Below are positions 1 to 64,000 of a DNA stretch of 64,000 nt, piece after piece. The notes below the pieces were generated by a model. The model worked only from the letters and a program-made list of their open reading frames with translations, ran no database searches and was not told the DNA's origin. How positions within the stretch are numbered: the first letter of the stretch is position 1; each line of letters begins with the position of its first letter. Location: contig PEWE01000011.1 in NCBI GenBank assembly GCA_002779605.1, positions 1 through 64,000 on the forward strand. Reading direction: 5' to 3'. Both the position numbers and the translations under genes were made by a program. The DNA is from Zetaproteobacteria bacterium CG06_land_8_20_14_3_00_59_53. GTDB lineage: Bacteria > Pseudomonadota > Zetaproteobacteria > Mariprofundales > Mariprofundaceae.

Positions 1-99
1 AGCGGTGTCCTCCGGAAAAGTTGCTTGGTGGTACAAACAACCTAACCAGGGGCACCGCTCGCTTTAACCCCTATTTCCCGCCAATCCGCGATGAACCAT

Positions 100-129
100 A
101 AAAAAGCCCCGACCTTGCGGGCGGGGCTT
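100..129 (-). terminator. Rho-independent terminator of dksA
   Basis: An 8-bp perfect GC-rich stem (104-111 with 122-129) is followed, reading leftward, by six T residues (complement of 100-105). It lies about 25 bases past the dksA stop codon, which fits an intrinsic terminator for that gene. Confidence 0.85.
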
Positions 130-154
130 GGGATGTTCAGGTGTGAGACCGAAA

Positions 155-526
155 TCAGTCGGTGCGGGTGCGTTCCTCGATTTCCTGTGCGGTCTTGCAG
201 TCGATACACAGGGTGGTCACCGGGCGGGCCTGCAGGCGCTTGCTGCTGATGTCGCCTCCGCAGCTGTCGCAGATGCCGAAGGTGCCGTCCTTGATGCGGC
301 CCATGGCCTGATCGATCTTGCGGATCAGGCGGCGCTCACGGTCACGGATGCGCAGGTCGAAATCGCGGTCGGATTCCATCGTCGCCTGATCGGTCGGGTC
401 CGGGAAGGAAGCCTGCTCCTCGCGATGCATCGACTGCATGGAGTTGTTCAAGCCGCCTTCAAGCTCATTGCGCCACTCAAGCAGCTGTTCGGTAAATGCT
501 TCGATCTGCTTTGCATTCAGTCCCAT
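155..526 (-). CDS. dksA: RNA polymerase-binding transcription factor DksA
   Basis: DksA/TraR-family protein of 123 residues that binds the RNA polymerase secondary channel and works with ppGpp to adjust rRNA and amino-acid promoters. Residues about 5-75 are a charged helical region with the coiled-coil-tip acidic motif DPTDQA (about 43-48), whose two Asp residues are the functional ones in the family. A four-cysteine zinc finger follows (Cys86, Cys89, Cys107, Cys110). It is shorter than E. coli DksA (151 aa) at the N terminus. ATG codons also lie at 541 and 532, but the GGAGG at 535-539 is best spaced (8 nt) for the ATG at 526. The gene is monocistronic with its own terminator. Confidence 0.95.
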   Translation of the reverse strand: MGLNAKQIEAFTEQLLEWRNELEGGLNNSMQSMHREEQASFPDPTDQATMESDRDFDLRIRDRERRLIRKIDQAMGRIKDGTFGICDSCGGDISSKRLQARPVTTLCIDCKTAQEIEERTRTD

Positions 527-549
527 ATTCATGTCCTCCATCTGCCATC

Positions 550-571
550 GGCCGTTTGCTCACGGCCTTTT
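550..571. other. Hairpin in dksA leader
   Basis: GGCCGT (550-555) pairs with ACGGCC (562-567) around a 6-nt loop and is followed on the + strand by TTTT. In the dksA leader (- strand) it folds just upstream of the ribosome-binding site. On the + strand it has the form of a short terminator although no rightward gene precedes it. Its function is not known. Confidence 0.35.
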
Positions 572-600
572 AAATCCGGGGGGTTAGCTTGTCTTTAAGC

Positions 601-621
601 AAAACCGGCTGCTTCGCAGCC
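601..621 (-). terminator. Possible terminator of lipB
   Basis: A 6-bp stem GGCTGC/GCAGCC (607-621) with a 3-nt loop lies downstream of lipB. Read leftward it is followed, after GG, by a run of four T. The U-tract is short, so termination would be weak. Confidence 0.35.
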
Positions 622-720
622 TCCGGAAACAATCCCCCGATATTTACAGGGCGGCGAACCATAGCGACTGCTCCGCACGCTGTAAATCAATGTGACGTCC
701 CGAACCCCTTGTTTTGCGCC

Positions 721-1365
721 TCAGTGAACCGCCGCAAGCCGGGTGCACAATAAAGCGTACCACTCGTTTGCCAGTTCAGCCAGCGGTAACGGCTCGATGA
801 AATCGTGCATGCTGCACACGCCAAGCCCCGCACCGCAGGCATTGATGGCGGCAAACCACTGCGGGTCGATCCGGACATTCAGAGCCATGCCGTGCCATAC
901 GACCCCCTGCGATACGCGCAGGCCGATGGCGGCGACCTTGGCTCTGTCCACCCAAACGCCCGGCAAGCCGTCGCGCCGGCCCGCCTTGATGTCGTGGACA
1001 TCCAGCAGATCGATGCACGACTGCTCCAGCAGGCAGACGTAGTCGCGCACACCGAGATGTCTGGCGCGCAATGAAAGCACCGGATACAGCATCACCTGCC
1101 CCGGTCCGTGGAAGGTGGTTTCGCCGCCGCGGTCGGTAACGATCAGCGGGGCTGGAAGTTCTGCCATCCGCCGGTTGTCGATACCGCGGCGTCCGGTGGT
1201 GTACACGGGGTCATGTTCGCACGACCAGACGATCTCGCTTGCTGCGCCGTGCGCTGCGATCAGGCCGGCCTGTTGTTGCATGCGTTGCCACATGACGTGG
1301 TGCTGCATGCGTCCCAGCCAGCTGAGAGCCGGTGCCTGAATATCATGCGGGTCTGATTGCGTCAT
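721..1365 (-). CDS. lipB: Octanoyl-ACP:protein N-octanoyltransferase LipB
   Basis: Cytosolic enzyme that moves the octanoyl group from acyl carrier protein to the lipoyl domains of 2-oxoacid dehydrogenases and the glycine cleavage system, the first step of endogenous lipoate synthesis. The family signature RGGETTFHGPGQ is present. The K-AAIG-R block carries the conserved Lys, HGMALN follows, and the ACG motif carries the catalytic Cys near residue 175. The ATG at 1365 is preferred. An upstream TTG at 1401 would add 12 residues, but neither start has a clear Shine-Dalgarno. LipA is not in the window. The gene lies 55 bases downstream of the EAL-HDOD gene and may be co-transcribed with it. Confidence 0.94.
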   Translation of the reverse strand: MTQSDPHDIQAPALSWLGRMQHHVMWQRMQQQAGLIAAHGAASEIVWSCEHDPVYTTGRRGIDNRRMAELPAPLIVTDRGGETTFHGPGQVMLYPVLSLRARHLGVRDYVCLLEQSCIDLLDVHDIKAGRRDGLPGVWVDRAKVAAIGLRVSQGVVWHGMALNVRIDPQWFAAINACGAGLGVCSMHDFIEPLPLAELANEWYALLCTRLAAVH

Positions 1366-1420
1366 GCCGCGATGCTGGCGCAGCCGGTCCCTGCGGTCCA
1401 ATGCGGGGTGGAGTGTCGGG

Positions 1421-2626
1421 CTATTCGGCCAACAGGTTCGAGTTTTCGTTCACCCAGTGCAGGGCGCGGGTCTGAACCCCCATCAGGTCGCCGCATTTGA
1501 TGCCGGCGCTGCGCGCAATATTGTCCACCTTGCCCCAATCGCCGTGCTCCACTTCCTTGACCAGTTGCAGCAGGCGACCGTAGCTGCTGGAGGGTTCGGT
1601 CAGACCCTGATGAATGGCCTCAGGCAGGCAGAGCTTGGCAAGCGCATCCTTCATGCTGATACCCAGGATGGTGTCCAGCAGCGAAAACAGGCCGAGCAGG
1701 AAGTATTCGGATTTGCGCTCCGGCTGATTCAACTCGGCAATGCCCTCCAGCATCTTGGCGCGTTGCAGGGCGATACGTACCACCTCCGCAGGGAGGCCCT
1801 TGCCGGCATCAGCCAGCAGCAGCAGCGACAGCCACTGGCGGATATTGGAAAGGCCCAGCAGGCCGAGTGCCTGACGCACGGATTCCACCTTGCTGCGCAG
1901 GCCGAAGGCGGCGGCATTGATATGCCTGAGCAGGCGATAGGACAGCGTGACATCACGCATCATCACACCTTCGACATCGGAGATCGCCTCTGCACCCATC
2001 ACCTGTTGCAGGGCCTGCATCACCGCCAGGCTGGAGGCGGGCAGTAATTTGCCCTCGACGATCTGCGGGCGGCAGAAGAAGAAGCCCTGAAAGCCGGTGA
2101 AGCCAATGGCCATGGCCTGCTCGAAATCATCATGGGTTTCCACGCGGCCGGCGATCAGTCCGGCGATATGCGGGCGGATGCGTTTGACGGTCGAGGAAAG
2201 GTCCGGAACTCCCATGTCCAGTTTGACCGCTGATGCGACCTTGAGCAGCTCTGCATAGGCGGCGGTATCCACGGCGCCTTTGATGAGGATCGGGTAGCCC
2301 TGTTGACGCAATGATGCGCACACCGCCAGAATTTCGTCATCCACCTGGAGATCGGCAGGGATGGAAACGCCGAGTAGTTCGGGGGGGAATTCGGAGACCG
2401 CACCGCGCACCAGAAGCTCGCGTGTGACAGGCACATACACAGGCAGATTGTTGGATATCTGGCTCAGGCCGATATCCATCAGTCCGTGCACCAGCAGGCG
2501 GGCACTTTTCTCAGTCGCGATTTTCTCGTCGGTTGCGGCGTCCCACTCATGAAAGACCAGGCCATAGGCGATGGTTTTGTATTCTCGATCAAGAATGGGC
2601 TGACGCCCGAGATAGAATGTATCCAC
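1421..2626 (-). CDS. EAL-HDOD domain regulator (degenerate EAL)
   Basis: Two-domain signalling protein of the YuxH type, about 401 residues: an N-terminal EAL-like domain (about 1-200) and a C-terminal HDOD domain (about 200-390). The opening YLGRQPILD is typical of the family. At the EAL signature the sequence reads AYGLVFH, so the catalytic Glu is lost, and an active c-di-GMP phosphodiesterase is unlikely. A scaffolding or sensing role is inferred. The GTG start at 2626 was chosen because AGGAGAG sits 5-7 nt upstream and the family begins here; a longer reading to 2731 runs into the region before ubiG. It is divergent from ubiG. Confidence 0.8.
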   Translation of the reverse strand: MDTFYLGRQPILDREYKTIAYGLVFHEWDAATDEKIATEKSARLLVHGLMDIGLSQISNNLPVYVPVTRELLVRGAVSEFPPELLGVSIPADLQVDDEILAVCASLRQQGYPILIKGAVDTAAYAELLKVASAVKLDMGVPDLSSTVKRIRPHIAGLIAGRVETHDDFEQAMAIGFTGFQGFFFCRPQIVEGKLLPASSLAVMQALQQVMGAEAISDVEGVMMRDVTLSYRLLRHINAAAFGLRSKVESVRQALGLLGLSNIRQWLSLLLLADAGKGLPAEVVRIALQRAKMLEGIAELNQPERKSEYFLLGLFSLLDTILGISMKDALAKLCLPEAIHQGLTEPSSSYGRLLQLVKEVEHGDWGKVDNIARSAGIKCGDLMGVQTRALHWVNENSNLLAE

Positions 2627-2761
2627 GGCACTCTCCTGTTGACGGCGATGTCTTTCGCATCGTGCAAGTCGTTTCCCGCAGGCAGCAAAATCAGTGCCAA
2701 GCAATCCCCAGACGGTATGCGGACTTGCCATCCGGCGCTTGCAACATCAGCCTGCCACGCC

Positions 2762-3463
2762 ATGCAACAGCACTTTGATCCGCAGGAAATACAGAAATTC
2801 GAGGCCATGGCCGCTGAATGGTGGGATGCCGACGGCAAATTCAAGCCGCTGCACCGCATTAATCCGCTACGTCTGGACTACATCGCCGATTGCGTCGAGC
2901 TGGGTGCGGCACGCATTCTCGATGTTGGCTGCGGTGGCGGCCTGCTGGCCGAGGGTATGGCTGCCCGTGGTGCCACGGTGACCGGTATCGACCGCTCCCC
3001 GAAGGCGCTGGGCGTTGCACGCCTGCATGCGGAGAAATCCGGTATTCAGGTTGAATATGTGGAGAACGATGCTGAAACCTGGGCTGTGGAACATGCAGGT
3101 TTCTATGATGCAGTGACCTGCCTTGAAGTGCTGGAGCATGTCCCCGATGTGTGCCGTACGGTGCAGGCTTGCAGCAGCATGCTCAAGCCCGGCGGGATGT
3201 TTTTCTTCGCCACGCTGAATCGCACCGTCACTGCCTATGTCAAGGCGATCATCGGTGCGGAATATGTTCTCGGCTGGCTTCCCAAGGGCACCCACGAATA
3301 TGACAAGTTCATCCGACCCTCCGAAATGCAGCATGCCTGCCGCGGTGCGGGGCTCGATGTTGAAGACATGCGCGGCATGTCCTACCACCTGCTTGCCGAT
3401 CGTTTCGACCTGTCCTCCGACATGTCGGTCAACTATCTCGGGCGGGCACGTAAGCCCGACTGA
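2762..3463 (+). CDS. ubiG: Ubiquinone biosynthesis O-methyltransferase UbiG
   Basis: S-adenosylmethionine-dependent methyltransferase that carries out both O-methylations of ubiquinone synthesis. The 233-residue protein starts MQQHFDPQEIQKFEAMA, then WWD and the PLHRINPLRL block characteristic of UbiG. SAM motif I is ILDVGCGGGLLAE and the post-motif is CLEVLEHV. The C terminus has the KGTHEYDKFIRPSE block that distinguishes UbiG from UbiE. ATG 2762 was chosen by homology; a longer open frame back to 2486 overlaps the divergent gene and does not resemble UbiG. It points to aerobic or nitrate-type respiration with ubiquinone. lptD follows 21 bases later. Confidence 0.95.
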   Translation: MQQHFDPQEIQKFEAMAAEWWDADGKFKPLHRINPLRLDYIADCVELGAARILDVGCGGGLLAEGMAARGATVTGIDRSPKALGVARLHAEKSGIQVEYVENDAETWAVEHAGFYDAVTCLEVLEHVPDVCRTVQACSSMLKPGGMFFFATLNRTVTAYVKAIIGAEYVLGWLPKGTHEYDKFIRPSEMQHACRGAGLDVEDMRGMSYHLLADRFDLSSDMSVNYLGRARKPD

Positions 3464-3484
3464 CCCCCTTCCTTCGAAACCTTC

Positions 3485-5584
3485 TTGCTGACGTCCCCGA
3501 TCAAATATCCGCGTTTATGGCTGGCTGTCCTGCCGCTACTGTTGTATTCCCTGAGTGCTGTTGCCTCTGATATCGATATCGTGGCAGACAAGATCGTTCG
3601 CGATGCCGATGGCGTGGCTACGGCAACAGGAACCGTTGAGATTCAGCGCGGCGGAGAGACCATTCAGGCCGATTCGGTGCGCTACGATGCAGTGAACAAG
3701 AACATCAAGGCTCAGGGCAACGTACATATCGTGACCGGGCAGACGGATATCCATGCCGCTTCAGGTGACATGAATTCCGAAGATAAATCAGGGGAACTGC
3801 TGGATGCCGAGGTGTTGCTGCCGGGTGGCGAAACCCTGACAGCAGAGCGGCTGATTCGACTGGATGAATTCACCTTCCAGGCCTTTGATCCGGTGATGAC
3901 CACCTGCCCGAAGGATGAGGATACCTGGCATCTCTATGCTTCCGAGGGCACGCTGGATCAGGTGGAAGGTGTATTTAGGGCCAAACATGCGCGTTTCGAA
4001 TTTGCCGGTGTGCCGCTGTTCTACTCGCCGTACTGGCAGCAGGCCATCCGGCGCAAATCGGGTTTCATGATGCCGTTCTTCGCCTTCGGCAAGCGGCGCG
4101 GTACCGAGTGGGCATTGCCTTACTATTTTGCTCCTGTACCGGACTGGGATGCCACGCTTACCCCTCATTGGATGACCGCCCGCGGCATGATGACGGAGGC
4201 TGAAGTGCGGCATGCTTCTACGCTTGGAAGAGAGACGCTGCGTTTTGAGGGTCTGCACGACAAGCTGACCAGCACCTCGCGTGGTCGCGTGAAAGGCGAG
4301 GGGAACTGGCAGCTGCCGCTGGATATGAAGCTGGCGGTCAAAGGCGACGAGGTGAACGATCGAAACTATCTGGCAGATTTTTCACGCCTCGGAAATGAAT
4401 CCGCACTGCGCTATCTGACCAGCAGAGCAACCCTTTCACAAGGATTCGCATACGGAAGCTGGAGCCTCGCCGGCATCTACAACCACAACCTGTCGACGGT
4501 GAACAACAAGGCAACGCTGCAACAGTACCCCAACTTTGATCTGAATCTGAGCACTCCGGTTTTCGACACACCTGCGACATTCTATCTGCAGCACAATACC
4601 ACCCGTTTCAGCAATAGTGCCGGTGCCACTGCTCTGCGTGATTGGCGCACCTACGTTCATCCCTATGTCACGCTTCCCTGGAATGTGATGGGAGGTGGTA
4701 TTTCCACGGTTCTGACCGCTGGCTCGACATACACCGGATACTGGCTGAACCAGGGTGCTGCACGCAGGCCAAGTCTTCGCAGCGGAGAATTTTCCGTTGA
4801 TACGCAAATGGTATTTGAGCGCATCAACGATACACGTACCATACGGCACAGCGTCATCCCTCGTATCCGCTACGATCTGAATGTGGTCCGCCGTCAGCCG
4901 GGGGCACCTAATTTCGATTCGGGTCTTAGCCCGCTGCGCCTGAGCAATCTGTTTTCCGGTGACCGCTACTCGGGTATGGATGCAGTTGAAAATGTGCAGC
5001 GCGTCGCTTTTCTGCTGAGTAATAATTTTGAAACCAAGGATGATCCGATGGATCAGGCCCGCACCGTTCTCAGTATCAGCGGCGGTGGGCAGTACAATAT
5101 CCGCAGCAGCCGGTTGAACCCGCTGGCTGCACCGACCTCATTTTCCAATCTTCTGGGTATGATGACCTTCACGCCGCTTCCTTATGTTTCTTCCACCATT
5201 GAGGGAGAGTACGACCCGAGACGCAGTTACTGGAATCGAATCGCGGATGGCATCTCGATCAGCAATACGGATGGCGATGCTTTAAGTGCCTACTATGTGC
5301 TGACCAATTCAGAGCTGGCTACCGTCTCCGAGGTTTTTCAGGCCAGCGGCAAGTTGTATATCGGCGAGCGCTGGAGAACGGATGCTGTGATCAACTACGA
5401 TGTGGTTCAGAAGTCAACCCAGCAGGTTTCGATCGGCTTCACCTATTCTCATCCCTGCTGGGAGATTGGCGTCGAGGCTCACAGCAACAAGCGCCCGACC
5501 GGAACCACCGGCGCGCGCGATGTCGGTGCCAGTCTCTTGATAGGCTTCAAGGGGCTGGGTAGCGTAGGAACGAATGCAAAATAA
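3485..5584 (+). CDS. lptD: LPS-assembly protein LptD
   Basis: Outer-membrane translocon that, with LptE, inserts lipopolysaccharide into the outer leaflet. Residues 1-28 are a signal peptide (hydrophobic core LAVLPLLLYSLSAV). About 30-140 is a periplasmic OstA/LptA-like beta-jellyroll, and the rest is the large beta barrel. The length of 699 aa is slightly under the E. coli protein (784). Only two cysteines are visible in the mature chain, Cys141 (TTCPKDEDTW) and Cys658 (HPCWEIG), so at most one disulfide can join jellyroll and barrel, against two in E. coli. The start is TTG without a clear Shine-Dalgarno. It forms a probable operon with surA and pdxA, as in enterobacteria. Confidence 0.94.
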   Translation: MLTSPIKYPRLWLAVLPLLLYSLSAVASDIDIVADKIVRDADGVATATGTVEIQRGGETIQADSVRYDAVNKNIKAQGNVHIVTGQTDIHAASGDMNSEDKSGELLDAEVLLPGGETLTAERLIRLDEFTFQAFDPVMTTCPKDEDTWHLYASEGTLDQVEGVFRAKHARFEFAGVPLFYSPYWQQAIRRKSGFMMPFFAFGKRRGTEWALPYYFAPVPDWDATLTPHWMTARGMMTEAEVRHASTLGRETLRFEGLHDKLTSTSRGRVKGEGNWQLPLDMKLAVKGDEVNDRNYLADFSRLGNESALRYLTSRATLSQGFAYGSWSLAGIYNHNLSTVNNKATLQQYPNFDLNLSTPVFDTPATFYLQHNTTRFSNSAGATALRDWRTYVHPYVTLPWNVMGGGISTVLTAGSTYTGYWLNQGAARRPSLRSGEFSVDTQMVFERINDTRTIRHSVIPRIRYDLNVVRRQPGAPNFDSGLSPLRLSNLFSGDRYSGMDAVENVQRVAFLLSNNFETKDDPMDQARTVLSISGGGQYNIRSSRLNPLAAPTSFSNLLGMMTFTPLPYVSSTIEGEYDPRRSYWNRIADGISISNTDGDALSAYYVLTNSELATVSEVFQASGKLYIGERWRTDAVINYDVVQKSTQQVSIGFTYSHPCWEIGVEAHSNKRPTGTTGARDVGASLLIGFKGLGSVGTNAK

Positions 5585-5609
5585 CCGTACTGATTCCAAC
5601 GGAGAATCC

Positions 5610-6956
5610 ATGTTGCGTATCATGAAAATCTCTCTCTGCCAGGCACTGGCAGCGTTCGTCATTCTTGCCCTGCCGCTTGCCTCTTCTCAGGCCGTTGCGG
5701 ATGAGGCTGGCAAGGTTCTGGACGGCATCGCCGCCATCGTCAACGGTCAGGCTGTCACCTGCTACGAGGTGACGCGGGATGCGGACGGGTTGCGTCAGCA
5801 ACTGAGTGATTCCGGTATGAAACAGCTGCCTGACAGGCAGCAGCTTTTTACGCGTGCTTTGGATCAGATCATCACTGAACTGGTACAGACGCAGGAAGCA
5901 GCCAAGCTGGAGATATCGGTCAGCGATGAAGAGTTGCAGCAGGCCATGGCCAATGTCGAGGAGCAGAACAATCTTCCTGCCGGCGAACTTGAGAATGTGC
6001 TGAAGGCACAGGGGATGGATGTCGAGCAGTACAAGGAAAATCTGCATGACCGTCTGCTGGTGGGGAAGCTGAGCAATATCGCTGTGAGATCGCGCTTGCA
6101 GGTCAGTGAAGAGGCGATGCGTGAGTATTACAGGAAGTATATTGCCAACCCGGCTCCGCAACGTGAGATCGACATATCGCAGATCAGCCTCGCCCTGCCG
6201 ATGGATCCGACGCCGGAAGAGGTCTCGGACGCATATAAGCTGATGAATGAATGGCGTCAGCGCGTTCTTGCTGGAGCCAGCTTCGCCCGTATCGCCGAGC
6301 TGAACTCCTCCTCGCCCGACGGCGCACAGGGCGGGCATCTCGGCTGGGTGCTGCCCGGTGCGATGCCGCCGCGATTCGCCACGATTTTCTCCCTGAATGT
6401 CGGAGAGGTTTCCAAGCCGATCCGTTCACCCGGCGGCCTGCATTTGTTCCTTGTGAACGATGAGCGCTGGAAGGAGCCGAACAAGCTTGCCGCGGCCTAC
6501 GATGAGGTCCATGCCCGCCATATTCTGCTGAAGCTCAGCAATAGCATGAGTGCTGCGGAAAAGGCAAAAGTCCGGCAACGTGCCGAACAGATCGCCGAGG
6601 CATTGCAGGGCGCCTCCGACGAGGTTTTTGCAACGCGCGCCAAAGAGCTTTCGCAGGGCCCCAGTGCGCCGAAGGGTGGCGATCTGGGCTGGTTCAAGCG
6701 CGGTGCGATGCTGCCCGAGTTCGAGAAGGCGGCCCTTGATCTGCAGCCCGGTCAGACCAGCGGCGTGGTGCAGACGGTGTTCGGCCTGCACATCATCCGG
6801 GTTGTCGAGCGCAGACATATCGAGCCGGACTCGTTCGAGGCCCATCATGACGAGATTCAGAACATCCTGCTCGGCATCGACATGCAGGATCAGTTGCCGC
6901 GCTGGCTTTCCGGTCTGAAGGCCAAAGCCGCCATCGAACGCAGAACCTGCCCGTAA
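5610..6956 (+). CDS. surA: Periplasmic chaperone/PPIase SurA
   Basis: Periplasmic chaperone for outer-membrane proteins with two parvulin domains, 448 aa. Residues 1-30 form a signal peptide (ALAAFVILALPLASSQAVA). A SurA N-domain beginning LDGIAAIVNGQAVT follows. The first PPIC domain is at about 175-275 (EIDISQISLAL and GGHLGWVLPGAMPP), and the second at about 285-390 (VHARHILLKLS, GGDLGWFKRGAMLPEFE and FGLHIIRV). The ATG at 5610 has GGAG six bases upstream; the open frame begins earlier but overlaps lptD. Its position directly after lptD, its main client, matches the enterobacterial order. Confidence 0.96.
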   Translation: MLRIMKISLCQALAAFVILALPLASSQAVADEAGKVLDGIAAIVNGQAVTCYEVTRDADGLRQQLSDSGMKQLPDRQQLFTRALDQIITELVQTQEAAKLEISVSDEELQQAMANVEEQNNLPAGELENVLKAQGMDVEQYKENLHDRLLVGKLSNIAVRSRLQVSEEAMREYYRKYIANPAPQREIDISQISLALPMDPTPEEVSDAYKLMNEWRQRVLAGASFARIAELNSSSPDGAQGGHLGWVLPGAMPPRFATIFSLNVGEVSKPIRSPGGLHLFLVNDERWKEPNKLAAAYDEVHARHILLKLSNSMSAAEKAKVRQRAEQIAEALQGASDEVFATRAKELSQGPSAPKGGDLGWFKRGAMLPEFEKAALDLQPGQTSGVVQTVFGLHIIRVVERRHIEPDSFEAHHDEIQNILLGIDMQDQLPRWLSGLKAKAAIERRTCP

Positions 6957-6959
6957 GCC

Positions 6960-7964
6960 TTGTCCGCTCTTCCCATCCTGATCACCGCCGGTGAGCCGGC
7001 GGGTATCGGTCCTGACTGCATCGTGCTGGCCTGGGCTGCCGACCCCGAACAGTTTCAAGGCACCTGCATCTGTGCCCCGATGGCATGGGTGCAGGATCGG
7101 GCGCGCGTGCTCGGCCTGCATCTTCCTTTGCGCCAGGTTGCTTCCCCTGAAGGCTCGGGCGATGTGCTCAACTGCTGGAATCCCTTGCCGGATGGCATCG
7201 CCATCGGGCCTGTGACGCCGGGCAGAACGGCATCGCTGACAGCTCAAGCTGTGATCGGCTGTATTCGTGCTGCAGCGCAGGCCTGCTTGCAGGGCAAGGC
7301 CTCTGCCATGGTCACCGGCCCGATCGAGAAGGCGGTGTTACGCGACACCGGCTTCAACTTTCCCGGGCATACCGAATTCCTTGCACATCTGGCCGGTGAG
7401 TCCCCGTTTGTCATGATGCTTGCCAGCGATGCCTTGCGTGTGGCCCTGCTGACCACCCATCTTGCGATCTGCGAAGTGCCGTCAGTGCTGAGCGTGGCCG
7501 ATACCCTGCAATGCCTGCGCATCGTGCATCATGATCTGCGCACCCGCTTCGGTATCGAAGCGCCGCGCATCGCTCTGTGCGGCCTGAATCCGCATGCCGG
7601 TGAGGCCGGGCATTTCGGTGATGAAGAGATACGTCTGCTGGCTCCGGCCGTCGCTCAGGCAAGGCAGGAAGGAATCGACGTGTCTGCTCCGCTACCCGCC
7701 GACACGCTGTTTTCCCCGGCCATGCGCCCGTCTTTCGATGCAACGGTTTGCTGCTACCACGATCAGGGGCTGATTCCGATCAAGGCCCTGAGTTTCGGCG
7801 AGGCGGTGAACATCACACTCGGCCTGCCCTTCATCCGCACCAGTGTGGATCATGGTACGGCGCTGGATCGTGCAGGAAGTGGAAAAGTGTCCTACAGTAG
7901 CCTTGTCGCAGCCATTCAGGCGGCTGCTGCAATGAGTACAAGGAGTGCGCATGCATCTCAATGA
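6960..7964 (+). CDS. pdxA: 4-hydroxythreonine-4-phosphate dehydrogenase PdxA
   Basis: NAD-dependent, metal-containing dehydrogenase of the DXP-dependent pyridoxal phosphate pathway. It oxidises 4-phosphohydroxy-L-threonine for PdxJ. The motifs are complete: GEPAGIGP at the N terminus, VTGPIEKA, GHTEFLA, LNPHAGEAGHFGDEE with metal-binding His, YHDQGLIPIK with another metal His, and TSVDHGTALD. The length of 334 aa is normal. The start is TTG, three bases after the surA stop. The 3' end overlaps yqgE by 14 bases. In enterobacteria rsmA comes next, but here it lies 42 kb away. Confidence 0.96.
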   Translation: MSALPILITAGEPAGIGPDCIVLAWAADPEQFQGTCICAPMAWVQDRARVLGLHLPLRQVASPEGSGDVLNCWNPLPDGIAIGPVTPGRTASLTAQAVIGCIRAAAQACLQGKASAMVTGPIEKAVLRDTGFNFPGHTEFLAHLAGESPFVMMLASDALRVALLTTHLAICEVPSVLSVADTLQCLRIVHHDLRTRFGIEAPRIALCGLNPHAGEAGHFGDEEIRLLAPAVAQARQEGIDVSAPLPADTLFSPAMRPSFDATVCCYHDQGLIPIKALSFGEAVNITLGLPFIRTSVDHGTALDRAGSGKVSYSSLVAAIQAAAAMSTRSAHASQ

Positions 7965-8505
7965 GCTAACCGGGAATCTGCTGCTGGCCATGCCCTCGCT
8001 GCAGGATGCCAATTTTTCCGATTCCGTGATCCTGCTCTGTCATCATGACGAAGAGGGCAGCATGGGCCTGATCATCAATCGCCCGCAACACATCACGGTC
8101 AGCGCGGTGCTCGATGATATGCATCTTGAAGGCATCCGGCAGCCCGATCAGCCGACCTACGAGGGTGGGCCGGTCGAGCCTTTCCGCGGCTTCGTGCTGC
8201 ACGACAGCTGGCATGTGTACGACTCCACGCTGTGCGTTACTTCTGAAATTCATTTGACCACCTCGCGCGATGTGCTTGAAGACATCGCGCGCGGCGACGG
8301 TCCGGAACATTTCATGCTGCTGCTCGGCTATGCCGGCTGGGAAGCAGGTCAGCTCGAAGAGGAGATCGGTCGTAACGACTGGCTGATCTCTCCGGCCGAT
8401 GCACAACTGGTGTTCCATACCCCGACGGAGGATCGCTGGACGCTCGGTGCACAGGCCATGGGCGTGAGCAAGGCTCAGCTTTCCGATCAGGTGGGCCACG
8501 CCTGA
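7951..8505 (+). CDS. yqgE: YqgE/AlgH family protein (UPF0301)
   Basis: 184-residue member of the UPF0301 YqgE/AlgH family. Seen: [36 protein letters not shown] near the start, and [15 protein letters not shown] and [16 protein letters not shown] in the middle, all family hallmarks. The biochemical role of the family is not settled; AlgH was linked to alginate regulation in Pseudomonas. ATG 7951 has AGGAG 5 nt upstream, within the pdxA reading frame. The stop TGA overlaps the next ATG (TGATG), so translation is probably coupled. Confidence 0.93.
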   Translation: [184 protein letters not shown]

Positions 8506-9047
8506 TGCAGGTGCTCATCACCTTTCATTCGGATTACGGCAGCACGGAAAAGATGGCCCGTGCCGTCGCCGCCGGTATGCGCTCCGCAGCTCCGGAAACC
8601 AGGATTGAATTAAAACAGGCGGTTGATACTACGCTTGATGATTTGACCGGTGCCGACATCATCGTGTTCGGCACGCCGGTGCATATGGGTTCGATGGCCT
8701 GGCAGATGAAAAAGCTGATCGATGAGGCGGCGGTGCTGTGGATGGAGAATGTGCTGCAGGGCAAGCTCGGCGGGGTATTTGTCAGCGGTGGCGGATTCGG
8801 TGGCGCTGGCGGCGGGGCGGAACTGACTATGGCCGCGCTGCATGCCAACTTCCTTGAGCACGGCATGCTTGTCGCAGGCTTTCCGCGCAATGCGCTGGGC
8901 TATGCTGAAGGCGGCCTGCACTGGGGTGCCTATGCCCGCAGTGGCAATCATGAAGGCATGCCGGCGGGTGTTGTGGACAGTCAACTGACGGCGGCCCGTT
9001 CCTACGGGGCCCATCTGATCGAGGTGGGAGAGAGGTTGTTCGGCTAG
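8505..9047 (+). CDS. WrbA-like flavodoxin family NAD(P)H dehydrogenase
   Basis: 180-residue flavodoxin-fold protein. The phosphate-binding loop is FHSDYGSTEKMA (about 7-18), the isoalloxazine-binding segment is FGTPVHMGSMAWQMK, and VSGGGFGGAGGGAELT resembles the GG-loop of WrbA-type NAD(P)H:quinone oxidoreductases. A role in two-electron quinone reduction is inferred. It is shorter than WrbA (198 aa) and lacks a clear tetramer loop, so a generic flavodoxin-family name is safer. It is the last gene of the lptD run and ends at a strong bidirectional terminator. Confidence 0.8.
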   Translation: MQVLITFHSDYGSTEKMARAVAAGMRSAAPETRIELKQAVDTTLDDLTGADIIVFGTPVHMGSMAWQMKKLIDEAAVLWMENVLQGKLGGVFVSGGGFGGAGGGAELTMAALHANFLEHGMLVAGFPRNALGYAEGGLHWGAYARSGNHEGMPAGVVDSQLTAARSYGAHLIEVGERLFG

Positions 9048-9070
9048 ACAGGTTTGTCGAAGCAGTAAAG

Positions 9071-9099
9071 AAAAGGGAGAGGCATGGCCTCCCCCTTTT
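9071..9099. terminator. Bidirectional intrinsic terminator
   Basis: A 13-bp stem with one mismatch (9071-9083 with 9087-9099) and a 3-4 nt loop is flanked by AAAA on the left and TTTT on the right. It sits between the convergent flavodoxin and beta-barrel genes and can serve both. Confidence 0.85.
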
Positions 9100-9136
9100 G
9101 CATTCGAAACGATCCGCAGGGGATCGGTTTCAGGTC

Positions 9137-9769
9137 TTAGAAATGATAATCCACGGCGGCAACGACACCCCAGATCTTGGCCTTGCTGTCGGTCGCACCT
9201 GCCGGTGCCGTGGCATAGTTGGTGCCCAGTTTGACGTTGTTCCAGTACTGCATCCATTCGACATTGGCGCTGAACTGGTCGCTGATGGCGTAATCGATAC
9301 CGGCACCGTAGCTGATGCCGGTCTTGGCCTTGGAGGCGGAGGTTGTCGTCGAAGAGTTGGTGGATTTGAACTTGGCCGTTGTGCCACCCAGCAGGATGTA
9401 GGGCTTGAGTTCGGCACTTGCCGGGACCTGCAACTTGGCCAGGTAGGAGACAAAATAGGTGGCCGTTGTCTTGAAGGTGCCTGCGCCGGCACCCAGTGTG
9501 CCCGCCACATAGGACTTGCTGGCGCTGCTCGTCGTGCCGACGCGCAGTTCTGCCCCGAAGTAGTCGCCGATACCCGCACCGCCCTTGATGAAGCCGCCGA
9601 ACACGGTCTGCTTCTGGCTGATAGCTGTGTCCTTGTACTCCAGACCGAAAGCGCCCATGCCGACACCCATGTAAGGCTTCACATCCATATCACCGGCATG
9701 CGCTGCCGGGATTGGCGCCATACCGGACACCATCAGGGCTGCTGCTGCCACAAACATCTGCTTCTTCAT
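9137..9769 (-). CDS. Outer-membrane beta-barrel protein
   Basis: 211-residue exported protein. A signal peptide (MKKQMFVAAAALMVSGMAPIPAAHA) is followed by GDMDVKPYMGVGMGAFGLEYKD, alternating hydrophobic strands rich in Gly, Ser, Thr and Tyr, and a terminal VDYHF whose final Phe is a BAM recognition signature. The size and pattern fit the eight-stranded OmpA/OmpW-like barrel superfamily; the ligand is unknown. The ATG at 9769 has AAGGAGG nine bases upstream. It is transcribed alone, toward the shared terminator. Confidence 0.8.
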   Translation of the reverse strand: MKKQMFVAAAALMVSGMAPIPAAHAGDMDVKPYMGVGMGAFGLEYKDTAISQKQTVFGGFIKGGAGIGDYFGAELRVGTTSSASKSYVAGTLGAGAGTFKTTATYFVSYLAKLQVPASAELKPYILLGGTTAKFKSTNSSTTTSASKAKTGISYGAGIDYAISDQFSANVEWMQYWNNVKLGTNYATAPAGATDSKAKIWGVVAAVDYHF

Positions 9770-9822
9770 TGCTGAATCCTCCTTGGAAACTTCACCGCAT
9801 TGTATGACGCTGAATGGTGCAT

Positions 9823-10413
9823 TCAAGCCGACTGGTTGAGATGTGTGAGCAAACTGCCACACTCATTATGGCGCACCCGGCTCCATGCCGCATAGGGCAT
9901 GGCAACGCGGCGGGTTGCCGAAAGCGGTGCGCCGAGCACGTGAGTCAGAATGACGCGCAAGCTGCCCGAGTGGGCCACCAGCAGCACATGCCTGCCGGCA
10001 TGGTCGCGCAGCATCGCATCCCAGGCATGTGTCACCCGATGGGCGAAGGTCTCGATGCTTTCAGCGCCGGGAATCTGCATGCCGACGGGGTTTTCCCGCC
10101 AGCGTGCCAGCTCTCCGGGGAAGCGCTGCTCGATCTGATCCGCACTCAAGCCCTCCCACGCGCCGTAATGCATCTCCCTGAAGTCGGCGACCACCTCACA
10201 GTCGAGGCCGCTATGCTCCGCCCACTGCTCTGCGGCCAGACGACAGCGGCTGAGTGGGGATGTCACGATAAGCTCGACCTGCCCGTCGAGCCGGGCCCAT
10301 ACGGCATCCATGTCGGCACGGCCCTTGGCGGTCAGATCCGCCTCGATCGTGCCACGGTAGCGTACGCCGCCGACGAGCTCACCGTGACGCAATAAGTCGA
10401 TGCTTGTCTGCAT
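9823..10413 (-). CDS. Histidine phosphatase, CobC (alpha-ribazole phosphatase)-like
   Basis: 197-residue phosphoglycerate-mutase-superfamily phosphatase. The phospho-histidine motif LLRHGE is at about 7-12, and [14 protein letters not shown] follows as in alpha-ribazole phosphatases of the CobC type. [25 protein letters not shown] and the second catalytic His in [11 protein letters not shown] are present. CobC removes the phosphate from alpha-ribazole 5'-phosphate in cobalamin lower-ligand assembly. No other cobalamin gene is in the window, so another phosphomonoesterase role is possible. The ATG at 10413 has GGAGAG six bases upstream; the ATG at 10419 directly abuts that site. It is divergent from folE. 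Confidence 0.78.
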
Positions 10414-10488
10414 ATCCATCTCTCCATGGGGTTTTTCGCGGGCTGCAAATGCGCTAACGTGTCCGCATCCTGCCCCCGTGAGGCCCGC

Positions 10489-11097
10489 ATGCAATATTCC
10501 GACCCGACCGAACCCGATCCGACGCGTCCCGACTCCGAAGAGGCCATGAAGCATGTGCGTGCCTTGCTCGGCTATATCGGCGAGGATGTGGAGCGCGAGG
10601 GCCTGCTGGAAACCCCCAGGCGGGTGATTGCCGCCTTTGAGGAATATTTCTCCGGCTACAGCGAGGATCCGCGCGAGCATCTTGAGAGAACCTTCGAGGA
10701 AGTCGAAGGCTATGATGAGATGGTGCTGGTCTCGGATATCGATGTGCACAGCCATTGTGAGCATCACATGGCGCCGTTTGTCGGCAAGGCGCATGTCGCT
10801 TATATCCCCGATGGGCGTGTGGTCGGACTGTCCAAGCTGGCGCGCGTGGTGGATGTGTATGCGCGCCGTCTGCAGGTGCAGGAGAAGCTGACCATGCAAA
10901 TCGCTCAGGCCATCGAGGAGGTGCTCAAGCCCAAGGGTGTGGCGGTGATCATCCAGTGCCGGCATTTCTGCATGTGCCATCGAGGCGTGCGCAAGCCCTA
11001 TGCCTGGACCACGACCTCCAAGTTGTCCGGTGCTTTCCGCAACAATCCGTCCTCGCGACTTGAGCTCTTCAAGCTGATCAGCATGGATAAGGACTGA
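10489..11097 (+). CDS. folE: GTP cyclohydrolase I FolE
   Basis: Converts GTP to 7,8-dihydroneopterin triphosphate, the entry step to tetrahydrofolate and tetrahydrobiopterin-type pterins. The 202 residues include GLLETPRRV, the zinc-binding [28 protein letters not shown](V/I)QE and the second zinc ligand in [12 protein letters not shown]. This is the zinc-type FolE1. ATG 10489 has GAGG seven bases upstream. hemH starts two bases after the stop, so the two are co-transcribed. A pterin carbinolamine dehydratase (44476-44802) is a possible downstream user of pterins. Confidence 0.96.
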
Positions 11098-11099
11098 AC

Positions 11100-12095
11100 A
11101 TGAATACTGCAACACCGGTCGGCATCCTGCTGACCAATCTCGGCACGCCCGATACGCCCGATTGCCCCGGTTTGCGCCGTTACCTTCGCGAATTCCTGTG
11201 GGACAGGCGCGTAGTGGATGTGCCGCGCCCGATATGGTGGCTGATTCTGAACCTGATTATCATCAACTTCCGTTCGCCCCGCTCGGCAGCCCTGTACCGC
11301 AAGGTGTGGACGGAGCAAGGCTCGCCGCTGCTGGCCATCGGCCGCAGGCAGCAGCAGGCCCTGCAGGCCAAGCTGGATGCGGCGCAGCCGGGCGGATTCA
11401 GGGTCGAGCTGGCCATGCGCTACGGCAATCCCTCGATCGCCGCCGGACTTCACGCTCTGAGCGAGGCCGGTTGCGAGCGTGTGCTGGTGTTGCCGATGTA
11501 TCCGCAATACTCATCGAGCACTACGGCCTCCACACTCGATGCCGTGGCCGAAGCGCTGAAGGCCGGGCGCAATATGCCGGAGCTGCGCATCGTCCGGGAT
11601 TACTACCGGGAGCCAGCCTACATCAAGGCACTGGCCGCCAGTATCCGTGAGGATATCGAAGGGAACGGCCAGCCGGATAAGCTGTTGTTTTCCTTCCATG
11701 GCATCCCGCAGCGTTATCACACCACCGGTGACCCGTATCCCGACGAGTGTCAGGAAACCGCCGCGCTGCTGGCCGCCGAGATGCAGTTGCCCGACGATGC
11801 CTGGATGCTCACCTTCCAGTCGCGCTTCGGTCGCGAGCCGTGGATGCAGCCGTACACCGACAAAACACTTGAGGCCCTGCCTGCTGACGGAGTCGCCAAC
11901 GTCGCCGTTGTCTGTCCGGGTTTTTCCGCCGATTGTCTGGAGACGCTGGAAGAGATTTGTCATGAGAACCGCGCCGTATTCCTCGAGGCCGGTGGCAAGG
12001 ATTACCGCTACATCCCGGCACTGAACGACCGCGACGACCACATCCAGGCGCTGGCGGCCATCGTCACCCGCCACTCCCGGGGCTGGTTGGAATAA
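11100..12095 (+). CDS. hemH: Ferrochelatase HemH
   Basis: Inserts ferrous iron into protoporphyrin IX to give protoheme, the last step of heme synthesis. The 331 residues begin VGILLTNLGTPD, carry the family signature LLFSFHGIPQRYHTTGDPYPDEC with the catalytic His, and end with VVCPGFSADCLETLEEI including the conserved Glu of the active site. The N-terminal RRYLREFLWDRRVVD block is proteobacterial. There is no C-terminal [2Fe-2S] extension. It serves the many heme proteins in this window: b561, cytochrome c and globin. Confidence 0.97.
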   Translation: MNTATPVGILLTNLGTPDTPDCPGLRRYLREFLWDRRVVDVPRPIWWLILNLIIINFRSPRSAALYRKVWTEQGSPLLAIGRRQQQALQAKLDAAQPGGFRVELAMRYGNPSIAAGLHALSEAGCERVLVLPMYPQYSSSTTASTLDAVAEALKAGRNMPELRIVRDYYREPAYIKALAASIREDIEGNGQPDKLLFSFHGIPQRYHTTGDPYPDECQETAALLAAEMQLPDDAWMLTFQSRFGREPWMQPYTDKTLEALPADGVANVAVVCPGFSADCLETLEEICHENRAVFLEAGGKDYRYIPALNDRDDHIQALAAIVTRHSRGWLE

Positions 12096-12345
12096 GCCCG
12101 ACACCTGACAGGTAAACTGTTTTTTTCTGTATGCCCGAATTTCCAATCTCTCTGGAGGGGTTATGTTTTGCGTCAGCTGCGGTACTGAAATCGGGGCCTA
12201 GGTCAGGTTCTGTCCTGCCTGCGGTACTCAGCAGGGAAAGGCAGAGTCACCCGCTGCTGAAACCGGCGATCTTCCAAATGTCGTCCATTACCCGGAAGCA
12301 GCCCTGAGGAAGGGGGATGGGTTTAATGCGCTGAGCACCGAGCAG

Positions 12346-12804
12346 TTGCTCTCTATCGCTGCGGGTCATGAGCCGATCGCTTGGTTGATTCTGGGTAATC
12401 GCTATCTGTACGGTCAGGGTGTGGACAAGGATATGCAACAGGCCAATGCCTGGTATCGCAAGGCTGCGGAAGCCGGTAGTGCAAGAGCCATGTTCAGGCT
12501 TGGCGTGAACCACCAACACGGTCCGGGTGTGGAGAACAGCTGGGAAGAAGTCAGGCGCTGGTTCCTGCAGGCCGCAGAGCTCGGCAACAAGGAAGCCGAG
12601 TTTCGCGCCCATCACCAGTGGCTGACTTTCCCTAAGCGCAAATACAAGGCAAAGACCGGAAGAATCGGATTTTATCGCACGTCAGGGACGGTGCTTGATT
12701 CCAAGCGCAGCAGTAAAACTATATCAGCAGTTCGGGCGGTGGCGGGTATGTCGGTCCGCATGGCGGCAGCGTGCAGGCGCCTCAGGTTCGCAGCGAGGTG
12801 GTGA
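12346..12804 (+). CDS. Sel1-repeat fragment of the broken gene
   Basis: This is the open frame left after the amber codon, shown from its first usable TTG. It holds AWLILGNRYLYGQGVDKD and AMFRLGVNHQHGPGVENSWEE, which are Sel1-like TPR repeats used for protein-protein contacts. The last 35 residues (from about 12700) are out of the ancestral frame and look random. No Shine-Dalgarno serves this start, so independent expression is doubtful. Confidence 0.4.
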   Translation: MLSIAAGHEPIAWLILGNRYLYGQGVDKDMQQANAWYRKAAEAGSARAMFRLGVNHQHGPGVENSWEEVRRWFLQAAELGNKEAEFRAHHQWLTFPKRKYKAKTGRIGFYRTSGTVLDSKRSSKTISAVRAVAGMSVRMAAACRRLRFAARW

Positions 12805-13331
12805 CCACCGATGATATCTGGATCCAGACAGAATCCGGGCAAGAAAAACAGCTAAGCTTTACCAATAAGAACATCTCTCTGCGCAGCGGGCAGCGGGTCT
12901 CCGTATTTCGTGCCGTGCCCGACCATCTGGAAAACGGACCGTATTTCGCACTGGTGAACCATAGCGATGGTAATTCGTATACGCTGAAATCGGCCGCGGC
13001 CATCTGGTCGGATACGGTCAAGGGGGCAGGCTGGGGATTCATCAAGCTTTGCCTTGTTGCTGCCGTCTCATTTTTCGGAACCAGATATGCGCTGGGTAAT
13101 CTGCATGCCATTCCGTTCAGTGATCTTCTGCCGCACCTCGACTGGTATGACGACGGCGGGAAGTATCGCCGGGCATTCGTCGACAATGCTGTTACCGTGG
13201 TCTTCCTCAGTTGCTCGATCCCCTATCTTGTCATCAAGCTGATGCTCAGGATCAGCCGGGGGAGCCGTGGCACAAAGATGCTTTTATCGCATATGAACGG
13301 CATCAAGGCATGGGCGCTGCAGAAGGGGTGA
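12771..13331 (+). CDS. C-terminal membrane-domain fragment of the broken gene
   Basis: Open frame of up to 186 residues. Its first part (EVVTTDDIWIQTESGQEKQ onward) is a soluble beta-rich segment that resembles the domain following zinc-ribbon linkers in other membrane proteins. Two hydrophobic helices follow (WGFIKLCLVAAVSFFGTRYA and VTVVFLSCSIPYLVIKLML). It has no convincing ribosome-binding site and is best read as the 3' half of the gene starting at 12163. I recognise no named family. Confidence 0.45.
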   Translation: MQAPQVRSEVVTTDDIWIQTESGQEKQLSFTNKNISLRSGQRVSVFRAVPDHLENGPYFALVNHSDGNSYTLKSAAAIWSDTVKGAGWGFIKLCLVAAVSFFGTRYALGNLHAIPFSDLLPHLDWYDDGGKYRRAFVDNAVTVVFLSCSIPYLVIKLMLRISRGSRGTKMLLSHMNGIKAWALQKG

Positions 13332-13364
13332 GGCAGCGCCACGGAGACTGTTAAGCCGCGCGAC

Positions 13365-14030
13365 TCAGTAGGGAACCACGCGGCCGGCAAAATCCACAAA
13401 CGCCCCCGGCTCGTATTGCCTTGCTCGGGTAATCACATCCGCCATGCCGGCCACCGACTCGGTCACGTCGATCAGGCCGGTATTGTGCGTCATGTCGGTG
13501 CGCACCCAGCCCGGATGCAGGCTCAGTACATGCACCCCCTCAGTGGCCAGATCCACCGCCATGGATTTCGAGATGATGACCAGTCCGGCCTTGGCGGCGC
13601 GGTAGGCATAGGTTCCGCCGCTGGAGTTGTCCGCGCTGGAGCCCATCTTGGAACTCAGGTTGGCAATCACTCCGCCCCGTGCCATGCGCTCGTGTAATAG
13701 CTGTACCACCCGCAGGGGGCCGATACAGTCCACATTGAATACCTCCTGCATCACTTCAGGCGTAATGCTTTGCAGTTCCTGTCCGTTCTTGCCCGGTCCG
13801 TAGATGCCGGCGCAGTTGATCAACAGGTCGATTGAGTCAGGCAGCTCGCCGACAGGTCCGGCATCGTTCGCCACATCCCAGCGTAGCAGATGTAGCGATG
13901 CATTTTCGATGCCGCTCAGGCCGCCGGCATGGTCGCGATGACTGGCCCATACATGGTGCCCTCCGGCAAGGTAATGACGTACGAAGCCCAGTCCGATGCC
14001 GCGATTGGCACCCGTAATGAGAATGTTCAT
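13365..14030 (-). CDS. Short-chain dehydrogenase/reductase (SDR)
   Basis: 222-residue classical-type SDR. The Rossmann motif TGANRGIG is at 6-13, followed by NCAGIYG, the catalytic Ser in NLSSKMGS, the YxxxK pair in YAYRAAK, and PGWVRTDM. These match the carbonyl-reductase/CsgA-like SDR subgroup that reduces small carbonyls with NAD(P)H; the substrate is unknown. The ATG at 14030 has GGGAG seven bases upstream. It is transcribed alone and is divergent from the NusG-II gene. Confidence 0.88.
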   Translation of the reverse strand: MNILITGANRGIGLGFVRHYLAGGHHVWASHRDHAGGLSGIENASLHLLRWDVANDAGPVGELPDSIDLLINCAGIYGPGKNGQELQSITPEVMQEVFNVDCIGPLRVVQLLHERMARGGVIANLSSKMGSSADNSSGGTYAYRAAKAGLVIISKSMAVDLATEGVHVLSLHPGWVRTDMTHNTGLIDVTESVAGMADVITRARQYEPGAFVDFAGRVVPY

Positions 14031-14103
14031 GGTGTTTCTCCCGCTCATATTCACTGTGATGTCGCGTCGCTGTTTCCACGCGCAAAGCTGATACACTTGC
14101 CGC

Positions 14104-14517
14104 ATGAATTCGAGCCCTGCCTCCCGCAGCCTGTCCGGCCGGCTCAGCGGTACATGGACTGATCGTCTGCTGCTCGCGCTGGTGTTGGGCGGTATCGTCT
14201 TCGGCTGGCTGCATATCCGCCAGCTTGCCGGCGGCGGCGAGGCGATGGTGGATATTTATCACGGGCAGACCCTGCTCGCCGAGTATCCTTTGAATGGTGC
14301 TGCCCCGGTGCATTTTGCCGCGCAAGGGGAGATCGGCATATCGGATATCCTGATCGCGGACGGTGAGGTCGCCATCACCGATTCTCCGTGCACGACCAAA
14401 AAATGCATCCTCTCCGGACATAAGCACAGCATCGGCGATATGCTGGTGTGTCTGCCGAACCGGATCCTTGTGGCTGTTCGCGGGGATGCGCAAGCCTTCG
14501 ATGCGATGCTAGAGTGA
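14104..14517 (+). CDS. NusG domain II-containing membrane-anchored protein
   Basis: 137-residue protein with an N-terminal membrane anchor (LLLALVLGGIVFGWL, about 22-36) and an extracytoplasmic NusG domain II-like beta domain. The conserved SPCTTKKCILSG and GDMLVCLPNRILV carry three Cys. Proteins of this kind usually sit beside Gx-transporter genes, as here, four bases from the next start. The molecular role is unknown; a partner subunit or sensor of the transporter is inferred from the pairing. Confidence 0.78.
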   Translation: MNSSPASRSLSGRLSGTWTDRLLLALVLGGIVFGWLHIRQLAGGGEAMVDIYHGQTLLAEYPLNGAAPVHFAAQGEIGISDILIADGEVAITDSPCTTKKCILSGHKHSIGDMLVCLPNRILVAVRGDAQAFDAMLE

Positions 14518-14521
14518 GCCG

Positions 14522-15127
14522 ATGACGTTTTTAGCCTCCGGTGATACGCCGCAAACCGGCTCTCCCTGCCCGCCTTCGCCCCCCCGTCCCTCGCTTGCGG
14601 CACTGCAGGGCAAGGCGCAATGGATGGCGCTGCTGATGCTGGCTGTCGGCATGCATGTGCTGGAATCCGCACTGCCCGGCCTTGGCCCGTGGTTCAAGCC
14701 GGGGCTGGCCAATATCGTGACGCTGGTGGCGCTGGTCATGCTCGGTCCGGGACAGGCGCTGATGCTGGCCGTGGCGCGTGTCGTGGTCGGCGCGATGTTC
14801 ATCGGCACCTTGTTCACTCCCACCTTTATCATGAGCCTGAGTGGAGCTGTTGCAGCTGCTCTGGTCATGCTGGCCGCGTGGCGCTTGATTCCCGGCATCA
14901 GCCTGATCGGTGTCAGTCTGCTCGGAGCCGTGGCGCATATGCTGGTGCAGTTCGCCACTGTGGAGGCCCTGTTCATCCAGCAGCATGCGTTGTTTTATCT
15001 GCTGCCGCCGTTTCTTCTGGTGGCTGCATTGACCGGCTGGCTGAACGGCGTGGCCGCAGCATACATCGTTGAGCGTTTGCAGCGACCGGTAGAGCCTGCA
15101 GCAGCAGGCGAGGCTGCGCATGCCTGA
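14522..15127 (+). CDS. Gx transporter family protein (PF07456 type)
   Basis: Integral membrane protein of 201 residues with five or six hydrophobic segments. The block LPGLGPWFKPGLANIVTLVAL and then ARVVVGAMFIGT is typical of the Gx-transporter family, once named heptaprenyl diphosphate synthase component I and related to ECF transporter S components. The substrate is unknown. It begins four bases after the NusG-II gene, and its end overlaps the TonB-like gene by 8 bases, so the three are a translationally coupled unit. Confidence 0.82.
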   Translation: MTFLASGDTPQTGSPCPPSPPRPSLAALQGKAQWMALLMLAVGMHVLESALPGLGPWFKPGLANIVTLVALVMLGPGQALMLAVARVVVGAMFIGTLFTPTFIMSLSGAVAAALVMLAAWRLIPGISLIGVSLLGAVAHMLVQFATVEALFIQQHALFYLLPPFLLVAALTGWLNGVAAAYIVERLQRPVEPAAAGEAAHA

Positions 15128-16037
15128 GTTGACCGTTTCCCCGGAGAAGAAACGCTGGAGCGCCTCCTTCGTTGCCTCCATCTGCTGCCATGTGATGCTG
15201 GCGATGTTCATCACTTACGAGCATGTCAAAACCCCTTTGCCCAGGCATCAGGTGCCGCAAAGCATGGATGTCGTGCTGCTCAGTCCCGAGGCGAGCAAAT
15301 CCACCAAGGTGCCTGAAAAGGCCGATGCGATGTCCAATCGCAATGCCGAGGGTGGCAGCAGCAAATCCGAGGACAGGTTCACACGTGCGGCGCGCGCACC
15401 GATGACCGGTAATGCTCCGACACCGCCGAAGCCAGCCGCCCCCGAGCCGCCGCGCACCCCGCCGCCACCCCCGACCCCGAAGACTCAGCAGCAGGCGCGC
15501 ACCCTGACCGCCAAAGGCCCGATGCTCGAGCCGCCCGAGCCGCCGAAGAAGCCGCAGCAGCCGGTCAAACCGCAACCACCGCAACCGCCGCGTATCCCGA
15601 TGTCCAACCTGATGCCGTCGAGCATGGCACTGGCCGAATTGTCGCGCGATTTCGAGCGCGAGCGTCGCCTGAAGAAGATGCTGTCGCGTGAGGCGGATGT
15701 GCCGATCAATACCCGTGAAGCCAAGTATGCCCCGTATGCGCATCAACTGGTGCGCGCGCTGGAAGAGCAATGGCGTCCCGGACAGGCCAACTACAACGAG
15801 CACAACGAGGATGAACGCCGCGCCCTGCTGCGCCTGACCATCGAAAAAGACGGTTCGCTCGGCGGCATCGAGATCCTGCGTCCGAGCCCGATCGAGCCGC
15901 TCAACGAGAGCGCCATGGCCGCCATCCATGCTGCGGCTCCGTTCCGTCCGCTGCCCAGTGTGTGGGGTCTGGATCGGGTCAGCTTCTACCTGACCTTCGA
16001 GGTGCTTGAGGACCGCTTTGTTTTCCGTCCTATGTGA
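15120..16037 (+). CDS. TonB-family energy transducer
   Basis: 305-residue protein with a single N-terminal membrane helix (ASFVASICCHVMLAMFITYE, about 15-34). A long Pro-rich periplasmic spacer follows (about 95-165, runs of PPEPPRTPPPPP and KPQQPVKPQPPQPP), then a C-terminal TonB-like domain (LRLTIEKDGSLGGIEILRPS, ALAAIHAAAPFRPLP type). TonB carries proton-motive energy from ExbB-ExbD to outer-membrane receptors; TolA is the nearest alternative. No exbBD or receptor genes are nearby. It overlaps both neighbours, Gx transporter and mutY. Confidence 0.8.
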   Translation: MPELTVSPEKKRWSASFVASICCHVMLAMFITYEHVKTPLPRHQVPQSMDVVLLSPEASKSTKVPEKADAMSNRNAEGGSSKSEDRFTRAARAPMTGNAPTPPKPAAPEPPRTPPPPPTPKTQQQARTLTAKGPMLEPPEPPKKPQQPVKPQPPQPPRIPMSNLMPSSMALAELSRDFERERRLKKMLSREADVPINTREAKYAPYAHQLVRALEEQWRPGQANYNEHNEDERRALLRLTIEKDGSLGGIEILRPSPIEPLNESAMAAIHAAAPFRPLPSVWGLDRVSFYLTFEVLEDRFVFRPM

Positions 16038-17004
16038 CGAGCAGTTTTCCGGCCCATGTAGCAGTCGGGCTCAGGCGCTGCTTGCATGGTACCGCAAGCA
16101 CGCCCGCGATCTGCCTTGGCGGCATACCGTTGACCCATACCACATCTGGATCTCCGAGATCATGTTGCAGCAGACACAGGTGGCGACCGTGCTGCCGCGC
16201 TACGCGGCATGGTTCGATGTCTTTCCCGATATCGCCACGCTGGCAGCAGCCCGGCTCGATGCCGTGCTCAAGGCATGGGAGGGTTTGGGTTATTACCGCC
16301 GCGCCCGCTTCATCCATGCCGCCGCGCAATACGTCGTCGAACACCAGGCCGGAGTCTTCCCCGGGGATGTCGATACCATGCTGAAGCTTCCCGGCATCGG
16401 CCGCTCCACGGCAGGCGCCATCAGTTCGTTCTGTTTCGGAACTTATACCCCGGTGCTGGACGGCAACGTGAAGCGCGTGCTCGCGCGCTGGCATGGCCTT
16501 CCGGACGTAAAGGACAGGGCTCTGTGGCAACTGGCGCAGCAGGCCATCGATGCCTCCGGCGAGCCGGATACCTGGAATCAGGCGATGATGGAGCTTGGCG
16601 CCACGGCCTGCCAGCCGAAGCCGGCTTGCGGCCATTGTCCGGTGAATGGGTTCTGTGAATCGTCCTTCCATGTTGCAGCAGCCGGTGCGAAAAGGGATTC
16701 GATCCCTGTGCTCGATGTGCACTGGCGGGTGCATCTGCACCGTCATGCCGAACGTGGCATCTGGCTGACCCGGCGCCCGGAAACCGGCATCTGGGCCGGC
16801 CTGTGGACCCCGCCTATCACGGAACTTTCGGAAGCCCCGGATATGCCGCCGACCCATATCCACCTGCTCACCCATCGTCGCATCCACCTGTATGCCGAGT
16901 TACTGGTCGGGCAGCCGGAAGGTGACGGACAATGGGTGCCGGACACCCGCACGCTTGCTCTTCCGACTGGTATTCACCGTCTGCTGGAAAAGCACGGGGG
17001 CTGA
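16006..17004 (+). CDS. mutY: A/G-specific adenine DNA glycosylase MutY
   Basis: Removes adenine mispaired with 8-oxoguanine. The helix-hairpin-helix is LKLPGIGRSTAGAI, and the catalytic pair is represented by the Glu of SEIMLQQTQVA and the Asp of VLDGNVKRVL. The four-cysteine [4Fe-4S] loop follows near residue 200 (Cys-x6-Cys-x2-Cys-x5-Cys), and a C-terminal Nudix-like MutT domain is present (RPETGIWAGLWTPP). 332 aa is slightly short. The start is uncertain: TTG codons at 16006 and 16018 overlap the TonB-like gene and no ATG precedes the conserved region. Confidence 0.94.
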   Translation: MRTALFSVLCDEQFSGPCSSRAQALLAWYRKHARDLPWRHTVDPYHIWISEIMLQQTQVATVLPRYAAWFDVFPDIATLAAARLDAVLKAWEGLGYYRRARFIHAAAQYVVEHQAGVFPGDVDTMLKLPGIGRSTAGAISSFCFGTYTPVLDGNVKRVLARWHGLPDVKDRALWQLAQQAIDASGEPDTWNQAMMELGATACQPKPACGHCPVNGFCESSFHVAAAGAKRDSIPVLDVHWRVHLHRHAERGIWLTRRPETGIWAGLWTPPITELSEAPDMPPTHIHLLTHRRIHLYAELLVGQPEGDGQWVPDTRTLALPTGIHRLLEKHGG

Positions 17005-17006
17005 CC

Positions 17007-18644
17007 GTGAGATATCTGCCGGCCTGCATCCTGATGCTTCTGACAACCCCGGTTTTTGCGGCTTCCACAGAAGCTGTGAAACCCGAATCCGGCATGGTGG
17101 TCGCAGCACAGCCTGCGGCAGCCGAGGCCGGTATGGCGATGCTGCAGAAGGGCGGCAATGCGTTTGATGCGGCGGCAGCCACGGCGCTGGCGCTGGGTGT
17201 GGTCGAGCCGGGATCCTCGGGGCTGGGTGGCGGTGGATTCTTCATGTTGTATATCGCCAGACAAGATCGCTATGTGATGATCGATGCGCGCGAGACCTCG
17301 CCTGCGGCAGCAGGTCATGGCGAGGTGTTCGAATCCCGATCCAGCATCGACGGGGCACAGGCCGCGGGTGTGCCGGGACTGGCTGCCGGCGTGGATCGTC
17401 TGGCGAAGAAATACGGGAAATTGGGTTTGAAACGGGTGGTCGCACCTGCTGTGAAGCTCGCAACAGATGGTTTTACGGTCAGCTCGCGGCTGGCGGGCAT
17501 GATCGAATGGAGAAAGGCTGCATTCAATCCGGCGGCGCGCGAACTGTTCGATAAAAAGCCGGGGGAGATCATCCGCCAGCCGCAACTGGCCGCCACCCTG
17601 AAGCAGTTCGGCGAGCATGGCGCGGAGGTGTTCTATCGCGGTGAGACTGCCTTGAGTCTGGCGCGTGACTTGAAACGCGACGGCGGCCTGATCGGCCTGA
17701 ATGACCTGGGTGAATACCATGCCGTCGAGCGCAAGCCGGTTGTCTTCGATTATCATGGCTATCGTGTAGTGACTGCTGCACTGCCGTCCTCGGGCGGTAT
17801 GACGCTGGCGCACATCTTCGGACAGTTGCAGGACGACGATCTGAAAAGATTGAAAGAGCTTGACCGCGACCATCTGCTGATCGAGGCCATGAAGCGCGCC
17901 TACCGCGATCGCAACCGGTATCTGGGTGATGCCGATTTCGTGACCGTTCCGTATGACTATCTGGCTGAAAACCGTCTGCAGGAGCTGCGCGATAGCATCG
18001 ATATGCAGCATGCCTCACCCGCGCTGGATATTCAGGGTGTCGGCGAGATGTTCAGTGAAGGGCACGACACGACTCACTTCTCGGTCGTAGACCGTGAAGG
18101 CAATATGGTTTCCGCCACGCTGTCGGTTAATTACGCCTTCGGCTCGGGCTATGTATCGCCGTCCACCGGTATCCTGCTCAACGACGAGATGGATGATTTC
18201 GCCACCCGTCCCGGCGAGCCCAATGCTTACGGTCTGGTGCAGGGGCAGGCCAATGGCGTGGAACCCGGCAAGCGCATGCTCTCCAGCATGACCCCTTCCT
18301 TCATCATCGGTCCTGAGCGCACCTTCATCCTCGGGACCCCCGGCGGTTCGCGCATCATCTCGATGGTGCTGGAAGCCTCCGTCGGCTCCATGCTGGACGA
18401 AGCGCCGCCGGATGATTGGGTGAACTCTCCCCGCTTCCATCATCAGTTCCTGCCCGATGCCGTGCAGCTCGAGCCGGGCTTTTCTGCGAAGCTCGCCGGA
18501 CAACTGCAAGGTAGCGGGCATACCCTGCAGTGGCTTGAGCGGCCCTATGGCAATATGCAGGCGATTCTGCTCGACCGGAAATCCGGTCGTTTGACCGGTA
18601 TCACTGATCGGCGCGGCGAGGGCGCCGTCAGCAGGCAGCCATGA
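17007..18644 (+). CDS. ggt: Gamma-glutamyltransferase
   Basis: Periplasmic N-terminal-nucleophile enzyme that cleaves glutathione and other gamma-glutamyl compounds. Signal peptide about 1-19 (YLPACILMLLTTPVFA). The large-subunit block GNAFDAAAATALALGVVEP is present. The autoprocessing site is GHDTTHFSVVD, with Thr355 (counted from GTG 17007) as the expected nucleophile. SSMTPSFI and GTPGGSRI of the small subunit follow. The GTG start lies two bases after mutY with a G-rich ribosome site. A glutathione-making ligase is encoded at 48349-49722, so a glutathione cycle is plausible. Confidence 0.95.
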   Translation: MRYLPACILMLLTTPVFAASTEAVKPESGMVVAAQPAAAEAGMAMLQKGGNAFDAAAATALALGVVEPGSSGLGGGGFFMLYIARQDRYVMIDARETSPAAAGHGEVFESRSSIDGAQAAGVPGLAAGVDRLAKKYGKLGLKRVVAPAVKLATDGFTVSSRLAGMIEWRKAAFNPAARELFDKKPGEIIRQPQLAATLKQFGEHGAEVFYRGETALSLARDLKRDGGLIGLNDLGEYHAVERKPVVFDYHGYRVVTAALPSSGGMTLAHIFGQLQDDDLKRLKELDRDHLLIEAMKRAYRDRNRYLGDADFVTVPYDYLAENRLQELRDSIDMQHASPALDIQGVGEMFSEGHDTTHFSVVDREGNMVSATLSVNYAFGSGYVSPSTGILLNDEMDDFATRPGEPNAYGLVQGQANGVEPGKRMLSSMTPSFIIGPERTFILGTPGGSRIISMVLEASVGSMLDEAPPDDWVNSPRFHHQFLPDAVQLEPGFSAKLAGQLQGSGHTLQWLERPYGNMQAILLDRKSGRLTGITDRRGEGAVSRQP

Positions 18645-19006
18645 GCATCCTTCTCCGGAAGGTTGCCGACTTCTGGCGTCCGCTCACGTTGCTGATGCTC
18701 ACGCTGATCACTGCGCTGTCGCTGTGGCCGCTGGAACACCTGCCCGCCGCTCCAGGTAGCGACAAGCTGCATCATGGTGTCGCCTATGCCGCGCTGATGT
18801 TCCCGGCAGCGCTGCGCAGGCCTGCATGCCGGCCGTGGCTTGCCATGTTTTTCCTGTGCTGGAGCGGGGCTATCGAGCTGATCCAGCCCTATGTGAACCG
18901 CTACGGTGAATGGGGCGACATGGCTGCGAATGCAAGCGGTTTACTGCTCGGGTTGATGCTTGGCGCAGCTGCTCGCGCGGCTATTCCATCCGCAAGATTC
19001 TCATAG
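18641..19006 (+). CDS. VanZ-like family membrane protein
   Basis: 121-residue protein with three or four hydrophobic helices. Features typical of the VanZ-like fold: SLWPLEHLP, then SDKLHHGVAYAALMFPAAL, WSGAIELIQPYVNRYGEWGDMAANASGLLLG. VanZ-type proteins in Gram-negatives have no established function. The start overlaps the ggt stop (ATGA). Confidence 0.8.
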   Translation: MSILLRKVADFWRPLTLLMLTLITALSLWPLEHLPAAPGSDKLHHGVAYAALMFPAALRRPACRPWLAMFFLCWSGAIELIQPYVNRYGEWGDMAANASGLLLGLMLGAAARAAIPSARFS

Positions 19007-19115
19007 TCGCGCTTTTTAACGCGATGTAGGCAGGCGCAAAGGATTCTCGTATGCTTCGGGGCTGCCGGAAGGTGGCCAACGCCTTCCCTCAGCCAGCAAG
19101 GAGTTCCCGTCACCG

Positions 19116-22100
19116 ATGCCGCGCCGTAACGATATCAAGTCCATTCTTATACTGGGCGCCGGACCGATTGTCATTGGTCAGGCGTGCGAATTCGATTATT
19201 CCGGCGTGCAGGCCTGCAAGGCGCTGCGCGAGGATGGCTTCCGGGTGATTCTGGTCAACTCGAATCCCGCCACCATCATGACCGATCCCGAGTTCGCCGA
19301 TGCCACCTACATCGAGCCGGTGACCTGGGAAGTGGTCGCGAAAATCATCGAGAAGGAACGTCCGGATGCGATCCTGCCGACCATGGGCGGACAGACCGCA
19401 CTGAACTGCGCGCTTTCGCTGAACAAGCACGGCATTCTGGAGAAGTTCAACGTCAAACTGATCGGCGCGCAGCCGGATGCCATCGACATGGCCGAAGATC
19501 GCGAGCGCTTCAAGGAAGCCATGGACCGCATCGGGCTGGAAATGGCACGTGGCGGCTTTGCACACAATATGAACGATGCCCGCGCGCTGGCAACGGAAAT
19601 CGGTTATCCGATCATCATCCGCCCATCGTTCACCCTTGGCGGCTCCGGCGGCGGCATCGCCTACAACCCTGCGGAGCTGGAAGAGATCGCAGCTTCGGGG
19701 CTGGAGGCCAGCCCGACCGACGAGATCCTCGTCGAGGAATCCATCATCGGATGGAAGGAATACGAGATGGAGGTGATGCGCGACAAGAACGACAACTGCG
19801 TCATCATCTGTTCGATCGAGAATCTGGACGCCATGGGTGTGCACACCGGTGATTCGATTACCGTGGCTCCGGCACAGACCCTGACCGACAAGGAATACCA
19901 GCGCATGCGCGATGCCTCCATCGCCATCCTGCGCGAGATCGGCGTGGAGACCGGCGGCTCGAACGTGCAGTTCGCAGTGAGCCCAGAAACCGGTCGCCTG
20001 ATCGTCATCGAGATGAACCCGCGCGTGTCGCGTTCCTCGGCCCTTGCCTCCAAGGCCACCGGCTTCCCGATCGCCAAGATCGCCGCGAAGCTGGCCGTGG
20101 GCTACACGCTGGACGAGATCCGCAACGACATCACCGGCGAAACCTGGGCGGCCTTCGAGCCCTCCATCGATTATGTCGTGACCAAGATGCCGCGCTTCGC
20201 CTTCGAGAAGTTCCCCGGTGCCGACTGCCGCCTGACCACGCAGATGAAGTCTGTCGGCGAGGTGATGGCCATCGGGCGCAGCTTCGCCGAATCGCTCGGC
20301 AAGGCCATGCGCGGACTTGAGACCGGCACCAACGGCTTCGATCTTGTGCTGCCCGAGTCCGATGATCTGGACGATCTGATTCGGGAAAAGCTGACCGTGC
20401 CGGGCGCCGATCGCCTGTGGTGGGCCGGTGAGGCGCTGCGTCTTGGTGTGCGGGGTGGCGCGTCCTGCGAGTGGAGCGAACAACGCGTCATCGATCTGAC
20501 CCGCTTCGATCCGTGGTTCGTGCGCGAGATCCTTGCCGTCATCGAACTGGAAGAATCGCTTGCAGGCCGCGCGGTTGCTTCGCTGGGCCGCGAGGATTGG
20601 CGCGAGGCCAAGCGTGCAGGCATCGCCGATGCGCGGCTGGCGCAGCTGCTGGGTTGTGCCGAGGCCGAGGTGAAGGCTGCGCGTGTGGCGCATGGCGTGG
20701 TGCCGGTGTTCAAGCGTGTGGATACCTGCGCCGCCGAGTTCGAGGCGAAAACCCCGTATCTGTATTCGACCTATGAGGACGAATGCGAGGCGAACCCGGG
20801 CGATAAGAAGAAGATCATGGTGCTGGGTGGAGGCCCGAACCGCATCGGCCAGGGTATCGAATTCGATTACTGCTGCGTGCATGCCTCCTTCGCGCTGTCC
20901 GAAGACGGCATCGAGACCATCATGGTCAACTGCAACCCGGAAACCGTGTCCACCGATTACGACACCTCGGATCGACTGTATTTCGAGCCGCTGACCTTCG
21001 AGGATGTGATGGCCATCGTCGAGACCGAGAAGCCGGATGGCGTCATCGTGCAGTTCGGCGGACAGACACCGCTGAAGCTCGCCGAGCCACTGGAAAAAGC
21101 CGGCGTGCCGATCATCGGCACCAGCCCGGACATGATCGATCTGGCCGAGGATCGCGAGCGCTTCCAGAAGCTGCTGCACAAGCTCCGCCTGAAACAGCCG
21201 GAAAACGGCACGGCACGTTCGGTCGAGCAGGCTGTGGATGTAGCCAGGACCATTGGTTATCCCGTGGTGGTGCGCCCGTCCTATGTGCTGGGCGGCCGCG
21301 CCATGCAGATCGTGCACGATGAGCCGGGCCTGTTGCGCTATATGCGCGAGGCGGTGAGTGTCAGTCACGATCACCCGGTGCTGCTGGACCGCTTCCTGAA
21401 TCAGGCCATCGAGCTGGATGTGGATGCATTGTGCGACAACACTCGCGTGGTGGTCGGCGGCATCATGGAGCATATCGAGGAGGCCGGCGTGCATTCCGGC
21501 GATTCGGCCTGCTGCCTGCCGCCGCATTCGATCAGCGCCGAGGTGATCGCCGAGGTGAAGCGTCAGACCGAGGCGTTGGGTCTGGCATTGCATGTGAAGG
21601 GCCTGATGAATATCCAGTTCGCGCTGCAGGGCGACGATCTCTATGTGCTCGAGGTCAATCCGCGCGCCAGCCGCACGGTGCCGTTTGTTTCCAAGGCCAC
21701 CGGTGTGCCGCTGGCCAAGCTGGCCGCACGCATCATGGCAGGCGCTTCGCTGGACGATCTGGGCATCAAGGATATCCCGCAGCCGACCCGCTATCGCTCG
21801 GTCAAGGAAGCGGTGTTCCCGTTCGTGAAGTTCCGTGGTGTGGATCCTCTGCTGTCGCCCGAGATGAAGTCCACCGGTGAGGTCATGGGCATCGCCGAGG
21901 ATTTCGCCGCGGCCTTCGCCAAGGCACAGCTCGGTGCAGGCAGCCGCCTGCCGAACAGCGGTCGTGCATTTATTTCGGTGCGCGAGGCGGATCGTCCTGC
22001 GGCGGCCAGATTGAGCCGGTTGCTGGTCGAGTCGGGGTTCGAGATTCTGGCCACTTCCGGTACCGGTAAGGCGCTGAGCGAGGCCGGTGTGAAGAGCACG

Positions 22101-22355
22101 ACGGTTGCCAAGGTCACTGACGGTGCCCGTCCGCATATCGTGGACCGCATGCTCTCCGGCGATGTGGCGCTGGTGGTCAACACCACCGAGGGCGCCAAGG
22201 CCATCGCCGATTCGAAGTCGATCCGGCAGGCGGCACTGGTGCATGCCATTCCCTATTTCACCACCATCGCCGGCGGTCTGGCTGCGGCACAGGCGATTCT
22301 GCGCCATGCCGATATGACCGAGGTGAAGAGTATTCAGGATTATCACGGAGGTTAA
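19116..22355 (+). CDS. carB: Carbamoyl-phosphate synthase large subunit CarB
   Basis: Makes carbamoyl phosphate from bicarbonate, ammonia (from CarA) and two ATP, for pyrimidine and arginine synthesis. 1079 aa, full length. The two homologous ATP-grasp halves are visible: [22 protein letters not shown] at about 8-29 with MGGQTALN and [18 protein letters not shown], and [21 protein letters not shown] from about 565 with [19 protein letters not shown]-terminal MGS-like regulatory domain (from about 950, [14 protein letters not shown] type) binds UMP or ornithine in relatives. carA is not upstream as usual; a VanZ-like gene is there instead. greA follows. Confidence 0.98.
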
Positions 22356-22359
22356 TGCG

Positions 22360-22833
22360 TTGGAACGAGTACCGATGACCATCAGGGGTGCCGAAGCCAT
22401 GCGCGCCGAACTGAAACATCTGAAAACGGTGAACCGGCCGCGCATCGTCGAGGCGATCTCCACGGCGCGTGCGCACGGCGATCTCTCCGAGAACGCCGAG
22501 TATCACGCAGCCAAGGAAGAGCAGGGCTTCAACGAGGGGCGCATCAAGGATCTGGAAGACAAGCTGGCCCGCGCGCACGTGATCGACACGGCTGCGATTG
22601 TCTCCGACAAGGTCGTGTTCGGCGCCAGTGTCGAACTGATCGATCTGGAGACCGGTGTCGAAGTGCTGTATCAGATCGTCGGCGTGGATGAGGCCGATAT
22701 CGAGCAGGGCAAGGTGTCCATCACCTCGCCGATCGCGCGTGCGCTGATCGGCAAGGAGGCCGGCGATGTGGCGGCTGTCCAGGCACCGGGCGGGGTGCGC
22801 GAGTATGAGATCCAGGCAGTCGATTATCGCTGA
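22360..22833 (+). CDS. greA: Transcription elongation factor GreA
   Basis: Rescues backtracked RNA polymerase by stimulating transcript cleavage. 157 aa, normal length. The N-terminal coiled coil starts [22 protein letters not shown], with the tip block [16 protein letters not shown] carrying the acidic residues, and the C-terminal FKBP-like domain ends [15 protein letters not shown]. The TTG at 22360 is chosen because the family begins M-x-x-x-P-M-T, matching MERVPMT, and GGAGG lies upstream. Adjacent carB-greA is common in proteobacteria. Confidence 0.96.
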
Positions 22834-22858
22834 TTGCCGCTGTTTCAGCGCCGCGTGC

Positions 22859-23320
22859 ATGCGGGCCGGAACCATCCGTCTGGCACAGGCGCTGGTGCTG
22901 GCACTGCTTGTCGTGCCGGGCTATGTCGTCGCTCCCGTGCTGTTCGCCAATCTTGATACATCCGCACAGGCCGGCCAGCTGGCCGGGATGATCTTCCATG
23001 TGTCCAACCGGGCGATTCTGCTGCTTCTGCTGGCCGTTGCTCTGTTCTGGCGCGGTCGCGAAGCGGGCCGCTGGCGCTGGATGCTGCTTGCTGGCCTTCT
23101 GCTGCTCTGCGGTATCAATGAATTCGTGCTTGCCCCGCATATGCAGGCGATGAAAGACGCCATGGGGCCGATCGATGCCCTGCCCGGGGATGCGCCACAA
23201 CGCGCCGCCTTCGCTATGTGGCATGGTATCAGTGCGATCCTGCATGTGGTCGCCAGCCTGCTGGCGGTTTTTCTGACCGCACTCGGCTGGCATGAACGGA
23301 GGGATGCGTGTCACACATGA
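22859..23320 (+). CDS. DUF4149 family membrane protein
   Basis: About 153 residues with four hydrophobic helices: LALLVVPGYVVAPVLFANL, ILLLLLAVALFW, MLLAGLLLLCGINEFVLAPHM and ILHVVASLLAVFLTALGW. The FANL/ NEFVLAPHMQAMKDAMG / FAMWHGISAILHV pattern is that of DUF4149, uncharacterised membrane proteins. ATG 22859 avoids overlap with greA; ATG 22805 is an alternative. The 3' end overlaps the permease gene by 13 bases. Confidence 0.7.
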   Translation: MRAGTIRLAQALVLALLVVPGYVVAPVLFANLDTSAQAGQLAGMIFHVSNRAILLLLLAVALFWRGREAGRWRWMLLAGLLLLCGINEFVLAPHMQAMKDAMGPIDALPGDAPQRAAFAMWHGISAILHVVASLLAVFLTALGWHERRDACHT

Positions 23321-24393
23321 AGCCCTGGCTGGAGCGGCAGTTGGCCGACACCCAGATGGTTGCCCTGCTGGGTTCGCTGGCCATCATCTTCGGCCTGCTC
23401 ACCCTGTTCGGCCAGATGCTCGCCCCGCTGCTTGCTGCCATCGCGCTGGCCTATGTGCTGGACGGGGTGGTGGAACTGCTCTGCCGCTGCCGTGTGCCCC
23501 GCCTGCTGAGTATCGTGCTGGTGGCATCCAGTGCGGTGCTTATCGTGCTTTTCACCCTGCTCACCGTGCTGCCGCTGCTTTCCGAGCAGGCGGGCAAGCT
23601 GATCACGCAGGCACCGAGTCTGGTGGAAGGACTGCGCAAATGGCTGCATTCGGTGCAACTGCAATATGCCGGCTGGATCAACCCCGATTACGTGCAGCAG
23701 ATGGCGGCCATGGCCGTGCATAAAATGCAGGACTGGGGCGGCGCGCTGTTTTCATTCTCGCTGGCTTCGATCCCGGGTCTGATCACCCTGCTGGTGTATG
23801 TGGTGCTGGTGCCGGTGCTGGTGTTCTTCCTGCTCAAGGACAAGGGGGCGCTGATCTCTTGGGCACAGCATTTCCTGCCGCGCGAACGCACGCTGGTGAA
23901 GCGTGTGTGGGGCGAGGTGGATGTGCAGATCGGTAATTATATCCGCGGCAAGTTCTGGGAGATGGTGATTGTCGGCGTGGTGACATGGCTGGCGCTGTTT
24001 TTCTGCGGGCATCAGTATGCCCTGCTGCTCGGCGCACTGACCGGTCTGTCGGTGTGGGTCCCGTTCGTCGGTGCCGCTGTGGTAACCGTCCCGGTGGTGG
24101 CGCTTTCCTTCTTCCAGTGGGGCATGACCGATGCCACGCTGTATGCGCTGATCGCCTATGGCGTAGTGCAGTTGCTGGATGCCAATGTGCTGATTCCATG
24201 GATGTTTTCCGAGGTGGTGAATCTGCATCCGATCGCCATCATCGTGGCGATCCTGGTGTTCGGCAGCTTCTGGGGTGTGCTCGGCGTGTTCATCGCCATC
24301 CCGATGGCGGCACTGGTGCGCAGTGTGTTGCAGGTGATGATGGACCGTTACGAGAAAGGCAGCCCTGCGACAGTCAGCGGCGGGGAAGATTGA
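23308..24393 (+). CDS. AI-2E family transporter / PerM-type permease
   Basis: 361-residue membrane protein of the PerM/AI-2 exporter family with seven or eight helices. Seen: FGQMLAPLLAAIALAYVLDG near the N terminus, IPGLITLLVYVVLVPVLVFFLLKD in the middle, and DANVLIPWMFSEVVNLHPIAII followed by FGSFWGVLGVFIAIPMAALVRSVL, the conserved C-terminal block. A GTG at 23308 with GGAGGG 4-5 bases upstream is the start. PerM family members export small solutes or ions (one group moves AI-2); the substrate here is not known. Confidence 0.88.
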   Translation: MSHMKPWLERQLADTQMVALLGSLAIIFGLLTLFGQMLAPLLAAIALAYVLDGVVELLCRCRVPRLLSIVLVASSAVLIVLFTLLTVLPLLSEQAGKLITQAPSLVEGLRKWLHSVQLQYAGWINPDYVQQMAAMAVHKMQDWGGALFSFSLASIPGLITLLVYVVLVPVLVFFLLKDKGALISWAQHFLPRERTLVKRVWGEVDVQIGNYIRGKFWEMVIVGVVTWLALFFCGHQYALLLGALTGLSVWVPFVGAAVVTVPVVALSFFQWGMTDATLYALIAYGVVQLLDANVLIPWMFSEVVNLHPIAIIVAILVFGSFWGVLGVFIAIPMAALVRSVLQVMMDRYEKGSPATVSGGED

Positions 24394-24418
24394 CAGTCCC
24401 GGTACGCAGCCTAGTTTT
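24388..24418 (+). promoter_or_regulatory. Possible promoter for yfgM-like/bamB/der run
   Basis: TTGACA (24390-24395), which overlaps the permease stop codon, is followed after 16 bases by TAGTTT. The -35 is perfect and the -10 weak. It lies about 70 bases upstream of the YfgM-like start. Confidence 0.3.
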
Positions 24419-24488
24419 CGTGCGCTTCGCGCCCGATATTTTGGTATAGATAAGCAAGAAGTGAATCGAGATAAGCTGGAGAAAGACA

Positions 24489-25160
24489 TTGAGCAGCAAC
24501 GAAAAGCACCCGGAAAACGCGCCGATTGACGTCAGTCATGAGGAAATCGAAGAGCTGAAGCGCGATATGCGCTCGGCCCAGCTCACCGCATGGGCCGAAG
24601 CCAATCAGAAAAATATCATTGCCGGTGTTGTCGCTGTTGTGATGCTGATCGTCGGGGTCAGCCTGTGGAAAGAGCATGCCGAGTCGCAGCGCGCCTCTGC
24701 AGCCACCCTATACCATCAGGCCATGAATACCGCGCAGCAGGAAGACAAGCGCTCGATGCTGCTGGAAGTCATCAAGGATTATGATAATACCGTGTATGGC
24801 GGCCTGGCCCGCCTGCTGCTGGTCAACGCCGATCCGGAGCATGCTGCGGAATACCTGCAGGCACTGATGGTTCGTTCGGATCTCGACAACGGCATCCGCA
24901 CCCAGGCCAGGCTCGATCTGGCAAAGCTGAAGATCGCCGTCGGCGACAAGGCTGCTGCCAATACGTTGCTGGAGGCCGCGGCACCCGCCGATTATGAGCA
25001 ACTCCTCCATTATCTGATGGCGCAGGCGGCCAGTGACGATGCCGGGCGCATTATCCATCTGCAAAAGGCGCGTGATGCCATCTCCAACGATGCCGATCTC
25101 AGCCAGCGCATCGAGCAGCAGCTCTCCGGTCTGGGCAGTTCCGCAGCCGGTCAGGATTGA
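24489..25160 (+). CDS. YfgM/tetratricopeptide inner-membrane protein
   Basis: 223-residue protein with an acidic N-terminal cytoplasmic stretch, one membrane helix (NIIAGVVAVVMLIVGVSLW, about 42-60) and a periplasmic TPR-like domain (COG2976). The family member YfgM of E. coli is an ancillary SecYEG/PpiD chaperone partner. TTG 24489 has GGAG seven bases upstream. Its stop overlaps the bamB start and der follows, the same order as yfgM-bamB-der in E. coli, which supports the assignment. Confidence 0.85.
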   Translation: MSSNEKHPENAPIDVSHEEIEELKRDMRSAQLTAWAEANQKNIIAGVVAVVMLIVGVSLWKEHAESQRASAATLYHQAMNTAQQEDKRSMLLEVIKDYDNTVYGGLARLLLVNADPEHAAEYLQALMVRSDLDNGIRTQARLDLAKLKIAVGDKAAANTLLEAAAPADYEQLLHYLMAQAASDDAGRIIHLQKARDAISNDADLSQRIEQQLSGLGSSAAGQD

Positions 25161-26335
25161 TGAATATGCGCTTCCTTCGCATCCCGCTGGTCTTCACCCT
25201 GCTGCTGTCGCTGGGCGCCTGTTCCACGATCAGTGGCACGGTGAGCGGCGTGTTCGGCGGCAATGATGCAGCCGATGAGGGTGGTGAACCGGTCAAACAG
25301 GCACAGCAGACAGCGCCCGTTTCGGAGCTGGAGATCGCATGGGGGCTGGATGTGGACCAGCGCCGGCCGCTTTCTCCTTACAGTTTTGCCCGGCCTGCGG
25401 TTGCCGGTGACCTGATCGTGCTGGCCGGTCAGGACCGTTTTGCACATATCTACGATATGCAGGGCAGCGAGGTGCGCCGTGTCGGCTTGCAGGCAGCCAG
25501 CGATTCCGGAGCAACCGCTATGCGTGACGACCTGGTCGTGCTCAGCGATGCACAGGGTATTCTGTATGGCATCGACCCGCAGGCAGGCGTGATTCTCTGG
25601 CAGTGGCAGATGCCGACGGTGATGCTCGGCCAGCCAACGCGTGCAGGTGACGACATGCTGGTGCAGACCGGAGACAACAGCGTGTACCGCATCTCGGCCA
25701 GGGGTGAAAAGCTGTGGAGTTTCTCATCCGCACAGGCCGGCCTGAGCATGAATCTCAGTCCGTCCCCGCTGGTCAACGGCGACACCAGCTATGCGGTGCT
25801 GAGCAATGGTGACGTGGTTGCACTGAAAAGCGATAGTGGCGATCTGATCTGGCGTCGCCAGTTGCTGCTGGATAACGATGCTGTGGTGCTCAGTGAGCTG
25901 AGAACCCCGCTGGCCGATCCGGTGCTGGTGGGCGATGTGCTGATCGTTTCCTTCTATCAGGGCGATGTCGTGGCACTTTCGGCTAGCGACGGGCAGCAGC
26001 TCTGGCAGCGTCATTTGTCGCTGAAGTCGGCCCCTCTGGTTGTCGGCGGACGTCTGTTCGTCGCAACAGCCGACAGCGCCGTGCTCGAGCTGGATGCGAA
26101 GAACGGCGCCAGCCTGTGGAAGCGTCAGATGGAAGCCGGCGAGTTGGTCGGCCCGGCATTGTTCGGCAAGGGGATGCTGGCGGCCGACGATCACGGTCGT
26201 GTTTTCGCCCTGAATCTGGATGGCCAGGTGACTGGCACCCTCAATCTTCCGGGGCGGGTGGATCGCAAACCCGTGGCCGTGCCCGGAGGAGTCCTGCTGC
26301 GTAACAATCTCGGCGGGCTCTACCTGATTCATTGA
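25160..26335 (+). CDS. bamB: Outer membrane protein assembly factor BamB
   Basis: Lipoprotein of the BAM complex that feeds beta-barrel proteins to BamA. A signal peptide ends in the lipobox LGAC (Cys about 20). The mature part is an eight-bladed beta propeller with PQQ-like repeats: ITPEGL/VLWQ type strands such as GVILWQWQMPT, GEKLWSFSSAQ, GDLIWRRQLLLDND, GQQLWQRHLSLKSAP and GASLWKRQMEAG. 391 aa, as expected. The frame extends to TTG 25157; ATG 25160 or 25166 is likelier. It overlaps der by ATGA-type coupling. Confidence 0.94.
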   Translation: MNMRFLRIPLVFTLLLSLGACSTISGTVSGVFGGNDAADEGGEPVKQAQQTAPVSELEIAWGLDVDQRRPLSPYSFARPAVAGDLIVLAGQDRFAHIYDMQGSEVRRVGLQAASDSGATAMRDDLVVLSDAQGILYGIDPQAGVILWQWQMPTVMLGQPTRAGDDMLVQTGDNSVYRISARGEKLWSFSSAQAGLSMNLSPSPLVNGDTSYAVLSNGDVVALKSDSGDLIWRRQLLLDNDAVVLSELRTPLADPVLVGDVLIVSFYQGDVVALSASDGQQLWQRHLSLKSAPLVVGGRLFVATADSAVLELDAKNGASLWKRQMEAGELVGPALFGKGMLAADDHGRVFALNLDGQVTGTLNLPGRVDRKPVAVPGGVLLRNNLGGLYLIH

Positions 26336-27792
26336 TGTCTGCCCGCGGCGGACGCCTTCCAGTCATCGCTATCGTCGGGCGACCGAATGTCGGAAAATCG
26401 ACCCTGTTCAATCGCCTTATCGGCGAGCGCAAGGCCATCGTCGGCGATCGTCCGGGCGTGACCATCGATCGTCTGGAATCCGACTGGGCGCTGCGCTCGG
26501 CCGGTGAAACCCGTCATGTCACGCTGGTCGATACCGGTGGTATCGGTCTTTCCGCAGCGCCTCTGCAGGTGGATGGCACCAGCGGCCCGGTCGATCTGCA
26601 ATCAGCTATCGAATGGCAGGTGGAAGCAGCGCTGGAAGTCGCCGATGTGGTGATGTTCATTACCGACGGCAGCGCCGGTGTATCGCCGCTGGACGAGATG
26701 ATCGCCGAGCGCCTTAGGCGTCGTTCGATCAAGCTGCTGCTGGTCGTCAACAAGGCCGAGAACCCTGCGCTGGCGCATGATTTCCATGGCCTCGGCATGG
26801 GTGAACCCCTGCCGGTGTCCGCACTGCACAATCAGGGTCTGCACGAGTTGCGCGAGGCTCTGGCGGGCAGCCTGCCGGATTGGGCCGGTGAAGAAGAAGG
26901 CGAGCCGCCGATGGCAAGGCTTGCCGTGATCGGACGCCCGAATGCCGGCAAATCCACGCTGATCAATGCGTGGCTGGGCCGCGAGCGCATGGTGGTCAGC
27001 CCCAAGCCGGGCACCACGCGTGATGCCGTGGATATCGATCTGGAATACAAGGACCCGCAGGGTGAAGGCATTGTGCGCCTGATCGATACCGCCGGTCAGC
27101 GCCGCCATTCGCGCATCAACGATGCCATCGAATTCATCGCCCGCGTCAAGGCGCAGCAGGCTTTTGCCCGCGCCGATGCAGCCGTGATGCTGATCGACGG
27201 CGAGGCCGGCATCAGCGATCAGGACATGCGCCTGATGACCCTCACCCAGGAAAAGGGCTGCGCCCTGCTGGTGGCTGTGAACAAGGTGGACCTGCTCTCC
27301 GATGCGGCCTGGAAACTCCTCGCCGAACGACTGGACTTCCGTATGCGCGGCCTGCCCGATGTGCCGCTGTTGAGAATATCCGCCAAGCAGGGCAAGGGTG
27401 TGCACGGCCTGCTGCGGCAGGCGGTTGCGGCGGCCCGCCGGAACCAGCGTACCTTTACCACCGGTGAACTGAACCGCTGGCTGGAGGATGCGCAGGTGCG
27501 TCAACCGGCGCCCAGCGATCATGGGGCCGTGGTGCGTATGAAGTACTGCACGCAGGTTTCCACCTCGCCACCGGTGATCCGCGTGTTCTGCAACCGTCCG
27601 AAGGCGGTACGCAGCGCCTATATGAAATATCTGGAGCGCGAGTTCCGCGTCTGCTTCCGTATGACCGGTGTGCCCGTTCGTCTGGTGTTCGATGCCTCCG
27701 AGAATCCCTATGCCGACAAGAAAGACGGGCAGCGGGCTCCGGAGCGTACCAAAGGCGGAAGCGAGAGGCGCAGGAGCAAGGGTAAGCACTGA
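26335..27792 (+). CDS. der: Ribosome biogenesis GTPase Der (EngA)
   Basis: Double-GTPase needed for 50S subunit maturation. Two G domains: G1 GRPNVGKST with DTGG at residues about 12-170, and GRPNAGKST with DTAGQRRHSRI at about 200-370. A C-terminal KH-like domain follows (RNQRTFTTGELNRWLED, VSTSPPVIRVFCNRP, FRMTGVPVRL), then a basic tail KGGSERRRSKGKH. 485 aa is normal. It overlaps bamB and ratA at its ends. Confidence 0.97.
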   Translation: MSARGGRLPVIAIVGRPNVGKSTLFNRLIGERKAIVGDRPGVTIDRLESDWALRSAGETRHVTLVDTGGIGLSAAPLQVDGTSGPVDLQSAIEWQVEAALEVADVVMFITDGSAGVSPLDEMIAERLRRRSIKLLLVVNKAENPALAHDFHGLGMGEPLPVSALHNQGLHELREALAGSLPDWAGEEEGEPPMARLAVIGRPNAGKSTLINAWLGRERMVVSPKPGTTRDAVDIDLEYKDPQGEGIVRLIDTAGQRRHSRINDAIEFIARVKAQQAFARADAAVMLIDGEAGISDQDMRLMTLTQEKGCALLVAVNKVDLLSDAAWKLLAERLDFRMRGLPDVPLLRISAKQGKGVHGLLRQAVAAARRNQRTFTTGELNRWLEDAQVRQPAPSDHGAVVRMKYCTQVSTSPPVIRVFCNRPKAVRSAYMKYLEREFRVCFRMTGVPVRLVFDASENPYADKKDGQRAPERTKGGSERRRSKGKH

Positions 27793-28235
27793 TGCCGAGC
27801 TACGAAGACATGCGTGATCTGGCCTGCCCGGCGGACCATATGTTCGATGTGGTGATGGATATCGAGGCCTATCCGGCCTTCCTGCCCTGGGTGGCTGAAG
27901 CGCGAGTGCTGACCCGCTCCGAGCATGAGCTGACCGCTGAACTGGTGGCCGATTTCAAGGGGCTGAAGCAGCCGTTCCGGACGGTGGATCGCTTCGTTCC
28001 CGGCAAGCTGGTGGAGATCCGTCTGCTGGAGGGACCGTTCCGTTTTCTGGAAAGTATCTGGTCCTTCGAGGCGCGCGGCGAGAAGTCGTGCAGGGCGCAT
28101 TTCTCCATCGAGTTCGAATTCAAGAACATGATGCTCGGCATGGTGGCCTCGCCTATCTTCGGCCATGCCTGCATGACCATGGCGCATGTATTCGAGAAGC
28201 GTGCCATGGAGCTGTATAAGAAGGAGGGGACATGA
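27792..28235 (+). CDS. ratA: RatA/Coq10-family START-domain protein
   Basis: 147-residue polyketide-cyclase/START fold protein. Visible: DVVMDIEAYPAFLPWVAEARVL near residues 20-40, LVADFKGLKQPFRT, LLEGPFRFLESIWSF and FEFKNMMLGMVASPIFG, the RatA/COQ10 pattern. Relatives bind ubiquinone and support respiration (Coq10). E. coli RatA was described as inhibiting 70S formation. Partnered with rnfH at the next position, as ratA-ratB (yfjG-yfjF) in E. coli. The Der stop overlaps the start. Confidence 0.88.
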   Translation: MPSYEDMRDLACPADHMFDVVMDIEAYPAFLPWVAEARVLTRSEHELTAELVADFKGLKQPFRTVDRFVPGKLVEIRLLEGPFRFLESIWSFEARGEKSCRAHFSIEFEFKNMMLGMVASPIFGHACMTMAHVFEKRAMELYKKEGT

Positions 28236-28552
28236 ACATCACCGTTGCATATGCCCTGCCGACCGAGCAGACCCTGGAAGAGATGGAAGTCCCGGAAGGC
28301 ACCACTGCCGAGGAAGCCATCGCAATGAGCCATCTACTGGAGAAATATCCGGAGATCGATCTGGCCGTGAACAAGGTCGGTGTGCTCGGCAAGCTGGTCG
28401 CGCTGAACAACCCGCTGCGCGACGGCGACCGCGTGGAGATCTACCGCCCGCTGCCCAGGAAACCGCGCGATGCCCACGCCGTGGACGATAAAAAAGACCG
28501 CATCCGCGCCCGCAAGGAACAACGCGCCGAACAAGCCGACGCCGAAGGCTGA
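28232..28552 (+). CDS. rnfH: RnfH family ubiquitin-fold protein
   Basis: 106 residues of the RnfH/RatB family. Seen: ITVAYALPTEQTLEEMEVPEGTT at the N terminus, LAVNKVGVLGKLVALNNPLRDGDRVEIYRPL in the middle, and a basic, Lys/Arg/Glu-rich tail. The beta-grasp fold is related to ThiS/MoaD but lacks the terminal GG. Function uncertain. It overlaps ratA by four bases and is the last gene of this rightward run. Confidence 0.92.
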   Translation: MNITVAYALPTEQTLEEMEVPEGTTAEEAIAMSHLLEKYPEIDLAVNKVGVLGKLVALNNPLRDGDRVEIYRPLPRKPRDAHAVDDKKDRIRARKEQRAEQADAEG

Positions 28553-28620
28553 TCTAACTCAAACGTTCCACGACTGGCTGTTTCCGGCCACGTCCCAGGC
28601 GGTCGAAGGTCCGGCGGGAG

Positions 28621-29124
28621 TTAGTGTTTTCGCGCCTTGGTTGCGTTTTCGGCGAGTATCTCGTCGAGGAGTTTTCCTGCTTTCTTTTTGTCGATGGGTT
28701 CAAGCTCGGCGGTGTCGTCGGCGGCCATTTTTGCTGCATCGCTGCGGATGTCCTGCATGGCCTGCAGCCGCCTGGCTTCGGCTTCTTCGTGGAAGGCCGC
28801 TCCCTGTTGTTTGATATCGGCTTCGCAGGCGGCCATCAATTGTTCGTGCGTCTGCTGCACGCGTTCCTTGCTTTCATCGATCATGCGATCGACATCCTGG
28901 CCGGCCTCTTCGAGCAGCCTGCGGAAGTCGTTGCTCTGCTGTTCAGTCTGTTCGCGCAGACGGCGGGTCTGTTCGATCTCCGCCTCGATGGCGCGGCTGC
29001 GCCTGTCCAGCGCTGCGGCCAGCCTGGGAAGGATCATGTATTTGAGCAGCCCGTAAGCCACGGCAAACACAACGATCGTCCAGATCAGTTCAGGGGTGGA
29101 AAGACTGGCATTGAACTGCGGCAT
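28621..29124 (-). CDS. F0 ATP synthase subunit b/b' (second copy)
   Basis: 167 residues: one N-terminal membrane helix (LIWTIVVFAVAYGLLKYMIL) with the family LPRLAAALDRRSRAIEAEI junction, then a long charged coiled coil to the end. It is the stator stalk that connects F0 to F1. With the gene at 29287-29805 it makes a b/b' pair, as in alphaproteobacteria and cyanobacteria. The pair shares about a third of residues by eye. This copy is farther from atpE, with a 162-base gap. I cannot say which is b and which b'. Confidence 0.9.
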   Translation of the reverse strand: MPQFNASLSTPELIWTIVVFAVAYGLLKYMILPRLAAALDRRSRAIEAEIEQTRRLREQTEQQSNDFRRLLEEAGQDVDRMIDESKERVQQTHEQLMAACEADIKQQGAAFHEEAEARRLQAMQDIRSDAAKMAADDTAELEPIDKKKAGKLLDEILAENATKARKH

Positions 29125-29286
29125 GGGTATCTCCCGGCTACGATGATGGAATCAGGAACGAAGCCTAGCATGCTGCACCGGGCTTCCGAATAGCGGCCGG
29201 GCATGGGTGGATGACGGTGAGCGTTTACCGGATGCATCCGATGCTGAATGTGGCAGGCGATGGTCAGTCGGGATGTTGAGTGAATC

Positions 29287-29805
29287 TCAGTGCCGGCGGG
29301 GTTTGGCTGGTTCTTTCTCCAGAGCCTCCAGCGCTTCGTTGATAAACCCTTCGGCTTCGGACTTGCCGACGTGTTCGTGAATCAGTTTTTCGGTGGCTTC
29401 GACCACCATGCCTGCGGCCTCGGCGCGGATCTCACGGATGGCCTGCTGGCGGGTGACTTCGGACTCTTCGCGGAAGGCGGCTTCACGGCGTTTCATGTCG
29501 GCCTTCCATTCCTCCATCATCTGCCTGTGTTGTTTGCGCAAGCGGGCCTCGCTTTCCTCGAACATGCGGTCCGCCTCCTGCGAGGCTGCATCCAGCTGTT
29601 TCCGGTAATCGAGTTTCAACCTTTCGGCTTCCTCGCGTTGTTGTCTGGCAGCGTTGATCTCTTCTGCAATGGCACGGCTGCGTGCATCGAGGATGGCGGC
29701 CATGCGCGGCAGCACCAGCCATTTGAGCAGGCCGAACAGCAGGGCGAACGAGACCAGCGTCCAGAACACCTCGGATGGATAGAATGTGATATCGAATTGC
29801 GGCAT
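29287..29805 (-). CDS. atpF: F0 ATP synthase subunit b/b' (first copy)
   Basis: 172 residues: N-terminal membrane segment (VFWTLVSFALLFGLLKWLVL), then LPRMAAILDARSRAIAEEINAARQQREEAE and a long coiled coil rich in Glu, Arg and Gln. Both b copies start MPQF-x5, as alphaproteobacterial b' does. It follows atpE closely (about 20 bases). A duplicated b subunit implies a heterodimeric b-b' peripheral stalk. Confidence 0.92.
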   Translation of the reverse strand: MPQFDITFYPSEVFWTLVSFALLFGLLKWLVLPRMAAILDARSRAIAEEINAARQQREEAERLKLDYRKQLDAASQEADRMFEESEARLRKQHRQMMEEWKADMKRREAAFREESEVTRQQAIREIRAEAAGMVVEATEKLIHEHVGKSEAEGFINEALEALEKEPAKPRRH

Positions 29806-29826
29806 GGATTCGCTTCTTGCCGTGCT

Positions 29827-30054
29827 TTATGCCTGCCCCATGATGATGAAGGCCAGCACCAGCGCGTACAGGGCGATGGCCTCGACCAGTGCAAAGCCGA
29901 TCCAGGCATATTTGGAGAGTATCGGCTCGGCTTCCGGCTGGCGGGCGACGGCCTCGATCATCTTGCCGAAGATGTAGCCGATGCCGATACCGGAGCCGGC
30001 CATGCCGACAGCGGCCAGGCCCATGCCGATCAGCGAAGCGGATTGTGAATCCAT
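29827..30054 (-). CDS. atpE: F0 ATP synthase subunit c
   Basis: 75-residue two-helix hairpin that forms the c ring. First helix LIGMGLAAVGMAGSGIGIGYIFG with the glycine pattern, polar loop ARQPEAEP, second helix WIGFALVEAIALYALVLAFII with the ion-carrying Glu58. The residue after Glu58 is Ala and no Na-binding Gln/Ser-Thr set is seen, so proton coupling is expected. Confidence 0.97.
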   Translation of the reverse strand: MDSQSASLIGMGLAAVGMAGSGIGIGYIFGKMIEAVARQPEAEPILSKYAWIGFALVEAIALYALVLAFIIMGQA

Positions 30055-30078
30055 GGTTTTTCCCCCTAGTTCAACATT

Positions 30079-30813
30079 CTAGCTGTGCGGATGAATCGCA
30101 TCATCAATATACACACAGCTTAACACACAAAAGATATAGGACTGAATGGCGGCGATGAAGATCTCCACGCCGAGCAGGGCCACCGACAGGGACAGCGGCA
30201 CCCACTGGATATACCAAGGGGCAAGCAGGCCAAAAAAGGCGATCACCCCGAGCACCGTATGTCCCGCCGTCATATTGGCGAACAGACGGACGGCAAGGGA
30301 TACGGGCCTTGCCAGAAAAGACAGGATCTCAATGGGAATCATCAGCGGCAACAGGAAGGCCGGGATGCCGCGGGGAACAAAGGCCAGCACGAAGCGCCAG
30401 CCGTGCAGGTGAATACGCAGATAGATCGTGTAAATAAAGACGGCGGCGGCCAGCGTGCCGGTGACGACGATCTGCGTGGTCGGGGCGAAGGAGCCGGGAA
30501 ACAGGCCGATCAGGTTGCTGCCGGCAATCAGCGTGAACAGGGTGAAGATGACCGGCATATAACGCTCGCCGTGTTCGTGGATATTACTGAGCGTCATATT
30601 GCGGATGAACATGATATACATCTCCGCCAGCAGCTGCCCGCGACCCGGTAGAACCCTGCGAGGCTGAAGCAGCAGGGTCAGAATGGCGGTGCTGATGAAG
30701 GCGGCGGCCAGCAGAGCGATCGCGGTATTGGTCAGGGAGATATCCACCCCGAACAGTTCCATCGGCAGCCGGGTGTGCACATGGAAGGGATGAAGCGGCT
30801 GCATCTGTTGCAT
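30079..30813 (-). CDS. atpB: F0 ATP synthase subunit a
   Basis: 245-residue membrane protein, the stator half-channel. The essential arginine is Arg176 in SLAVRLFANMTAGH. LNLIGLFPGSFAPTTQIVV (NLxGxxP motif) is typical. The C terminus has the helix IFIAAIQSYIFCVLSCVYI. ATG 30813 overlaps the atpI stop (ATGA); an open frame further upstream overlaps atpI and does not resemble the family. Confidence 0.97.
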   Translation of the reverse strand: MQQMQPLHPFHVHTRLPMELFGVDISLTNTAIALLAAAFISTAILTLLLQPRRVLPGRGQLLAEMYIMFIRNMTLSNIHEHGERYMPVIFTLFTLIAGSNLIGLFPGSFAPTTQIVVTGTLAAAVFIYTIYLRIHLHGWRFVLAFVPRGIPAFLLPLMIPIEILSFLARPVSLAVRLFANMTAGHTVLGVIAFFGLLAPWYIQWVPLSLSVALLGVEIFIAAIQSYIFCVLSCVYIDDAIHPHS

Positions 30814-31040
30814 CAGTCGTCCCCGGGCTTGTTGTCCAGACCCATGACGTAATACAGATTGAGAAAGCCGGCGGCCACGCCGAAGGCGAAGAGCAGCAGC
30901 AGAAACAGTGGCCGGGTATCCAGCCAGCGATCCAGCAGATAGCCGCCGCCGAGTCCGATCATCGTCGAGGCGACGATTTCCGTACCGACCCTCAGGCCCC
31001 ATTGATGGCTGTGCGCGCGATCGCCTTTCAAACGGGTCAT
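30813..31040 (-). CDS. atpI: AtpI/AtpZ family protein
   Basis: 75-residue protein with two membrane helices (VASTMIGLGGGYLLDRWL and FLLLLFAFGVAAGFLNLYYV). AtpI/AtpZ helps assemble the c ring, and a magnesium/calcium channel role is proposed in some bacteria. It is first in the F0 operon. ATG 31040 has GGAGG with suitable spacing; longer readings to 31133 lie in the promoter region. The gene is divergent from tetR. Confidence 0.88.
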   Translation of the reverse strand: MTRLKGDRAHSHQWGLRVGTEIVASTMIGLGGGYLLDRWLDTRPLFLLLLFAFGVAAGFLNLYYVMGLDNKPGDD

Positions 31041-31058
31041 AGCCTCACCTCCGCTGTC

Positions 31059-31090
31059 AGTATAGCGCATACGGGAGCGAAACGGCAGCC
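31059..31090 (-). promoter_or_regulatory. Possible promoter of the F0 operon
   Basis: A good -10 element, TATACT on the - strand (complement of 31059-31064), lies about 12 bases before the Shine-Dalgarno of atpI. No strong -35 was found at the usual distance. The predicted leader is very short. Confidence 0.3.
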
Positions 31091-31101
31091 CTGCAGATGG
31101 T

Positions 31102-31133
31102 GTGAATATTAACGCTTGATATTCATTATTCAC
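31102..31133. promoter_or_regulatory. Inverted repeat, probable TetR operator
   Basis: TGAATAT (31103-31109) and ATATTCA (31119-31125) form a perfect 7-bp inverted repeat with 9-base spacer. A second partner, TATTCAC (31127-31133), pairs with GTGAATA (31102-31108). It sits 17-40 bases before the tetR ATG and faces the F0 operon, an ideal position for autoregulation. Confidence 0.5.
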
Positions 31134-31150
31134 TCCGGCACAGTGTCGCC

Positions 31151-31723
31151 ATGAGTGACGTTTGCGATATCATCATGGATGCGGCGGAGCGACGTTTCGC
31201 CGGTTACGGCTACAACAAGACCACCATGGCCGAGATCGCTGCCGATTGCGATATGAGTGTGGGCAATCTCTACCGCCACTTCAAAAACAAGGAAGCCATC
31301 GCCATGGGTAATGTCCGCCGCCTGCTGGAAAGCAAGCTGGAGGCCGGGCGGCGTGCGGCACAGAGCAAGGGCGATGCATGCGATGCTCTGGCGGCTTTCC
31401 TGCTCGCCCGCTTGCGCCTGGCGCATGCGCACTATGCAGGCACCCGTCACCTGTTCGACATGATAGCGCTGATCAACGCGCGGCATCGCGACATGCTGCT
31501 GGATTACGAGGCAAAGGTGATCGATGTGCTGGCCGGCATCATCGAACGAGGTGTGGTGCAGGGCCGCTTTCACCCCTGCGATGCGAAGCAGATGGCCTAC
31601 GATATCCATCAGGCCACGTTGCGCTACAACTCGCCGATCTATCTGAAGAACAACCCGCTGCCCGAACTGGAAGCCGATCTGAACCGCTTGCTTGCGCTGC
31701 TGTACCGGGGCATCGCATGCTGA
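31151..31723 (+). CDS. TetR/AcrR family transcriptional regulator
   Basis: 190 residues. The N-terminal helix-turn-helix domain reads AAERRFAGYGYNKTTMAEIAADCDMSVGNLYRHFKNKEAI (about 11-50), the standard TetR signature. The C-terminal helical ligand domain has no recognisable ligand. The stop overlaps the cytochrome b561 start, so it heads a three-gene unit with b561 and yceI and may control it. The F0 operon is divergent, so a shared operator is possible. Confidence 0.93.
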   Translation: MSDVCDIIMDAAERRFAGYGYNKTTMAEIAADCDMSVGNLYRHFKNKEAIAMGNVRRLLESKLEAGRRAAQSKGDACDALAAFLLARLRLAHAHYAGTRHLFDMIALINARHRDMLLDYEAKVIDVLAGIIERGVVQGRFHPCDAKQMAYDIHQATLRYNSPIYLKNNPLPELEADLNRLLALLYRGIAC

Positions 31724-32316
31724 AGAACACCACCGACAGCTATGGATGGGTCAGCATCGCCATCCACTGGATCATGGCGCTGGCCATCTTCGGCATGTTC
31801 GTCCTCGGCCTGTGGATGACAAGTCTGGATTATTACGATGCCTGGTATCACCGCGCCCCCGAGCTGCACAAATCCATCGGCATGCTGCTGCTGTTCCTGC
31901 TGGTCTTCCGTTTGCTCTGGCGCCTGCTCAATGAGCGTCCGGCGCTGATGGGCGAATGGTGGGAGAAGCTCGTGGCTCTGTCGGTGCATCGCATGCACTA
32001 CCTGCTGATGTTCACCATCATGCTCTCCGGTTACCTGATTCCGACCGGCGAGGGCAAGGGTGTGGATGTGTTCGGCTGGTTCGTCGTGCCCGCCGTGCTG
32101 GAGTTCGACAAGCATCAAACGGACATGATCGGCCTGCTGCACCTGCTGGCCGCCTGGGCGCTGATGGGTCTGGCCGGTATGCATGCCGCAGCCGCCCTGA
32201 AACACCATGTCATCGATAGGGACAACACCCTGACCCGTATGCTCGGTCTGTCCCGCACCACCACTTCGGGGAATCCCCTGAACAGCAAGCAAAACAACAA
32301 GGAGAGGACACTATGA
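31717..32316 (+). CDS. Cytochrome b561
   Basis: 199-residue four-helix membrane cytochrome. Candidate heme ligands: His in WVSIAIHWIMAL, HKSIG, HRMHYLLMFTIM and LLHLLAAWALMGLAGMH, matching the spacing of CybB-type proteins. These carry quinol electrons, and in E. coli CybB is a superoxide:ubiquinone oxidoreductase. Its stop overlaps yceI (ATGA), the same cybB-yceI pairing seen in E. coli (yceJ-yceI). The start overlaps tetR. Confidence 0.92.
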   Translation: MLKNTTDSYGWVSIAIHWIMALAIFGMFVLGLWMTSLDYYDAWYHRAPELHKSIGMLLLFLLVFRLLWRLLNERPALMGEWWEKLVALSVHRMHYLLMFTIMLSGYLIPTGEGKGVDVFGWFVVPAVLEFDKHQTDMIGLLHLLAAWALMGLAGMHAAAALKHHVIDRDNTLTRMLGLSRTTTSGNPLNSKQNNKERTL

Positions 32317-32894
32317 AAATCAAACTGCTGGGCGCCGCCCTGCTACTGGCCTTCGGGCTTTCCAGTACGGCCATGGCCGAGGACTACAATTTCGACATCA
32401 AGGGACAGCACGCCTTCATCCAGTTCAAGATCAAACATCTGGGTTACAGCTGGCTGCTCGGCGACTTCCGTACATTCGACGGCAAGTTCACCTACGATGC
32501 CGAACACCCCGAGAAAAACTCGGTCAACGTGAGTATCGACGTCGCCAGCCTTGATACCAACCACGCCGAGCGCAACAAGCATCTGCGCAGCGCCGATTTT
32601 TTCGATGTCGAGAAGTTCCCGACAGCCACATTCACCAGCACCTCGTATGAATCAACCGGTGCGGACACCGGCATCCTGCACGGCACGTTGAACCTGCGCG
32701 GTGTGAACAAAGACATCGCCATCGAAGTGAAGCAGATCGGCACCGGTCCCGATCCGTGGGGCGGCTACCGTCGCGGCTTCGAGGGCCATACCACGCTGCA
32801 CCTGTCCGACTACAACATGAAGAAGGGCGGCATGCTCGGCCCGCTGGCCGAAAACGTGGAGATATTCCTGTCCATCGAAGGCGTGAAGCAGTAA
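32313..32894 (+). CDS. yceI: YceI family periplasmic isoprenoid-binding protein
   Basis: 193 aa with a signal peptide (LLGAALLLAFGLSSTAMA, cleavage near 22). The lipocalin-like YceI fold is recognisable by FDIKGQHAFIQFKIKHLGYSWLLG, LRSADFFDVEKFPTATF and GGYRRGFEGHTTL. Relatives bind polyisoprenoids such as ubiquinone. The b561-YceI pair is consistent with quinone handling in the periplasm. Confidence 0.92.
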   Translation: MKIKLLGAALLLAFGLSSTAMAEDYNFDIKGQHAFIQFKIKHLGYSWLLGDFRTFDGKFTYDAEHPEKNSVNVSIDVASLDTNHAERNKHLRSADFFDVEKFPTATFTSTSYESTGADTGILHGTLNLRGVNKDIAIEVKQIGTGPDPWGGYRRGFEGHTTLHLSDYNMKKGGMLGPLAENVEIFLSIEGVKQ

Positions 32895-32905
32895 TCAATA
32901 CATTA

Positions 32906-32990
32906 ACCGCAGAGTACGCAGAGTTCCGCAGGGTAAGGAAGCAGCAGAGAGCTTTCTGAACCGGGGTTACTTTGCGGAACTCTGCGGTTC
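32906..32990. repeat. Fold-back CGCAGAG repeat
   Basis: CGCAGAGTTCCGCA (32917-32930) and its reverse complement at 32973-32986 enclose 42 bases. The outer left arm (32908-32916) also contains CGCAGAG. It belongs to the ACAGAG/CGCAGAG type of dispersed repeat seen again at 39645, 44401 and 50722. It falls between yceI and the CDGSH gene. Confidence 0.6.
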
Positions 32991-33007
32991 AATCCTTGGA
33001 GATATAT

Positions 33008-33244
33008 ATGAGTGAAGCAACGATCGCGGCGAAAGTGCCGAACGTGATGGAACTGGAAGCGGGCACCTATTGCTGGTGCGCCTGCGGCAAGTCCGCCAAC
33101 CAGCCCTTCTGCGACGGCTCGCATAAAGGCTCGGAGTTCACCCCGCATGAGCTGGTCATCAGCGAAAAACGCAAAGTGGCCCTGTGCCAGTGCAAGCACA
33201 CGAACAACCCGCCGTTCTGCGACGGTTCGCACAAGGCCCTTTAG
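33008..33244 (+). CDS. Small double-CDGSH iron-sulfur protein
   Basis: 78 residues with two CDGSH motifs: CWCACGKSANQPFCDGSH (about 22-39) and CQCKHTNNPPFCDGSH (about 60-75). Each has the Cys3-His1 set that binds a [2Fe-2S] cluster. Such small proteins shuttle electrons or act as iron/redox sensors. ATG 33008 has GGAG seven bases upstream. A downstream gene (36605-37246) encodes a larger CDGSH protein. Confidence 0.9.
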   Translation: MSEATIAAKVPNVMELEAGTYCWCACGKSANQPFCDGSHKGSEFTPHELVISEKRKVALCQCKHTNNPPFCDGSHKAL

Positions 33245-33256
33245 GCGCAACAGAAC

Positions 33257-33967
33257 ATGATCCGCCTGCGTAAAGCCTGTGATCGCGGTCATGCCGAGCA
33301 CGGATGGCTGCATTCGCATCACAGCTTTTCCTTCGCCGATTACTATGACCCTGCACATATGGGGCATTCGGTTCTGCGTGTCATCAACGACGACACTGTC
33401 GAGCCGGGTATGGGTTTCGGGACGCACGGCCACAGGGATATGGAGATCATTTCTTTTGTGCTGGAAAATGAATTGGAACATAAGGATTCGATGGGCAACG
33501 GCTCGATCATCCGGCAGGGCGAGGTGCAGCGCATGAGCGCGGGGACAGGCATCACGCATAGCGAGTTCAATCCGGGCCGGACGGAAAGCACGCATTTTCT
33601 GCAGATATGGATCATCCCCGACCGTCAGGGCCATACGCCGGGCTATGAGCAGAAAGCGTTCCCTGACAGTGAGCTGCGCAACAGGCTGTGCTGCGTCGCC
33701 TCGCCCGATGGCCGGGACGGCTCGCTGTCGCTGCATCAGGATGCATGCATGTATCTGGGCAGGTTGCATCACGGGGATGTTGTCTTCACCCTCGCAGCGG
33801 GACGCTGCGGTTATGTGCATCTGGCCCGGGGCAAGATGAGCCTGAACGGGCAGAGCATGACGGGCGGCGATGGCGCCTATATCGATGCGCCGGATGAATT
33901 GAAAGTGACGAACATTGAGAACGCTGAAGTGCTGCTGTTCGACCTGCCCTTGAAGCCGGTGCAATGA
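33257..33967 (+). CDS. Pirin family protein (YhaK/YhhW type)
   Basis: 236-residue bicupin. N-terminal cupin motif HGWLHSHHSFSFADYYDPAHMGHSVLRVINDD, then THGHRDMEIISFVLE with metal-binding His and Glu, and GTGITHSEFN. It resembles the YhhW quercetin-dioxygenase group, smaller than eukaryotic pirin. Metal type and substrate are unknown. Confidence 0.9.
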   Translation: MIRLRKACDRGHAEHGWLHSHHSFSFADYYDPAHMGHSVLRVINDDTVEPGMGFGTHGHRDMEIISFVLENELEHKDSMGNGSIIRQGEVQRMSAGTGITHSEFNPGRTESTHFLQIWIIPDRQGHTPGYEQKAFPDSELRNRLCCVASPDGRDGSLSLHQDACMYLGRLHHGDVVFTLAAGRCGYVHLARGKMSLNGQSMTGGDGAYIDAPDELKVTNIENAEVLLFDLPLKPVQ

Positions 33968-33998
33968 CAGACACACCATCAAATACTCCGGAGCACTC

Positions 33999-35060
33999 AT
34001 GACCGAATTTTTCACATCCATCCAGCTTGGCAGCCAGACTCTGCCCAACCGTATCGCCATGGCACCGATGACGCGCAACCGTGCACCGGGCGGCATGCCC
34101 ACCGCCCTGATGGCCGAGTATTACGGCCAGCGCGCCACTGCCGGCCTGATCGTCACCGAGGGTGCACAGGTTTCCGATCAGGGCATCGGCTATCCGGCCA
34201 CACCGGGCATCCACAGCACTGAACAGGCAAAAGCATGGAAACAGATCACCGATGCCGTGCATGCCGCAGGCGGGCACATCTTCGTACAGCTGTGGCATTG
34301 CGGTCGCGTGTCGCATCCGGATTTTCACGGGGGTGATCTGCCGGTGGCGCCAAGCGCCATCAAGCCTGCCGGACAGGCCTTCACCTATACCGGCCTGCAG
34401 GATTTCGTCACTCCGCGCGCACTGTTGCTGAACGAAATCCCCGGCATCGTCGAGCAATACCGGCATGCCGCCCGCATCGCCATGCAGGCTGGATTCGATG
34501 GTGTGGAGATTCATTCGGCCAACGGCTACCTGCTCGACCAGTTCCTGCGCGACGGCAGTAATACGCGCAGCGACAACTACGGCGGCAGCATCGAAAACCG
34601 GGTCCGCCTGCTGCTTGAGGTCACCCGGGCGGTCTGTGATGAAATCGGAGCCGAAAAGGTCGGTATCCGCATCTCGCCGATCAATGCCTTCAACGATATG
34701 CACGACTCCGATCCGCAGGCCCTGTTCAACCATGTGGCAGAGGCACTATCGCAGCTGTCGCCGGCCTACCTGCATGTGGTCGAGGTCAGCATGACCGGCG
34801 GAAGCGATGACAGTGTGGATATGCAGCAGATCCGCAGGCACTTCAACGGCGCCTATATCGCCAACGGCGGATACGACAGGGCGCGCGGCGATGCAGCCAT
34901 CGCATCGGGTGGCGCAGACATCGTGGCCTTCGGCATCCCGTATCTGGCCAATCCGGACCTGCCTGAGCGCCTGCGCCGCAATGCGCCGCTCAACACGCCG
35001 GATCAGGACACCTTCTACGGCGGCGATGCAAAAGGCTATACTGATTATCCGACGCTTTAG
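33999..35060 (+). CDS. Old yellow enzyme family alkene reductase (NemA-like)
   Basis: 353-residue FMN TIM-barrel. N terminus NRIAMAPMTRNRAPGG with the FMN-loop Thr, QLWHCGRVSHP, and the signature VEIHSANGYLLDQFLRDGSNTRSD with His/Asn for substrate phenolate binding and Tyr as proton donor. C-terminal ANGGYD for phosphate binding. Reduces enones, nitro compounds and nitrate esters. It fits a response to electrophiles. SD CCGGAG is ten bases upstream. Confidence 0.94.
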   Translation: MTEFFTSIQLGSQTLPNRIAMAPMTRNRAPGGMPTALMAEYYGQRATAGLIVTEGAQVSDQGIGYPATPGIHSTEQAKAWKQITDAVHAAGGHIFVQLWHCGRVSHPDFHGGDLPVAPSAIKPAGQAFTYTGLQDFVTPRALLLNEIPGIVEQYRHAARIAMQAGFDGVEIHSANGYLLDQFLRDGSNTRSDNYGGSIENRVRLLLEVTRAVCDEIGAEKVGIRISPINAFNDMHDSDPQALFNHVAEALSQLSPAYLHVVEVSMTGGSDDSVDMQQIRRHFNGAYIANGGYDRARGDAAIASGGADIVAFGIPYLANPDLPERLRRNAPLNTPDQDTFYGGDAKGYTDYPTL

Positions 35061-35099
35061 TGTTACAGAACCTGGCGCAGCCAAGCGGGGTGGTTGATC

Positions 35100-35828
35100 A
35101 TGAGTATTGAGGTTCGTACTGCCTTGCAGGTACCGGAGGGCGACGGGGTGACCGTGAAGCGCCTGATGCCGGTGCACGGATTTCTGAACTATGACCCCTT
35201 TGTGTTGTGGGATCATTTCGACATCGCAAAGGGGGGATTTCCTCCGCATCCGCATCGCGGCTTCGAGGCCATCACCTGGATGATCCGCGGCGGTATGCGC
35301 CACAAGGACACGCTCGGCAATGAAGGGACTGTGCAGGCCGGCGGCGCGCAACGCTTCACGGCCGGGCGCGGTATCACGCATTCGGAGATGCCGGACGGGC
35401 ATGCCGAGGGCATCCAGCTGTGGATCAACCTGCCGCAGCGCCTGAAGCGCATCGATGCCGCTTACCAGCAGGTGAACGAGGTTCCCTCGGAAGAGGCCGA
35501 TGGTGTCAGCCTGCATTTCATCGTGGGCGATCGGGGTGCGATCGACCTGCATACCGATGTCGAGTTTGTCGAGATCCGCATGACGGCCGGCAGCCACCTG
35601 CGTCACGATATCGACGCCGGATGGCGGGGTATGGTGTATGTGGTCGAAGGCGGGGTGAGGCTGAGCGGTGAGCACGGGGATGATATCAGTCTGCAGACCG
35701 GCGAAGCCGCCTTCGCGGAGAAAGAACCCTTCCTGTCCCTGTTCTCGGAGACAGGAGCACACCTGATGTGGTGCTTCGGGGTGCCGCATCACGAGCCCAT
35801 CCGGCAGCACGGGCCTTTCGTTGATTGA
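35100..35828 (+). CDS. Pirin family protein (pirin-like bicupin)
   Basis: 242 residues. DPFVLWDHFDIAKGGFPPHPHRGFEAITWMIRGGMRHKDTLGNEG is the pirin N-cupin with its His-x-His and Glu metal set, followed by GRGITHSEMPDG. C-terminal cupin is shorter than the first. This is a different subfamily from the pirin at 33257. Both flank the OYE gene. The ATG at 35100 follows a G-rich Shine-Dalgarno. Confidence 0.9.
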   Translation: MSIEVRTALQVPEGDGVTVKRLMPVHGFLNYDPFVLWDHFDIAKGGFPPHPHRGFEAITWMIRGGMRHKDTLGNEGTVQAGGAQRFTAGRGITHSEMPDGHAEGIQLWINLPQRLKRIDAAYQQVNEVPSEEADGVSLHFIVGDRGAIDLHTDVEFVEIRMTAGSHLRHDIDAGWRGMVYVVEGGVRLSGEHGDDISLQTGEAAFAEKEPFLSLFSETGAHLMWCFGVPHHEPIRQHGPFVD

Positions 35829-35873
35829 TGCCGCCATTTGCTGGCAGGCCGTGATTGGCGCTAGGCTGAAGCC

Positions 35874-36608
35874 ATGAAACATCATCCTCATCCCCTGCTG
35901 CACTGGCTGGGCATCGATATGATCCATGTCAGTCACGGCGAGCGCTGGTTGTCCTCCATCGGCGCGCTGCTCGGTATCGCCATCTGCTGGGGTATCAGCA
36001 TCCAGTTTCTCGGGCCCATGTCGGCCACATTGATCATCGCTTCGATGGGTGCCGGGGCGGTGCTGCTGTTCGCCACGCCGCATGCTGCGCTGGCGCAGCC
36101 GTGGTCGGCCACCGGCGGTCATGTGTTCTCGGCCATCATCGGCGTGACCTGCGCACAACAGATCGATGACATCTGGCTGGCGGCCTCCCTTGCCGTCGGG
36201 CTGGCCATTCTGGTCATGCACTATACCCGCAGCCTGCATCCGCCGGGTGGCGCAACCGCGCTGATTTCGGTGATCGGTGGAGATGATATCCATGCGCTGG
36301 GCTATGGCTTCGTGCTGCAGCCGGTGCTGCTCAATGCGGTGAGTCTGTTGCTGGTGGCCCTGCTGTTCAACAATCTGATCGGCAGTCGCCGCTATCCGGC
36401 CGCATGGGCCGGATCACCTGCGGAAGAGGCAGCCGTGACCGGCTCCGGTATCCGGGCCGAGCATGTGCGTGCAGCCATGGATGAGATGGATATGGTCGAG
36501 GACATCAGCGAGGAAGATATGTTGCGCATCATCCAGCGCGCCGAGGCGCATGCCCTGCAGGACAAGGCCAGCGCTACGACCACGGCAAAGGAATCCGGAA
36601 AGGGATGA
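35874..36608 (+). CDS. HPP family membrane protein
   Basis: 244 residues. Four hydrophobic segments: SIGALLGIAICWGISIQFLG, ATLIIASMGAGAVLLF, LAASLAVGLAILVMHY and LLNAVSLLLVALLFNNL. The family HPP motif is in RSLHPPGGATALISV. A hydrophilic C-terminal tail (about 175-244) with acidic helices follows. HPP proteins in other organisms include nitrite transporters of plant chloroplasts; the bacterial role is unknown. The stop overlaps the next gene. Confidence 0.88.
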   Translation: MKHHPHPLLHWLGIDMIHVSHGERWLSSIGALLGIAICWGISIQFLGPMSATLIIASMGAGAVLLFATPHAALAQPWSATGGHVFSAIIGVTCAQQIDDIWLAASLAVGLAILVMHYTRSLHPPGGATALISVIGGDDIHALGYGFVLQPVLLNAVSLLLVALLFNNLIGSRRYPAAWAGSPAEEAAVTGSGIRAEHVRAAMDEMDMVEDISEEDMLRIIQRAEAHALQDKASATTTAKESGKG

Positions 36609-37246
36609 GCCGTATTCACCGATACACGGGTGAACAGGTGATCGTTGAGTTCGAGTTGGGCCGATGTATCCATACCGGCGATTGCACGCACGCCCTGCCA
36701 GCCGTATTCGACACCAAACGTACAGGCCGCTGGGTGCATCCCGATGCCGCATCAGCCGATGAGATCGCACAGGTCTGCGCCGACTGCCCGACCGGGGCTC
36801 TGCGTTGTGTGAACAAAGAGACGGGCGAGGCGATACTTCCCGTCGCCGGAAAAAACACCGTTAGCATCGTCGCCGACGGTCCGCTGTATGTGCATGCCGA
36901 CTTGCAGGTCAACGGCGAGCCGGAGCCGACCAACCGCGCCGCGCTGTGCCGTTGTGGCGCGTCCCGCCTGATGCCGCGCTGCGATAATTCACACAGGACC
37001 TGCGACTTCCGCGATGCCGGAAAGGTGGCTGTTCCTCTGCCCTCCGACGCACCGCAGACAGGCAGGCTGAGTATCACCACAACCCCCGACGGCCCCTTGA
37101 TGCTCGAAGGGCCGTTCAGCCTGCTTGATGCCGATGGAAACGAAGTCTGTAAAAGCGGCAAGGCGGCGCTGTGCCGCTGTGGGGCATCGAATATGAAGCC
37201 GTATTGCGACGGTTCGCACCACCACATCGGATTCAAGGCGGAATAA
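36605..37246 (+). CDS. Divergent 4Fe-4S (Fer4_19) plus two CDGSH domains protein
   Basis: 213 residues with three cluster-like parts. Residues about 10-70 resemble the divergent mono-cluster domain (Fer4_19): CIHTGDCTHALPAVFDT and CADCPTGALRC. Then CRCGASRLMPRCDNSH (about 118-133), a CDGSH-like motif with Asn in place of Gly. Then CRCGASNMKPYCDGSH (about 193-208), a standard CDGSH. The layout is consistent with an intraprotein electron-transfer chain; the partner is unknown. Confidence 0.88.
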   Translation: MSRIHRYTGEQVIVEFELGRCIHTGDCTHALPAVFDTKRTGRWVHPDAASADEIAQVCADCPTGALRCVNKETGEAILPVAGKNTVSIVADGPLYVHADLQVNGEPEPTNRAALCRCGASRLMPRCDNSHRTCDFRDAGKVAVPLPSDAPQTGRLSITTTPDGPLMLEGPFSLLDADGNEVCKSGKAALCRCGASNMKPYCDGSHHHIGFKAE

Positions 37247-37249
37247 GGC

Positions 37250-37939
37250 ATGGCCGCGATTTTCACCGGGGCGACATTCACCTTCCTGCGGCAGCTGGTG
37301 GACAATAACAACCGCGAATGGTTCGCCGCGCACAAGGGGGAATACGAGGCGCATGTTCGTGAGCCGGCGCGAGCCTTCATCCGTGCGATGGGGCCGGAAC
37401 TGGCCGGCTTCGCCCCTGAATTCATCGCCGACGATCGCAAGGTCGGAGGCTCGCTGATGCGCATCTTCCGTGATGTGCGCTTCTCGAAAAACAAACTTCC
37501 CTACAAAACCAATATCGGCATCCAGTTCCGCCACAGGCAGGGCAAGGATGTGCATGCCCCCGGCTTCTATCTGCACATCGAGGCCTCGGAGGTGTTCGTC
37601 GGCGCCGGCATCTGGCATCCGGAGGCCGATACCCTGAAGAGTATCCGCAGCTACATCGATGCCCATCCGACCCGCTGGCAGGATGCCTTGCAGCAAAAGG
37701 AATTCGCGCAATGGTTCCACATGACCGGCGATACGCTGTCACGTCCGCCCAAGGGGTATAGCGCCGATCATCCGCTGATCGAAGAGATCAAGCGCAAGGA
37801 CTTCATCGGCATCGCGCCGCTGGTGCCGGAGCTGATGCTGGAGCCCGACCTGCCGGCGCTGGTCGGCGGCTATTTTGCCGTCACCGTGCCGCTGATGCGC
37901 GAGCTTTGCCGTGCCGTCGGCATCCCTTACGAGTCATGA
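37250..37939 (+). CDS. DUF2461 family protein (TIGR02453)
   Basis: 229 residues of the TIGR02453 family of uncharacterised proteins. Family hallmarks: FTGATFTFLRQLVDNNNREWFAAHK, then RIFRDVRFSKNKLPYKTNIGIQFRH, PGFYLHIEASEVFVGAGIWHPEAD. The structure is cytosolic with no membrane segment. Function is unknown. It follows the CDGSH gene by three bases, so it is co-transcribed. Confidence 0.9.
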   Translation: MAAIFTGATFTFLRQLVDNNNREWFAAHKGEYEAHVREPARAFIRAMGPELAGFAPEFIADDRKVGGSLMRIFRDVRFSKNKLPYKTNIGIQFRHRQGKDVHAPGFYLHIEASEVFVGAGIWHPEADTLKSIRSYIDAHPTRWQDALQQKEFAQWFHMTGDTLSRPPKGYSADHPLIEEIKRKDFIGIAPLVPELMLEPDLPALVGGYFAVTVPLMRELCRAVGIPYES

Positions 37940-37973
37940 ACACCCTGCGAAACAATGTCATCAAGGAGATTTT

Positions 37974-38573
37974 ATGAGCCAGATCCGCAGCAATGCCATC
38001 ACCGAGATCCATCCCGTACTGGGTAACCGCTGGAGTCCGCGCGCCTTTGCCGCCGACAAGCCGGTGGGTCGCGAAACCCTGATGGCCTGTCTGGAGGCGG
38101 CACGCTGGGCACCGTCCTGCTTCGGCGACGAGCCATGGCGCTTCATCGTGGGCGACCGCGATGCCGACAAGGCCGGCTGGGAAAGGATGCTGGCCTGCCT
38201 TGCTCCGAAGAATCAGGAATGGGCGCAGCATGCCCCGGTGTTGCTGCTGGCCTGTGCGGCCACCCGGTTCCGGCGCGGCGGCGACAACCGCTGGGGGCAG
38301 TACGATACCGGTGCAGCCAGTATCTCCCTGTGCATCCAGGCCGAGGCACTGGGGCTGGCCAGTCACCAGATGGGAGGTTTCGATAGCGATGCGGCCCGCT
38401 CCGCCTTTGCCATTCCCGCCGATTACACCCCGATGGCGGCCATCGCGCTGGGCTATCAGGCCGCCGCCGACAATCTCGACGAGGGCTTCCGCAGCACCGA
38501 ACTGGCCGAACGCAAACGCCAGCCGCTCGATGCCTGCTTCTTCGCCGGCTCCTGGGATACGCCCATCGGCTAA
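37974..38573 (+). CDS. Nitroreductase family protein
   Basis: 199-residue FMN-dependent nitroreductase. RWSPRAF near residue 20 and AARWAPSCFGDEPWRFIVG (about 43-61) bind FMN. DTGAASISLCIQAEALGLASHQMGGF is the central helix. AIALGYQA is the C-terminal FMN-phosphate site. It reduces nitroaromatics or quinones; the substrate is not predictable. ATG 37974 has AAGGAG. Confidence 0.92.
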   Translation: MSQIRSNAITEIHPVLGNRWSPRAFAADKPVGRETLMACLEAARWAPSCFGDEPWRFIVGDRDADKAGWERMLACLAPKNQEWAQHAPVLLLACAATRFRRGGDNRWGQYDTGAASISLCIQAEALGLASHQMGGFDSDAARSAFAIPADYTPMAAIALGYQAAADNLDEGFRSTELAERKRQPLDACFFAGSWDTPIG

Positions 38574-38704
38574 TGCCTCCCGGCTTGCTGGCGATGTAAA
38601 GCTTGACGCAGTCAACGACGGTTCCGAACTCAAGTACCGCGCATAGAGAGATTTGCTGTAACGACTCGACCTATGCGTCGCCTGAATACAGCAAACACCT
38701 TTAC

Positions 38705-38722
38705 GGTGAACGTACGTTCACC
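38705..38722. promoter_or_regulatory. Perfect 18-bp palindrome, probable LexA-type operator
   Basis: The 18 bases starting GGTGAACGTA are identical to their own reverse complement. The core is GAAC-N4-GTTC, the arrangement recognised by Gram-positive (DinR-type) LexA. It ends 13 bases before the lexA-like ATG at 38736, in position for autorepression. Confidence 0.7.
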
Positions 38723-38735
38723 TAAGCTTGCGGTT

Positions 38736-39314
38736 ATGGCGGACAATAACGATCACATCCATCTCGGGCGTTTGCAGGATTTCTATGCGATGCATAAATC
38801 GCTGCCGCCGTATGCCAAGATCGCGGACATCTGCGATATGCGCTCCAAGGCGGCGGTGTCCAAGCTGATCTTCCGGCTCAAGCGCGACGGTTTTCTGCAG
38901 GTCGCACCCGGCGGCAGGCTGGCGCCGACCTCGCAGTTTTTCGGCAGGCCTCTGGTCGGTACCGCTCCCGCAGGCTTCCCCAGCCCCGCCGCCGAGTTGC
39001 TCGACGATGCGCTGTCCATCGACGATTACCTGGTCGATCATCCGTCGGACACGGTACTGGTCGAGGTGCAGGGCGATTCGATGATCGGCGCAGGCATCCA
39101 GCCGGGGGATTATGTCATCGTGCGCAAATGCGAACGGGCCGAACCGGGGCAGATCGTGGTGGCCATCATGGACGGCGAGTTCACCATCAAATATCTCGAC
39201 CGCGACGAGAAGGGCTATCTGCTGCGCCCGGCCAACACGCATTATTCGGTGCTGCGCCCGCAGACCGATCTGAGCATCTTCGGCATCGTCACCGGCCAGT
39301 TCCGGAAATACTGA
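38736..39314 (+). CDS. LexA-like repressor with UmuD-type autopeptidase
   Basis: 192 residues. N-terminal winged-helix-like domain (about 1-70): LGRLQDFYAMHKSLPPYAKI, ICDMRSKAAVSKLIFRLKRDGF. The cleavage region AGFPSPA follows, where the Ala-Gly bond is the self-cut site in the family. The C-terminal S24 peptidase has catalytic Ser in VQGDSMIGAGIQPGD and Lys in AIMDGEFTIKYL. DNA-damage-responsive LexA or a LexA/UmuD hybrid is inferred. The ATG at 38736 is used because an upstream frame to 38673 would put the operator inside the gene. Confidence 0.88.
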   Translation: MADNNDHIHLGRLQDFYAMHKSLPPYAKIADICDMRSKAAVSKLIFRLKRDGFLQVAPGGRLAPTSQFFGRPLVGTAPAGFPSPAAELLDDALSIDDYLVDHPSDTVLVEVQGDSMIGAGIQPGDYVIVRKCERAEPGQIVVAIMDGEFTIKYLDRDEKGYLLRPANTHYSVLRPQTDLSIFGIVTGQFRKY

Positions 39315-39356
39315 CGCAGCGCCCAAATGAGGCCACTCGGTGTTGCGTGTCATGTT

Positions 39357-39385
39357 CCGTCATGCTTGCGAAGACGGGAATCCAG
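39357..39385. repeat. CGTCAT/GGGAATCCAG-type dispersed repeat
   Basis: The block CCGTCATGCTTGCGAAGACG followed by GGAATCCAG closely resembles the dispersed extragenic repeat that reads CGTCATTCCCGCGAA-GCGGGAATCCAG in many proteobacteria. The inverted arms are degenerate here. Confidence 0.55.
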
Positions 39386-39427
39386 TTCATTGTGCTGAAA
39401 GCCATTTTTTGCATTCTCCATGGTGAA

Positions 39428-39605
39428 GTTTCTTCTTCTTTGCGTGCCCAAAGAAGAAGCAAGAAAGGGCCCTCACAGGGTAGCTGTGAATTCCCGTGCC
39501 GCTTGCCCGCTCATCGGGGGCAAACCGGCAGTAAGACCGCCTTTTTTTGCGCAATTTCCGATGAGCAAACAACCGGCACGGCACAGCTACAAGTGGGACC
39601 CGAAA
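39428..39605. repeat. Large fold-back (MITE-like) element
   Basis: Two structures are nested. First, an 11-bp perfect hairpin, CTTCTTCTTTG (39432-39442) with CAAAGAAGAAG (39449-39459). Second, a long palindrome with paired arms: TAGCTGTG 39481-39488 with 39582-39589, CCGTGCCG 39494-39501 with 39574-39581, and GCTCATCGG 39509-39517 with 39558-39566. The loop carries a T7 run. No transposase is encoded. Confidence 0.6.
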
Positions 39606-39644
39606 TAAAACACAGGCTTAAGCAGGAGTCCGTTCAAATCACCT

Positions 39645-39702
39645 TTCTTCGCGCCCTTCGTGGTGAATGTCCTTTCTATGTGCCCTCTGTGGTGAGATCA
39701 GG
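39645..39702. repeat. Partial CTCTGTGGTGA repeat
   Basis: Contains the blocks GCGCCCTTCGTGGTGAA and CCCTCTGTGGTGAG. The second matches the right arm of the repeats at 44444-44464 and 50874-50893. No left arm is found close by. Confidence 0.5.
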
Positions 39703-39732
39703 TTTGCGCCATGCTGTTCAGCAGGTGCCGCG

Positions 39733-40977
39733 TTGATCATCAGCGACTGGCCGGGGGCGATTGCGCATATTGATGCGGATTGTTTCTTTGCCGCCTGTGA
39801 ACGCCTGCGGCGGCCCGATCTGGCGGGTCGGCCGATCTGCGTGCTGTCCAGTCAGGATGCCTGCATCGTGGCCAAAACCTACGATGCCAAGGCCGCCGGG
39901 ATCACCACCGGCATGCCGGTGTGGGAGGCGAGGAAGCTGATGCCGCAGGCGGTTTATCTGCAGGCGGATTTCCGCTTCTACGGGCTGCTCTCGAACAAGC
40001 TTTTCGCCATCCTGCGGCGCTTTTCGCCGCAGGTGGAGGCGTACTCGATCGATGAAGGTTTTGTCGATCTCGACGGCCTGCGCGGCTACTGGCGCATGGG
40101 TTACGGGGAGATCGGCGATGCCATACGCCGGACCATCCATCAGGAAACCGGACTGACGGTTTCCGTCGGCGTATCGGTGACGCGCACACTGGCCAAGATG
40201 GCCTCCGAGGCAAACAAACCGAACGGCCTGAGCGTGGTATCCGGCCGGCATATCGCCGAGTTTTTATCCGGGCAGGCAACGCGCGACATCCCCGGCATCG
40301 GCGCACGCCGTGCCGCACTGCTGGGCAAGTTCGGTCTGCATACCGCGCTGGAGTTCTCCCGCGCCCCGGAGGCGCAGGTGCAGCGTCTGCTCGGTCGCAC
40401 CGGCATGCACTTGTGGCATGAACTGAACGGACAAAGCCTGTTCGGCATCCAGACCGCCCCGGCTTTGCCCGGGAGTATGGCGCGCACGGCCAGCCTCGGC
40501 GAACGCAGCAGCGATATCCGGCTGGTGCGCTCTCACCTGTCGCACCATTGCTTCCGCCTCGGCATGGACATGGTGGCGCGGGGCTACACGGCACGGCATT
40601 TCTCCGTGATGCTGCGTCTCGGAAATTTCGAGCATGTCACACTGGCCGAACATCTGCCGCAGGCCACGCAGCACCTGAACATCATGCAGCGCACCGCCAC
40701 CCGGCTGTTGCACGGCCTGTGGCGGGAGGGGATGGTAGTCAATGCCTGCGGCATCGTGGCCACGCAGATCGCTCCGGCAGGTCATGCACAAGCCGGGCTG
40801 TTTGCCCCGGATGCAGGGGATCGCGAGACCGCCGACCTGCCGCTGTGGCAGGCGATGCAGGCGATGCGCAGCCGCTTCGGCAACAGCATCATCCGCCCGG
40901 CCAACTCCCTGCTGCGCACGGCTCCGCCTGCGCGGCAAGGCCGGCGCTTCGGGTATCCGTTGTTTGTCTGCCGATAA
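39733..40977 (+). CDS. Y-family DNA polymerase (UmuC-like)
   Basis: 415-residue translesion polymerase. Motif I IAHIDADCFFAACE near residue 10 and YSIDEGFVDLDG near residue 120 carry the metal-binding acids. VLSSQDACIVAKTYDAKAAGITTGMPVWEA is UmuC-like, with helix-hairpin-helix RDIPGIGARRAALLGKFG and a C-terminal little-finger domain (LSHHCFRLGMDMVARGYTARHFSVMLR). The start is TTG 39733 with AGG upstream. It may be controlled by the lexA-like gene 418 bases before, but the repeats intervene and no second operator was found. Confidence 0.92.
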   Translation: MIISDWPGAIAHIDADCFFAACERLRRPDLAGRPICVLSSQDACIVAKTYDAKAAGITTGMPVWEARKLMPQAVYLQADFRFYGLLSNKLFAILRRFSPQVEAYSIDEGFVDLDGLRGYWRMGYGEIGDAIRRTIHQETGLTVSVGVSVTRTLAKMASEANKPNGLSVVSGRHIAEFLSGQATRDIPGIGARRAALLGKFGLHTALEFSRAPEAQVQRLLGRTGMHLWHELNGQSLFGIQTAPALPGSMARTASLGERSSDIRLVRSHLSHHCFRLGMDMVARGYTARHFSVMLRLGNFEHVTLAEHLPQATQHLNIMQRTATRLLHGLWREGMVVNACGIVATQIAPAGHAQAGLFAPDAGDRETADLPLWQAMQAMRSRFGNSIIRPANSLLRTAPPARQGRRFGYPLFVCR

Positions 40978-41030
40978 AGAAGCATGCAGAATGCGCTTTC
41001 TGTCGCGTCATGCGCCCGCAAGGAGGTCTT

Positions 41031-41255
41031 ATGCCGATCTATGAATACCACTGTGAAAGCTGTACCAGGGAATTCGAAACGCTGGTGATGCGCAAGTCCG
41101 AGACCGTGACCTGCCCGGACTGCGGCAGCGACAAACTCTCCCGTCTGATTTCGGCGCATGCCATCGGCCACGGGGCACCGGATACCGCCTGCGGTTCCGC
41201 CCCCTGCTCGCCGATGCCGGCCTGTGGCGGCGGCATGTGCCCGGGGATGCAATAA
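41031..41255 (+). CDS. FmdB-family zinc ribbon protein
   Basis: 74 residues. N-terminal zinc ribbon MPIYEYHCESCTREFETLVM, then TCPDCGSDKLSRL: Cys-x2-Cys and Cys-x2-Cys. The Cys-rich tail (CGSAPCSPMPACGGGMCPGMQ) is typical of this family. Function unknown. ATG 41031 has AGGAGG four bases upstream. The trHb gene follows three bases after the stop. Confidence 0.9.
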   Translation: MPIYEYHCESCTREFETLVMRKSETVTCPDCGSDKLSRLISAHAIGHGAPDTACGSAPCSPMPACGGGMCPGMQ

Positions 41256-41258
41256 GCC

Positions 41259-41711
41259 ATGACCGGAGCGGCAGCAAAGCCCGCAAAACAATCCCTCTTC
41301 GATCTGCTCGGCGGGCAGCCGACACTGGAGTGTGTGCACAAACGCTTTTACGACAAGATCTATATCCACCCCTGGCTGAAACAATTCTTCGAGGGGCACG
41401 AACAGGCCGCCATCGAGCTGCGCCAGACCCAGTTCATGGCTGAGAAGTTCGGCAGTGATATGCAGTATCCGGGCATGGCGCTGGAGCTGGCGCACCGCCG
41501 CATGTTCATCCCGGAAGAGCTGCTCAGGCTGCGCCAGTCATTACTGCGCGAATCGCTCGAGGAAGAGCAGGTGCCCGAGGCGCTGATCGTGCGCTGGTTG
41601 AAGATCGATCAGGCATTCTGGAAGGACATCCGCAACGACTCACTGGCCTCGTTCAGCGAAGTCGATCTGAAATACGAACGTCCGTTGATCGTCAACAACC
41701 CGCAGGCTTAA
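41259..41711 (+). CDS. Truncated hemoglobin
   Basis: 150-residue globin of the truncated family. The B-helix Tyr31 (KRFYDKIYIHPWLKQFF) and proximal His79 (LELAHRRMFIPEE) are in place, and the C terminus extends past the usual globin core. Relatives detoxify nitric oxide or bind oxygen. It follows an FmdB-type zinc ribbon and converges on alanine dehydrogenase, overlapping by four bases at the 3' ends. Confidence 0.88.
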   Translation: MTGAAAKPAKQSLFDLLGGQPTLECVHKRFYDKIYIHPWLKQFFEGHEQAAIELRQTQFMAEKFGSDMQYPGMALELAHRRMFIPEELLRLRQSLLRESLEEEQVPEALIVRWLKIDQAFWKDIRNDSLASFSEVDLKYERPLIVNNPQA

Positions 41712-42841
41712 GTCTTCATCATCTCCGTCAGCGTTGTGCATGCCTGATTCAGGGCGTGCGCCACGCCGGCATGCACGATACGTCCGTCCCAGGTGTTCAC
41801 ACCGCGCCGCAGCGCTGCATGGGTCTCTTGCGGACCGCGCAGTGCGGCCTCGATACCCTCATCCGCCAACATCTGTACAAAGGGAAGTGTGGCATGGGTC
41901 AACGCGCGGGTGGCGCTGAGCGGTACACAGGCCGGAAGATTCGGCAGGCAGCAGTGCAGCACGCCCGCCTCCACATACACCGGCTCGGCATAGCTGGTCG
42001 GCCTGCTGGTCTGCGAAATCCCGCCCTGATCGATGGCGATATCGACAAACACCCCGCCGCGCATCGTCGCCAGCAGTTCCGCGTTCAGCAGATGTGCCGC
42101 GTGCTCGCCGGCAATCAGTGTGGCTCCGATCAGCAGGTCGCAATCCTGCAACTTGTCGCGCAGCGCCTCCGCACTGAACACCTCTGCGCTGAAGTGCCCT
42201 GTGAGTTTCCTGTTCAGCGAAGCAATGCAAGCGGCACTGGTATCCAGCACACATACCTCCGCACCCATGCCGGCAGCCACCTGAGCGGCATTTCTTCCCG
42301 CATGACCGCCGCCGAGGATGAGCACGCGGGCGGGCGGTACGCCATCGGATCCGCCCATCAATTTCCCCTTGCCGGAAAAGGGCGTGCCGTTCTCCGATTG
42401 CAATAAATATGCGCCCATCTGCACGGCCACCCGTCCGGCTATCTGGCTCATCGGCGCGAGCAGCGGGAGTGAACCATTGTCCATCTGTACGGTCTCATAA
42501 CCGATGGCGCGTACCTGCTGCTGCAACAGGGATGGAACCAGTTCCGCAACAGCAGCCAGATGCAGGTAGGTGAACAGGCATAAGCCCGGATGGAAATAAG
42601 CGTATTCGACCGGCAGCGGCTCCTTGACCTTGACCACCAGTTCCGCATCCCAGGCCGAGGTTGTGTTCACGCTAAGCGCACCGGCGGCAAGATAATCTGT
42701 ATCGGCAAAGCCGCTGCCCAGGCCTGCACCGGCCTCGATGCGTACTTCATGCCCAGCCCGGGTCAGTATTTCCGTCCCTTGCGGCGTAAGGGCGACCCGA
42801 CGTTCGCGGTTTTTTATTTCCTTCGGTATCCCGATAATCAT
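41708..42841 (-). CDS. ald: Alanine dehydrogenase
   Basis: NAD-dependent enzyme that interconverts alanine with pyruvate and ammonia. 377 aa. N-terminal IGIPKEIKNRERRVALTP is the family signature, followed by LVVKVKEP, and the Rossmann segment VLILGGGHAGRNAAQVAAGMGA. The C-terminal DQGG (VDIAIDQGGISQTSRPT) is present. Visible catalytic residues include Lys in VKVKEP and the His of YFHPG. ATG 42841 has GAGG six bases upstream. No Lrp gene lies next to it. Confidence 0.94.
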   Translation of the reverse strand: MIIGIPKEIKNRERRVALTPQGTEILTRAGHEVRIEAGAGLGSGFADTDYLAAGALSVNTTSAWDAELVVKVKEPLPVEYAYFHPGLCLFTYLHLAAVAELVPSLLQQQVRAIGYETVQMDNGSLPLLAPMSQIAGRVAVQMGAYLLQSENGTPFSGKGKLMGGSDGVPPARVLILGGGHAGRNAAQVAAGMGAEVCVLDTSAACIASLNRKLTGHFSAEVFSAEALRDKLQDCDLLIGATLIAGEHAAHLLNAELLATMRGGVFVDIAIDQGGISQTSRPTSYAEPVYVEAGVLHCCLPNLPACVPLSATRALTHATLPFVQMLADEGIEAALRGPQETHAALRRGVNTWDGRIVHAGVAHALNQACTTLTEMMKT

Positions 42842-42976
42842 GACGTCCTCGCTGTGGCCGGCGTATCTGGCTTGATGAGTATAAAGCAAAACGGACAAAC
42901 GTGCGGCTGACTGTTTCCAGTGATTACCTGTTTGGCTAGTATCTCCCATGCGGCAACCAACCGCCAAGGAACCAAA

Positions 42977-44377
42977 ATGGCCATTTCTCTGAAACCTCTG
43001 ATGATTTCCGGCAAGGAAGTCCTCCCGCTTATTGAGGGAGGGAAGGGTGTTGCCGTGTCCAACGGCGAAAGCTCCGGTGCATGGGCTGCCGCAGGCGGGG
43101 TAGGGACTTTCTCGGCGGTAAACGCCGACAAGGTGGATGAAAACGGCCAGATCATCCGCACCGTTTATCACGGGCGCAGCCGCAAGGAACGCTTTGAAGA
43201 GCTGGTGTCGCAGGCCATTGCCGGCGGCATCTCACAGGCGCAGATCGCCCATGACGTCGCAGGCGGCGAAGGGCGTATCCATGCCAATATCCTGTGGGAG
43301 ATGGGTGGCGCGGAACATGTGCTGACCGGCGTTCTGGAAGGGGCGAAGGGCCTGATCCACGGCGTGACCTGCGGCGCAGGCATGCCTTTCCGTCTGGCCC
43401 CGATCGCGGCGCACTATCAGGTTTACTATTATCCGATCATCTCTTCGGCACGCGCCTTCCGTGCGCTGTGGTTGCGTTCCTACCGTAAGCATCCGGAGTG
43501 GCTGGGCGGCGTGGTCTATGAAGACCCCTGGCTGGCCGGTGGACACAACGGCCTGTCCAATTCCGAAGATCCGCTGCTGCCGGGCGACCCGTATCTGCGC
43601 GTGGCCGAGCTGCGTAAGACCATGAACGAATTCGGCCTGCAGAACACGCCGATCGTGATGGCCGGTGGTGTCTGGTTCCTGCGCGAATGGGCCAACTGGC
43701 TGGATAATCCGGAAATCGGCCCGATCACCTTCCAGTACGGCACCCGACCGATGCTGACCCAGGAAAGTCCCATCTCCGATGTCTGGAAGTCACGCCTGAT
43801 GCAGCTCAAGGAAGGCGATATCCGGCTGAATAAATTCTCGCCGACCGGCTTCTATTCGTCGGCTGTGTACAATCAGTTCCTGCACAATCTGTATGACCGC
43901 GCCGACCGCGAGGTGGCTTTTGTCGATCATCCGGCGGGCGATCATGTCGAGCCTTTCCGCTTCGGCGTGCGCAACAAAGAGGTGTTTGTGACCCGTCACG
44001 ATCACAAGCGCATCAATGAATGGATCGAGGAAGGTTTCACCAAGGGTCTGCAGACTCCGGATTCGACTCTGGTGTTCGTCACCCCTGCCGAGGCCAAGGA
44101 GATCCGCGAGGACCAACTGGGCTGCATGGGCTGTCTGTCGCAGTGCAGCTTTTCCAACTGGGCGGCGAACGAAGCGGGAACCACCGGCCGCAAGGCCGAT
44201 CCGCGCAGCTTCTGTATCCAGAAGACCCTGCAGGATATCGCGCACGGTGCCGATCCGAGCACGCATCTGATGTTCGCCGGCCATGCCGCTTACCGCTTCG
44301 CGCTCGATCCGTTCTATGCCAACGGCTTCATCCCGACGGTGAAGCAGTTGGTCGAACGCATCTGCACCGGCGACTAG
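42977..44377 (+). CDS. Nitronate monooxygenase-like FMN protein
   Basis: 466-residue FMN TIM-barrel of the nitronate monooxygenase/2-nitropropane dioxygenase superfamily. Seen: AAAGGVGTFSAVNADKV (about 35-51), GVTCGAGMPFRLAP, AGGHNGLSNSED, PIVMAGGVWF, and QYGTRPMLTQESP. The C-terminal region (from about 375) has a Cys cluster GCMGCLSQCSFSNW, which suggests an added iron-sulfur or metal site. The exact substrate is not known. ATG 42977 has AAGGAA upstream. Confidence 0.85.
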   Translation: MAISLKPLMISGKEVLPLIEGGKGVAVSNGESSGAWAAAGGVGTFSAVNADKVDENGQIIRTVYHGRSRKERFEELVSQAIAGGISQAQIAHDVAGGEGRIHANILWEMGGAEHVLTGVLEGAKGLIHGVTCGAGMPFRLAPIAAHYQVYYYPIISSARAFRALWLRSYRKHPEWLGGVVYEDPWLAGGHNGLSNSEDPLLPGDPYLRVAELRKTMNEFGLQNTPIVMAGGVWFLREWANWLDNPEIGPITFQYGTRPMLTQESPISDVWKSRLMQLKEGDIRLNKFSPTGFYSSAVYNQFLHNLYDRADREVAFVDHPAGDHVEPFRFGVRNKEVFVTRHDHKRINEWIEEGFTKGLQTPDSTLVFVTPAEAKEIREDQLGCMGCLSQCSFSNWAANEAGTTGRKADPRSFCIQKTLQDIAHGADPSTHLMFAGHAAYRFALDPFYANGFIPTVKQLVERICTGD

Positions 44378-44400
44378 GCAACCATCCAAGCAAACAGCTC

Positions 44401-44464
44401 ACCACAGAGGACACAGAGAAAGGCACAAGAAACTCGAAAGATTTTTCTCTGTGCTCTCTGTGGT
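44401..44464. repeat. Fold-back ACCACAGAGGACACAGAG repeat
   Basis: ACCACAGAGGACACAGAGAAA (44401-44421) is repeated inverted at 44444-44464 with two mismatches around a 22-base spacer. It is the clearest copy of the dispersed palindromic family. Located between two convergent genes, it may also act as a terminator. Confidence 0.75.
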
Positions 44465-44475
44465 AAAAAAGCCCT

Positions 44476-44802
44476 TTAGGCCAGGGCGCTGACCTTGGCG
44501 GCCATGATGAAATCGTTTTCGTGCAGGCCGCCGATCTTGTGAGTATAGAACAACACGTCGCAATAGCCCCATGTGTAGTTCAGCACAGGATGATGCCCCT
44601 CGGCCTCGGCCAGTTCCCCGACCTTCAGTGCAAAGGTCTGGGCTTCGATGAAATTGCCAAAGCTGAAATGGCGGGACAGGCGTGTGGCATCGCGGTTCAG
44701 TTCCCAGCCGGGTACCGCGTCCAGCATGGCCTGCGCCGCTTCTTTGCTCAACGGTGGCACACCGCCTTTACAGGGCTCACAGGTTCGACTTTTCAGATCC
44801 AT
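44476..44802 (-). CDS. phhB: Pterin-4a-carbinolamine dehydratase (PCD/DCoH)
   Basis: 108 aa. The family motif is EAEGHHPVLNYTWGYCDVLFYTHKIGGLHENDF, with the active-site His pair, Tyr and Trp. PCD recycles pterin for PhhA phenylalanine hydroxylase or may support molybdopterin assembly. No phhA is near. M at 44802 is chosen for its GGAGG five bases upstream; a longer ORF reaches 44823. Confidence 0.93.
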   Translation of the reverse strand: MDLKSRTCEPCKGGVPPLSKEAAQAMLDAVPGWELNRDATRLSRHFSFGNFIEAQTFALKVGELAEAEGHHPVLNYTWGYCDVLFYTHKIGGLHENDFIMAAKVSALA

Positions 44803-44855
44803 GGCTGCCTCCGTGACAACCATTCTAGCAGCTTCTACAGCGCGCAGGGCTCGAC

Positions 44856-45557
44856 TCAGGCAAGCAGGCCCCAGTAGCTGAGCAGGCGCTTCTTTGCGCG
44901 TGCTGCATCCTGTAAGGGGAACTGCCAGCGCAGGGCGTGCAGGCCGGCCTTCAGGGCAGCTTCCACATCCTCGGCTTCGTTATCGCCCAGATGCATCATG
45001 CGTTCCGGCTGCACATCAAGCCTGGAGGCAGTCCAGATGAAGATATCCTTCTGAGGTTTTTGCGCGCCGCATTCACCGGGCAGGGCCACTACATCGAACA
45101 GGCCCGGCAGCATGTCATCCAGCAGTCCGTACAGGCGCGCATCGAAATTCGAGATGATCGCCAGCTTCACATCGATCTCGCGCAATTGCAGCAGCATCGG
45201 TCCGAAATCCTCATGCACGCGCCATGCTTTGGGGCTAGCGAACCAGTCGAACAAGGCATCGAAGCAGTCGGTGAAACGCTTGTCATCCAGTGCGCAGCCG
45301 TACACCCGGGCGGCAAGATTCAACCACCATCGCCGCTCGAAGGCGTCGCGGTCTTCTCCCGGCGGGGTGAGCATCGGAGGTGCAGCCTGAAAGGCCAGAT
45401 CGAGGCGGCGGCGCATGGTCAGCTCGGTCGCCTCCAGTCCCACTTCAGCGGCAAAGCGTGTGTAGGTCACGGCTACGGGTTCGGCAAAATGAAGAAAGGT
45501 TCCCACGGCATCAAAACTCACGGCCATCGGCCGGTCCATACCCATCACATCTCTCAC
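44856..45557 (-). CDS. HAD superfamily hydrolase (subfamily IA)
   Basis: 233-residue HAD protein. Motif I is SFDAVGTFL: the first Asp nucleophile is present but the position of the second (general-acid) Asp is Val, as in the HDHD3/REG-2 branch. LAIISNFDARLYG (motif II), ECGAQKPQKDIF (motif III), and HLGDNEAEDVEAALKAGL (motif IV). Phosphatase activity is uncertain. GTG 45557 overlaps the cimA stop, so they are translationally coupled. Confidence 0.83.
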   Translation of the reverse strand: MRDVMGMDRPMAVSFDAVGTFLHFAEPVAVTYTRFAAEVGLEATELTMRRRLDLAFQAAPPMLTPPGEDRDAFERRWWLNLAARVYGCALDDKRFTDCFDALFDWFASPKAWRVHEDFGPMLLQLREIDVKLAIISNFDARLYGLLDDMLPGLFDVVALPGECGAQKPQKDIFIWTASRLDVQPERMMHLGDNEAEDVEAALKAGLHALRWQFPLQDAARAKKRLLSYWGLLA

Positions 45558-47182
45558 GGACGCACCTCATCAAGCATCAGCTTGTATTCGATGGCATCGA
45601 GCAGAGCCTGATAGCTGGCATCGATGATGTTTGTGGATACCCCGACCGTGGTCCATTTGCGTTCGCCGTCGGTGGATTCGATCAGCACGCGCACCGGCGC
45701 TTCGGTGGCCTGACTGGTGGAGAGTACGCGCACCTTGTAGTCTACCAGCCGGAATTCCTTCAGTGAAGGATAGAAATCCTGCAGTGCGGCACGCAAGGCC
45801 TTATCCATGGCGTTGACCGGACCGTTACCCAGGCTCGCGGTGTGCGCGAACTTCTTGCCGACACGCAGCATCACGGTCGCTTCGGCTTGTGGAGCACCGT
45901 CATCGCCGCGCTTTTCGTCGATCACACGGAAGCCTTCCAGGGTGAAGAAATGTTGCAGCTTGCCCTTGGCGCGCAGCAGCATCAGGTGGAAAGAGGCCTC
46001 GGCAGCTTCAAAGGCGAAGCCCTGATCCTCCAGCGATTTCACTTCGGCCACCAGTTCGGCCACTGCCGGATCGGAACCGTCCAGTTTCAGGCCGAAGCCG
46101 GTCTTGGCTGCCAACACCAGCACATTGCTGCGCCCGGCCTGATCGGAAACGGTGATGCGCTGCTGATTGCCGACGGCCTCCGGCGGGATGTGTTCGTAGA
46201 GTCGGGAAAGCTTGCGCACCGCCGACACATGGATGCCCCCCTTGTGCGCGAAGGAATTCAACCCGACGAAGGGTTGATGCCGCCAGGGCAGACGATTGGC
46301 CATTTCGTTGACGAAATCGGACAGGCCCTTGAGTTCGGTCAGACGTTCTCTGTCCACACCGCAATCCAGCCCCATTTTCAGCACCAGACAGGGGATGATC
46401 GAGGTCAGGTTGGCATTGCCGCAACGCTCGCCGATTCCGTTGATGGTGCCCTGCACCTGTTTCGCACCGTTCTTCACCGCGATCAGCGAATTGGCCACGG
46501 CCACCTCACTGTCGTTGTGCGTGTGGATGCCGATGATCTTGTCCGGATAGCGTGCCACCACCTCGCGCACCATCGCACCGGTGGCATAAGGCAGGCTGCC
46601 GCCGTTGGTATCGCACAGTACCAACGCATCGGCGCCGGCCTCGTGAGCCGCATCAAGCACCGCAAGGGCGTAATCATGATTGGCCGCATAACCGTCGAAG
46701 AAGTGCTCGGCATCGAAGAACACCTGCTCGAAGTGCCGTTTCAGATAGCGCACCGAGCCGCGTACCAGATCGAGATTTTCCTCCAGCGTGATGCCCAGTG
46801 CCTTGGTGACATGCAGATCCCAGGCCTTACCGAAGATGCAGGCCGCATCGGCACCGCTGGCGACGAGTTTTTTCAGTCCGGGATCACGGCTGGGTTTGTC
46901 GCCGGGGCGGGCGGTCGAGCCGAAGGCGACCAGTTTGCTGTGCCGCCAGTCGCGTTCGCGGGCCAGTTCGAAGAAGCGGTCATCCTTGGGGCTGGCGCCA
47001 GGCCATCCGCCTTCGATGTAGTCCACTCCGAAGGAAGCCAGACGCTCGGCGATGCGGATTTTATCCTCGGCGGAAAAGGTGATGCCTGCCGTCTGTCCGC
47101 CGTCGCGCAAGGTGGTGTCGAAAATCTGGACCCTGTTGGTTTTTCCGCTTTCGACGCGTTTGCTATCGACCTGTTCGCTCAC
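45554..47182 (-). CDS. cimA: Citramalate synthase CimA
   Basis: Condenses pyruvate and acetyl-CoA to (R)-citramalate, the start of the threonine-independent isoleucine route. 542 residues. The HMGL-like TIM barrel has IFDTTLRDGGQTAGITFS, GGWPGASPKDD, and the metal site in IGIHTHNDSEVAVANS. An LeuA-type allosteric domain (from about 370, LRVLSTSQATEAPVRVLIE) follows. GTG 47182 has GGAG six bases upstream; the open frame reaches 47200. The length and GGQTAG match the Geobacter-type CimA rather than LeuA. Confidence 0.95.
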   Translation of the reverse strand: MSEQVDSKRVESGKTNRVQIFDTTLRDGGQTAGITFSAEDKIRIAERLASFGVDYIEGGWPGASPKDDRFFELARERDWRHSKLVAFGSTARPGDKPSRDPGLKKLVASGADAACIFGKAWDLHVTKALGITLEENLDLVRGSVRYLKRHFEQVFFDAEHFFDGYAANHDYALAVLDAAHEAGADALVLCDTNGGSLPYATGAMVREVVARYPDKIIGIHTHNDSEVAVANSLIAVKNGAKQVQGTINGIGERCGNANLTSIIPCLVLKMGLDCGVDRERLTELKGLSDFVNEMANRLPWRHQPFVGLNSFAHKGGIHVSAVRKLSRLYEHIPPEAVGNQQRITVSDQAGRSNVLVLAAKTGFGLKLDGSDPAVAELVAEVKSLEDQGFAFEAAEASFHLMLLRAKGKLQHFFTLEGFRVIDEKRGDDGAPQAEATVMLRVGKKFAHTASLGNGPVNAMDKALRAALQDFYPSLKEFRLVDYKVRVLSTSQATEAPVRVLIESTDGERKWTTVGVSTNIIDASYQALLDAIEYKLMLDEVRP

Positions 47183-47356
47183 CCAACTCTCCATCCGCAC
47201 GGTGCGGTGTATTCACTGATGCAACTCGCAGCTGCCTGCAATGCAGCCGGATGATACGCCTTCGCAAAGCTCAGCGTAACCCGCTTGCCGCGGGTGTGAC
47301 GACGGACACTTTGATGCGTCTTGCCTGCATAGCCGCGCCCGTCTACATTGCCTGAC

Positions 47357-48352
47357 ATGCAAGCCATCATCATGACAACCGCAGGCGGACCGGAAGTATT
47401 ACAGCCGCAGGAATTTCCGATGCCTGAAATCATCAGTCCGCTGGATATCCGTGTGCGCCTTGAAGCTGCCGGCGTGAACCCTGTGGACACCAAGCTGCGC
47501 ACCGGCGGCCTGCTCTTTCCCGACGGTCTTCCGGCCATTCTGGGATGCGACGGAGCCGGTACGGTGGATGCTGTAGGCGGCGATGTCGAAGGCATCGCGC
47601 CCGGCGACAAGGTGTTTTTCTGCTACGGAGGCCTTGGACAACAAGCCGGCAACTATGCCGAATACACGGTGGTGCCCTCCTTCGCCGTGGCAAAAATACC
47701 GCATGGTGTCGAGATGGCCGAAGCGGCAGCAGCGCCGCTAGTGCTGATCACGGCATGGGAAGCCCTGTTCGACCGTGCACGCATGCAGGCAGGCGACAAG
47801 GTATTCGTGCATGCAGGAGCCGGCGGTGTCGGGCATGTGGCGATCCAGCTGGCCAAGCTCGCCGGTTGCGAGGTGGCCACCACGGTCAGCGATGCAGCCA
47901 AGGCTTCGTTTGTGTCATCGCTGGGTGCCGACTGCATCATCAACTACCGTGAACAGGATGTCGCACAGGCCCTGCTGGACTGGACGGGCGGGCATGGCGT
48001 GGATATCGCCTTCGATACCGTGGGCGGTGCCGCCTTCAATCAGCTGATCCCGGCGGTGCGGGTGTACGGCGATCTGGTCAGTATCCTGCAGATCCCGGCC
48101 GATGCCGATCTTAAAACCCTGCGTCTGCGCAACATCCGCATATCGCAGGAACTGATGCTCACCCCGATGGTGCTCGGCCTGAACGACGCGCTGGCCCACC
48201 ATGCCGATATTCTCGCCAGCTGTGCCGGCTGGATGGCCGAGGGTAAGTTGAAGGTTCATGTATCGCATCGCCTGCCGCTTGTGCAGGCCGCTGAAGCGCA
48301 TCGTCTGATTGCCGCAGGCTCCATGACCGGCAAAATCGTGTTGCAACAATGA
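47357..48352 (+). CDS. Zinc-binding-type quinone oxidoreductase / alcohol dehydrogenase
   Basis: 331-residue medium-chain dehydrogenase/reductase. The N-terminal GroES-like domain has GVNPVDTKLRTG and ILGCDGAGTVDAVGG. The coenzyme motif AGAGGVGHVAIQLAKLAGCEV binds NADPH. There is no structural-zinc Cys cluster, which fits the quinone oxidoreductase (QOR) branch despite its zinc-dependent relatives. ATG 47357 is preferred over TTG 47348. Confidence 0.9.
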   Translation: MQAIIMTTAGGPEVLQPQEFPMPEIISPLDIRVRLEAAGVNPVDTKLRTGGLLFPDGLPAILGCDGAGTVDAVGGDVEGIAPGDKVFFCYGGLGQQAGNYAEYTVVPSFAVAKIPHGVEMAEAAAAPLVLITAWEALFDRARMQAGDKVFVHAGAGGVGHVAIQLAKLAGCEVATTVSDAAKASFVSSLGADCIINYREQDVAQALLDWTGGHGVDIAFDTVGGAAFNQLIPAVRVYGDLVSILQIPADADLKTLRLRNIRISQELMLTPMVLGLNDALAHHADILASCAGWMAEGKLKVHVSHRLPLVQAAEAHRLIAAGSMTGKIVLQQ

Positions 48353-49722
48353 GCGGCACGCCTGACGGCGGCAGCCATCACAACGCACCGGCAACCGAAG
48401 CCGACCTGCTGCAATCCTTCACATCGGGCTGCAAGCCGCGTGATGACTGGCGGCTGGGCACCGAACACGAAAAGATCGGTTTCTGTCTGGATTCCCTTCG
48501 ACCCATCCCCTATGAAGGCGCACGCAGTATCCACCGCGCCCTTGAGTTGCTGGTCACCGACGGCTGGGTGCTTGATTACGAGGATGGCAATCCCATCGCG
48601 CTCAGGCGCGGCATGGCCAATATCACGCTCGAACCGGGCGGACAGCTGGAGCTTTCGGGGGCGCCACTGGCCACGGTGCACGAAACCTGTGCCGAGGTGC
48701 GCGATCATCTGCGCCTGTTGAGCCATGTGCGTCAGGACCTGCGTATCGGTTTCCTCGGCCTCGGCTTCCAGCCGAAATGGGGGCGTGACGAGATACCGTG
48801 GATGCCGAAGGGGCGATACGCCGTGATGCGGCGCTATATGCCGCAGGTCGGTGCGCATGGCCTGGATATGATGCTGCGTACCGCCACCGTGCAGGTGAAT
48901 CTGGATTTTGCATCCGAGACGGACATGGTGCGCAAGATGCGCGTCGGCTATTGCCTGCAGCCACTGGTCACCGCCTTGTTCGCTGCCAGCCCCTTTTCCG
49001 ACGGGGAGCCTTCGGGTTATCTCTCCACTCGCGCCGCTGCCTGGCTGGATACCGACCGTGCGCGCACCGGCATTCCGGCGATGATCTTCGATGAGAACTT
49101 TGGCTTCGAGCGCTATATGCACTGGCTGCTGGATGTGCCGATGTATTTCGTCATCCGCGATGGAAAGTATATCGACTGCGCGGGTCAGAGCTTCCGCGAT
49201 TTTCTCAAGGGTAAACTGGCCGCTCTGCCCGGCGAGTTGCCGACCATGGATGACTGGGAGCTGCACATGACCACCGTGTATCCCGAGGTGCGACTGAAGC
49301 GCTATATGGAGATGCGCGGTGCCGACGCCGGCGGCAAGCCCTGGATCTGCGCACTGCCAGCCTTGTGGAAGGGCTTGCTCTACGATCAGAAAGCCCTGGA
49401 CAAGGTGCATGCGATGGTGGCCGACTGGACGCATGCCGAGGTGCTGGGTATGCGCGCTGCCGTACCCGAACGGGGACTGAAAACCCGTTTCCGGGAAACC
49501 ACCCTGTTACAACTGGCCGAGGACGTGGTGGACATCGCGCGCGCAGGCCTTGAGCACAGCAGGCAGTTGAACGCTGCGGGTCAGGACGAGACCATCCACC
49601 TTGCCCCGGTGATTCGCGCCGTGGACAACAACTGGACGCAGGCCGAAGCCTGGCTTGAGGCCTATCACAAGGATTGGGACGGGCGCATCGAGCCGATCTT
49701 CCAGTTCGCGGCACTGCCATGA
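48349..49722 (+). CDS. gshA: Glutamate-cysteine ligase (plant/alpha-proteobacterial GCS2 type)
   Basis: First step of glutathione synthesis, forming gamma-glutamylcysteine. 457 aa. Family blocks: RLGTEHEKIGF near the start, EDGNPIALRRGMANITLEPGGQLELSG, GLGFQPKWGRDEIPWMPKGRYAVMRRYM, and HMTTVYPEVRLKRYMEMRGAD. This is the type shared with plants and alphaproteobacteria, unlike E. coli GshA. gshB is not in the window. It overlaps both neighbours. Confidence 0.95.
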   Translation: MSGTPDGGSHHNAPATEADLLQSFTSGCKPRDDWRLGTEHEKIGFCLDSLRPIPYEGARSIHRALELLVTDGWVLDYEDGNPIALRRGMANITLEPGGQLELSGAPLATVHETCAEVRDHLRLLSHVRQDLRIGFLGLGFQPKWGRDEIPWMPKGRYAVMRRYMPQVGAHGLDMMLRTATVQVNLDFASETDMVRKMRVGYCLQPLVTALFAASPFSDGEPSGYLSTRAAAWLDTDRARTGIPAMIFDENFGFERYMHWLLDVPMYFVIRDGKYIDCAGQSFRDFLKGKLAALPGELPTMDDWELHMTTVYPEVRLKRYMEMRGADAGGKPWICALPALWKGLLYDQKALDKVHAMVADWTHAEVLGMRAAVPERGLKTRFRETTLLQLAEDVVDIARAGLEHSRQLNAAGQDETIHLAPVIRAVDNNWTQAEAWLEAYHKDWDGRIEPIFQFAALP

Positions 49723-49928
49723 TCGGCGGCGACCCCATGCATGCAGACATCCTGCGTCATCCGCATTTCACCTGTCAGCGTTGCGGCAGCGACAATGTGC
49801 TGGAGGTCGATTCCTCCGAGGGTTTTCCGCAAAGCTTTGTCTGGGATTGCCTTCGCTGCTGCAATCCGCACGAGGTCACCGTACGGCTCGACGGGGATGA
49901 TCTGAGCGTGCAGGCCGAGCCGGTTTGA
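49719..49928 (+). CDS. CPXCG-family cysteine-rich protein
   Basis: 69 residues. Cys ligand set FTCQRCGSDNVLEVDSS, then EGFPQSFVWDCLRCCNPHEV, the CPXCG family pattern of two metal-binding pairs. Family function unknown. It overlaps gshA by four bases. rsmA follows four bases later. Confidence 0.86.
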   Translation: MIGGDPMHADILRHPHFTCQRCGSDNVLEVDSSEGFPQSFVWDCLRCCNPHEVTVRLDGDDLSVQAEPV

Positions 49929-49932
49929 TGGG

Positions 49933-50709
49933 ATGAACGAAGGACAGGGCAGGGCCAAAAAATCTCTCGGGCAGCATTTTCTGGTGGACCGCAGTGCGAT
50001 CGCCCGAATCGCCAATGCCATCCCCGAGGGCACGGCCACGCTGGAGATTGGTCCCGGTCGCGGCGCGATCACCGAAGCCTTATTGCAGCGTGTCGGCGCG
50101 CTTACCCTGATCGAGCTGGATGATGCCCTGGCCGCCATGTGGCTTGAGCGCTCGGAAAGCGAGCCGAAATTGCATCTGGTACACGGCGATGTGATGAAAG
50201 AGCTCGGGCCGACAGTTGCTGATAAAGCCCCGCAATGGATCGCCGGAAATCTTCCCTACAATATCTCAGGCCCCTTATCCGCGGCCCTGTTTTCGCTGCA
50301 TCTGTCCGGCGGCATGGTACTGATGTACCAGCGCGAGGTGGCCGATAGAATCGCCGCCGATGCCGGCAGCAAAACCTATGGCGGTCTCTCCGTTCTGGCG
50401 CGGCACTTCTACAACGTGAAACGCCTGCTGCTGCTGCCGCCGGGGGCCTTCAATCCACCGCCCAAGGTGCACTCCGCCGTGCTGCTGCTCACCCCGCACG
50501 GACAGCAACCGGCCTGCGATTTCGATGCCCTGCAACGCACCGTACGACAGGGCTTCGCGCATCGCCGCAAGACCATCAACAACAACTTCCGTGGTGATAT
50601 GGATGCGGCAGACTGGGCCACGGTCGGCATCGACCCCGGCACCCGCCCCGAACAACTCGACTACCCCGCCTGGTCACGCCTGGCGACCTTCCTCGCTAGC
50701 AGGAGCTGA
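49933..50709 (+). CDS. rsmA: 16S rRNA dimethyltransferase RsmA (KsgA)
   Basis: Dimethylates A1518 and A1519 of 16S rRNA (E. coli numbering), a late 30S check. 258 aa. KKSLGQHFLVDRSAI, the SAM motif LEIGPGRGAITEALL, the catalytic NLPYNISGPL, and HSAVLLLTPH are all present. In enterobacteria this gene follows pdxA, but here it is linked to gshA. The start has no strong Shine-Dalgarno but is ATG within coupling distance. Confidence 0.96.
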   Translation: MNEGQGRAKKSLGQHFLVDRSAIARIANAIPEGTATLEIGPGRGAITEALLQRVGALTLIELDDALAAMWLERSESEPKLHLVHGDVMKELGPTVADKAPQWIAGNLPYNISGPLSAALFSLHLSGGMVLMYQREVADRIAADAGSKTYGGLSVLARHFYNVKRLLLLPPGAFNPPPKVHSAVLLLTPHGQQPACDFDALQRTVRQGFAHRRKTINNNFRGDMDAADWATVGIDPGTRPEQLDYPAWSRLATFLASRS

Positions 50710-50721
50710 AGCAAAGGCGCT

Positions 50722-50893
50722 TCACCACAAAGGACACAGAGTGCACAGAGAAAACCAGAAATGATTGAGATTGGGCTAAGTGCGCTTACGACCGCCTCGA
50801 CCTGATGAATTGATACGGATGCGGAAATGATGGAATAAAAAACCATTCCTTTGTCTCGCCTCTACTCCGCGCTCTCTGTGTCCTCTGTGGTGA
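50722..50893. repeat. Inverted pair of ACAGAG repeats
   Basis: TCACCACAAAGGACACAGAG (50722-50741) and its inverse at 50874-50893, 19 of 20 matching, enclose about 130 bases without a recognised gene. The arms match the repeat at 44401. Between convergent rsmA and plsC it may fold and terminate. Confidence 0.65.
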
Positions 50894-50906
50894 GCAATGT
50901 CGGATG

Positions 50907-51623
50907 TCAGCCGCCAAGGGTGGCGGTGGCGGATTCGATGTCGGTTTTCAGACGTTCGAGAAGATCGCTGCGCCTGGCGGCGGCCACTTCGGCGGCGGGG
51001 ATATAGGGAAGAAAGCGTACACGGATGGTGCCCGGTTTCTTGATGAAGCCGCGCTTCGGCCAGCATACACCGGCATTGTGCGCCATCGGCAGGATGCCCG
51101 TGCCGGCCTTGGTGGCCAGTACGATGCCGCCCGGCTGGTAGTTGCCCGTGGTGCCCGGAGCCGAACGCGTACCCTCGGGGAAGATCACCACCCAGCGCTT
51201 GTCCTTGAGGAATTTCGAGCCCTGCTGGATCACCTGCTTGACGGCCTCGCGCGGGTTGCCGCGGCGGATGGCGATGGTGCCCATCACCGCCAGTGCCCAG
51301 CCGAAGAACGGGATATAGAACAGTTCGCGCTTCAATATCCACACATACGGCGGAACCAGAATCGGCATGGCGATGGTTTCCGCCGCCGACTGATGCTTGG
51401 CCATCAGCACACAGGCCTCATCCGGAAAATGCTCGCGGCCCTCGACCTCCAGCCGGATACCGCAGATCAATCGCAACATCACAAAGGTCAGCCCCGACCA
51501 GGTTCGTGCCCAGAACCATGAGGCATGGAAACCGAAGATACGGGTAACGATGACCAGTGTGGAAAACAGCACAGTGGAGGCCATGAACAGGATGTTGAAG
51601 ATCAGTGAGCGGACAAACAGCAC
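50907..51623 (-). CDS. plsC: 1-acyl-sn-glycerol-3-phosphate acyltransferase
   Basis: Converts lysophosphatidate to phosphatidate in phospholipid synthesis. 238 aa with an N-terminal membrane segment (VRSLIFNILFMASTVLFSTLVIVTRI). The acyltransferase motif is KHQSAAET, HX4E rather than the usual HX4D, a variant common in one PlsC branch. FFGWALAVMGTIAIRR, FPEGTRSAPG and GTGILPMAHNAG follow. GTG 51623 starts three bases after the gmhB stop, so they are co-transcribed. Confidence 0.9.
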   Translation of the reverse strand: MLFVRSLIFNILFMASTVLFSTLVIVTRIFGFHASWFWARTWSGLTFVMLRLICGIRLEVEGREHFPDEACVLMAKHQSAAETIAMPILVPPYVWILKRELFYIPFFGWALAVMGTIAIRRGNPREAVKQVIQQGSKFLKDKRWVVIFPEGTRSAPGTTGNYQPGGIVLATKAGTGILPMAHNAGVCWPKRGFIKKPGTIRVRFLPYIPAAEVAAARRSDLLERLKTDIESATATLGG

Positions 51624-51626
51624 GTG

Positions 51627-52187
51627 TCAGATTCCTTTGCTCAGCAGCGCATCAATCGCCGCTGCAAGATCGGGATAAGCCGGAATATCGGGCATCAGGG
51701 TTTGCGACTTGGCCAGAATTTTATCTGCATCGCCGTATCCGCACTGCACCAGCCATGCCGCAACACCCGCGGCATGCGCCGCCTGCACATCGCGTGTGGA
51801 ATCCCCGATCATCAGTGCTTCGTCTGCGGATACGCCCAGCGCCTGCAGCGATTCCTGCAGAAGTCCGGGCAAGGGCTTACGGCACTCGCAGGCGTCGTCC
51901 GGCCCGTGCGGACAGTAGGCCACATGCGCGATCTCGCCATGCTGTTCTTCAATGGCCAGCATCATCTTGGCGTGGATGTTCCGGAAGGTTTCCTCGTCCA
52001 TCATGCCTCGCCCGAGCCCCGACTGGTTGCTGCATATCGCCACGGATATGCCGGCAGCGGTCAGCTTTCCGATGGCCTCGAGGCTTCCCGGGATGGGTTT
52101 CCATTGCTCGGGAGCAAGAATGTAGTCCGGCGAATCGAAGTTGATTACCCCGTCCCGGTCGAGCAGCACTGCTTTAGGTAAGTTCAT
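51627..52187 (-). CDS. gmhB: D-glycero-beta-D-manno-heptose-1,7-bisphosphate 7-phosphatase
   Basis: HAD phosphatase of ADP-heptose (LPS inner core) synthesis. 186 aa. Motif I LLDRDGVIN carries Asp-x-Asp, the zinc loop is CPHGPDDACECRKP, and MIGDSTRDVQAAHAAG is motif IV. The zinc loop distinguishes GmhB from other HADs, though histidinol phosphatase is related. With plsC it forms an envelope operon. Confidence 0.94.
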   Translation of the reverse strand: MNLPKAVLLDRDGVINFDSPDYILAPEQWKPIPGSLEAIGKLTAAGISVAICSNQSGLGRGMMDEETFRNIHAKMMLAIEEQHGEIAHVAYCPHGPDDACECRKPLPGLLQESLQALGVSADEALMIGDSTRDVQAAHAAGVAAWLVQCGYGDADKILAKSQTLMPDIPAYPDLAAAIDALLSKGI

Positions 52188-52257
52188 ATCGAAACGGTAC
52201 GTTCAGAGGCGTTGAAAAGGAAGCAGGGGGATCGGCTTGTGAAAAGGGTTGGGTTAT

Positions 52258-52573
52258 TCACTCGAATGAGGCAAGTTGTTTGGAAAGTGCAGGAATCTTG
52301 CGTGAGATAACATCCCAGACAATGTCACGATCCAGACCGAAATACTCATGCATGGCGGCATTGCGGAAAGCCACGATTTTGCGCCATTCGATCTGCGCGT
52401 TTTGTCCTCGAATCTCAGCGGGAATCCGGTTCGCAGCCTCACCGATAATGGTCAGATTTCGCAAAACAGCATCCTGAACCAGTTCATTTGTGATTCATCC
52501 CTTCACAAAAGCGCTGAACCTTGGCGCAGGCATGCTGCATATCATGGACATACAGCCGCCATTCACGCGGCAC
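52258..52573 (-). pseudogene. hepT: Frameshifted HEPN toxin HepT
   Basis: Read leftward from GTG 52573, the N terminus is VPREWRLYVHDMQHACAKVQRFCEGMNHK and then stops at TGA near 52517. The following frame reads TNELVQDAVLRNLTIIGEAA and continues to 52258 with the intact R-x4-H-x-Y motif RNAAMHEY. About 3-8 residues and the frame are missing between the two pieces. HepT RNases degrade RNA via that motif and are held off by an MNT partner. The 3' fragment could start only at TTG 52464. It is decayed or a sequence error. Confidence 0.72.
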
Positions 52574-52851
52574 GGATGGCCTCTCTCTCGATAAAAGGCG
52601 CCAGTTCGGGGCGGATGGATGCACGGGTCAGTAAATCAACCGGCGAATGTAGCAGGTCCTCAAGATAGAATTTCAGGTCCATATATCGATCAAAGTCGGG
52701 ACGGGAAATGAATTCCACCTGGATATCCACATCGCTGTCGTCTGTTGCCTCATCGCGCAGAACCGAACAGGTACAACGACAACACATCGAATCGTTTCAG
52801 TTCCTCACGATGCTCAGCAATGAGCCTTAGGGCTTCTTCCTTGCGAATCAT
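52563..52851 (-). pseudogene. mntA: Frameshifted MNT antitoxin nucleotidyltransferase
   Basis: The ATG at 52851 opens MIRKEEALRLIAEHREELKR and continues to LFGSAR, where TGA follows. The downstream frame continues DEATDDSDVDIQVEF, the MNT G-S-x10-D-x-D site, to 52563. The GSx motif is split by loss of 2 or 5 bases near 52760. MntA AMPylates HepT tyrosines. With the HepT break, both partners are lost. Its stop overlaps the hepT start. Confidence 0.7.
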
Positions 52852-53017
52852 TGCGCCAGTTTTCCCCTAAGCCTCAATTAGTCAAGCCACCTTCCAAAAC
52901 AAAACGGAAGCGTCCCCATATCCTCTATATCCTGTTCGGACGTTTATTGTGAACCATCCCGGTATTCCTGCGAGGCGCAGACTAATCGTCTTGTTGCACA
53001 AGTCTTTGATGGCCTCG

Positions 53018-53191
53018 TCAGTCATGATTCTCTGTCGCTTTCCTTGTTGCTTTTTCCTTTTCAACGCTGCGCGAGTAGAGCAGCACGATGCCGTTTTTCA
53101 GACTGAACATCAGCGCGAAAAAGAGCAGTGCAAGCAAAAAACCGACGGCGGGGTGCTCTTGCAGCAGCGTGATGAAGGCGATGACGTTCAT
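53018..53191 (-). CDS. Small single-span membrane protein
   Basis: 57 codons from ATG 53191: MNVIAFITLLQEHPAVGF, then LLALLFFALMFSLKNGIVLLY, a hydrophobic helix, and a charged tail SVEKEKATRKATENHD. No family recognised. It precedes (leftward) the decayed MNT/HEPN genes and follows the puuD-like gene. No clear ribosome-binding site was found. Confidence 0.45.
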   Translation of the reverse strand: MNVIAFITLLQEHPAVGFLLALLFFALMFSLKNGIVLLYSRSVEKEKATRKATENHD

Positions 53192-53248
53192 GGTGTATCA
53201 GCAGACTACTCCCCGGGAACGGTGGCTTCAATGATGTTCAGGAATGAA

Positions 53249-53274
53249 AAAGGGCGGCCCGAAGGCCGCCCTTT
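53249..53274 (-). terminator. Strong intrinsic terminator of the PuuD-like gene
   Basis: A perfect 11-bp stem (53249-53259 with 53264-53274) with a 4-base loop is followed leftward by T5 (complement of 53247-53251). It lies 31 bases after the stop codon of the gene at 53305. Confidence 0.9.
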
Positions 53275-53304
53275 CCATCCACCCTTGCGGGAGTCTGTGA
53301 CCGC

Positions 53305-53889
53305 TTAACCGAAGAAGCGGAAGTGAGCCGAGGATGCCATCAGCAGCAGCATCGGGATCGACAGGATGGTGTTGGTACGCGAAGCGATCAGGGCGCGTTT
53401 GCCCAGAGCCAGCTTCTCGTCGGCGGTTGCGCCTTCGACGATGCCCAGAATCTTCTTCTGTGCAGGCCAGATGATGAACCAGACGTTGAACCACATGATG
53501 ATGGCGAACAGGCCGCCGATGCGGATGTCCCAACCCGGGGTCATGCCGCCGTGCATCATGCCCATGTACAGGATGATACCGAAGATCAGGGTGAACATCG
53601 CACCCCAGCGGAACCACCACATCACACGACGAACCACGCTGTCGGTCTTGAACAGGTCAGCCTTGGTGTCGGCCGACAGGCCGCCCATCGACGGAACCTG
53701 GCAGAAGTTCAGGTAGTACAGCAGACCGATCCAGGTGATACCGGCCAGAAAGTGACCCCAGCGGGCCAGACCGCCCACCAGTTCGTTGATCGCAGGGCCG
53801 TTGCCGCTGGCCATGCCGATGCCCACGATGACAGCCGCCAGAACAAAGCCGGCAATCAGCGCGAGTTTATGATTTGTAAAAATACCCAT
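53305..53889 (-). CDS. PuuD-type membrane domain (DUF989-like)
   Basis: 194-residue membrane protein with about five hydrophobic helices. GLARWGHFLAGITWIGLLYYLNFCQVP, then RRVMWWFRWGAMFTLIFGIILYMG and GLFAIIMWFNVWFIIWPAQKKILG match the N-terminal membrane domain of PuuD, urate hydroxylase. The cytochrome c domain that PuuD has at its C terminus is absent. No urate or purine gene is near, so the activity is uncertain. ATG 53889 has GGAGG seven bases upstream. A divergent gene encodes a cytochrome c. Confidence 0.8.
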   Translation of the reverse strand: MGIFTNHKLALIAGFVLAAVIVGIGMASGNGPAINELVGGLARWGHFLAGITWIGLLYYLNFCQVPSMGGLSADTKADLFKTDSVVRRVMWWFRWGAMFTLIFGIILYMGMMHGGMTPGWDIRIGGLFAIIMWFNVWFIIWPAQKKILGIVEGATADEKLALGKRALIASRTNTILSIPMLLLMASSAHFRFFG

Positions 53890-53935
53890 GTTTTCCTCCA
53901 TTGGAAGTTTTCAGATTGCGCGCGATACTACCGGA

Positions 53936-53965
53936 TAATTCACGCACAAACACCTACGTGAATTA
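53936..53965. promoter_or_regulatory. 9-bp inverted repeat between puuD-like and cytochrome genes
   Basis: TAATTCACG (53936-53944) and CGTGAATTA (53957-53965) are perfect inverted copies separated by 12 bases. This lies in the 195-base divergent intergenic region, 47 bases before the puuD-like ATG. It may be a regulator binding site. The regulator is unknown. Confidence 0.4.
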
Positions 53966-54084
53966 CGGGGTAGTGATTCAGCCACACCGGGCGATCGCGG
54001 CTTGCATTGCGCGGCGCTTTGCCCTACCAATTCACCCCTTATGTTTGAATGCGGGACAGAACGAAAACAGCCGGAGACGAAGCG

Positions 54085-54363
54085 ATGACCGATGACAAGA
54101 CGACATGGAAACCGGGAAAGAGGGATGCGTTGTTTCTCGGTGTCGTCATCGTGGTCGTCACTCTGCTGGTGCTGGGCAGCAGTGAGCGCACCACCAAGCC
54201 GACGCCGGATGATGAAGTCCATCGCGCCGTGACCTCGCACGAGACCTGCCTGAGCTGCCACGGGCCTGATGGTGAACGCCCGCAGCCTGTCGGGCATGCG
54301 AGCAGCGTGCAGTGTTTCCAGTGTCATACCCAGCCGAAGGGCTGGCAGGGTAATGCCAAATGA
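54085..54363 (+). CDS. Small membrane-anchored diheme cytochrome c
   Basis: 92 residues: cytoplasmic N terminus (MTDDKTTWKPGKRD), one membrane helix (ALFLGVVIVVVTLLVLG, about 16-32) and a periplasmic part with two heme sites, CLSCHGPDGE and CFQCHTQPKG. The heme count and anchor suggest electron transfer at the inner membrane. ATG 54085 has GGAG eight bases upstream. The stop overlaps the nadK start, so co-transcription is likely. Confidence 0.85.
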   Translation: MTDDKTTWKPGKRDALFLGVVIVVVTLLVLGSSERTTKPTPDDEVHRAVTSHETCLSCHGPDGERPQPVGHASSVQCFQCHTQPKGWQGNAK

Positions 54364-55226
54364 AAACCGTCGGTATCAGCATCAAGCGCGGGAACGAGCG
54401 CGCGACAGAGCTTGCGCTTGAGCTGATCGACTGGCTGAAGAGTCAGGGCAAAGCGGTTCGTATCGATGCCGACATGCAGGATATCTGCGGTGAAAACTGT
54501 ACGCCGATGCAGGACATGCCATCGGCGGTGGACCTGATGCTGGTGCTCGGCGGCGACGGCAGCCTGCTCAATGCCGGTCGCCACTTCATCGGTTCGGAAA
54601 CGCCTATTCTGGGCATCAACCTCGGTCGTCTTGGTTTTCTCACCGAGGCGCCGGTGGATGATATGTTCCAGGCTGTGGCCACCGTGCTCGACGGCGGCGG
54701 CGAGGTGGTCCGCCACTTCAGCCTGCGCGCCGAGGGCTGGCGCGACGGCACGCTGCTGGCCAGCGGCAATGCGATGAACGATGTGGTGCTGCAACGCAAC
54801 CGGCACCCGCGTATGATCGAATTCGAGATGCGCGTGGGCGGGCACTTCGTGTTCCGCGTGCGCGCCGACGGTCTGGTGCTGGCCACTCCGGCAGGCTCCA
54901 CGGCCTATGCCCTGTCCGCCGGCGGGCCGATCGTGCACCCGGGGCTGGATGCCATCACCGTGGCACCGGTATGCCCGCATATCCTTTCCAACCGGCCGAT
55001 CGTGTTGCCGGCCAGCGAGTCCATCAGCCTGCGTCTGACCGATGTGCCGGCACCTGCGGCGATGAATCTCGATGGCCAGATGGTGCACGAGATACTCGAA
55101 GGCGATGAGATCCGCGTGTGCAAGGATGGCGGGATTTCGCTGGTCTATCTGCCGGGACGCAATTACTACAAGGTTCTCAGGAACAAGCTGCACTGGACCG
55201 GCCGGGCCGAAGAGAACAAGGCCTGA
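54360..55226 (+). CDS. nadK: NAD kinase NadK
   Basis: Phosphorylates NAD to NADP. 288 aa. Core motif LMLVLGGDGSLLNAGR with GGDG, GINLGRLGFLTE, ASGNAMNDVVLQR, LATPAGSTAYALSAGGPIVHP. It is the ATP/polyphosphate-dependent bacterial type, cytosolic. It has no membrane or extra domain. recN follows by 31 bases. Confidence 0.96.
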   Translation: MKTVGISIKRGNERATELALELIDWLKSQGKAVRIDADMQDICGENCTPMQDMPSAVDLMLVLGGDGSLLNAGRHFIGSETPILGINLGRLGFLTEAPVDDMFQAVATVLDGGGEVVRHFSLRAEGWRDGTLLASGNAMNDVVLQRNRHPRMIEFEMRVGGHFVFRVRADGLVLATPAGSTAYALSAGGPIVHPGLDAITVAPVCPHILSNRPIVLPASESISLRLTDVPAPAAMNLDGQMVHEILEGDEIRVCKDGGISLVYLPGRNYYKVLRNKLHWTGRAEENKA

Positions 55227-55257
55227 TGGAGAAATCCGCGATCACTACGGGGTGGGT

Positions 55258-56961
55258 ATGTTAAGCGAACTGCATGTTCGCCAGTTCGCGTTGATCGAGG
55301 ATGTGCAGCTCGATCTGGCGGGCGGTATGACGGTGTTCTCCGGCGAAACGGGTGCCGGCAAATCCATGCTGGTGGACGCGCTTGGCGCCGCCTTCGGCGC
55401 GCGCGCCAGCAGCGACTGGGTACGCCACGGCTTCGACAAGGCCGAGGTCAGTGCCGTGCTGCTGGATGCGGAGCAGGTGTTGAGTGAGCTGCTTGACGAG
55501 CTCGATCTGGAAAACAGTGACGACGGCACGCTGGTGCTGCGCCGCGTGATCCGTGCCGACGGCTCCTCGCGCGCCTATGTGAACGGCTCGCTGGTGCCGG
55601 CCAAGGCCCTGCAGGATATTGGTCGGCTGATGCTGGATATGCACGGCCAGCACGAACATCAGTCACTGATGCGCCCGGAATTCCAGCGCGGGCTGGTTGA
55701 TGCCGCGATTCCCGTGGCGATGAAAGAGAGTATGGCGGCTGCATGGCGCAACCTGCTGGAACAGCGTGCAGCCCTGGCCTATCTGCTGGAAAGCAGGCAG
55801 CGCAGTGTGCGCGAAGAGGTATGGATCCGTGAGGAATGCGCCCGCCTGAAGGCACTGGAGCTGTACGAGGGTGTCGTTGAGGAATTGCAGCAGCAGGTGG
55901 ATGCCGGGCGGAATTTCGCACAGATCAACGATGCGGCAGCGCAGGCCCTGAACGTGCTCGAAGAAGAGGATGGCGACGTGCGCAGCAGGCTGGCCGGATG
56001 CGTGCATGCCCTGCAGGGGGTTGCCGAGTTCCGTCCGGAGATCGGTGAAGCCGTGGAGCTGCTCAATCAGGTGGATGCGCTGCTCGGCGAGGCCGCCCCT
56101 GCACTGCGTCGCGTGCTCGATGATGAATACGACGCCGCTGCCCTGCAGGCATCCGAATCCCGACTGATGGATCTGCACGAGGCGATGCGCCGCAACCAGA
56201 CCGATGAAGCGGGGCTGATCGCACTGCATGCGGAGCTTGAAGACAAGCTGTCGCGGCTGGATACCGGCGCATGGGATGAGGATGCGCAGAAACTGAAGCT
56301 GGCCGAAGCACAGACGGAGTTTCTTGCCCTGTCCGCCGCACTGGCGGAGGCAAGGGCCGCTTCCGGTAGGCAGCTGGTGCAGGGCCTTCGCCCGTTTCTC
56401 GACCGTCTGGCGCTGGCCGGTATGCAGCTTGATATTGTGGTGAACGACCGTCCGGACGACGAAGCGGTGTGGGGCGCGCACGGCTCCGATACCCTGAGCT
56501 TCATGGCCGCCTCCAATCCCGGCGAGCCGTTCCGTGAACTGGCAGCCGTGGCCTCGGGCGGTGAGATGTCGCGTCTGGTGCTGGCCCTGAAGGGTTGCGG
56601 TGCGATGCGCGTGATGCCGCAGATCGCCGTGTTCGATGAGGTGGATACCGGCATCGGCGGTGAAACCGCCTGGTGCGTCGGCGAACTGTTGTCGGCCATG
56701 GGCGAGGTGCGTCAGGTGCTGGTGATCTCGCATCTGCCGCAGGTGGCGGCGTGCGCTGCGCAACAGGTGCATATCTTCAAGGAACAGAAAAACGGACGCA
56801 CGGTCAGTGCGCTGAAGGTATTGAATGCCGAGGCCCGGCAGGAAGAACTGGCACGCATGCTGGGTGGATCGAACGAACGCAGCCTCGAGCATGCCATGGA
56901 GATGCTGGCACGCGGTGCACAGCAGGCCCCGGAATCCGCCGTTCAAAGGGCGAACGCCTGA
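55258..56961 (+). CDS. recN: DNA repair protein RecN
   Basis: SMC-like ATPase for double-strand break repair. 567 aa. Walker A SGETGAGKSMLVDAL at about 30-44, long coiled coils (about 160-370), ABC signature ASGGEMSRLVLALK, and Walker B IAVFDEVDTGIGG (about 458-470). Position nadK-recN is common. ATG 55258 has GGGG upstream. No LexA-type palindrome was found in front. Confidence 0.96.
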   Translation: MLSELHVRQFALIEDVQLDLAGGMTVFSGETGAGKSMLVDALGAAFGARASSDWVRHGFDKAEVSAVLLDAEQVLSELLDELDLENSDDGTLVLRRVIRADGSSRAYVNGSLVPAKALQDIGRLMLDMHGQHEHQSLMRPEFQRGLVDAAIPVAMKESMAAAWRNLLEQRAALAYLLESRQRSVREEVWIREECARLKALELYEGVVEELQQQVDAGRNFAQINDAAAQALNVLEEEDGDVRSRLAGCVHALQGVAEFRPEIGEAVELLNQVDALLGEAAPALRRVLDDEYDAAALQASESRLMDLHEAMRRNQTDEAGLIALHAELEDKLSRLDTGAWDEDAQKLKLAEAQTEFLALSAALAEARAASGRQLVQGLRPFLDRLALAGMQLDIVVNDRPDDEAVWGAHGSDTLSFMAASNPGEPFRELAAVASGGEMSRLVLALKGCGAMRVMPQIAVFDEVDTGIGGETAWCVGELLSAMGEVRQVLVISHLPQVAACAAQQVHIFKEQKNGRTVSALKVLNAEARQEELARMLGGSNERSLEHAMEMLARGAQQAPESAVQRANA

Positions 56962-57482
56962 TGCCGCACAATATCAGTGTGCGCAATGCCTCGGTGGACG
57001 ATGTGGATGCCATCCATGCCCTGCTCGTTCCATTTGCCGAAACCCACATCATCCTGCCGCGCACCCGCGACGATCTTTTCCAGCACCTGCAGGAATTCCT
57101 CGTCGCCCTGTACGACAATGAACTGGTCGGCGTGGTGGCCGTGCATATCTACGGCTCCAATCTGGCCGAGATCCGCTCGCTGGTGGTGCGCCCGGACATG
57201 CAGCGCCACGGCATCGGCCGGCTGCTCATCGAGGGCTGCGAAAAATGGGCCGTGCAACTCGGCGTGGCACGCATCTTCGCGCTGACCTATGTGCCGGACT
57301 TCTTCGGCAAGCTGGGCTATCCGCGCGTGCGCCGTGAAAGCCTGCCGCACAAGGTGTGGACGGTGTGCGTGCACTGCGCCAAGTTCACCGATTGCGACGA
57401 GATCGCGGTCGAGAAGCGTTTAAGCGATGCGCCCATCGAGCCGATGAAGATACTCCCCATTATCGAGATCCAGCAGCCTTAG
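56961..57482 (+). CDS. Short N-acetylglutamate synthase-like GNAT
   Basis: 173 aa GNAT. The acetyl-CoA motif is RSLVVRPDMQRHGIGRLLIEGCEKWA (about 73-98). The C-terminal FFGKLGYPRVRRESLPHKVW and CVHCAKFTDCDEIAVEKRL pattern with Cys pair is typical of short ArgA-type N-acetylglutamate synthases (S-NAGS/Arg-A GNAT). Arginine biosynthesis is inferred; other amino acid acetylation is possible. ATG overlaps the recN stop. Confidence 0.82.
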   Translation: MPHNISVRNASVDDVDAIHALLVPFAETHIILPRTRDDLFQHLQEFLVALYDNELVGVVAVHIYGSNLAEIRSLVVRPDMQRHGIGRLLIEGCEKWAVQLGVARIFALTYVPDFFGKLGYPRVRRESLPHKVWTVCVHCAKFTDCDEIAVEKRLSDAPIEPMKILPIIEIQQP

Positions 57483-57486
57483 CTGT

Positions 57487-57573
57487 GCACCAAATGCGCC
57501 TGCCCGGCGTTGTTCCTCCAGGGGACCTTCTCTTGCGCAAGCGCAATTCACCTTGTCTTCGTTCATTTGGTGC
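57487..57573. repeat. Nested intergenic palindrome
   Basis: GCACCAAATG (57487-57496) is perfectly inverted at 57564-57573. Inside is TTGCGC-AA-GCGCAA (57533-57546). The 182-base convergent gap holds no recognised gene. Role as a terminator or repeat is unknown. Confidence 0.5.
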
Positions 57574-57664
57574 TGCCAAACATCGCTTCTCGCGCCTTGG
57601 CTGGGCACATTTTGAGCGCAGCTTTCATAAATCACCCTTGTGGGCAGGGCTTCGGACGAGCTTG

Positions 57665-58705
57665 CTAGGGACATGGGTTTGGAAACCGTTGCTGGATGGA
57701 TTCAATACCCTGAACAACCTCGTCGGAAAGCACGACATCCTTTGCAGCGATATTTTCTTCAAGCTGCGCCACGCTGGTGGCGCCGATGATGCAGCTGGCC
57801 AGAAACGGTTGCCTGAGGATGAAGGCCAGCGACATCTGCGTCAGTGATAAACCGTGCTCAAGGGCGAGCTTTGCATAGGCGGCGGTGGCTGATCCGGCTT
57901 CCGTGCTTGAATAGCGTGTGTAGGCCGGAAACAGGGTGATACGCCCGTTTGCCGGCTTTTGTCCATTCAGGTATTTGCCGGAAAGCACCCCGAAGGCCAG
58001 CGGCGAGTAGGCCAGCAGGCCGACGTCTTCACGGCATGATATTTCCGCCAGCCCTGTCTCGAAGCTGCGGTTGAGCAGGTTGTAAGGATTCTGGATGGTC
58101 GCAATGCGCGGCAGGCCCATGGTGTCGGATGCCTGCAGATGGCGCATCACGCCCCACGGGGTTTCGTTGCACACCCCGATATGCCGCACCTTGCCGTCCT
58201 GCACCAGTTGTTCGAGAGCACGCAGGGTCTCTTCCGGCGGCGTGATCTGCTCTGCGTCCGCCTGCTGATAGCCGCGCCTGCCGAAGAAATTGGTGTTGCG
58301 ATCCGGCCAGTGCGTCTGATACAGGTCGAGATAATCGGTTTGCAGACGTTTGAGCGAGCCCTCGCAGGCGGTGATGATGTTCTGCGCATCCAGCCTGGCC
58401 TTGCCTTCGCGGATATGCGGGCACCATGCGGTGGGTCCGGCAACCTTCGAGGCCAGCACCACCTTGTCGCGCCTGCCGCTCTGCCTGAACCATGCCCCGA
58501 TGATCTCTTCGGTCCTGCCGTAGGTTTCGGCGCGCGGCGGGATGGCATACAGCTCGGCGGTGTCGAAGAAGTTCACGCCCTGCTCCAGCGCATAGTCCAT
58601 CTGCGCGAAGCCCTCGGCCTGCGTGTTCTGCTCGCCCCATGTCATCGTGCCCAGTGCGATCACGCTGACCTTGAGTCCTGTTCTGCCGAGTTCGCGGGTT
58701 TGCAT
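57665..58705 (-). CDS. Aldo/keto reductase (Tas-like)
   Basis: 346-residue NADPH aldo/keto reductase. LGTMTWGEQNT, FFDTAELYAIPP with catalytic Asp and Tyr, VLASKVAG with Lys, YLDLYQTHWPDRNT with His, and QNPYNLLNRSFE. Matches the Tas subgroup. Substrate unknown. M at 58705 is chosen because its GGAGG lies nine bases upstream; another ATG lies at 58714. Confidence 0.9.
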   Translation of the reverse strand: MQTRELGRTGLKVSVIALGTMTWGEQNTQAEGFAQMDYALEQGVNFFDTAELYAIPPRAETYGRTEEIIGAWFRQSGRRDKVVLASKVAGPTAWCPHIREGKARLDAQNIITACEGSLKRLQTDYLDLYQTHWPDRNTNFFGRRGYQQADAEQITPPEETLRALEQLVQDGKVRHIGVCNETPWGVMRHLQASDTMGLPRIATIQNPYNLLNRSFETGLAEISCREDVGLLAYSPLAFGVLSGKYLNGQKPANGRITLFPAYTRYSSTEAGSATAAYAKLALEHGLSLTQMSLAFILRQPFLASCIIGATSVAQLEENIAAKDVVLSDEVVQGIESIQQRFPNPCP

Positions 58706-58776
58706 AGGTGTCATCCTCCGGTTGATATCGGTTCAGGGATGCTGCGGGCAAGCCCGCGCAGGTTCAACCGCTCAGC

Positions 58777-58959
58777 TTATCGGGATGTCATCAGCCACAC
58801 CCAGCCGAAGAACATAAAAGCCGTGGCGAAGCTGGATAGAGTCACCAGTCCCATGCCGATCGCCAGACGCATTCTTTCCGCCCTCCAGGCATGCCAGCCG
58901 AACCATGCGGTGAACAGCCCGATGGGAATCGAAAACAGCATAAAGATGGTGAGGAGCAT
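58777..58959 (-). CDS. Small two-helix membrane protein
   Basis: 60 residues: MLLTIFMLFSIPIGLFTAWF, then GWHAWRAERMRLAIG, and the second helix MGLVTLSSFATAFMFFGWVW. No family recognised. It starts 23 bases after the histone-deacetylase-like gene and is probably co-transcribed. Confidence 0.6.
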   Translation of the reverse strand: MLLTIFMLFSIPIGLFTAWFGWHAWRAERMRLAIGMGLVTLSSFATAFMFFGWVWLMTSR

Positions 58960-58982
58960 GCTTGCCTGTTGTCCTTTGTCGA

Positions 58983-59942
58983 TCAGTCGCGGTTGAGCAT
59001 CTGTTGCAGCACCGCGCACCAGGTGACTGCAAGATTGTGCAAATTGTAGCCGCCACCGCCGAGTCCGACCATGCGCCCGTCGCAGCATGCATCGGCGATG
59101 CTGCACAGCCGGGCTGTGGCATGCGCGTGTGCAGCCGGTGTCAGGCACAGGTCGGTGATCGGGTCACCGGCGATAGAATCCGCGCCGCATTGCAGGATGA
59201 TGAACTGCGGCGAAAAGGCCCGGATATGCGCCTCAGCCTTTTCCCACACAGGAATGAACTCCGCATCCGTCGCCTCCGGCGGCAGGGGGATGTTCAGCTT
59301 GCCGCCGCTGGCCGCGCCGGTCCCTGTTTCGTCCGCAAAGCCGGTACCGGGATAAAGAAAACGTCCGTCCGCGTGGATGTCGGCGATGCATACGGCAGGG
59401 TCCGATTCGAAGGCATAGAACACCCCGTCGCCGTGATGCGCATCGATATCCACAAAGGCGATGCGCGAGAGTCCGTGCACCTGCTTCAGATGCTCGATCA
59501 GGATGCCGCAATCGTTGAACACGCAGAAACCCGCCGCCGCGTCGCGTCTGGCATGATGCAGGCCGGCGATCGGCACAAAGGCATGTCTGGCCTCGCCGCG
59601 CATCAGCCTGTGCGCAGCATCCAGCACGCATCCCGCCACCGTGGCCGCTGCCTCGTACATGCCGGGAAAGGCCGGGGTATCGCCCCTGTCGAGAAAACCC
59701 TCGCCGCTGAGCGACATGCGCTTCACCCGCTCGATATAGAGTGCGGTGTGAAAGCGCCCGATAGCGGTGGTATCGGCCATGCAGGGCTCGATGATGCATG
59801 CCTTCTCAAGCAGGCCCAGCCGCTTCGCCTCTTCGGCAAAGGCGGTCATGCGAAGCGGTCCGAAGGGGTGCTGCTTGCCGAAGCCGTAGCGGGCCAGCGC
59901 CTCGCCGAGGTAGAGCAGTGTGCTGTGCGTTGTCGCGTTCAT
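58983..59942 (-). CDS. Histone deacetylase superfamily (AcuC-like)
   Basis: 319-residue Zn-dependent deacetylase of the arginase-deacetylase fold. Seen: GLHHARRDAAAGFCVFND, VDIDAHHGDGVFYAF (two Asp and His zinc ligands), CGADSIAGDP and GGGYN. Acetylpolyamine or acetylated protein may be the substrate (AcuC deacetylates acetyl-CoA synthetase in Bacillus). It is divergent from the TerB-like gene. Confidence 0.92.
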   Translation of the reverse strand: MNATTHSTLLYLGEALARYGFGKQHPFGPLRMTAFAEEAKRLGLLEKACIIEPCMADTTAIGRFHTALYIERVKRMSLSGEGFLDRGDTPAFPGMYEAAATVAGCVLDAAHRLMRGEARHAFVPIAGLHHARRDAAAGFCVFNDCGILIEHLKQVHGLSRIAFVDIDAHHGDGVFYAFESDPAVCIADIHADGRFLYPGTGFADETGTGAASGGKLNIPLPPEATDAEFIPVWEKAEAHIRAFSPQFIILQCGADSIAGDPITDLCLTPAAHAHATARLCSIADACCDGRMVGLGGGGYNLHNLAVTWCAVLQQMLNRD

Positions 59943-59996
59943 CTGTCGAGTCTAGTCTCAACTGTGCTAAGCTGGCAGCAAGCCAATGGAGAGAGC

Positions 59997-60446
59997 ATGC
60001 TCAAACGACTGAAAGACCTGTTCGGTGCCAATGCCGACGACTTCCCCGCCGATGAACACGATATCGCCACCGCAGTGGCCGCATTGATGGTCGAGGTGAT
60101 GCTGATGGACGGTCGCATGGACGATGCCGAACACAATATGATCGCCTCTCTGCTGCAACGGCGCTTCGGGCTGGATGACGACGAGATCCAAACCCTGATA
60201 GCACGCGCCACCAGGGCGGCGGACAAGGCGCATGATCTCTTCCAGTTCACCTCGCGCATCATCAAGGCATATGCGATCGAGCAGCGCAGCGGAATCATCC
60301 GCGAGCTATGGGGCGTGGCCATGGCCGACGGGCATGTGGATGCCTATGAAGAACAGGTTATCCGCCGCATCGCCGAGCTTATCGGGGTGCATCACAAGCA
60401 TTTCATCGACGCCAAGATCCAGGCAAGGGAGAGCCGCCATGAGTAG
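59997..60446 (+). CDS. TerB-like family protein (COG4103)
   Basis: 149 residues of helical TerB-like fold. Seen: [29 protein letters not shown] and [31 protein letters not shown], two helical-bundle repeats with the conserved acidic DG pattern of TerB. Linked to stress or tellurite resistance by name only. ATG 59997 has GGAGAG two-five bases upstream. It overlaps dodecin. Confidence 0.85.
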
Positions 60447-60648
60447 TCATGTATATAAATCCATCGAGCTGACAGGTTCCTCGCCCATCGGCATTCAGGA
60501 TGCCATTGAGCATGCCATCGAGCGTGCCGCACAGAGTGTGGACACACTGCGCTGGTTCGAGGTCATCGAGACCCGCGGCCATATCGAGGACGGCAGGATC
60601 GCACATTGGCAGGTCACGCTGAAAGCCGGCTTCACGCTGGAGGAATAA
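60439..60648 (+). CDS. Dodecin
   Basis: 69 residues. Dodecin assembles as a 12-mer that stores and protects flavins. [19 protein letters not shown], then [19 protein letters not shown], with the flavin-sandwich Trp, and [15 protein letters not shown]. Start overlaps the terB-like stop region (8 bases). Confidence 0.93.
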
Positions 60649-60654
60649 GCGGCC

Positions 60655-63600
60655 ATGCGGACGCGGCAGGGGCTGATCGGCAGGCTGGAGCACGGGCGTG
60701 CGCTGCGGCTGCAACTGATCGGACTGCTCAGCAGGGCCCGTGAAGAGCAGAATCTGCATATGCCGCCGCCGCGACTGGGAGCCCTGCTGGTCAATGATCT
60801 GCTTGCCCTGCTCCCCGGAGCGCCCCGGCGGCGCACCGCGCTGCGCTGCAGCAGCATCACGCACAACAACCTGCACCGACATGTGTTCACCATCCGCTGC
60901 CCGGATCAGGCCTTCTATCTCGATGCGGTGAAAGGCTATCTGGCGGGGCGCAACATCCAGCCTCTGGAGCAGCAGGCGGTGGTGTTCCACCTTGCGCGCG
61001 ACCCAGACGGCCATCCTTGCGGGATCCAGCCACCCGACCGGCACAACCCCGAGCACTCGATGTTCATCGCCGTGCATATCTCTGCCACCACCTCGCCCGA
61101 GTCCGAACCGCTGCGGCGAGACCTCGAGGCCGTGCTGCATGCCGTGGACGATTCGGTGCGCGATTTTCCGGCCATGCACAAGGCACTCTCCGTGCTGGCC
61201 GATCTGCTTCCCGCCGGGGATGGCGATGCGTCATCGGAGGGTGCGGCCCTGCTGCGCTGGCTCAATGACAATCGCTATATCTGCTTCGGCCTTCTGCCGG
61301 AGGGGGATGCGGGCGTGCCCGGAGTGGGCGCGCAATCGCTCGGCGTGTTCCGCAACCGCAGCGTGCTGCACCGGTTGGCGCATGGTCTGAATGAGGAGAT
61401 CGCGGCGCTTGAACCCGCCACCGGTCCCGGACTCGGCTGGTTGCACCTGCCCGCCTGCCAGCATTTCCTTTACAGCGCATCGCCCGTGGAGCTGCTGCGT
61501 ATCTGCTGGTGCAATGCGGAGACGGTTGGCGGCGGGCTGAGCAGCGTGCTGCTGCTCGGGCATTTCTCGCGCAGTGCGCGGCATGCCAATGCCAGTCAGG
61601 TGCCGCTATTGCGCAGCCGCTGGAGCACCTTGCTGGAACAGCCGCTGCTGGCCGAATCGTCTTTCTATCTGCGCGAGATCCGCACCCTGTTCGACCGCCT
61701 GCCCAAGGCTCTGTTGCTCAGCCTGCCGGCACAGGACTGGCTTGCGCCGCTCAAGGCCTTCGCCGATCTGACCGGCGTGGCGCAGACCCACAGCTTCGTG
61801 ACCACCCCGCCACCGGGGAGCATGCACATGGTGGTCGCCTGCCTGCCTGCCGGCCGCTTCGGGCCGAATGTCCTGAAGCTCATCGAGCAGCATTTTGCAG
61901 CGCTTGATCTGGCGATCTGCGGTCACGAGTCCTTCGGTATCGGCAGTCATCGTATCGTGTTGCTGGCCTGCACGGGGCCGCTCGCGGATGCCGGCAAGGT
62001 GGCTGCGGCCGTGCAGCAATCGGTCATCTTCTGGATGGATCGCGCCAAGGCGCATGTGCTCACAATCGGCAAGCAGCTGGATGTGCCGGATGCGCTGGCC
62101 CGGCTGAGCCGCCTGCCGCCGGTGTACCAGAATCTTTTTCCGCCGGAACAATTCGTCGAGGATATCCGGGCACTGGATCGCATGCAGGGCTCGGGGCGCA
62201 TTCTGGTGCATGTGCACAGTGCGCAGGGCGGTGTCGATATCCAGATATTCACCCCGCAGGCGCTGCCGCTCGGACATGTGGTATCGGTCGTGCAGTCCTT
62301 CGGGTTGACCGCCATGCGCGAGGCCGTGGTGGAATTCGTGGAACATGGCGCATCGCAGTATCTGATCAGCCTGCAATGCAGCTATCCGCAGGCCCCGAGC
62401 CTTGAAGCCGCCAAGCGGCTGAGCCTGGCGCTGGATCATGTGTTCAACGATGAGGCGGAGAACGACCCCGTCAATGCGCTGCTGCTGGCCGCAGGTCTGG
62501 ATATCCGGCATATCGCCGTGCTCGCCACCCTGCGCAACCACCTGGTGCAGCTGTTGCCCGATGCCGCCCCGCTGATGATGAGCCAGATGCTCAACCGGCA
62601 CCCGCAGGCCTCCGCCATGCTGTACCGCATGTTCGAGGCACGCCACCGGCCTGCCATGCCGGTCACCTATGTCGCACAGGCGAGGCTGGATTTCGACAAG
62701 GCGCTGGAGGCGGTCACCAGTCTGACCGACGATCGCTGGTTCCGCGCGCTGGCTGCGCTGGTGGATGCCGGTCTGCGCACCAATGCCTATGCCCGCGAGG
62801 CGGCAGACCCGGTGGCTGTGAAGATCGATCCGCAGCGGCTGGATTTTGCGCCTCGGCCTGTGCCCATGCGTGAGATCTTCGTGCATGGCGTGCATGTCGA
62901 GGGCGTGCATCTGCGTGCCGGTCCCATTGCGCGCGGCGGCCTGCGCTATTCCGACCGTCCTGCCGATTTCCGCACCGAGGTGCTGGAGCTGATGGCCACC
63001 CAGACGGTGAAGAACGGCCAGATCGTACCGACCGGGGCGAAGGGCGGCTTCGTGTTGCGCAATGCCGATGCGCCCGACGAGGCCTTTGTGCAACAGCAGT
63101 ACCGCTCGTTCGTGCGCTGCCTGCTGGCGCTGAGCGACAATATCATCGAGGGCAGGAGCACCCCGCCTGCCGGTATGCGCATCGCTCAGGAAGATGCCGA
63201 TGATCCCTATCTGGTGGTGGCGGCGGACAAGGGCACGGCGCGCTATTCCGATCTGGCCAATGCCGAATCGCTGGCTGCCGGTTTCTGGCTGGGCGATGCC
63301 TTCGCCAGCGGCGGGCGCTTCGGCTACGACCACAAGTCCATCGGCATCACCGCGCGCGGCGCCTGGGTGTGTGCCGCACAGCATCTGGCGGCGCTCGGCA
63401 TGGATGCCTATGGCGGTCCGGTCCGTGTGGTCGGCATCGGCGATATGGGCGGCGATGTGTTCGGCAACGGCATGCTGCTCAATCCCGCCATGCTGCTGCT
63501 CGCCGCCTTCAATCATCAGCATATCTTCCTTGATCCCGAGCCCGATGCGGCGGCGGCCTTTGCCGAAAGGCGGCGATTGTTTGATGCGCGGCTGGGCTGG

Positions 63601-64000
63601 GGCGACTACGACACGGCTGCCATCAGCGAAGGCGGCGGGGTGTTCAGGCGCAGTGCCAAATCCATCGCGTTGAATCCGGCTGTGCAGCAGGCGCTGGGTA
63701 TCGGGGAAAGCAGTTTGTCCGGCGAGGCGCTGGTCCGCGCCATCCTGTGTGCGCCGGTGGACATGTTGTACAACGGCGGCATCGGCACCTATGTGCGTGC
63801 CGGTCATGAGCGCGATGTCGAGGTGCGCGATCCTGCCAATAATGCGGTGCGTGTAGCAGCCGATGCGCTGCGTGCGAAGGTGGTGTGCGAGGGCGGCAAT
63901 CTCGGCTTCACGCAGGCAGCCCGCCTGCAATACGCGGCGGGTGGAGGCGCCATCAATACCGATGCGATCGACAACTCCGGCGGCGTGGATATGTCCGACC
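60655..64000 (+). CDS. gdhB: NAD-dependent glutamate dehydrogenase, large type (partial)
   Basis: Open from ATG 60655 to the window end (1115 codons, no stop), so the 3' end is missing. Matches the large (GDH2/GdhB, about 180 kDa) family: an N-terminal ACT-like region of about 600 residues, then ARGGLRYSDRPADFRTEVL, TGAKGGFVLRN, AADKGTARYSDLAN, GYDHKSIGITARGAW, GIGDMGGDVFGNGML and VCEGGNLGFTQAARLQYA. Converts glutamate to 2-oxoglutarate and ammonia. It is six bases after dodecin. Typical length is about 1600 aa, so about 500 residues remain. Confidence 0.95.
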   Translation, partial: MRTRQGLIGRLEHGRALRLQLIGLLSRAREEQNLHMPPPRLGALLVNDLLALLPGAPRRRTALRCSSITHNNLHRHVFTIRCPDQAFYLDAVKGYLAGRNIQPLEQQAVVFHLARDPDGHPCGIQPPDRHNPEHSMFIAVHISATTSPESEPLRRDLEAVLHAVDDSVRDFPAMHKALSVLADLLPAGDGDASSEGAALLRWLNDNRYICFGLLPEGDAGVPGVGAQSLGVFRNRSVLHRLAHGLNEEIAALEPATGPGLGWLHLPACQHFLYSASPVELLRICWCNAETVGGGLSSVLLLGHFSRSARHANASQVPLLRSRWSTLLEQPLLAESSFYLREIRTLFDRLPKALLLSLPAQDWLAPLKAFADLTGVAQTHSFVTTPPPGSMHMVVACLPAGRFGPNVLKLIEQHFAALDLAICGHESFGIGSHRIVLLACTGPLADAGKVAAAVQQSVIFWMDRAKAHVLTIGKQLDVPDALARLSRLPPVYQNLFPPEQFVEDIRALDRMQGSGRILVHVHSAQGGVDIQIFTPQALPLGHVVSVVQSFGLTAMREAVVEFVEHGASQYLISLQCSYPQAPSLEAAKRLSLALDHVFNDEAENDPVNALLLAAGLDIRHIAVLATLRNHLVQLLPDAAPLMMSQMLNRHPQASAMLYRMFEARHRPAMPVTYVAQARLDFDKALEAVTSLTDDRWFRALAALVDAGLRTNAYAREAADPVAVKIDPQRLDFAPRPVPMREIFVHGVHVEGVHLRAGPIARGGLRYSDRPADFRTEVLELMATQTVKNGQIVPTGAKGGFVLRNADAPDEAFVQQQYRSFVRCLLALSDNIIEGRSTPPAGMRIAQEDADDPYLVVAADKGTARYSDLANAESLAAGFWLGDAFASGGRFGYDHKSIGITARGAWVCAAQHLAALGMDAYGGPVRVVGIGDMGGDVFGNGMLLNPAMLLLAAFNHQHIFLDPEPDAAAAFAERRRLFDARLGWGDYDTAAISEGGGVFRRSAKSIALNPAVQQALGIGESSLSGEALVRAILCAPVDMLYNGGIGTYVRAGHERDVEVRDPANNAVRVAADALRAKVVCEGGNLGFTQAARLQYAAGGGAINTDAIDNSGGVDMSD

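Follow-up and report, generated by a model that had tools for sequence, protein, structure and literature searches.

The locus described here raises the question of how two divergently encoded proteins belong together: a membrane protein resembling the membrane domain of the urate oxidase PuuD, and a small diheme c-type cytochrome. PMC4562309 describes PuuD as an eight-helix DUF989 domain fused to a cytochrome. The pair might represent a split version of this enzyme, a redox module made of two genes, or two independent genes placed back to back. The locus is part of a 64,000-nucleotide stretch from Zetaproteobacteria bacterium CG06_land_8_20_14_3_00_59_53 (contig PEWE01000011.1), the whole of which is called the window below. 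The organism is related to marine iron oxidisers. Comparisons within its class, Zetaproteobacteria, refer to a sample of 78 genomes.

Gene layout of the locus

Two divergent genes are present at positions 53305-54363, as given in the initial annotation, and the distance between them is exactly 195 bp when the ATG codons at 53889 (membrane gene) and 54085 (cytochrome gene) are taken as starts (Table 1). The ORF of the membrane gene is open from 53901, and its relatives begin at the ATG at 53889 (MGIF...). It was also correctly noted that the membrane protein ends without a cytochrome domain: the ORF is devoid of CXXCH motifs and reaches its stop at 53305. Among the matches listed, the closest named relatives are from Zetaproteobacteria (Mariprofundaceae and Ghiorsea).

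A small nucleotidyltransferase gene (NTP_transf_2, Pfam) is encoded at 52254-52787 of the window. The second small ORF beside it is HEPN-like by eye, and the two may form an MNT-HEPN pair.

Table 1. Features of the divergent gene pair and its surroundings (coordinates refer to the window)
Feature	Coordinates	Strand	Basis and remarks
Membrane protein of 194 aa, stand-alone short DUF989 (Urate_ox_N) type, predicted to have five long helices	53305..53889	-	PF06181 over cut-off; start from relatives; AlphaFold2
Membrane-anchored diheme c-type cytochrome, 92 aa	54085..54363	+	Two CXXCH plus invariant His46 and His71; 75/78 class genomes
NAD kinase gene (nadK)	54360..55226	+	Pfam NAD_kinase; overlaps cytochrome stop by 4 bp
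Divergent intergenic region, 195 bp	53890..54084	.	Between membrane gene and cytochrome gene
9-bp inverted repeat TAATTCACG / CGTGAATTA	53936..53965	.	Without conservation in G001-G003
Element upstream of membrane gene	53948..53968	-	By eye in several genera; one exact copy in genome
GC-rich hairpin followed by U-run, terminator-like, just 3' of membrane gene	53242..53280	-	Fold -34.8 kcal/mol, z -3.6

The membrane protein and the short DUF989 family

The membrane protein matches Pfam family Urate_ox_N (PF06181/DUF989) with 47.3 bits (E 2.5e-12; cut-off 26.9 bits), and the best stretch corresponds to profile positions 174-241 of 295 only. It is the sole match of this profile in the 2.37-Mb genome. 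Within the class, 58 of 78 genomes have a PF06181 match, in every case located in this one short gene, which the other 20 lack. A profile made from 13 relatives led to at least 590 confirmed relatives, of which 80 named ones were fetched; CXXCH is absent from all 80 (three being short fragments), and each of the 45 aligned relatives matches PF06181.

Short DUF989 proteins without a cytochrome are already known. According to the Discussion of the 2015 PuuD paper (PMC4562309), they form a group whose four helices are the equivalents of PuuD helices I, II, V, and VI, and their gene contexts are unlike that of puuD. The protein from the window agrees with this group in its partial domain match, the missing C-terminal cytochrome, the I/II/V/VI core, and a context unlike that of puuD. 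It differs by an additional N-terminal fifth helix and by the divergent diheme cytochrome gene which adjoins it in nine Zetaproteobacterial genera. The protein is a member of this common stand-alone family rather than a split enzyme, and its initial description as a domain split from its cytochrome is not supported, given that the short cytochrome-free proteins are a family of their own.

Searches beyond DUF989 gave no match for the membrane protein in PHROGs, in NCBIfam (up to E 1, TIGR00701 included), or to the b561 models of Pfam, and comparison of its profile with the sequences of solved structures gave nothing at E 0.1. When single sequences from the locus were compared with solved structures, matches to ribosomal protein L21 (E 0.46-0.95) were dismissed as chance. 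Since neither a solved structure nor a characterised family is matched significantly, every statement on function made below is an inference.

With respect to urate, the wording of the initial annotation was cautious ("not necessarily urate", and no purine gene nearby); the first point is supported, and the second can be extended. Two families acting downstream of urate oxidation, HIU hydrolase (PF00576) and OHCU decarboxylase (PF09349), were found in none of the 78 class genomes, the control genomes being positive, so that they are absent from the whole genome and from the class and not just from the vicinity of the locus. A split PuuD, that is, a urate-oxidising enzyme whose cytochrome domain is now a separate gene, would account for the partial PF06181 match and for a cytochrome gene 195 bp away. 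However, only part of the 295-position domain is matched, and neither the full-length eight-helix DUF989 domain nor a fused C-terminal cytochrome was found; short cytochrome-free forms are on record in PMC4562309; and the PuuD cytochrome carries a single CXXCH with Met as ligand, whereas the one from the window combines two CXXCH with two additional invariant His. Both urate-pathway families are absent from all 78 genomes. The distribution is thus already evidence against this reading, which we consider extremely unlikely. What is shared with PuuD (COG3748) is the homologous part of the membrane domain; the full domain and the fused cytochrome are lacking, the class has no urate-pathway partners, and the neighbouring cytochrome is of another type. 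The membrane protein presumably does not act on urate.

In alphaproteobacteria, the short DUF989 gene occurs together with SecD/SecF (25 of 83 loci), an SQS_PSY protein (17), and a DUF498 protein (11), counted anywhere in the flanks examined (loci L110, L111, L116, L120, L121, L122, L137, L143, L153, L160, L162, L163, L164, L170, L171, L072, and L073). To the families SQS_PSY and DUF498 belong NDUFAF6 and NDUFAF3, which act in the assembly of mitochondrial complex I. In genome G058 (L074:4772-6496), the gene of the short DUF989 relative comes after one for a radical SAM protein, PqqE-like by eye.

Structure model and conserved residues of the membrane protein

The AlphaFold2 model of the membrane protein (45 sequences, mean pLDDT 95.1) consists of five long helices, an N-terminal one (7-30) and a four-helix core (34-68, 85-113, 120-147, 156-189). 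This core would be the counterpart of PuuD helices I, II, V, and VI. Foldseek returned cytochrome b6 chains as best matches, at E 0.19 and above and none of them significant, and in the VIA-align rows with Z 9-13, b-type cytochromes (Z 9-12) are mixed with unrelated helical bundles.

Invariant residues among the 45 sequences include H46, N61, R94, T100, N135, W141, P142, Q144, S170, R171, N173, and S177. Judged by helix direction, the polar ones (N61, R94, N135, W141-P142-x-Q144, S170-R171-x-N173) cluster toward one membrane face, while His46 is deep in one helix and toward the opposite face. If the topology given for PuuD in PMC4562309 applies, the polar cluster would be on the cytoplasmic side. 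At its C-terminal end, the last helix carries a second histidine, shared by all 30 class proteins and by 33 of the 70 proteins from elsewhere once three fragments are excluded. We infer a cofactor or small-molecule site, perhaps for a b-type heme or a quinone, not for urate. Because the second His is present in only 33 of 70 proteins outside the class, the heme reading may not extend to every member of this widespread family, which has a strongly conserved polar pocket.

The invariant His of a small helical membrane protein would also suit a HemJ-like protoporphyrinogen oxidase or another heme-handling enzyme, and there are weak sub-threshold matches to UPF0093, the HemJ family, in 4 of 45 relatives (and to DUF2269 in 4). 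The genome, however, has a HemJ gene of its own (G000:C7:20637-21053). A replacement of HemJ was rejected: TIGR00701 was searched over 61 genomes, and the patterns of the two genes are not complementary, four genomes (G011, G020, G027, G038) being devoid of both. We regard a HemJ-like or other heme-handling enzyme function as improbable.

In 13 relatives, the N-terminal helix is absent and a similar helix is found at the C-terminus, as after circular permutation (L112, L129, L141, L144, L151, L152, L167, L173, L175, L176, L177, L179, and L181). Using hhalign, the N-terminal helix (54 relatives) matched the C-terminal part (14) with E 5e-5, compared to 0.09 for the control against the core.

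The diheme cytochrome

The cytochrome has a hydrophobic N-terminal helix and carries the motifs CLSCH and CFQCH. Both CXXCH motifs, His46, and His71 are invariant in 13 diverse relatives, which fits the expectation for bis-histidine hemes, and both hemes are probably of this type. The score against Paired_CXXCH_1 (PF09699) is 19.5 bits, below the cut-off of 20.6, and 9 of the 13 relatives match this family at E 0.01 or better. Like the doubled-CXXCH cytochromes of PF09699, the protein has two CXXCH 22 residues apart and extra invariant His as candidate ligands; it differs from them by its 92 residues with a single anchor helix, its sub-cut-off score, and its restriction to Zetaproteobacteria in the sample searched. 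Its score against TIGR03153, the family of NrfH-type quinol dehydrogenases, is far below cut-off (12.8 bits, cut-off 134.2). Its profile found nothing at E 0.01 among the sequences of solved structures, no match was obtained in PHROGs, and its structure model is poor (mean pLDDT 71.8).

The cytochrome was found in 75 of 78 class genomes, including all 39 with a completeness of 90% or more and a contamination of no more than 5%. Two of the three genomes without it are 69-70% complete and are also devoid of the membrane gene; the third is 73% complete. Among 320 Pseudomonadota of other classes (398 genomes searched, 78 of them from the class), only two had weak matches, mostly to multiheme proteins. 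This distribution makes the cytochrome look like a hallmark of the class.

The cytochrome gene adjoins nadK in 25 of 26 called cases in the fetched neighbourhoods, genomes without the membrane gene included, and the two are probably cotranscribed. Further neighbours are putative recN, gmhB, and acetyltransferase genes. In genome G015, which is devoid of the membrane gene, a protein clustering with an Fe/Mn superoxide dismutase is encoded upstream of the cytochrome gene, in the place of the membrane gene. Superoxide dismutase genes were also seen in the membrane-gene flanks of 6 of 83 relatives (loci of the superoxide dismutase observation: L078:4439-5017 and L072:6890-7489).

Co-occurrence and linkage of the two genes

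Both genes are present in 57 of the 78 class genomes, 18 have only the cytochrome, one has only the membrane gene, and two have neither. The initial annotation had named a lack of co-occurrence in relatives as the result that would refute its reading. The two genes do co-occur; yet this in itself says little because the cytochrome is nearly everywhere in the class. Of the 57 genomes with both, 36 have the genes head to head, all divergent, with gaps of 155-813 bp by match coordinates, and this arrangement is found in 9 of the 14 genera having both genes. For the other 21, the genes are clearly apart in 20, and one pair (G085) is at a contig edge; ten of the 20 cases were read together with their flanks, and in the other ten the contig extends 1.2 kb or more beyond the membrane gene on its upstream side. 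Among called cases, the membrane gene adjoins the cytochrome gene in 10 of 23 (three loci outside the class and one miscall are included in the 23). The 36 adjacent pairs together with the 18 lone cytochromes therefore indicate an old divergent neighbourhood which is often kept and is dispensable.

Two further observations concern the surroundings of the membrane gene. Several head-to-head genomes keep the pair but have different genes on the far side of the membrane gene, and in genomes with the genes apart (for example G009 and G037) the membrane gene can stay with two genes from the left side of the window. A frame with paired CXXCH is located within 1.5 kb of the membrane gene in 5 of 7 cases inside the class, the two negatives being Ghiorsea, and, by six-frame scan, in none of the 73 relatives outside the class (named relatives fetched, out of at least 590; 66 of the 73 loci are covered with at least 1 kb upstream).

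We find it reasonably probable that this Zetaproteobacterial locus consists of two back-to-back genes that are independent of each other, one for a short stand-alone DUF989 protein and one for a class-hallmark cytochrome. The head-to-head layout probably existed early in one family and was then kept or lost genus by genus. The cytochrome, which could pass electrons between a partner in the inner membrane and soluble cytochromes of the periplasm, is not dependent on the membrane protein. This has to be weighed against a two-gene redox module, in which the DUF989 protein would be the b-type or quinone-reactive subunit and the diheme cytochrome its periplasmic electron partner, as a two-gene counterpart of the fused PuuD. 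The arrangement, always divergent and found in nine genera, goes beyond a passing accident and could point to a functional pair. The pair being kept next to a variable far-side gene in several genomes, and the conservation of His46 and of the C-terminal His in all 30 class proteins examined, point in the same direction. However, 18 of the 75 cytochrome-bearing genomes are devoid of the membrane gene, near-complete ones included, the genes are clearly apart in 20 genomes, and no relative outside the class (0/73 of the named ones) has a paired-CXXCH neighbour. On balance, we rate such a module as rather unlikely, and a functional link between the two genes is loose at most. A more far-reaching version makes the cytochrome a so far unrecognised obligatory piece of Zetaproteobacterial, iron-oxidising electron transport in all members, including those without Cyc1, with DUF989 as a facultative membrane partner and the two as a quinone-cytochrome c module on the PuuD fold; we give it little credence. 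Under the preferred reading of two independent genes, the locus combines a membrane protein of known kind with an adjacent cytochrome that is a hallmark of the class.

Relation to electron transport in iron oxidisers

Pairing a b-type membrane subunit with a diheme cytochrome is not a new idea for Zetaproteobacteria. A cytochrome b/diheme cytochrome c cluster (Cytbc) of iron oxidisers, with a fused counterpart that has a cytochrome b561 domain, is described in PMC5513912 and PMC5566968, where the cluster is said to be present in all isolates. By contrast, the membrane gene of the window is missing from 20 of 78 genomes, and its product has no b561 match; judged by these descriptions, the cluster is probably a different system.

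The most interesting remainder of this analysis is an anchored diheme cytochrome as hallmark of an iron-oxidising class, present in every good Zetaproteobacterial genome searched and, apart from two weak matches, in no other class sampled. According to PMC7029218, cyc2 is the only pathway gene common to all Zetaproteobacteria, the Ghiorsea group is devoid of cyc1, and high expression is seen for at least 14 putative cytochromes of the periplasm. The cytochrome from the window is a concrete candidate for a periplasmic electron carrier of iron oxidisers, above all in Ghiorsea, for which that source reports no Cyc1. A literature search surfaced no description of it, which is no proof of novelty as the tables of PMC7029218 list many periplasmic cytochromes.

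Intergenic region and transcription

The 9-bp inverted repeat which the initial annotation placed between the genes exists (53936-53944 / 53957-53965) and is part of an imperfect repeat of 18 nt. Chance would seldom produce such a repeat: of 2000 dinucleotide shuffles, 35 had an exact 9-bp repeat within 60 nt, and arms with 15/18 complementary positions appeared in 1 of 300. Nevertheless, the repeat is absent from three intergenic regions of the same genus, and its interpretation as a conserved operator was rejected. Of the 16 other intergenic regions examined, one has an exact 9-bp repeat. A different dyad (15/18 positions) is shared by three genomes from another genus that are very close to each other.

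The right arm of the repeat overlaps the element upstream of the membrane gene, which was recognised in several genera by eye only. Its pattern with up to two mismatches has 2 sites in the genome compared to 5 for the reversed control, thus giving no sign of a regulon. The degenerate form has one exact site and no excess over the control, so that the element looks like a part of the membrane gene's promoter rather than a regulon signal. A promoter scan gave one weak sigma-70-like site (0.4 expected).

The head-to-head arrangement may allow co-regulation of the two genes. A simple terminator scan listed nothing, and the hairpin at 53242..53280 was obtained by folding; because this strong hairpin with its U-run directly follows the membrane gene, the latter is probably transcribed alone.
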